20,072 bases of DNA, taken from Thermoproteota archaeon. GTDB lineage: Archaea > Korarchaeota > Korarchaeia > B14-G2. Location: NCBI GenBank assembly GCA_003661385.1, contig QMWA01000013.1:1-20072 (forward strand). Reading direction: 5' to 3'. This document shows, one piece after another, positions 1 to 20,072 of the stretch. Position numbers and translations under genes: made by a program. The notes below the pieces were generated by a model. It saw only the letters and a program-made list of their open reading frames with translations. It searched no databases and had not been told where the DNA came from. Position 1 is the stretch's first letter. The number at the start of each line of letters is the position of its first letter.

Positions 1-374
1 ACACACCTCCCTGCTGCGAACTGGGATGGAAGCCCTATCTTCAAGCCTTCAGTGGTCTGGTGCACGTGCTTGACCTTTATCCCAGTTTTCTTGGTGAATG
101 CCTCAAGAGCCTTCAGGAAGTTCTCCTCCTCAGACCCACCCCAGAGGCTGAAGACCACGAGCTCGACAGGCTTAGTTGGAGTGGGAGTAGGCTTGGGAGT
201 CGGTGTAGGAGTTGGTGTTGGTGTTGGGGTAGGTCGCACTGGCGTCGGGGTCGGTGGTGGGGGTGTGGGCTTAGGGGCCATGTAGTAGCCTATTACCCCT
301 CCGATCAGCAGGCAGATAGCTGCCACCACAGCGAGGTAGCCCCATACCCTCTTAGACTCAGACAACACGTTCAC
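1..374 (-). CDS. ABC transporter sugar-binding protein, N-terminal part (runs off left edge)
   Basis: Only the first ~124 codons are in the window. The protein starts with a short basic N-terminus and one hydrophobic segment (about residues 11-31), then a threonine-proline-rich linker (about residues 35-68), then a mature domain beginning VELVVFSLWGGSEEENFLKA, typical of family 1 extracellular sugar-binding proteins. It would be membrane-anchored on the outer face, with the TP linker acting as a spacer, as in many crenarchaeal binding proteins. The start is GTG at 374, chosen because a TATA box is centred 26 bases upstream, which predicts a leaderless mRNA; GTG at 368 is an alternative. It points away from the rest of the locus, so its permeases and ATPase, if any, lie to the left. 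It is a second sugar-binding protein besides MalE at 9796-11103. Ligand unknown. Confidence 0.8.
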   Translation of the reverse strand, partial: MNVLSESKRVWGYLAVVAAICLLIGGVIGYYMAPKPTPPPPTPTPVRPTPTPTPTPTPTPKPTPTPTKPVELVVFSLWGGSEEENFLKALEAFTKKTGIKVKHVHQTTEGLKIGLPSQFAAGRC

Positions 375-394
375 CGTGTGGGTGAAGACTCTTG

Positions 395-404
395 CCTTAT
401 AAAG
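395..404 (-). promoter_or_regulatory. TATA box for the left-edge sugar-binding protein
   Basis: On the minus strand the sequence reads CTTTATAAGG, centred about 26 bases before the GTG at 374. That spacing puts the transcription start at or next to the start codon, so the mRNA should be leaderless. No Shine-Dalgarno sequence precedes the GTG. Confidence 0.6.
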
Positions 405-792
405 GTTATGCTGAATATCGTTATACTCCGCTGCGTTTTCCGCTCCAGCCAGCTCGCCTTAAGAGCCCTCTCTGGAGCCTAGGAGGCTGCATGCAGGAGG
501 CTACCAGCCAGCAGCACTCACAGCAGATTTCAAGGAGTCGCCCCAACAGGAGCTCAGATACCTCAAGGGGAGGATATCAGCAGGCATGCGGCCTAGCTGC
601 GTGCGCTGCTGCTATACCCGCCACATGCCTCCTAGCCTTCTCAGTAAGGCCTTGATGCTCTGGATTACAGCGCCCTAGCTACTGGATGGCAGGCAGCTGC
701 TGTCTACGGGCTTTCTACCCATGCATTCAAAGACCCCCTCTCAGGCGGCCTATACAGAAGGCTGTTAAGTACCTTCTTGAGCGCTTCAAGCT

Positions 793-799
793 GGTGAGG
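793..799 (+). promoter_or_regulatory. Ribosome binding site deciding the GH1 start
   Basis: GGTGAGG lies 4 bases before the GTG at 804 and matches the archaeal Shine-Dalgarno core. It supports 804, rather than the downstream GTG at 964, as the true start of the glycosidase. Confidence 0.55.
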
Positions 800-803
800 C
801 CAT

Positions 804-2352
804 GTGCTTGAGGGAGAAGCGTGCTTCCCTAGCTTCTTCAAGTTTGGTGCGGCTTCATCTGGGTTCCAGTTCGAGATGGGAGACCCTGAGGGTAGGGCTA
901 TAGACTCAGGCAGCGACTGGTGGGCTTGGGCTCACGACCCCCCTCAACGCTGCTGCTGGGGTTGTGAGCGGAGACCTTCCTGAGGACGGCCCATGCTACT
1001 GGCTGCTATACAGGAGGGATCATGAGCTGCTATGTGAGATGGGCCTTGAAGCCTACAGGATGGGAGTTGAGTGGAGCAGAATCTTCCCAAAACCCACCTT
1101 TAAGGTGCATGTCGACGTGAAGCTGGATGGTGGTGTCAGGGCTGTCCACATCGACAAGGGAGCTCTAGAGGAGCTCGACAAGCTGGCCGACAAGGCTGCT
1201 GTAGAGCACTACAGAGAAGCCATCCTAGACCTGAAGGCGCGAGGAGTGCATGTAACTGTCTGCTTAAACCACTTCACGATGCCAGCTTGGCTCCACAGCC
1301 CGCTGAGAGCCAGGAGCACCGCGCTGAGGGAGGGTGGAGGCTGGGTCAGCAGGCAGGCTGTCATAGAGTTCACCAAGTACGCTGCCTACATGGCTTACAA
1401 GCTAGGAGACCTTGTTGACGCGTGGGCTACGCTGAACGAGCCTAGGGCTGTAGCCTATGAGGGCTACCTGAGGCCTAGGTCAGGCTTCCCTCCAGGCGTG
1501 CTGAGCTTGAGCGCATACACCCAGGCAATGAGGCACCTGGTAGAGGCTCATGCTAGGGCATATGACGCCTTAAAGGAGTGGAGTCCAAGAGAGGTTCCAG
1601 CTGGGGTAATATACGACATCTACCTAGCTGAGCCTCTCAGGGAAGAGGACGCTGAGGCAGCGGAGAACGCCAGATACGTGCTCAACTGGTGGTATCTTGA
1701 TGCCATAGCTAAGGGCCTGCTCGCTCCAGAGTACACCAGTGAAGCTCGCAGCAGCCCCGTGCACCGCAGCGACCTCAAGGGCCGAGTAGACTGGATTGGA
1801 GTCAACTACTACACCAGGCTCATCGTCAAGAGAGGCAGGCTGTGGTCTAAGTCCATGGACCTCCTCAACTGGGTGCCTGTACGCGGATACGGCTTTGAGT
1901 GCAGGCCGAACTCCACGTCTCTAGCAGGCCTCCCGACAAGCGATGCTGGCCAGGAAATGTACCCGCAGGGCATCAGAGAGGCCCTCAAGGAGACCTACAG
2001 GAGGTATAAGCTCCCCCTAGTCGTGTCTGAGAACGGCGTAGCAGACCACGCAGACAAGCTGAGGCCACACTACATCCTATCACACCTAGCAGAGGTATAC
2101 AAGGCCATTGAAGACGGAGTTGACGTGCGGGGGTACTACTACTGGGCTCTAGTAGACAACTACGAGTGGGCTCACGGCTTCAGGATGAGATACGGCCTCT
2201 GCCACGTAGACTTCAGGACCAAGCATAGGCTGCTGAGGCCTAGCGCCATCATGTACGCCAGGATAGCAGCAGAGAAGAGCATACCAGGAGGCATCATCCC
2301 AGCCTACTGGAGCACTGTAGTTAATAACCCCTTGGCCACCGGGGGGCTATGA
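804..2352 (+). CDS. lacS: GH1 beta-glycosidase (LacS type), interrupted by a frameshift
   Basis: This is a family 1 glycoside hydrolase that hydrolyses beta-D-galactosides and beta-D-glucosides in the cytoplasm by a retaining mechanism. The N-terminal part from GTG 804 reads FPSFFKFGAASSGFQFEMG, which matches the first strand and aglycone site of Sulfolobus LacS. The frame is then lost at a run of six C (938-943), where deleting one C restores DPLNAAAGVVSGDLPEDGP and the rest of the protein. Repaired length is 515 residues against 489 for Sulfolobus LacS. The acid/base is E212 in TLNEP and the nucleophile E409 in SENG (repaired numbering); the C-terminal W-ADNYEW-like motif is present as WALVDNYEW. 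The unshifted long frame is 964-2352. It overlaps treT by 4 bases (ATGA), so the two are probably translationally coupled. The shift may be real, a sequencing error, or, less likely, recoded. Confidence 0.88.
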
Positions 2353-3575
2353 GCCCCAGCATCGAGGACTACAGGAGCATAATAGGAGAGGAGGAGGTTG
2401 AGGGGATTAAGGCTGCTGCAGAGGAGGTCAGCGGCCTCTCGCTAGTCCACGTGAACTCAACGAGGTTTGGAGGTGGGGTGGCTGAGATACTCCACAGCAT
2501 GGTTCCACTGATGAAGTCAGTTGGCCTGGAAGCCAGGTGGGAGGTGATGAAGGGGGACCTGAGCTTCTTCACAGTCACGAAGAAGCTTCACAACGCCCTC
2601 CAGGGCGCTGACATACACCTGTCAAGAGAGGAGCTTGAGCTGTACATGAGGTATAACAAGGCGAGTGCTGAGGAGCTCGAGCTGGACGCTGACTTCATAG
2701 TAGTCCACGACTACCAGCCTATGGCTATCCCAAAATACAGCAGGCCAACTAGCTCCACCTGGATCTGGAGGTGCCACATAGACCTCTCCACCCCACAGGC
2801 TGACGCCCTGAAGCTGGTATCCTCCCTGATCCCCCTCTACTCTGCAGCAGTGTTCTCCATGAAGGAGTTTGCTAGAGGCCTCAAGCTCCGCAAGCTAGCA
2901 GTCATCCCTCCATCAATAGACCCGCTCAGCGACAAGAACAAGCCTCTCCCTGAAAGCGAGGTCCTGAGGGTTCTGGAGAGGTATGACATAGACCCTGATA
3001 GGCCGATCATGACGCAGGTAGCTAGATTCGACCCGTGGAAAGACCCCCTGGGGGCTGTAGACGCATACAGGATCGTCAAGAGAGAGGTGCCTGGGGTGCA
3101 GCTCCTGATGGTAGCTTCCATGGCCTCAGATGACCCAGAGGGCTGGTACTGGTATGAGAAGGTAGCCCGCTATGTTGGAGAAGACTACGACGTGCACCTG
3201 CTGACGAACATGATCGGGGTTGGGAGCCTAGAGGTCAACGCCCTCCAGAGAGCATCCGATGTAGCAGTCCTCAAGTCCATAAGAGAGGGGTTCGGGCTGT
3301 CAGTAGCTGAAGCCCTCTGGAAGAAGGTCCCCGTCGTCGCCAGCAGCGCAGGAGGAATAAAGCTGCAGGTGATAGACGGCGTAACAGGCTTCATAGTGTC
3401 GACAGTCCAGGAGCTAGCTGAAAAAGTCCTGTACCTGCTCAAGCACCCTGAGGAAGCTAGGAGAATGGGGGCTAACGGAGCTGAGCACGTCAGGAGGAAC
3501 TTCCTGATAACAAGGCACCTAAAAGACTACCTGAAGCTCATCTCATCACTCAAGAGCTCTGCACCGCTCGCCTAA
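2349..3575 (+). CDS. treT: Trehalose synthase TreT (GT4 family)
   Basis: TreT is a trehalose glycosyltransferring synthase that joins glucose from NDP-glucose to free glucose to give trehalose, reversibly, in the cytoplasm. The N-terminus carries the family signature HVNSTRFGGGVAEILHSMVP followed by WEVMKGDLSFFTVTKKLHNA and WIWRCHIDLS, which I recognise from Pyrococcus and Thermoproteus TreT. The C-terminal Rossmann domain holds the GT-B retaining E-x7-E motif (E313, E321) in EGFGLSVAE and a following SSAGGI loop. Length is 408 residues, close to the family norm of about 410. It starts at ATG 2349 within the stop of the GH1 gene. In Thermococcus treT sits in the trehalose/maltose transporter cluster under TrmB, and the same partners occur here. 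The last ~86 bases are duplicated at 4707-4795. Confidence 0.9.
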   Translation: MSPSIEDYRSIIGEEEVEGIKAAAEEVSGLSLVHVNSTRFGGGVAEILHSMVPLMKSVGLEARWEVMKGDLSFFTVTKKLHNALQGADIHLSREELELYMRYNKASAEELELDADFIVVHDYQPMAIPKYSRPTSSTWIWRCHIDLSTPQADALKLVSSLIPLYSAAVFSMKEFARGLKLRKLAVIPPSIDPLSDKNKPLPESEVLRVLERYDIDPDRPIMTQVARFDPWKDPLGAVDAYRIVKREVPGVQLLMVASMASDDPEGWYWYEKVARYVGEDYDVHLLTNMIGVGSLEVNALQRASDVAVLKSIREGFGLSVAEALWKKVPVVASSAGGIKLQVIDGVTGFIVSTVQELAEKVLYLLKHPEEARRMGANGAEHVRRNFLITRHLKDYLKLISSLKSSAPLA

Positions 3576-3615
3576 GCCTACCATCTTCCTCCTCAAGTGC
3601 TACTCTGCAGACCCT
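3489..3615 (+). repeat. Direct repeat copy A: treT/galT junction (left of the toxin-antitoxin insert)
   Basis: This segment matches 4707-4835 at roughly 75-80% by eye, with a 22-base perfect block (3500-3521 and 4719-4740). On the plus strand it is the true end of treT. On the minus strand it still encodes a recognisable GalT tail, RVCRVALEEEDGRLRRAVQS followed by a stop at 3550-3552, compared with RICRVAPEEAAGRLRRAVQ in the intact gene. The ghost galT stop lies inside treT, so the two genes overlapped tail-to-tail by 26 bases here. Confidence 0.85.
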
Positions 3616-3726
3616 GGCTCCTAAGCACTGCTACGTGTAGGTGCTATCAGCTGCTCACATGTGCTTTAGCTTACACTGGAGCTTCCTGCCAGCTAGCAGA
3701 GTACTGAAACACGTAGCTAATGGATG

Positions 3727-3745
3727 GCCTGCTGCACCAGCAGGC
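3727..3745 (-). terminator. Perfect hairpin just past the toxin remnant
   Basis: GCCTGCTG, loop CAC, CAGCAGGC: an 8-bp GC-rich stem with a 3-base loop, 12 bases beyond the end of the PIN remnant on the minus strand. There is no strong T run after it, so a terminator role is only a guess; RNA stability or a recombination scar are alternatives. Confidence 0.3.
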
Positions 3746-3756
3746 TTCAGTAGAAT

Positions 3757-4259
3757 CTACATCTCCCTTAGGATCCTTGCTATGATGCTGTCGCTTACCC
3801 AGAAGCCATGCTCCCTAAGCTTCCTGATATCAGACACCAAGGTACGCTTGTCTATCAGCCCTTTGTCATAGAGCATCTTGAGGACACGTAGGGTCCCAGC
3901 TACGTTGAGGCCTAGCTCATAGGCTCTCCTTCATGCTAGTCTGTCATCCAAAACCACGAAGTCAGCTTCCTCCTCTAATGCTAGGGCTATAGCCTCAGCT
4001 TCCCCAACGATAGATCTTGGCATAGCTCTTCTACTACACTGCGGCTTCTCACCCGCTTGACAGACACCACTCCCTCCTCTATAGCCTCTCTTAAGCTCCT
4101 ATCACCAGGCAGCCCTTGCCCTCTGATACACACCTCCTCATATACAGCAGCTGGAACCACAACCTCGTTAAAGACATGCAGCATTTCTCTTAGGTAGCCC
4201 AGCTTGCTCAAAGCTATCACAGCTGAAGAGTCTAGTACTACCTTAATGCGCTCCTTCAA
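3757..4259 (-). pseudogene. Broken PIN-domain toxin (DUF3368/VapC-like)
   Basis: PIN-domain toxins are Mg-dependent RNases neutralised by their cognate antitoxin. The N-terminal part from TTG 4259 reads KVVLDSSAVIALSKLGYL, with the first catalytic Asp. After LSLG the frame is lost near 4001-4006 by one missing base; in the next frame the protein resumes EAEAIALALEEEADFVVLDD, the acidic core typical of DUF3368, then meets an in-frame TGA at 3931-3933, and continues YELGLNVAGTLRVLKMLYDK to a TAG at 3757-3759. So there are two independent lesions and the toxin is probably dead. The TTG start overlaps the antitoxin gene by 17 bases, the usual arrangement of a coupled pair. The one-base gap could be a sequencing error, but the TGA would remain. 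Confidence 0.85.
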
Positions 4260-4482
4260 GGCCTAGCTCCCTTAAAGCCTCCTGGTCACTATAGCAGTAA
4301 GCCGGCATCCCCCTCTTCTTAAGCTCCTCAAGGAAAGCCTGTAGAGGCAGCCCTGCCAGCTCAGCAGCCTTCCCCACGCTCACCAGCCCCTTTCTCAGAG
4401 CCTCAATAGCAACAGCTAACCTGACCTCCTGCTCCTCAAGCCCCTCAGGAACCTCAACCTGGACTACCCTCAGCTCAAGCAC
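4243..4482 (-). CDS. UPF0175 family antitoxin
   Basis: The 79-residue protein matches UPF0175, small antitoxins with a helix-turn-helix-like core found next to PIN/DUF3368 toxins. Diagnostic stretches are VAIEALRKGLVSVGKAAELA (residues about 28-47) and FLEELKKRGMPAYCYSDQEA. It would bind and block its PIN partner and may repress its own promoter. The start is GTG at 4482, supported by a TATA box 26 bases upstream (leaderless). The frame is intact although the toxin overlapping its 3' end is broken, so it may be an orphan kept to counter a related toxin elsewhere, or a recent loss. Confidence 0.85.
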   Translation of the reverse strand: MLELRVVQVEVPEGLEEQEVRLAVAIEALRKGLVSVGKAAELAGLPLQAFLEELKKRGMPAYCYSDQEALRELGLEGAH

Positions 4483-4502
4483 CCAAGGTAGAGGCTAAGA
4501 AG

Positions 4503-4513
4503 CCATTAAAATA
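4503..4513 (-). promoter_or_regulatory. TATA box of the antitoxin-toxin operon
   Basis: Minus strand TATTTTAATGG, centred about 26 bases before GTG 4482, predicting leaderless transcription. The ~190 bases between this box and the repeat at 4707 hold no gene I can support. Confidence 0.55.
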
Positions 4514-4706
4514 CTTTGTCCCAGGCAGCTCCCAGATGCATGCAAGAGCTCTCGACTGTAAAGGCTTGCCGCCATCACATGGGGTCTCCTGAGCTCTAGC
4601 AGCTCTAGGATCGCAGCTACAGAGCACACAGCATACTCGGCCAGCTTCCTGCCAGCATTCCACCAAATATGGGTTAAACAGCTGTCTCAGGGTTTTAGCT
4701 GAGTAG

Positions 4707-4835
4707 CGTCGGGAGGAGCTTCCTGATAACAAGGCACCTAGGAGGCCACCTGAAGCTCACATTGCCGGCTCAGAAGCTCTGCACTGCTCGCCTGAGCCTG
4801 CCAGCTGCCTCCTCAGGTGCTACTCTGCAGATCCT
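4707..4835 (+). repeat. Direct repeat copy B: treT/galT junction (right of the toxin-antitoxin insert)
   Basis: Second copy of the 3489-3615 segment. On the minus strand it is the genuine 3' end of the GalT-like gene (stop 4770-4772). On the plus strand it is a decayed treT tail reading GRSFLITRHLGGHLKL, compared with RRNFLITRHLKDYLKL in the intact gene, then drifting out of frame after a one-base indel. Together with copy A it brackets the toxin-antitoxin segment. Confidence 0.85.
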
Positions 4836-5834
4836 GGCGTGCTCTAGTAGCTCAAAGCCTCCTATGCTCTCATATGGGAGTATCTCGCCGAAGAAGTGGA
4901 ATGATCCAGCGTGCCCCATGGGCCTCTGGTAGAACACTATGTTCCCCTCCACATGCCCTATGGCTGCAGCAAGCGCCTTCGCGGCCTTCACCAGGAGCTC
5001 TGCCAGCTCCCTTAGCTCGCTTCCGCTGAGCTTTGTCAAGTCCTCTACATGCCTCTTCACTGTGAACCTGAGGTGGAGGTTCCTTCTGGGAGCTCTGCTA
5101 GCCCACAGCATGGTGTGCTTCCCGCTGTACACGAGCCTCTCCTCATGCTCCTCCTCGCATAGAGGGCAGCTGCCTGAGAAGGCCTGCAGAACAGACTTAA
5201 GTGCCCTCCCGTATCCATCTTGGGTCAGGTCCACGTACACCTGCGTGTGGAGCCTCCTGACGCTCCCGCCAGCTTTCTCACCTAGGTTGAAGAAGACGTA
5301 GGCTGGTGCGCTAGAGAACCCCTTTGCCTTAGCTGAGCTCCAGCAGGCTTCCAGCCCCCTAGCTGTGACCTCTAGGAGCTTGAGGAGCTCGCTTGGGCTG
5401 CAGGCCTCTACTCTCTCAGCGTACCTCCTGGTGAATGCTACCAGGCATATGCCTAGTGCTAGCCTGCTGCCCTTAAGCCTCTCCTCTATCTTGGGGAGCA
5501 GCTCCTCGTCAACTACCCTAGCCATCGGAGGGTACCTGTTCACTATGGCGAAAGCCTCGCCTTTGAGCTCCCTGGCCTTTGGCTCCACTGAGAAGGGGCT
5601 GTCAGCAAGCCCGCTGCTGTCAGCTACAACTATAGCGTAGTCAGCTCCCTTCACAACCTCCTCAAGCGGGTCAGCTCCCCTAGGCCTCTCACCTCGCACT
5701 GAGCTGATGTAGGCGAAGTGCTCAAGCAGCATGTCCCACTTCTTCACTGGGAGAGGCTTGTCCCCCCTGTAGTTGAACCTGGATATCACGCCCCAGTGCA
5801 TGTATGGTATCTTCTCGAGCGGCAGGGTGCTCAT
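4770..5834 (-). CDS. GalT-like nucleotidylyltransferase (HIT superfamily)
   Basis: The protein resembles galactose-1-phosphate uridylyltransferase, which moves UMP between glucose-1-P and galactose-1-P through a histidine intermediate. The first HIT half carries FFNLGEKAGGSVRRLHTQVY: the nucleophile His (H196) and following Gln (Q198) are kept, but the HPH of classical GalT is R194-L195-H196. The second half starts with SCPLCEEEHEERLVYSG (CxxC, likely metal site) and has NIVFYQRPMG and FHFFGEILP, like the C-terminal GalT half. With the ATG at 5834 it has 354 residues and overlaps the upstream gene by 4 bases (ATGA); ATG 5846 and 5882 are possible longer starts. It is the last gene of the mal operon and could supply nucleotide-sugar to TreT or the neighbouring transferase. 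The substrate is not certain. Confidence 0.75.
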   Translation of the reverse strand: MSTLPLEKIPYMHWGVISRFNYRGDKPLPVKKWDMLLEHFAYISSVRGERPRGADPLEEVVKGADYAIVVADSSGLADSPFSVEPKARELKGEAFAIVNRYPPMARVVDEELLPKIEERLKGSRLALGICLVAFTRRYAERVEACSPSELLKLLEVTARGLEACWSSAKAKGFSSAPAYVFFNLGEKAGGSVRRLHTQVYVDLTQDGYGRALKSVLQAFSGSCPLCEEEHEERLVYSGKHTMLWASRAPRRNLHLRFTVKRHVEDLTKLSGSELRELAELLVKAAKALAAAIGHVEGNIVFYQRPMGHAGSFHFFGEILPYESIGGFELLEHARICRVAPEEAAGRLRRAVQSF

Positions 5835-6991
5835 GCCTCCCCCCATACCTGCTTGAGGTACTCCTTCTCGGATTCGAAGCACTCAGCTTCCCTCTGGACC
5901 TCAAGCTCAGCTTCCCTGTCGCTTAGCTCAGCTGTGTCAGCTATGAACGCAGCTACCTTGCCAAGCCAGCACGCATAGAGGCTTCTCAAGACGCCTTCGC
6001 TCCTCCTCCTGGCGTAGGCGGCCAGGTGCCTGTACACTACTCTAGCCCACAGGGTGCTTGGGAAGCTGTCTGCCTCGCCTCCCGCGAGCCTCCTGGCAGC
6101 CTCCTGGACTTCAGTGTAGAGCTCTTTGAGCACGCTGCGGGAGGCGTAGCCTGCTAGAGCCCTCTTGAACCTCGCTATGCCCTGCTTGAGGTCTACTGGA
6201 GCTGGCTGTGTGCACCTCAGCATGGCTCCCCCCTCTAGGAGCTCCACTTCAGTGCTCCCAGATATGCTCCACCACTTGTCTACGTGCCTCGAGGCCACGG
6301 TGAAAAGAGACCCTGAGACGTCTGTGAACATGCCTTCAAGGTGCTTCAGCGGGTCCTTCATGTCATGTAGCTTGGAGCCCAGGTCTGCTTGCGCCACCCT
6401 GGCTCCAGTAGCCAGGGCTGTGCTGGTTATGAAGATGTCTATGCCATACCTGTAGGTGTAATCAGCCCAAGGCTCCTCTAGGAGCTTCTCCGCTAGCCTA
6501 GCTGAGACGCCGAAGTCTCCTCCTATAGGCTGCCTCACTCTCCTGCCGTAGAGTGCTCTCGTAAGCGGGTAGGCGAGGTGCTTTGTTATCATCCCATCAT
6601 ACTTGCTCCTATGGTAGAGTGGGGTTATGAGGTCGTATCTGCCTCTGGCAGCCTGCCCCAGCAGCTTAATCCACTCAGGGGTTATGCTTCTGAGGTCGCT
6701 GTCAACTAGGACTATGCCCTCAGCGCCATACTCGAGTGCCTTGGCCATGATGTGCCTTATGGCGCTGCCTTTGCCAGGTGGCCCAGGGTACCTCTCGACC
6801 ACCTTGTCTACACTGAGCTTCAAGGCCTCTACTACCTCAGGTGTGCCGTCTTGGGAGCCTCCATCAGAGACCAGGATGAGCCCCCTTTCACCTGGGAAGT
6901 GCCTCTCTAAGCCTAGTGCAGCCTGCTTCACCACGTAGCACACTGTCGCAGCAGTGTTATAGGATGGCACACCGACTACTATGTGGTACAT
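5831..6991 (-). CDS. GT-A glycosyltransferase, GT2/GT78/GT81-like
   Basis: The N-terminal domain is a GT-A fold: HIVVGVPSYNTAATV, then SDGGSQDGT, PGKGSAI (residues 71-77) and the metal/NDP-sugar binding DSD at 97-99. The order GKG, DSD, QPIGGDFGVS (154-163), YGID (182-185) and a later KLHD (207-210) resembles mannosylglycerate synthase and glucosyl-3-phosphoglycerate synthase, which make charged compatible solutes. About 170 residues of helical, Arg/Ala/Glu-rich C-terminus follow. No membrane segment is seen, so it is probably cytoplasmic. It starts 10 bases after the malK stop with only a weak ribosome site, and ends in an ATGA overlap with the GalT-like gene, so all three should be co-expressed. 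The donor and acceptor are not determined; a glycerate- or phosphoglycerate-linked sugar is a guess from motif order. Confidence 0.7.
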   Translation of the reverse strand: MYHIVVGVPSYNTAATVCYVVKQAALGLERHFPGERGLILVSDGGSQDGTPEVVEALKLSVDKVVERYPGPPGKGSAIRHIMAKALEYGAEGIVLVDSDLRSITPEWIKLLGQAARGRYDLITPLYHRSKYDGMITKHLAYPLTRALYGRRVRQPIGGDFGVSARLAEKLLEEPWADYTYRYGIDIFITSTALATGARVAQADLGSKLHDMKDPLKHLEGMFTDVSGSLFTVASRHVDKWWSISGSTEVELLEGGAMLRCTQPAPVDLKQGIARFKRALAGYASRSVLKELYTEVQEAARRLAGGEADSFPSTLWARVVYRHLAAYARRRSEGVLRSLYACWLGKVAAFIADTAELSDREAELEVQREAECFESEKEYLKQVWGEA

Positions 6992-7001
6992 TTCAGGTCA
7001 G

Positions 7002-8084
7002 CTAGAGTACGCTCCTCCCAGCTTTGTCGAAGATGTGCAGCTTGCTTAGGTCTAAGAGCACCTTGATCCTCGACCCCAGGTCAGCTGTGTACCTGCCTGA
7101 GATCTTAGCTAGGAGCAGCTTCCCGCCTACTCTGACGTGTAGCACCGTGTCTGAGCCAAGCTGCTCGAAGAAGTCCAGTGTGCCATCTAGCTCCTGTAGG
7201 CTCTCTCCCTTGGCGCTGTCAGGGGTGTATATGTGCTCTGGCCTTATGCCTACTGTCACAGTCTTGCCCTCCATGCCTGAGAGCGCCCTTGCCTGCTCTG
7301 GTGTGAGCTTCAGCTTGAAGTCCTCTGCGTCAAGCTCCCCGTCCCTGACTGTTGCATCGAAGAAGTTCATCCTGGGGCTTCCTATGAAGCCTGCTACAAA
7401 GAGGTTCTCAGGCCTGTCATAGACCTCTGTCGAGGAGCCAACCTGCATTATCCTGCCCTCGTTCATGACAGCTATCCTGTCAGCCATGGTCATGGCCTCA
7501 ACCTGGTCGTGGGTCACGTATATCGTGGTCACCTTGATCCTCCTCTGGAGCTTCTTGAGCTCACTCCTCATCAGCACCCTCAGCAGCGCATCCAGGTTGC
7601 TGAGAGGCTCATCCATGAGCAGCACCTTAGGCTCCACAACTATAGCCCTGGCCACAGCAACCCTCTGCCTCTGGCCTCCTGAGAGCTGGTGGGGGTACCT
7701 GTCTAAGAGCTCCCCTATCCTGAGGAGCTCAGCTGCCCACTTAACCTTCTCATCGATTTCGCTTGCCGGAGCCTTCCTCATCTTGAGTGGGAAGGCTATG
7801 TTCTCGTACACGCTCATGTGAGGCCATATAGCATAGCTCTGGAACACCATCGAGATATCCCTGTCGCGTGGAGGCAGATATGTGACATCCTCCTCGTCGA
7901 AGTACACCCTACCTTCATCTGGGGCCTCCAAGCCAGCTATGCACCGCAGCGTGGTCGTCTTCCCGCAGCCGCTGGGGCCGAGGAGCACTAGGAACTCCCC
8001 GTCCCTCACAGTCAGGTTGATGTGGTCTACTGCCACAACCTTACCGAACACTTTGGTCAGGTTCTCCAGCTTAACCTCGACCAA
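7002..8084 (-). CDS. malK: Sugar ABC transporter ATPase (MalK/MsmK type)
   Basis: This is the ATPase subunit that powers the MalF-MalG permease. All motifs are present (360-residue numbering): Walker A GPSGCGKT 36-43, Q-loop Q82, signature LSGGQ 134-138, Walker B VLLMDEP 154-160, and switch His H192 in YVTHDQ. The ~130 residues after the nucleotide domain form the TOBE/OB regulatory domain of the CUT1 sugar importers (GIRPEHIY, then a final KLHIFD). I chose TTG 8084 because a GAGGTGA ribosome site sits 5 bases before it and the product then begins VEVKLENLTKVFG, as ABC ATPases normally do; an upstream GTG at 8111 would overlap malG by 22 bases. It is the fourth gene of the mal operon. Confidence 0.9.
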   Translation of the reverse strand: MVEVKLENLTKVFGKVVAVDHINLTVRDGEFLVLLGPSGCGKTTTLRCIAGLEAPDEGRVYFDEEDVTYLPPRDRDISMVFQSYAIWPHMSVYENIAFPLKMRKAPASEIDEKVKWAAELLRIGELLDRYPHQLSGGQRQRVAVARAIVVEPKVLLMDEPLSNLDALLRVLMRSELKKLQRRIKVTTIYVTHDQVEAMTMADRIAVMNEGRIMQVGSSTEVYDRPENLFVAGFIGSPRMNFFDATVRDGELDAEDFKLKLTPEQARALSGMEGKTVTVGIRPEHIYTPDSAKGESLQELDGTLDFFEQLGSDTVLHVRVGGKLLLAKISGRYTADLGSRIKVLLDLSKLHIFDKAGRSVL

Positions 8085-8089
8085 GGCCT

Positions 8090-8096
8090 TCACCTC
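8090..8096 (-). promoter_or_regulatory. Ribosome binding site for malK
   Basis: GAGGTGA on the minus strand, overlapping the malG stop codon and 5 bases before TTG 8084. It decides the malK start in favour of the TTG. Confidence 0.6.
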
Positions 8097-8905
8097 AGTG
8101 AGATGCCCCACATGGTTACAAGGTACCTGCGAGCTATAAACACGAAGGTTATAGCTGGCATCACCATTATGAAAGCTGCAGCGAACTTATAGGGGTCTGG
8201 GGCAGTCAGCACTGTGACCAGGATGTCAGCTGGCAGAGTCCTCCTCATCAACGTGAGTATGGAGGCCACAAACACCTCGTTCCACGAGATCACGAAGGTG
8301 AACATGGCTGCTGCAGCTAGCCCAGGCAAGGCCATTGGGAGAGTTATCTTGAAGAAGGCCTCAGCCCTGGTCAAGCCGAAGACCATAGCTGCCTCCTCGT
8401 ACTCTACTGGTATGCTCACGAATATGCTGTATGTTATGAGCACAACGAAGGGTAGCGCTAGGGAGGCGTGCGCCAAGGCTACGCCGAGGATCGTGTCGCT
8501 CAGCCCGAGCCTTATGTAGAGCTCAGCCAGCGGGACCCCCAGAACCATCAAGGGGAACATCCTCAGCGAGAGTATCAGCAGCTTGAAGCCGTCTCTCCCA
8601 GGGAACACGTACCTAGCGAGGGAGTAGCTTGCTGGGAGCCCTAGGGTGAAGCTGACTGCTATCGTCAGGAGAGCTACAGCTATGCTGTTCAGCGTGGTCC
8701 TCCACTCCCTCAGCTCAAACAAGAGCACCCTGATGTTCTCGAGCGTGAACTCTGTTGGGATAACCTTCCCTACGTCATAGTAGTCTTCTGGGACAGCGAA
8801 GGCTGAGATGAATATCAGGGCTATCGGAGTGAGGACCCAAGCTGACACCATGACTGCAGCAGCATACAGTGCTATCCTGGTGAGAGCCTGCTGCCACCTG
8901 TACAC
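8090..8905 (-). CDS. malG: Sugar ABC transporter permease (MalG type)
   Basis: The 271-residue membrane subunit has six hydrophobic segments (about residues 11-36, 72-96, 108-130, 140-162, 195-217, 241-258). The conserved EAA loop that docks to MalK reads EYEEAAMVFGLTRAEAFFKI, with EAA at 171-173, Gly177 and LP at 189-190. It starts with GTG at 8905, preceded 3 bases away by a 9-base match to the archaeal anti-Shine-Dalgarno sequence. It follows malF with a 6-base gap. Together with MalF it forms the channel of a CUT1-class importer. Confidence 0.9.
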   Translation of the reverse strand: MYRWQQALTRIALYAAAVMVSAWVLTPIALIFISAFAVPEDYYDVGKVIPTEFTLENIRVLLFELREWRTTLNSIAVALLTIAVSFTLGLPASYSLARYVFPGRDGFKLLILSLRMFPLMVLGVPLAELYIRLGLSDTILGVALAHASLALPFVVLITYSIFVSIPVEYEEAAMVFGLTRAEAFFKITLPMALPGLAAAAMFTFVISWNEVFVASILTLMRRTLPADILVTVLTAPDPYKFAAAFIMVMPAITFVFIARRYLVTMWGISLR

Positions 8906-8908
8906 TTT

Positions 8909-8917
8909 GGATCACCT
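8909..8917 (-). promoter_or_regulatory. Strong ribosome binding site for malG
   Basis: AGGTGATCC on the minus strand, complementary to the expected ...GGATCACCTCC 3' end of archaeal 16S rRNA, overlapping the malF stop and 3 bases before GTG 8905. It supports the non-ATG start. Confidence 0.6.
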
Positions 8918-9787
8918 GCCTTCCTCCAGGTACCTGGGCTTGAACAGCTTCAGGTACATCCACCCTAGGGCTATGGAGATCACAGCTACGAGGAGGGCGT
9001 AGCAGGCTGCTATATGCGGGTTCCTCACGTCGCTCTGCCAGTAGTATGCCTCCCCTGCGAGCACAGGGATGTCCCGGCCTGCTAGGATCCAGACCACAGC
9101 GAAGACCTGCATGGCGAAGAGCGTCCTGATTATTATAGCTGACTGGAAGCTGGGCTTGAGCATAGGCAGGATCACGTACCTGATCTTCTGCCAGGTGCTT
9201 GCGCCGAAGACGTCAGCTGCCTCGATGTAGTCTCTGCCTATCATCTGGAGGCCAGCGAAGAGTATCACGAAGACTATGGCTGTAGCCCTCCAGACCTCTG
9301 TCACGACTATGGCTACAGCCTCCATGCTCCTGTAGGCGTAGCCGAAGAAGTGGATTGGCTGGCTTATCAGCCCTAGCTTGAGCAGCACCTTATTCAGGTA
9401 GCCGCTTCCAGTCAGCATGTTATACCATATCAAAGCTGCTGCGACATCGCTTATCGTGAGGGGGATCAGGAAGACGTAGAGGCAGAGGTTAGCTCCCTTG
9501 AAGCCCCTGTAGAGGAGGAGGGAGACCCCTAGCGCGAGGGCAGCCTGCAGGGGGATTATCACCCCAGCTAGCAGGAAGGTGTACTTCAAGGCCTCCCAGA
9601 AGTACATGTCTGAGGTGAGGCTCCTGAAGTTCGAGAGGGTCAAGCTGCCTGACTCAGATGTGAAGGCAAGCTTGACCGCGTAGACTATAGGGTAGCCGAC
9701 GAAGAACAGGAGGTACATGAGGGTGGGTAGGAGAAGCAGGTACGGGATTAGCTTGGAAAAATTAGAGGAGGGGGGCTTCACGCCCAT
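8912..9787 (-). CDS. malF: Sugar ABC transporter permease (MalF type)
   Basis: The 291-residue permease has an N-terminal hydrophobic segment (residues 13-40), further segments at about 67-94, 102-124, 157-181, 217-237 and 258-280, and the EAA loop DYIEAADVFGASTWQKIRYV, with EAA 189-191, Gly195 and LP 207-208. It lacks the large extra periplasmic loop of enterobacterial MalF, as is usual for archaeal and Gram-positive CUT1 permeases. It starts at ATG 9787, 8 bases after the malE stop, with a GGGGT-like ribosome site. It pairs with MalG. Confidence 0.9.
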   Translation of the reverse strand: MGVKPPSSNFSKLIPYLLLLPTLMYLLFFVGYPIVYAVKLAFTSESGSLTLSNFRSLTSDMYFWEALKYTFLLAGVIIPLQAALALGVSLLLYRGFKGANLCLYVFLIPLTISDVAAALIWYNMLTGSGYLNKVLLKLGLISQPIHFFGYAYRSMEAVAIVVTEVWRATAIVFVILFAGLQMIGRDYIEAADVFGASTWQKIRYVILPMLKPSFQSAIIIRTLFAMQVFAVVWILAGRDIPVLAGEAYYWQSDVRNPHIAACYALLVAVISIALGWMYLKLFKPRYLEEGR

Positions 9788-9795
9788 GCTGACCC

Positions 9796-11103
9796 CTAGG
9801 AGTCTGGTGGAGGCAGAGGTGCCCCAGTCTCCTTGAACAGCTTCATCAGCTTAGCGTGCAGCTCATCGACTACAGCCTTCGGGTCCTCTCCGCCCTTAAC
9901 TATCCTGTCGAAGGCATCCCTGTATGTCTTCGTGAACTCACCTCCCTTAGGCCCTAAGCTGGGTATCATGGCTAGCAGAGCGTCCCTTGAGCCAACCTGC
10001 CTGTTGACTCCCGAAGCCAGTATCTTGAGCGCTCCAGCTGGAACAGCTCCCACAGCCTCGTTTGTGGACGGGAAGAACCCCACGTTCTGCAGGATCTTGA
10101 CCTGGGTCTCCGGCCTGGTGAGGAACTCTATGAGCTTCCAGGCTGCCTCCTGGTTTGGCGCACCCTTTGGGATCGCTAGCCCAGCCACCACTAGGATGAA
10201 CCCCCTGCCCTTGGGGCCCCTCGGGACCGGGACCACCTCAAACTGGTCTGGCTTCGTCGTTATAGCGTCCTTTATCCTGGCTGTGTGGTCCCAGGCTATC
10301 AAGACCTCCTCCTTGAGGAGGGGCTCAGCCATGGCGTCCCAGGTGGTGCTAGCTGGGTTCACCTCAGGCCAGAGCCTCTTGAGGTAGTCCCACATCTCCA
10401 GGGCGTCAGCGCTGTTGAAGTTCTTCACCTGAGCACCAGTGTAAGACGGGTAGATGTAGCCGTGTAGAAACCTGTGCCACAAGCCCTTTGGCGCGATCGG
10501 GAACCCTAGCTTCTTGCCTCCAGTAGCCTCATTGACCTTCTTAGCCCACTCCAACAGGGCCTCGTAGGACCACTTCTCCGACGCCGTCTGGATGTCCTCT
10601 TTCGTCAAGCCTGGTGGAAGGTAGTTGTAAGCCTTCTTGTTGACTACCATCACGTACGTGGCTGTCATCCATGGGACATAAGCCTTGATCCCATGGATCC
10701 TAGAGTAGTCCTCTAGGACCTTCGGGAAGGTCCTTCCTGGGAGAGCGCCGAACTTCGATAGGTCCTCCAGGTAGCCCTTTGAGGCGAAGAGGTCTAGGCC
10801 GCCGTGGAGGTCTCCAATCAGGCTCATCGTGACCTTCCCTGCCTTCTGCTCAGCCTCGAGCTTGTCTACTAGCTCCTCGTACTTCATGGGGACGAACTCG
10901 ACTTCTATCCCTGTCTCCGCAGTGAACTCCTTGAGCAGCTCCTCAACATAAGCTCTCTCCTTAGGGGGGTTGAGCTGCGTGGAGGCCCATACTATCTTCG
11001 GAGGAGGCTTCAGGAACAGCAGGTACCCGGCGACAGCCGCAACAACGATTATGCCTATGATGACTACAGCTAAGACAACCTTCGATACCCCTCTTGCTCG
11101 CAT
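9796..11103 (-). CDS. malE: Sugar-binding protein of the mal operon (MalE-like), class III-type leader
   Basis: This is the surface receptor of the importer, a family 1 sugar-binding protein. From ATG 11103 it has 435 residues. The N-terminus is MRARG followed by VSKVVLAVVIIGIIVVAAV and a short proline linker; Arg-Ala-Arg-Gly before a hydrophobic stretch fits a class III (prepilin-type, PibD-cleaved) leader like those of Sulfolobus sugar-binding proteins. The mature domain has two-lobe features: KIVWASTQLNPPKERAYVEE, YVPWMTATYVMVVNKKAY, an EEVLIAWDHTARIKDAI segment and VVAGLAIPKGAPNQEAAWKL. In-frame GTG 11112, three codons upstream, lies 25-26 bases from the TATA box and may be the leaderless start. 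Frames upstream to 11238 are rejected because they run through the promoter. The ligand is probably an alpha-glucoside such as trehalose or maltose, inferred only from the treT/trmB context. Confidence 0.87.
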   Translation of the reverse strand: MRARGVSKVVLAVVIIGIIVVAAVAGYLLFLKPPPKIVWASTQLNPPKERAYVEELLKEFTAETGIEVEFVPMKYEELVDKLEAEQKAGKVTMSLIGDLHGGLDLFASKGYLEDLSKFGALPGRTFPKVLEDYSRIHGIKAYVPWMTATYVMVVNKKAYNYLPPGLTKEDIQTASEKWSYEALLEWAKKVNEATGGKKLGFPIAPKGLWHRFLHGYIYPSYTGAQVKNFNSADALEMWDYLKRLWPEVNPASTTWDAMAEPLLKEEVLIAWDHTARIKDAITTKPDQFEVVPVPRGPKGRGFILVVAGLAIPKGAPNQEAAWKLIEFLTRPETQVKILQNVGFFPSTNEAVGAVPAGALKILASGVNRQVGSRDALLAMIPSLGPKGGEFTKTYRDAFDRIVKGGEDPKAVVDELHAKLMKLFKETGAPLPPPDS

Positions 11104-11130
11104 ACCAACCACATGTAGGGGTGGCAAAAT

Positions 11131-11157
11131 GTTATTAATAAAAGTTATTACCATAAC
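11131..11157. promoter_or_regulatory. Shared divergent promoter/operator between malE and the trmB-like gene
   Basis: The 10-mer TTATTAATAA at 11132-11141 is its own reverse complement. Leftward, 26 bases lead to about 11111, at the malE GTG/ATG starts; rightward, 26 bases lead to about 11163, giving a 14-base leader with the ribosome site AGGTG before the trmB-like ATG. Both operons can thus be read from one symmetric TATA element. GTTATTA occurs at 11131 and again at 11144, and the outer arms GTTATTAATAA and TTATTACCATAAC form an imperfect inverted repeat. A TrmB-type regulator could bind here and control both directions. Confidence 0.6.
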
Positions 11158-11176
11158 CCCAGGCAGGTGCGCTGGC

Positions 11177-12229
11177 ATGAGTAGAGCTGGAGGCGAGGAC
11201 GCAGCCATAGCTCTGCTACGCAAGATGGGCCTCACCAAGGTTGAGGCACAGATCTACATGTACCTCCTAGCTGAGGGGCCAAGCACCCTCCCTAAGATAG
11301 CTGAAGGCTTGTCCATGCATAGGCCTCAAGTCTACACCTCACTCAGGAGGCTTGTGTCGAAGAGCGTAGTCGAGTCCCTGGGCGGCAAGCCAGCTGTGTT
11401 CAGGGCAGTAGACCCAGAAGTCATTGTCAAGATGTTCTCCCAGGAGATAAGCAGGCTCATGTCAGATGCCCTGGAGAAGATGAAGTCCATCAAGTCGAGG
11501 GGTGGAGAGCGTAGCGTAGGCATATGGCTGATGAGGAGCTACGAAGGCGCCCTGGCTAAAGCTGAGTCCCTCATAGAGAAGGCGACAGTGGACATGGCTG
11601 TCTGCGGGAGCCCAGAGTTCATTATGCAGGTGGCAGAGAAGCTCTATCAGGCTGAGGAGCGTGGAGTAAACGTTTATGTGTTGGTGTACTCGCCGCCTGG
11701 GGTAGAGTTCAGCAGGGAGAAGCTTGAGAAGCTTAGGAAGGTCAGGTGGGCTGTCTCAGGAGACACCCTCGTGGTCATAGACTCAAGGCTAGGTGTCCTC
11801 ACACAGAGGCGTGGAGTGTCGCCTGCAGCAGAGTACGGGCTCATAATAGAGGAGCCTGTCATCCTAGACTACATACTACACGACTTCTTCAGCAGGTGGC
11901 TCAGAAGCAGGGTTATATGCGACAGGAGGGTCAGGCTGCCCACCAAGTTCACTATGCACAGGCTAGCTCTCCTAGAGGCGTCTAGGCTAGCTGACGAGGG
12001 TGTGAGGCTCAGGGCTAGGATAAGGGGGAGGTGGGTGAGGTCAGGGAAGCCTATGAGCATAGAGGGTGAGCTGGTTAAGCCTGTGATAGACCTGACGACA
12101 GGGCTAGCGCACTTCATAGTGAAAGCCAGGGGGAAGCTCATCAAGGTAGGTGGCCCAGATGCGATAGTGGAGGATGGTGCAGCCCACCTCATAGAGCTTG
12201 CTTCAGGTGGTGGAGGTGAAGATGACTAG
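11177..12229 (+). CDS. TrmB-family sugar-sensing transcriptional regulator
   Basis: The 350-residue protein has an N-terminal TrmB winged helix (about residues 10-80: LLRKMGLTKVEAQIYMYLLA, then IAEGLSMHRPQVYTSLRRLV) and a C-terminal effector domain of the TrmB sugar-binding type (from about 110 to the end: KATVDMAVCGSPEFIMQVAE; LPTKFTMHRLALLEASRLAD). Length is close to Pyrococcus TrmB (about 340). TrmB proteins repress or activate sugar transport operons depending on bound maltose, trehalose or glucose. The start is ATG 11177, with AGGTG 8 bases upstream; open frame to the left of it runs through the promoter. It is divergent from malE and overlaps the next gene by 8 bases. Likely target: the shared promoter at 11131-11157. 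Confidence 0.85.
   Translation: MSRAGGEDAAIALLRKMGLTKVEAQIYMYLLAEGPSTLPKIAEGLSMHRPQVYTSLRRLVSKSVVESLGGKPAVFRAVDPEVIVKMFSQEISRLMSDALEKMKSIKSRGGERSVGIWLMRSYEGALAKAESLIEKATVDMAVCGSPEFIMQVAEKLYQAEERGVNVYVLVYSPPGVEFSREKLEKLRKVRWAVSGDTLVVIDSRLGVLTQRRGVSPAAEYGLIIEEPVILDYILHDFFSRWLRSRVICDRRVRLPTKFTMHRLALLEASRLADEGVRLRARIRGRWVRSGKPMSIEGELVKPVIDLTTGLAHFIVKARGKLIKVGGPDAIVEDGAAHLIELASGGGGEDD
12212..12219 (+). promoter_or_regulatory. Ribosome binding site for the putative glycoside hydrolase
   Basis: GGAGGTGA inside the end of the trmB-like gene, 2 bases before ATG 12222. It selects this ATG over upstream in-frame GTGs at 12207, 12210 and 12216. Confidence 0.5.
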
Positions 12230-14369
12230 AGTCCTGCAGTTCAACATAGAGGACGAGGAAGGCATTCATGTCCCAGAGATAACAGGGAAGAGGGTAGTTG
12301 AGCTGGCTTTGAGGATCCACGCTAACACAGTGGTGGTCTTCGCGAGAGACGCGTGGGGGAGAGCATTCTACCAGAGCAGGATAGCTCCAAAGCACCCCAA
12401 GTTAGGCGGCAGAGACCTCCTGAGAGAGCTTGTAGATGAAGCCAGGAAAGCAGGGCTAGCTGTAGTGGTGATGATAGGGCATACAGCCAACAAGCACCTC
12501 TATGAGACCACAGACTGGGCTCAGAGAGATGCTAGCGGAAGGGTCATCGCGATGGACAAGAACCCAGCTAGCAGAGCTGAGGAGCCTAGGTGGCCTCTCA
12601 TGTGCCTCAACAGCCCCTTCCTGGACTACGTGCTGGAGGAGGCCAGGGAGGTCCTGGAGTACGGTGTGAGCGGGGTGTTCCTGGACTCATTCAGGTACAT
12701 GCCTGACCCTGAGGCTGCGTGCTTCTGCAGGTACTGTGAGGAAGCCTACAGGCGTGAGGCAGGCTCCCCTCTCCCCAGGAGAGCTGAGTGGGGCAGCCTT
12801 GAGCACAGGAGGTGCTTTGAGTGGAGGTACAGGGTCCTGGTCAGGGCCTTAAGGAGGGTGAAGTCGGCTCTCCCAGAGCATGCTGTGCTCGTCTACAACA
12901 GCCACCCAGCTGGCTGGGGGGGCCGCCCTAATAGGGTGGTTGAGCTTGCTAGAGAGCACATTGACATAGTGTTCGCTGAGTGTGCTGAAGCAGACTACCA
13001 GCCTCCTGGGTTCATAGCTGAGATGACTCGCCTGACTCTGGCTATGAGTGGAGGCAAGCCAACGTGGGTCTCAAGGAACTCCTTCCACACCTGCCTGACG
13101 ACCACAGCAACTTCACCGCTAGCAGTTAGGCAGGGGCTTAGAGAAGCCTTCATAGCTGGAGGCTATCCCCTTTACCTCGTGTTCAGCTCAGCGCTAGCCC
13201 AGGACAGGAGGGTAGCTGAGCCAGCTGCACAGGTCTTCAAGGAGATAGAGGCCCTAGAAGGCTACATGAGCGGGGCTGAGCCAGTCAAGTACGCTGCAGT
13301 CCTGTTCTCGAACAGGAGCAGAGACCTAAGCGAGGAGAGCTGGCATATGACAGACTCCCCGCGAGGCTTCTACTATGCCCTCCTATGGAGCCACCTCCCA
13401 GTAGCCTACATCTCAGACAGAGACCTAGATGAAGGTAGGCTAGCTGGCTACAAGCTCCTAATACTCCCAAATGTGACATCGATGAGCGACAGGGCAGCAG
13501 CTAGCATAGAGAGGTTCGTAGAGCAGGGGGGAGCTCTGATAGCAACACACCTTACATCAGCCTTAAGCGAGAGCGGAGAGCCCCTAGAAGACTTCAAGCT
13601 CTCATCCACCCTAGGAGTAAGCTACATGGGGCTAGCAAAGCTCCCCTGGTCCTACATAAAGGTAACAGGCATCCACCCTGTAGTAGGGGGCTTCAAGCCA
13701 GGAGACCTCCTGCTATGGGGTGACTTCGACAGGGACTTCACTGAGAGCAGAGTCCCCCCTAAGCTAGCATGGCATACAGAAGTCAAGCCTCACGATGGCA
13801 CCCAGGTGCTAGCTGAGCTTGTGGCTCCAGCTGGAGAGTACGGAAACGAGTACGAGAACGGCAGAGCCCCGCCACTAGCCTCAAGGCCACTAGGCCTACC
13901 TGCTATAGCAGCTAGAGGCAGAGTGGTATACTTCACAGGCCAGCTAGGCAGGCTCTTCTGGAGGATAGGCCACCCAGACCTGCACACACTTATAGCCTCC
14001 TCAGCAACGTGGGCAGCAGGCAAGCCTAAGGTAGCAGCTAGAGCCCCAGAGACAGTGGAGGTCAGTGCATTCCAGAGAAAGGGCCTCCTTATCATACACC
14101 TCCTCAACTACACCTATAACCAGAAGATCCTAGCTAAGCTGGCATCAGCAGCAGAGAAGACACCATTCAGCACACCAGATGCAATACACCCACCGAGATC
14201 CATAATACCAGTCCACGACATAACCTTAGAGCTAAGAGGCTACACACCCACCAGCGCATACTCACCAATATCACAAATAGAATACAAGCTAGAAGAGAGG
14301 GGAGCCTGCTGGGAAATCAAGGTGCCAAAGCTCACAGAATACGAGGCAATAGTGGTAGAAGCCACCTAA
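12222..14369 (+). CDS. Putative glycoside hydrolase: GHL6-like barrel plus beta-galactosidase trimerisation (GATase-like) domain
   Basis: The 715-residue protein begins with a TIM-barrel-like region. VSGVFLDSFRYMPDPEAACF (D155; C167, C169, C172) is the hallmark of hypothetical glycosyl hydrolase 6 proteins, in which a strand-end Asp precedes a Cys cluster (CFCRYC). From about residue 356 (KYAAVLFSNRSRD, later YKLLILPNVTSMSDRAAAS and FVEQGGALIATHLTSAL) a class I glutamine-amidotransferase-like domain follows, as in GH42 trimerisation domains. The C-terminal ~150 residues look like a beta-rich tail (LLIIHLLNYTYNQKI). No signal peptide, so probably cytoplasmic. It overlaps the trmB-like gene by 8 bases and is likely co-transcribed with it, which suggests that it acts on the sugar imported by MalEFGK. 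The substrate and catalytic pair are not known to me. Confidence 0.75.
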   Translation: MTRVLQFNIEDEEGIHVPEITGKRVVELALRIHANTVVVFARDAWGRAFYQSRIAPKHPKLGGRDLLRELVDEARKAGLAVVVMIGHTANKHLYETTDWAQRDASGRVIAMDKNPASRAEEPRWPLMCLNSPFLDYVLEEAREVLEYGVSGVFLDSFRYMPDPEAACFCRYCEEAYRREAGSPLPRRAEWGSLEHRRCFEWRYRVLVRALRRVKSALPEHAVLVYNSHPAGWGGRPNRVVELAREHIDIVFAECAEADYQPPGFIAEMTRLTLAMSGGKPTWVSRNSFHTCLTTTATSPLAVRQGLREAFIAGGYPLYLVFSSALAQDRRVAEPAAQVFKEIEALEGYMSGAEPVKYAAVLFSNRSRDLSEESWHMTDSPRGFYYALLWSHLPVAYISDRDLDEGRLAGYKLLILPNVTSMSDRAAASIERFVEQGGALIATHLTSALSESGEPLEDFKLSSTLGVSYMGLAKLPWSYIKVTGIHPVVGGFKPGDLLLWGDFDRDFTESRVPPKLAWHTEVKPHDGTQVLAELVAPAGEYGNEYENGRAPPLASRPLGLPAIAARGRVVYFTGQLGRLFWRIGHPDLHTLIASSATWAAGKPKVAARAPETVEVSAFQRKGLLIIHLLNYTYNQKILAKLASAAEKTPFSTPDAIHPPRSIIPVHDITLELRGYTPTSAYSPISQIEYKLEERGACWEIKVPKLTEYEAIVVEAT

Positions 14370-14546
14370 CCCTAGCAGACCCCATATCCCAGCTGCAAAG
14401 CCCAGGCCTCAGCGTCGAGGATAGCACATGGATGGCCAGCGGCCTGGTGACATACTACATTGACCACAGAGAGGCTGCTCGACACCTCATCATGGGCAGG
14501 CAGCTGAGACCTGCATCAGCAGGATGTGAAGCCCTATACCACGCTC
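14370..14546. other. Intergenic; weak plus-strand open frame
   Basis: A plus-strand frame is open from 14372 to a TAA at 14597-14599; with ATG 14432 it would give 55 residues beginning MASGLVTYYIDHREAARHLI. It runs antisense into the retropepsin-like pseudogene. The first half reads like protein but I recognise no family. It could be a remnant; no promoter is evident. Confidence 0.25.
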
Positions 14547-15003
14547 CTAAAGGCACTGTGGTACTCCTGCTACCAGTACTGTGGTTTTGTGCTCTCTAAC
14601 TATCTGCTGGCTGTCTGTTATGTGCCGCCATAGGCCTCTCCTGAAGCTTATCACTGTTATTCCCAGCTCATCTGTTAGATAGTCACTTAGTAGAACCTCA
14701 TTTATGTCTGGGTTGACTACGGCGTTGCATTTTTATCTCTCTCATCTCCTTCACATCAGCTAGCTTAACTTTCACAGCTGCCCTAACTTTAGGTAGAGTT
14801 GTCTCACCAGCTGCTGTCTCATAGTCTTCCAAATCGAAGTCCCATGTAGGCCACACTCCTAGGGTCTTCGCTAGCGTAGCTGGTAGAGCTACATCTGGCT
14901 CATCGCTCTCAAACCCTGAGCTCACTAGAGCTGAGGTCTCAACCTGTACTCCCTCCATTGATTCGAGCTTAAGCTTCACCCTGACTCCCAGGCTTATCAC
15001 CAC
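14547..15003 (-). pseudogene. Retropepsin-like (clan AA aspartic protease-like) protein, copy 1, frameshifted
   Basis: The first 93 or so residues read VRVKLKLESMEGVQVETSAL, then VSSGFES at the position of the DTG/DSG active site, LPATLAKTLGVWP (the strand after the flap in such folds) and a VKVKL tail. At a run of five A (about 14729-14733) the frame is lost; with one A removed it continues CNAVVNPDINEVLLSDYLTD and FRRGLWRHITDS to a TAG at 14547-14549. The repaired form aligns along its length with the intact paralogue at 16862-17287. The catalytic Asp is Ser (S28), so proteolysis is unlikely even if repaired. The start GTG 15003 lies inside the preceding small ORF. A homopolymer sequencing error could explain the shift. 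Confidence 0.7.
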
Positions 15004-15106
15004 GCTTTATCTTCCGCATGAAACCTATCTTCTTCTTGGCTCCCCTCCTTGCTATCACCGCTCTCCTCAGCTCAATTGCCAGCCAAACTCTCTCATCTGA
15101 AGCCAT
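14969..15106 (-). CDS. Small basic protein, 45 residues, upstream partner of retropepsin-like copy 1
   Basis: The ORF begins MASDERVWLAIELRRAVIAR and continues with a Lys/Arg-rich tail (GAKKKIGFMRKIKRGDK). It overlaps the retropepsin-like gene by 35 bases. An analogous 41-residue basic ORF overlaps the second copy by 50 bases, and both share an R-V-x-[hydrophobic]-RRA/IRAAL-like core, so the pair looks like a conserved two-gene unit. An AT-rich box is ~35 bases upstream. No known family recognised; could be a nucleic-acid-binding or toxin/antitoxin-type peptide, which is only a guess. Confidence 0.4.
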   Translation of the reverse strand: MASDERVWLAIELRRAVIARRGAKKKIGFMRKIKRGDKPGSQGEA

Positions 15107-15136
15107 GACCAAACCCTACTTCTCCCTCGGAGGCTT

Positions 15137-15146
15137 CTATTAAAAC
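15137..15146 (-). promoter_or_regulatory. Possible TATA box of the small ORF/retropepsin-like copy 1
   Basis: Minus strand GTTTTAATAG, centred about 35 bases before ATG 15106, giving a predicted leader of about 9 bases. The same spacing is seen in copy 2 (box 17391-17400, ATG 17363). The ~215 bases from here to 15362 hold no gene I can support. Confidence 0.4.
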
Positions 15147-15362
15147 TTGAGCTATGCTGATACTGCTATAACTACTAGCTTCAAGGGTGCTTCCTAGCAG
15201 CCCTACTGTCAGGTGCTCCTCTGCTGCTAGTAGCTGCTGGCTTAGCTTCCATAAGCTCTGCTGCCTGCTAGTAGTGGTGTATGATCCCGTTTGCTGCCTG
15301 CTTCACTGCTAAGGACCTTAGAGCAGTGTTTGCTGGCTGAGGCTTCTGCTTTCATTAGGCTG

Positions 15363-15773
15363 CTAGCATGTTGTGTGTATGATTGCTGCTACCCTCTTCC
15401 CCTGAGACTTGAGCCTATTGAACTCCTCTATGGCCTTTGAGGTCTCTAGGATCTTGACTTCTACTGGGAGCTTTTTCACCTGCTCATCTACCTGAACCAT
15501 CTGGTTGTATCCTATGCCTACTATGATAACGTCTGGCTTCTCTTTAAGTAGGGCCTCCACCTCGCTTAGAGGTACATAGTGTGACTTCCTCCTGAGTGAG
15601 AGCCTTCCATCAGCGTGTACTGTGATGTCGAAGTAGGGGACTGGTATGCCACTGTAGACTGTGAAGCCGAATGCATGTAGCCCGAACTTCCCTATGGGAT
15701 TTAAGGCAAGCCATAAGCCTAAAGCTAAGGCTAAGACTAGAATTATGAGCCTCCTCCTCAAGCGCCCCTCCAT
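15363..15773 (-). CDS. Mth938-like domain protein with N-terminal membrane segment
   Basis: The 136-residue protein starts with a basic, hydrophobic segment (MEGRLRRRLIILVLALALGL, residues 1-22) that is probably a membrane anchor. The rest is an Mth938-like (DUF498) domain: FGFTVYSGIPVPYFDITVHA, KPDVIIVGIGYNQMVQVDE with the glycine loop, and the conserved end RVAAIIHTTC. Related domains occur in mitochondrial NDUFAF3 and in small archaeal/bacterial proteins of unknown reaction. ATG 15773 is chosen; AT-rich AAATCTTAAG at 15789-15798 may be its TATA box. It lies upstream of a small ORF plus retropepsin-like gene, and a truncated second copy of the same three genes in the same order lies at 16862-17690. 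Confidence 0.7.
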   Translation of the reverse strand: MEGRLRRRLIILVLALALGLWLALNPIGKFGLHAFGFTVYSGIPVPYFDITVHADGRLSLRRKSHYVPLSEVEALLKEKPDVIIVGIGYNQMVQVDEQVKKLPVEVKILETSKAIEEFNRLKSQGKRVAAIIHTTC

Positions 15774-15842
15774 TCCATGGGTGCTCCCTCTTAAGATTTC
15801 ACTGGTGAGTGCGTGTGCTCTGCTAAGCTGCTTAACTGCTGG

Positions 15843-16643
15843 CTACGTTGACAGAAATCCTCCATCTACTGGTATCACTGCTCTGTTCGCGTATGCTGAT
15901 AGGTCGCTTGCCAGGAATAATGCGACTCTAGCTACCTCACCTGGGTTTCCCGTTCTCTTCGCTGGGAGCCTCTTCATGAACTCCCTAGCCTTCAGGCTGC
16001 CTTCGCCCCAAACTCCCTTGCAGCCTTCTCCACTCCAGGTGTCAGTATCCCACCTGGTACTATCGCATTCACCCTGAAGTTCCTCCCGTACTCCCTTGCC
16101 AGCGACCTGGCCAGCGCTATCACGCCAGCTTTGCTCATGGAGTAGTGTGCAAGCTTCTCCTCGAACGGGGGGTTGCCTCTATGGAGCCTACGTTGATTAT
16201 CACACCTCCCTTGCTTCCTCTCCCCTTTCCCCTTTATCATGTGCTGGCACATCTAGAAGACTGACAGCATGTTGATGTTAAGCACTTCAAGAGGAAGCTC
16301 TCGTCTACCTCAGGGAAGCCCTTAAATGGGTATACTCCAGTGTTTTGACGAGTGTGTCAGGCTCCCTCCCCTTAAGCTTACTCCAAAGCTCATCTACCTC
16401 ACTTCTCTCAGATAAGTCGACTCTATAGGTCTCTACTCTAGCACCTAAGCTCTCAGCCTCACATCTAGTGGCCTCTAGCTTCTCCTCGTCTATATCGACT
16501 AGGATGAAGTTTGAACCTGCTTCAGCAAACCTCAGTGCTATAGCTCTCCCCATACCTGACGCGGAGCCCGTTATCAGAGAGCTCCTGCCCTTAAGTGATA
16601 TCAGCTCAGCTAGAGGAGGGGCACCTACCTTCCCCATAGACAC
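15843..16643 (-). pseudogene. Short-chain dehydrogenase/reductase (SDR), heavily broken
   Basis: Classical SDRs reduce or oxidise keto/hydroxy groups with NAD(P)H. The pieces in order are: Rossmann start SLITGSASGMGRAIALRF, then ILVDIDEEKLEATR and VDLSERSEVDELWSKLKGRE; a damaged NNAG region with a frame change near 16340-16360; FKGFPEVDESFLL; INMLSVF followed by an in-frame [15 protein letters not shown] in another frame; then the catalytic region [20 protein letters not shown] (Y-x3-K intact), [17 protein letters not shown], and after another frame change FMKRLPAKRTGNPGEVARVA and IPVDGGFLST to the stop at 15843-15845. I count about five frame changes and one nonsense codon, so this is a true pseudogene even if some shifts were sequencing errors. 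The start is GTG 16643 or ATG 16637. Confidence 0.88.
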
Positions 16644-16677
16644 CGCCTAAGCTCCCAGTGTAGGGTATCCAACTAAG

Positions 16678-16686
16678 AACTATAAC
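16678..16686 (-). promoter_or_regulatory. Possible TATA box of the SDR remnant
   Basis: Minus strand GTTATAGTT in an AT-rich patch (16671-16708), about 40 bases before GTG 16643, giving a short leader. The rest of 16644-16861 holds only the hairpin at 16757-16781. Confidence 0.35.
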
Positions 16687-16756
16687 ATCTAATATTCCTA
16701 TAACTTAGGCCTCCTACTGCTCACTTACTTAAGCTCTCTGGGGGCAAGGATCTGAG

Positions 16757-16781
16757 AGCTCCCTGTAGGCAGGGAGGAGCT
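16757..16781. terminator. Hairpin between the SDR remnant and retropepsin-like copy 2
   Basis: AGCTCCCTG and CAGGGAGGAGCT pair with a 4-base TAGG loop and one bulged G. It lies about 80 bases beyond the minus-strand gene that ends at 16862 and has no clear T run, so a terminator role is uncertain. Confidence 0.3.
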
Positions 16782-16861
16782 TAGCTTGTAGCAATCTGCA
16801 GGGTGAGAGGACAGAGTCCATCGAGAGGTTCTCTCATGGGAGCACATGTTGTATGCTATTG

Positions 16862-17287
16862 TCATGTGCGCTTTGGCTTCTCGCTTTGCCTGAGCTTTTC
16901 CTTAGGCTCCCATGTAAACCTCCATAAGCCTCTAGCTGCTGCCTCTATAGCTATCTGTAGAGCTTCGATTAGCGTGTCGCTTATAAGTGGCTCATCAGCT
17001 ATAAGTGAGATCACAAGGTCTACTACAATCTCATCTGGTATGTAGTCTTCTGTAACTACTGTCACACTCGCTGCCCTCGGTATATACCACACTCTCAAGG
17101 GGCCTCCTGCTGTGTCGTATGTTGCCTCCTCTGCCTCTGGTGGAGGCGGCCACAGCCCTAGCTCTTTAGCTATGGCTTTTGGTATAAGCAGCTGTGGCGT
17201 AGGAGCCTCGTACCCACTGTTAGCCACAGCCACAGCTTCACATACCTTCTCTCCTCTTCTTATCCTTAGCCTTACCCTCACAACCAC
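16862..17287 (-). CDS. Retropepsin-like (clan AA aspartic protease-like) protein, copy 2
   Basis: The 141-residue intact protein reads MVVRVRLRIRRGEKVCEAVA, then ANSGYEAPTPQLLIPKAIAK followed by LGLWPPPPEA, TYDTAGGPLRVWYIP, and ends with VDLVISLIADEPLISDTLIE and AARGLWRFTWEPKEK. The layout (short beta hairpin, D-[ST]-G position, hydrophobic strand with LIPKAIAKELGLWP, second hairpin) is that of small single-domain archaeal retropepsin-like proteins. The catalytic Asp position is Asn (N23 of NSG), so it is probably not an active protease; a binding or structural role is more likely. GTG 17287 is used; GTG 17281, with AAGGTGG just before it, is an alternative. The gene overlaps the upstream small ORF by 50 bases and is the intact paralogue of the broken copy at 14547-15003. 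Confidence 0.65.
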   Translation of the reverse strand: MVVRVRLRIRRGEKVCEAVAVANSGYEAPTPQLLIPKAIAKELGLWPPPPEAEEATYDTAGGPLRVWYIPRAASVTVVTEDYIPDEIVVDLVISLIADEPLISDTLIEALQIAIEAAARGLWRFTWEPKEKLRQSEKPKRT

Positions 17288-17363
17288 CTTCAGCCACCTT
17301 AGCAGCCACTATCCTACCAACTCTAGCCTTTAAAGCTGCGCGTATCCTCCCTATGAACACCAT
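17238..17363 (-). CDS. Small basic protein, 41 residues, upstream partner of retropepsin-like copy 2
   Basis: The ORF reads MVFIGRIRAALKARVGRIVA and ends in a Lys/Arg-rich tail (KAKDKKRREGM). It overlaps the retropepsin-like gene by 50 bases in another frame. ATG 17363 lies ~32 bases from a TATA box. Position, size, charge and overlap match the 45-residue ORF at 14969-15106, with a loosely shared core around RIRAALKARVG. The same frame stays open a further ~30 codons upstream without a start codon. Function unknown. Confidence 0.4.
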   Translation of the reverse strand: MVFIGRIRAALKARVGRIVAAKVAEGGCEGKAKDKKRREGM

Positions 17364-17390
17364 GCCAACCCTAACATAAGCTGCATCTAA

Positions 17391-17400
17391 GGCTATAAGC
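17391..17400 (-). promoter_or_regulatory. TATA box of the small ORF/retropepsin-like copy 2
   Basis: Minus strand GCTTATAGCC, centred about 32 bases before ATG 17363, which predicts a leader of about 6 bases. No gene is supported between here and 17513. Confidence 0.45.
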
Positions 17401-17513
17401 TTTCCCTTAACAGCATGCTGCCATCTGAAGCTGGCTGCAGGATAGGCTATGCTAGATGCTTCTATCTAGCTTTACCTCTGCCACATGGGGGCCTCAACCC
17501 TCCGTCTCTAGTG

Positions 17514-17690
17514 CTAGCATGTTGTGTGTATAATTGCTGCTATCCTTCTCCCCTGAGACTTCAGCCTGTTGAACTTCTCTATAGCCTTAGATGTCTCTAG
17601 GATCACGACCCTTACTCGAAGCTTCCTGACCTCATCTACCTGAACCATCTCATTATACCCTATGCCTATTATGATCACATCAGGTTCTCT
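17514..17690 (-). pseudogene. Truncated second copy of the Mth938-like gene (last 58 codons)
   Basis: The minus strand encodes REPDVIIIGIGYNEMVQVDE and, after a one-codon gap relative to copy 1, ILETSKAIEKFNRLKSQG and RRIAAIIHTTC with a TAG at 17514-17516. By eye it is about 80-85% identical in protein to the end of the gene at 15363-15773. The membrane segment and first half are missing: homology stops about 70 bases before the start of the divergent ATPase gene, so the insertion or rearrangement that brought the ATPase probably cut it. Confidence 0.85.
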
Positions 17691-17726
17691 CCGAGTTCTC
17701 TAGTTGACGAAGGTGGTGTGCAGGTG

Positions 17727-17737
17727 CTTTTATATTA
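17727..17737 (+). promoter_or_regulatory. TATA box of the ATPase/DUF234 gene
   Basis: CTTTTATATTA is centred about 27 bases before ATG 17760, predicting a leaderless mRNA; no ribosome site precedes the ATG. Confidence 0.6.
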
Positions 17738-17759
17738 CTGTATGTGAAGTATAATACTT

Positions 17760-19148
17760 ATGGTACAGCATTTCATAGATAGGGAACGTGAGCTAAGCTT
17801 CCTAGAGAGGAAGTACAGGGAGAGTGGAGCTCAGCTCATTATAGTCTATGGGAGGAGGAGAGTTGGGAAGACAGAGCTGGTCAAGAAGTTCCTTTCAGGT
17901 AAGCGTGGAGTCTACATGCTATGCACCCGTGATAGTGTAGGAGAGAACATCAAGGAGCTCCGCAGGAAGCTCTACGAGCTAACCGGGAAAAGGTACTTCC
18001 TGATGGTAGAGGCCTCACTCTACGAGCTCCTCAAGCTACTAGCAGAGGAAGTCAGAGAGAAGAGGGTGGTGGTAGCCTTAGACGAGTTCCCATACCTCCT
18101 CGAGCTAGACTCTGGGCTCACCTCAGTGCTCCAGAAGGCCTGGGATGAAGCCCTCAGCAAAACCGGCATATACCTGATCCTCTGCGGGTCAAGCATAGGG
18201 ATGATGGAGACTGAGGTCCTAGGGTATAAGAGCCCCCTATACGGCAGGAGAACTGGAAGCTGGAAGCTCACTCCACTAGAATTCAAGCATATAAGGCACT
18301 TCCTCCCAGAGTACAGCACAGAGGAGCTAGTGAAGGCATGGTGCATTCTAGGTGGAGTACCATACTACCTCAAGCAGTTCACCTCAAGCAAGAGCATAGA
18401 GGAGAACATCAGGGAGAAGATCCTGACCAAAGGCGAGGTGCTGTACAGTGAGCCCCAAATACTCCTCAGAGAGGAGTTCAGAGAGCCCAGAGTATACACT
18501 CTAGTCCTCAAGTACATCTCCCTAGGGTACACGACGCTAGGCGCCCTCTCCTCTGCAACAGGCATCAACAGAGCAAACCTCTCAAAGTACCTCTCCACCC
18601 TAGAGGAGACAGAGATCATAGAGCACATCCTCCCACTAGGGAGGAGGAAGAGAGGGCAGTACATCATAAAAGACCCATTCTTCAACTTCTGGTTCAAGTT
18701 CGTGTACCCAAACCAATCCGACCTGGAGCTAGGCCTAGTAGATGAGGTGTACCAGCGTATCAGCCAGCAGCTAGACAGCTACTACGGAGCCATGTTTGAG
18801 AGGCTAGTCAGCCAGCTAGTCAAAACCAGGGAGCTAAAGCTACCACACCCACCAGCTACAGTAGCGAAGTGGTGGCACAAAGACACTGAGGTAGATGTGG
18901 TAGCCGTAGACCCACAGACAGCCCAGATGACCCTCATAGAGGTGAAGTGGAGCAAGCTCACCAGAAGACAAGCTCAACGCATAATCCTAGGCCTCAAAGA
19001 GAAGGCGGGAAGCATACCATGGAGGAGAGAGGAGAGAAGAGAGCACTACGGGGTAATTGCCAGAGAGGTAGAAGGTAAGGAGAGCCTGAGAGCTCAAGGC
19101 TACATAGCATATGACCTAGGAGACGTGCTCCACAAAGACAACAGATAA
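17760..19148 (+). CDS. Archaeal ATPase (PF01637-type) with C-terminal DUF234 domain
   Basis: The 462-residue protein opens with FIDRERELSFLERKY, the usual start of archaeal STAND-like AAA ATPases, followed by Walker A GRRRVGKT (31-38), Walker B VVVALDEF (103-110) and a sensor-like LILCGSSIGMM. A winged-helix segment follows (LGALSSATGINRANLSKYLS). The C-terminus is DUF234: IIKDPFFNFWFKFVYPNQSD and, further on, EVDVVAVD ... TLIEVKWSK, the D-x(n)-E-x-K pattern of a PD-(D/E)xK nuclease fold. Such genes are numerous and often strain-specific in thermophilic archaea; their role is unproven, with links proposed to mobile elements or defence. It is transcribed alone from its own TATA box and has no obvious partner. 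The frame is intact, unlike most of its neighbours. Confidence 0.88.
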   Translation: MVQHFIDRERELSFLERKYRESGAQLIIVYGRRRVGKTELVKKFLSGKRGVYMLCTRDSVGENIKELRRKLYELTGKRYFLMVEASLYELLKLLAEEVREKRVVVALDEFPYLLELDSGLTSVLQKAWDEALSKTGIYLILCGSSIGMMETEVLGYKSPLYGRRTGSWKLTPLEFKHIRHFLPEYSTEELVKAWCILGGVPYYLKQFTSSKSIEENIREKILTKGEVLYSEPQILLREEFREPRVYTLVLKYISLGYTTLGALSSATGINRANLSKYLSTLEETEIIEHILPLGRRKRGQYIIKDPFFNFWFKFVYPNQSDLELGLVDEVYQRISQQLDSYYGAMFERLVSQLVKTRELKLPHPPATVAKWWHKDTEVDVVAVDPQTAQMTLIEVKWSKLTRRQAQRIILGLKEKAGSIPWRREERREHYGVIAREVEGKESLRAQGYIAYDLGDVLHKDNR

Positions 19149-19614
19149 CAAGCCGCCTACACAGGAAGCCATAGCATAGGAGTGCCCCAACCTCTCTTTA
19201 GATAGTAACAAGCTAAAGCTGATGCAGCTATACCTCGCTCCCCCGGCTTAATCCAACTGACCTAGCTGCGGAATAGGCTTAGGTGGAGCGTGGTACACTG
19301 GTATAGCTGCCCCTCTGGTATGGCTTCTCTTAGGTGCTCAAGCTCAGTGTACTCCTGAACGTCTATCGTTGGATGCACCCTAGATGTCATGGCTCCACTG
19401 AGAAACGCCAGCATTGCAGCTAGGAAAGCCGATGCAGCGAGGACCATGAAGGAGAGCACGTGAGTAAGCCCTGCTGCATCTGCTGTAAGCGCCAGCAGCA
19501 GAAGCCTGCCTCTGAAGCCTCCGGCAGCTAGGCAAGCGAGGTGAGCTGCATGTATTAAGCAGCATGCCTGCTGCGGTCTGAAAGCTTATCTACCTAAGCT
19601 GCCTACAGGCTGTG
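19149..19614. other. 466-base stretch without a convincing gene
   Basis: The only candidate is a minus-strand frame open from about 19588 to a TAG at 19262. It has no start codon before GTG 19459, which would give 65 residues beginning MLSFMVLAASAFLAAMLAFL. The upstream open part is also hydrophobic (GRLLLLALTADAAGL), so this may be the eroded end of a membrane transporter. I see no promoter, ribosome site or recognisable family motif. The TATA-like CTTATCT at 19585-19591 belongs to the next gene. Confidence 0.3.
19584..19592 (+). promoter_or_regulatory. Possible TATA box of the right-edge P-loop gene
   Basis: GCTTATCTA is centred about 27 bases before ATG 19615, fitting leaderless transcription. 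The match to a TATA consensus is only fair. Confidence 0.4.
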
Positions 19615-20072
19615 ATGAGAGTTCTGGTTGTAGGTCTGCTACCATATGACTCTGGGAAGACATCTGTAGCTGCAGCACTAACCTCAGAGCTGAGAGCTAG
19701 GGGAGTTGATGCTATAGCAGCTAAGCCAGTTGGTGCACACAGCGCCTGGAGCCAGCACCATACAGTCGAGCTGAGCTTCAAGCTCGGCCTGCTAGTAGGG
19801 GAGGATGCGTACACCCTATGGCTTGCATCTGGGAAAGCTGAGCCAATAGAGCTCACGTCAACACTAGATGTGCTGACAGCTCCACCAGACCCAGCCAAAG
19901 CCTTCTATGAGGCAGCCTCACAGATCACGTGGCAAGCTGCAGTCATCAGAGAAACCCACTTAGAGGACGCACCTAAAACCAGGCATATCCTAATACCAGA
20001 GAACATAGCTCTCACAACCCCTCCACTGCAAGATGAGCTCCTGAAGCTAGCTTCAGCGCTCAAGGCGGAGCC
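19615..20072 (+). CDS. Predicted P-loop ATPase/GTPase, N-terminal part (runs off right edge)
   Basis: About 152 codons are present. The protein starts MRVLVVGLLPYDSGKTSVAA, a first beta strand running straight into a P-loop of the deviant form PYDSGKTS, like the dethiobiotin-synthetase/MinD-type loops. ELRARGVDAIAAKPVGAHSA follows, matching the KPVxxH-type segment after strand 2 in that superfamily. It resembles the archaeal 'predicted P-loop ATPase/GTPase' proteins of unknown substrate. ATG 19615 is supported by a TATA-like box 27 bases upstream; GTG 19612 is an alternative. No break is seen in the visible part. Confidence 0.65.
   Translation, partial: MRVLVVGLLPYDSGKTSVAAALTSELRARGVDAIAAKPVGAHSAWSQHHTVELSFKLGLLVGEDAYTLWLASGKAEPIELTSTLDVLTAPPDPAKAFYEAASQITWQAAVIRETHLEDAPKTRHILIPENIALTTPPLQDELLKLASALKAE

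Follow-up and report, generated by a model that had tools for sequence, protein, structure and literature searches.

The toxin-antitoxin genes that lie between the 3' ends of treT and a galT-like gene in an archaeal genome are in all probability best explained by an insertion at a former overlap of these two gene ends, accompanied by a target duplication that is long and variable in length. The window, the whole 20,072-nucleotide stretch analysed here, is contig C13 of a 1.74-Mb draft genome in 206 contigs, whose organism stands alone in its family among the genomes compared. treT on the plus strand and the galT-like gene on the minus strand converge, and the insert between their ends is bounded by two copies, A and B, of a direct repeat (Table 1).

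Gene content of the interrupted junction

Adjoining the intact UPF0175 antitoxin gene of the insert is a gene for a PIN-domain toxin, the C-terminal part of which matches DUF3368 (PF11848, E=3.1e-10, 40.2 bits, Pfam). The toxin frame is broken by a frameshift near 4000 and by an in-frame TGA at 3931-3933. The first-pass annotation had proposed that a segment with a UPF0175/PIN pair split treT from galT; each gene indeed keeps a full 3' end, but the PIN member of the pair has decayed to a pseudogene.

Table 1. Features of the treT/galT junction in the window
Feature	Position	Strand	Basis or remark
treT, trehalose synthase (TreT_GT1 + GT1 domains), intact	2349..3575	+	Pfam PF21269, E=1.5e-52
Repeat copy A	3479..3618		functional treT 3' end on +; galT 3' end on - is a ghost with its stop at 3550-3552
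treT stop TAA	3573-3575	+	last 97 bp of treT inside repeat copy A
Insert, 1078 bp	3619..4696		bounded by the two repeat copies
PIN/DUF3368 toxin pseudogene	3757..4259	-	six-frame translation
UPF0175 (COG2886) antitoxin gene, intact, 79 aa	4243..4482	-	PF03683, E=1.7e-14, 53.7 bits
Repeat copy B	4697..4838		functional galT 3' end on -; treT tail on + is a decayed ghost
galT stop	4770-4772	-	3' 69 bp of galT inside copy B
galT-like gene (HIT superfamily), intact	4770..5882	-	ORF; weak HIT/DcpS_C Pfam matches; GalT-like relatives

Neither the ORF list nor the six-frame translation of the insert (3619-4696) contained an integrase or transposase ORF, and no inverted repeats were found at the insert ends. 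An IS element or transposon does not fit, as terminal inverted repeats and a transposase ORF are missing and the duplication measures 140 bp, much longer than the short, fixed target duplication of a transposon; the earlier remark that the repeat is unlike a normal IS target duplication is thereby upheld. Integrase-mediated gene-restoring integration does not fit the same ORF content either, and no tRNA gene that might have been the target lies within the window.

Elsewhere in the window, the 3' end of a DUF498 gene (15363-15773, minus strand) is repeated at 82.5% (15361-15543 and 17512-17690, about 2.15 kb apart), with two small, mutually similar genes of no assigned class after the copies, one after each (14698-15003 and 16862-17287), and a short-chain dehydrogenase pseudogene, split over two frames, lies at 15992-16643.

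The direct repeat and its ghost gene ends

In local alignment, copies A and B form a direct repeat of 140/142 bp with 83% identity including gaps, and their alignment score of 91 compares with a maximum of 19.5 in 300 dinucleotide-model shuffles. The repeat noted at first as about 130 bp long (3489-3615 and 4707-4835) is thus real and far above shuffled sequence, with borders wider than given (Table 1). To the right of both copies similarity is at chance (67/300 shuffles), to the left it is weakly above chance (6/300 shuffles) and out of register, and alignment and shuffles gave no in-register extension of a longer decayed homology past the repeat borders. Other direct repeats in 20 other contigs of the genome were, where inspected, tRNA genes or tandem paralogues.

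The galT stop (TCA on the plus strand) is kept in both copies, at 3550-3552 and 4770-4772, and so is the treT stop, as TAA at 3573-3575 and TGA at 4793-4795. As both stops are present in both copies, the ancestral treT and galT overlapped tail to tail by 26 bp, just as the first-pass annotation had stated. Conserved stops and homologue consensus together also bear out its statements that each copy encodes a treT tail on the plus and a GalT tail on the minus strand, and that the ghost GalT tail in copy A overlaps the treT stop; the ghost treT motif in copy B, which it had placed opposite the galT coding end, lies mostly beyond the galT stop instead.

Alignment with TreT and GalT homologues distinguishes the functional from the spare half of each copy. 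TreT relatives display C-terminal forms such as KNFLITRHLEDYLKLL, a consensus which the tail in copy A matches (RRNFLITRHLKDYLKL), whereas the ghost tail in copy B (SFLITRHLGGHLKL) is without K-D-Y and carries one-base insertions at 4706 and 4767. Conversely, the P-E-x-A-A shared by GalT relatives is kept in copy B (PEEAAGRLRR), whereas the ghost tail in copy A has decayed (LEEEDGRLRR). All substitutions in the conserved treT part (3486-3541) fall at codon positions 1 or 2, as do most of those in the galT-only part. That the consensus is kept in the functional halves and lost in the ghosts is predicted by duplication followed by relaxed constraint on the spare halves. Judged from these alignments, the ghosts can be taken as genuine, copy A having kept its TreT tail with the GalT tail decayed and copy B having done the reverse.

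An assembly or binning artefact that merged two strain variants, for which the 206-contig state of the draft would leave room, is scarcely credible, since a coding insert of 1.08 kb lies between copies that are 17% different, and the same architecture is seen in the single-contig genomes G095, G047, G066 and G192.

Filled and empty sites in other archaea

Searches for an empty treT/galT site were negative: with TreT covered in 61 genomes and 80 public loci, none of the loci fetched had both genes, and GalT, searched in 26 genomes of the class and 394 relatives, gave no match to the window's GalT in other class genomes, so that the event is read from the window's own anatomy. An uninterrupted single-copy target in a relative is seen for the junction of purF and pemK, in a genus other than that of the window. 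At the empty site in G394, purF (...EWAFRL*) and pemK (...KRTFGID*) lie on opposite strands (L315) with stops that share TTAA, and G407 (L312) and G432 (L316) have a single-copy site too. In G095 (L197), of the same genus as G394, a 786-bp UPF0175/PIN segment lies at this junction, the last ~39 bp of purF is duplicated in diverged form on the far side, purF and pemK are both intact, and from the second copy onward the right flank is exactly that of G394, running into an intact end of pemK. This is the architecture of the window with before and after both visible, and UPF0175/PIN pairs flanked by copies of host gene ends, as anticipated by the first-pass annotation, are thus found together with an empty convergent site in another genus.

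A tandem duplication of the junction, or of a gene end plus module, earlier or later, with the module captured or a second copy lost, would likewise leave repeated flanks, and tandem toxin-antitoxin arrays with repeated flanks do exist (L200, L231 and L233). We nevertheless hold it to be very unlikely, as both flanks in the window are continuous into the repeat (treT into A, galT into B), and at purF/pemK the repeated sequence is single in the empty and double in the filled site, with exactly the same right flank in both.

Gene ends are also duplicated where MazG-like genes terminate. In L268, 31 bp from the end of a MazG-like gene, stop included, recurs with 100% identity around UPF0175/PIN. 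In its sister G102 (L305), where RNase HII and the MazG-like gene converge with a HicBA pair between them, 54 bp of the MazG-like end is duplicated at 92.6%, and the stop of RNase HII directly adjoins the duplicated stop of the MazG-like gene. In L305 a 50-bp match to the PIN gene of G244 persists beside HicBA, so that one module apparently can take the place of another at a given gene end.

Sites of UPF0175 in other archaea were surveyed by an automated test, which counts a site as bracketed when the two copies of a direct repeat, 25 bp or longer with E<=1e-3 and a spacing of 400-1700, lie on either side of it. This was the case for 20 of the 77 UPF0175 sites, which are not fully independent and include among those bracketed several tandem toxin-antitoxin arrays, and for about 2% of random control points (7/300 in the window's own genome, 5/300 in treT loci) and 28/523 points more than 1.7 kb away in the same loci (Fisher p for the comparisons with these three sets of points, 4e-11 to 1e-7). 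A conservative set, from which the tandem arrays and one homologous duplicate were taken out, still has 13/70 bracketed sites (p=4e-6 against random points of the window's own genome, 3e-4 against the distant points in the same loci). VapB was rejected as a similarly bracketed family, with only 1/25 sites (Fisher p=0.013 against UPF0175). For HicA the number is 3/27, a difference from UPF0175 that is not significant (p=0.09), and the pattern may therefore not be specific to UPF0175.

The repeats at the 20 bracketed sites range from 29 to 256 bp and thus are not a fixed transposase footprint; their identity, from 73% to 100%, is consistent with copies that were identical at birth and then aged. 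Many of them are host gene ends. The L246 repeat comprises the start of an aspartate dehydrogenase-like gene and its upstream region, that of L270 the start of an NrpR-like gene, and those of L230 and L233 the stops of large genes.

The repeats that surround the UPF0175 modules of two separate genomes (L238 2775-4112, L257 2709-3771) are gene ends of one kind (VINGFWIN.TGNL...), possibly an insertion hot spot. In two different genomes (L159 1338-2289, L162 822-1757) the 3' end of a minus-strand gene (...HAPPLF*), cupin-like by eye, is duplicated around UPF0175/PIN. In L144, two tandem paralogous genes have an identical 69-bp 3' end in common (8847-8915 and 9323-9391), which suggests recent gene conversion.

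Mode of insertion and relation to known systems

On contig C97 (L114 3619-4271) a decayed galT-tail fragment is followed by a decayed UPF0175 gene and a PIN start, the block being located between a different sugar transporter and a PPDK-like gene. It differs from the window by ~27-30% and copies A and B from each other by 17%, values at odds with a simple single-step timeline; copies A and B may have undergone gene conversion, or decay may have been faster on C97. That C97 is a duplicate of the whole transporter cluster was rejected, the permeases being only 30-35% identical. On both sides of the block stands a direct repeat of low strength (27 bp at 74%, about 5/300 shuffles), and the block is possibly another old insertion of the same kind.

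The first-pass annotation proposed a circular element that carried the treT/galT junction and was integrated through a single crossover; one repeat copy would then be element-derived. This is compatible with the architecture, and the decayed galT tail with UPF0175 at an unrelated place on C97 indicates that gene-end DNA can travel with the module. The C97 block, however, reaches 99 bp beyond the repeat border into galT and so does not correspond to a circle delimited by the repeats. Neither an integrase nor a circular form nor a constant core was observed, and the repeat length, unlike an att core, differs by site, with some copies 100% or 95% identical, which suits local duplication at birth. 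Such an entry appears improbable, although at any single site it may have taken place.

In the favoured reading, insertion with target duplication, a UPF0175 plus PIN/DUF3368 module entered at the point where the convergent treT and galT overlapped, ~140 bp of target was duplicated with one copy on each side of the module, and both genes kept complete 3' ends, the spare halves of the copies decaying. The ancestral overlap, the duplication and the decay of ghosts and toxin are shown here, and so is the same architecture with empty sites in another archaeal genus. How the module was inserted is inferred: most likely a linear fragment was joined at a widely staggered break by fill-in or template switching, and no element-encoded recombinase would have been needed. 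Selection probably accounts for gene-sparing outcomes being the ones observed, because compact archaeal genomes have few neutral gaps.

Gene-restoring integration at the 3' ends of genes is a known outcome at tRNA genes and, for prophage e14 and phage 21, at icd. The likeness, which the first-pass annotation had drawn for tRNA genes, holds for the outcome, as the 3' end of the target gene is duplicated and the gene stays whole; it does not extend to a demonstrated mechanism, since here an integrase gene and a constant core are missing, the repeat length varies by site (~29 to 256 bp) and two genes are preserved.

A closer parallel is the insertion of restriction-modification genes with long target duplication in Helicobacter (Nobusato et al. 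2000, Gene 259:99), which, as recounted in PMC1643837 and PMC3874152, involves direct host copies of ~100 bp and variable length, a related single-copy empty site and no transposase. As far as these accounts go, both cases have a selfish gene pair between variable direct copies of host DNA, no transposase and a single-copy empty site in a related genome, the latter here for purF/pemK. They differ, on the same accounts, in that the cargo here is a UPF0175/PIN, elsewhere HicBA, toxin-antitoxin pair rather than restriction-modification genes, the hosts are archaea, and the target is often gene ends, notably tail-to-tail junctions, with both neighbours intact. The gene pair of the window is the UPF0175 (COG2886)-PIN toxin-antitoxin pairing that has been listed and regarded as mobile (Makarova et al. 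2009, PMC2701414); that work does not use the term 'target site', and where it speaks, in a few places, of insertion or duplication, the subject is a different one. The open-licence literature yielded no description of long target duplication for toxin-antitoxin modules, only reviews citing Nobusato et al., an absence that is weak evidence.

Whether archaeal solo toxin-antitoxin modules (UPF0175/PIN and at least one HicBA) spread as recombinase-less minimal insertion units, for which a host pathway duplicates tens to hundreds of target bases and which accumulate at gene ends, including tail-to-tail junctions, with the neighbours kept intact, is a proposition to which we give even chances. The way in which solo toxin-antitoxin modules, lacking a transposase, pass from one genome to another has long been debated as a question, and it becomes testable through a recurring footprint of long, variable target duplications, often at gene ends, through datable ghosts, the decayed tails being a rough internal clock for each insertion, and through empty sites in sister species. 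The mobility of toxin-antitoxin genes is thereby linked with that described for restriction-modification genes, and the pattern in the window and in other archaea suggests a gene-sparing way for selfish toxin-antitoxin genes to enter genomes.
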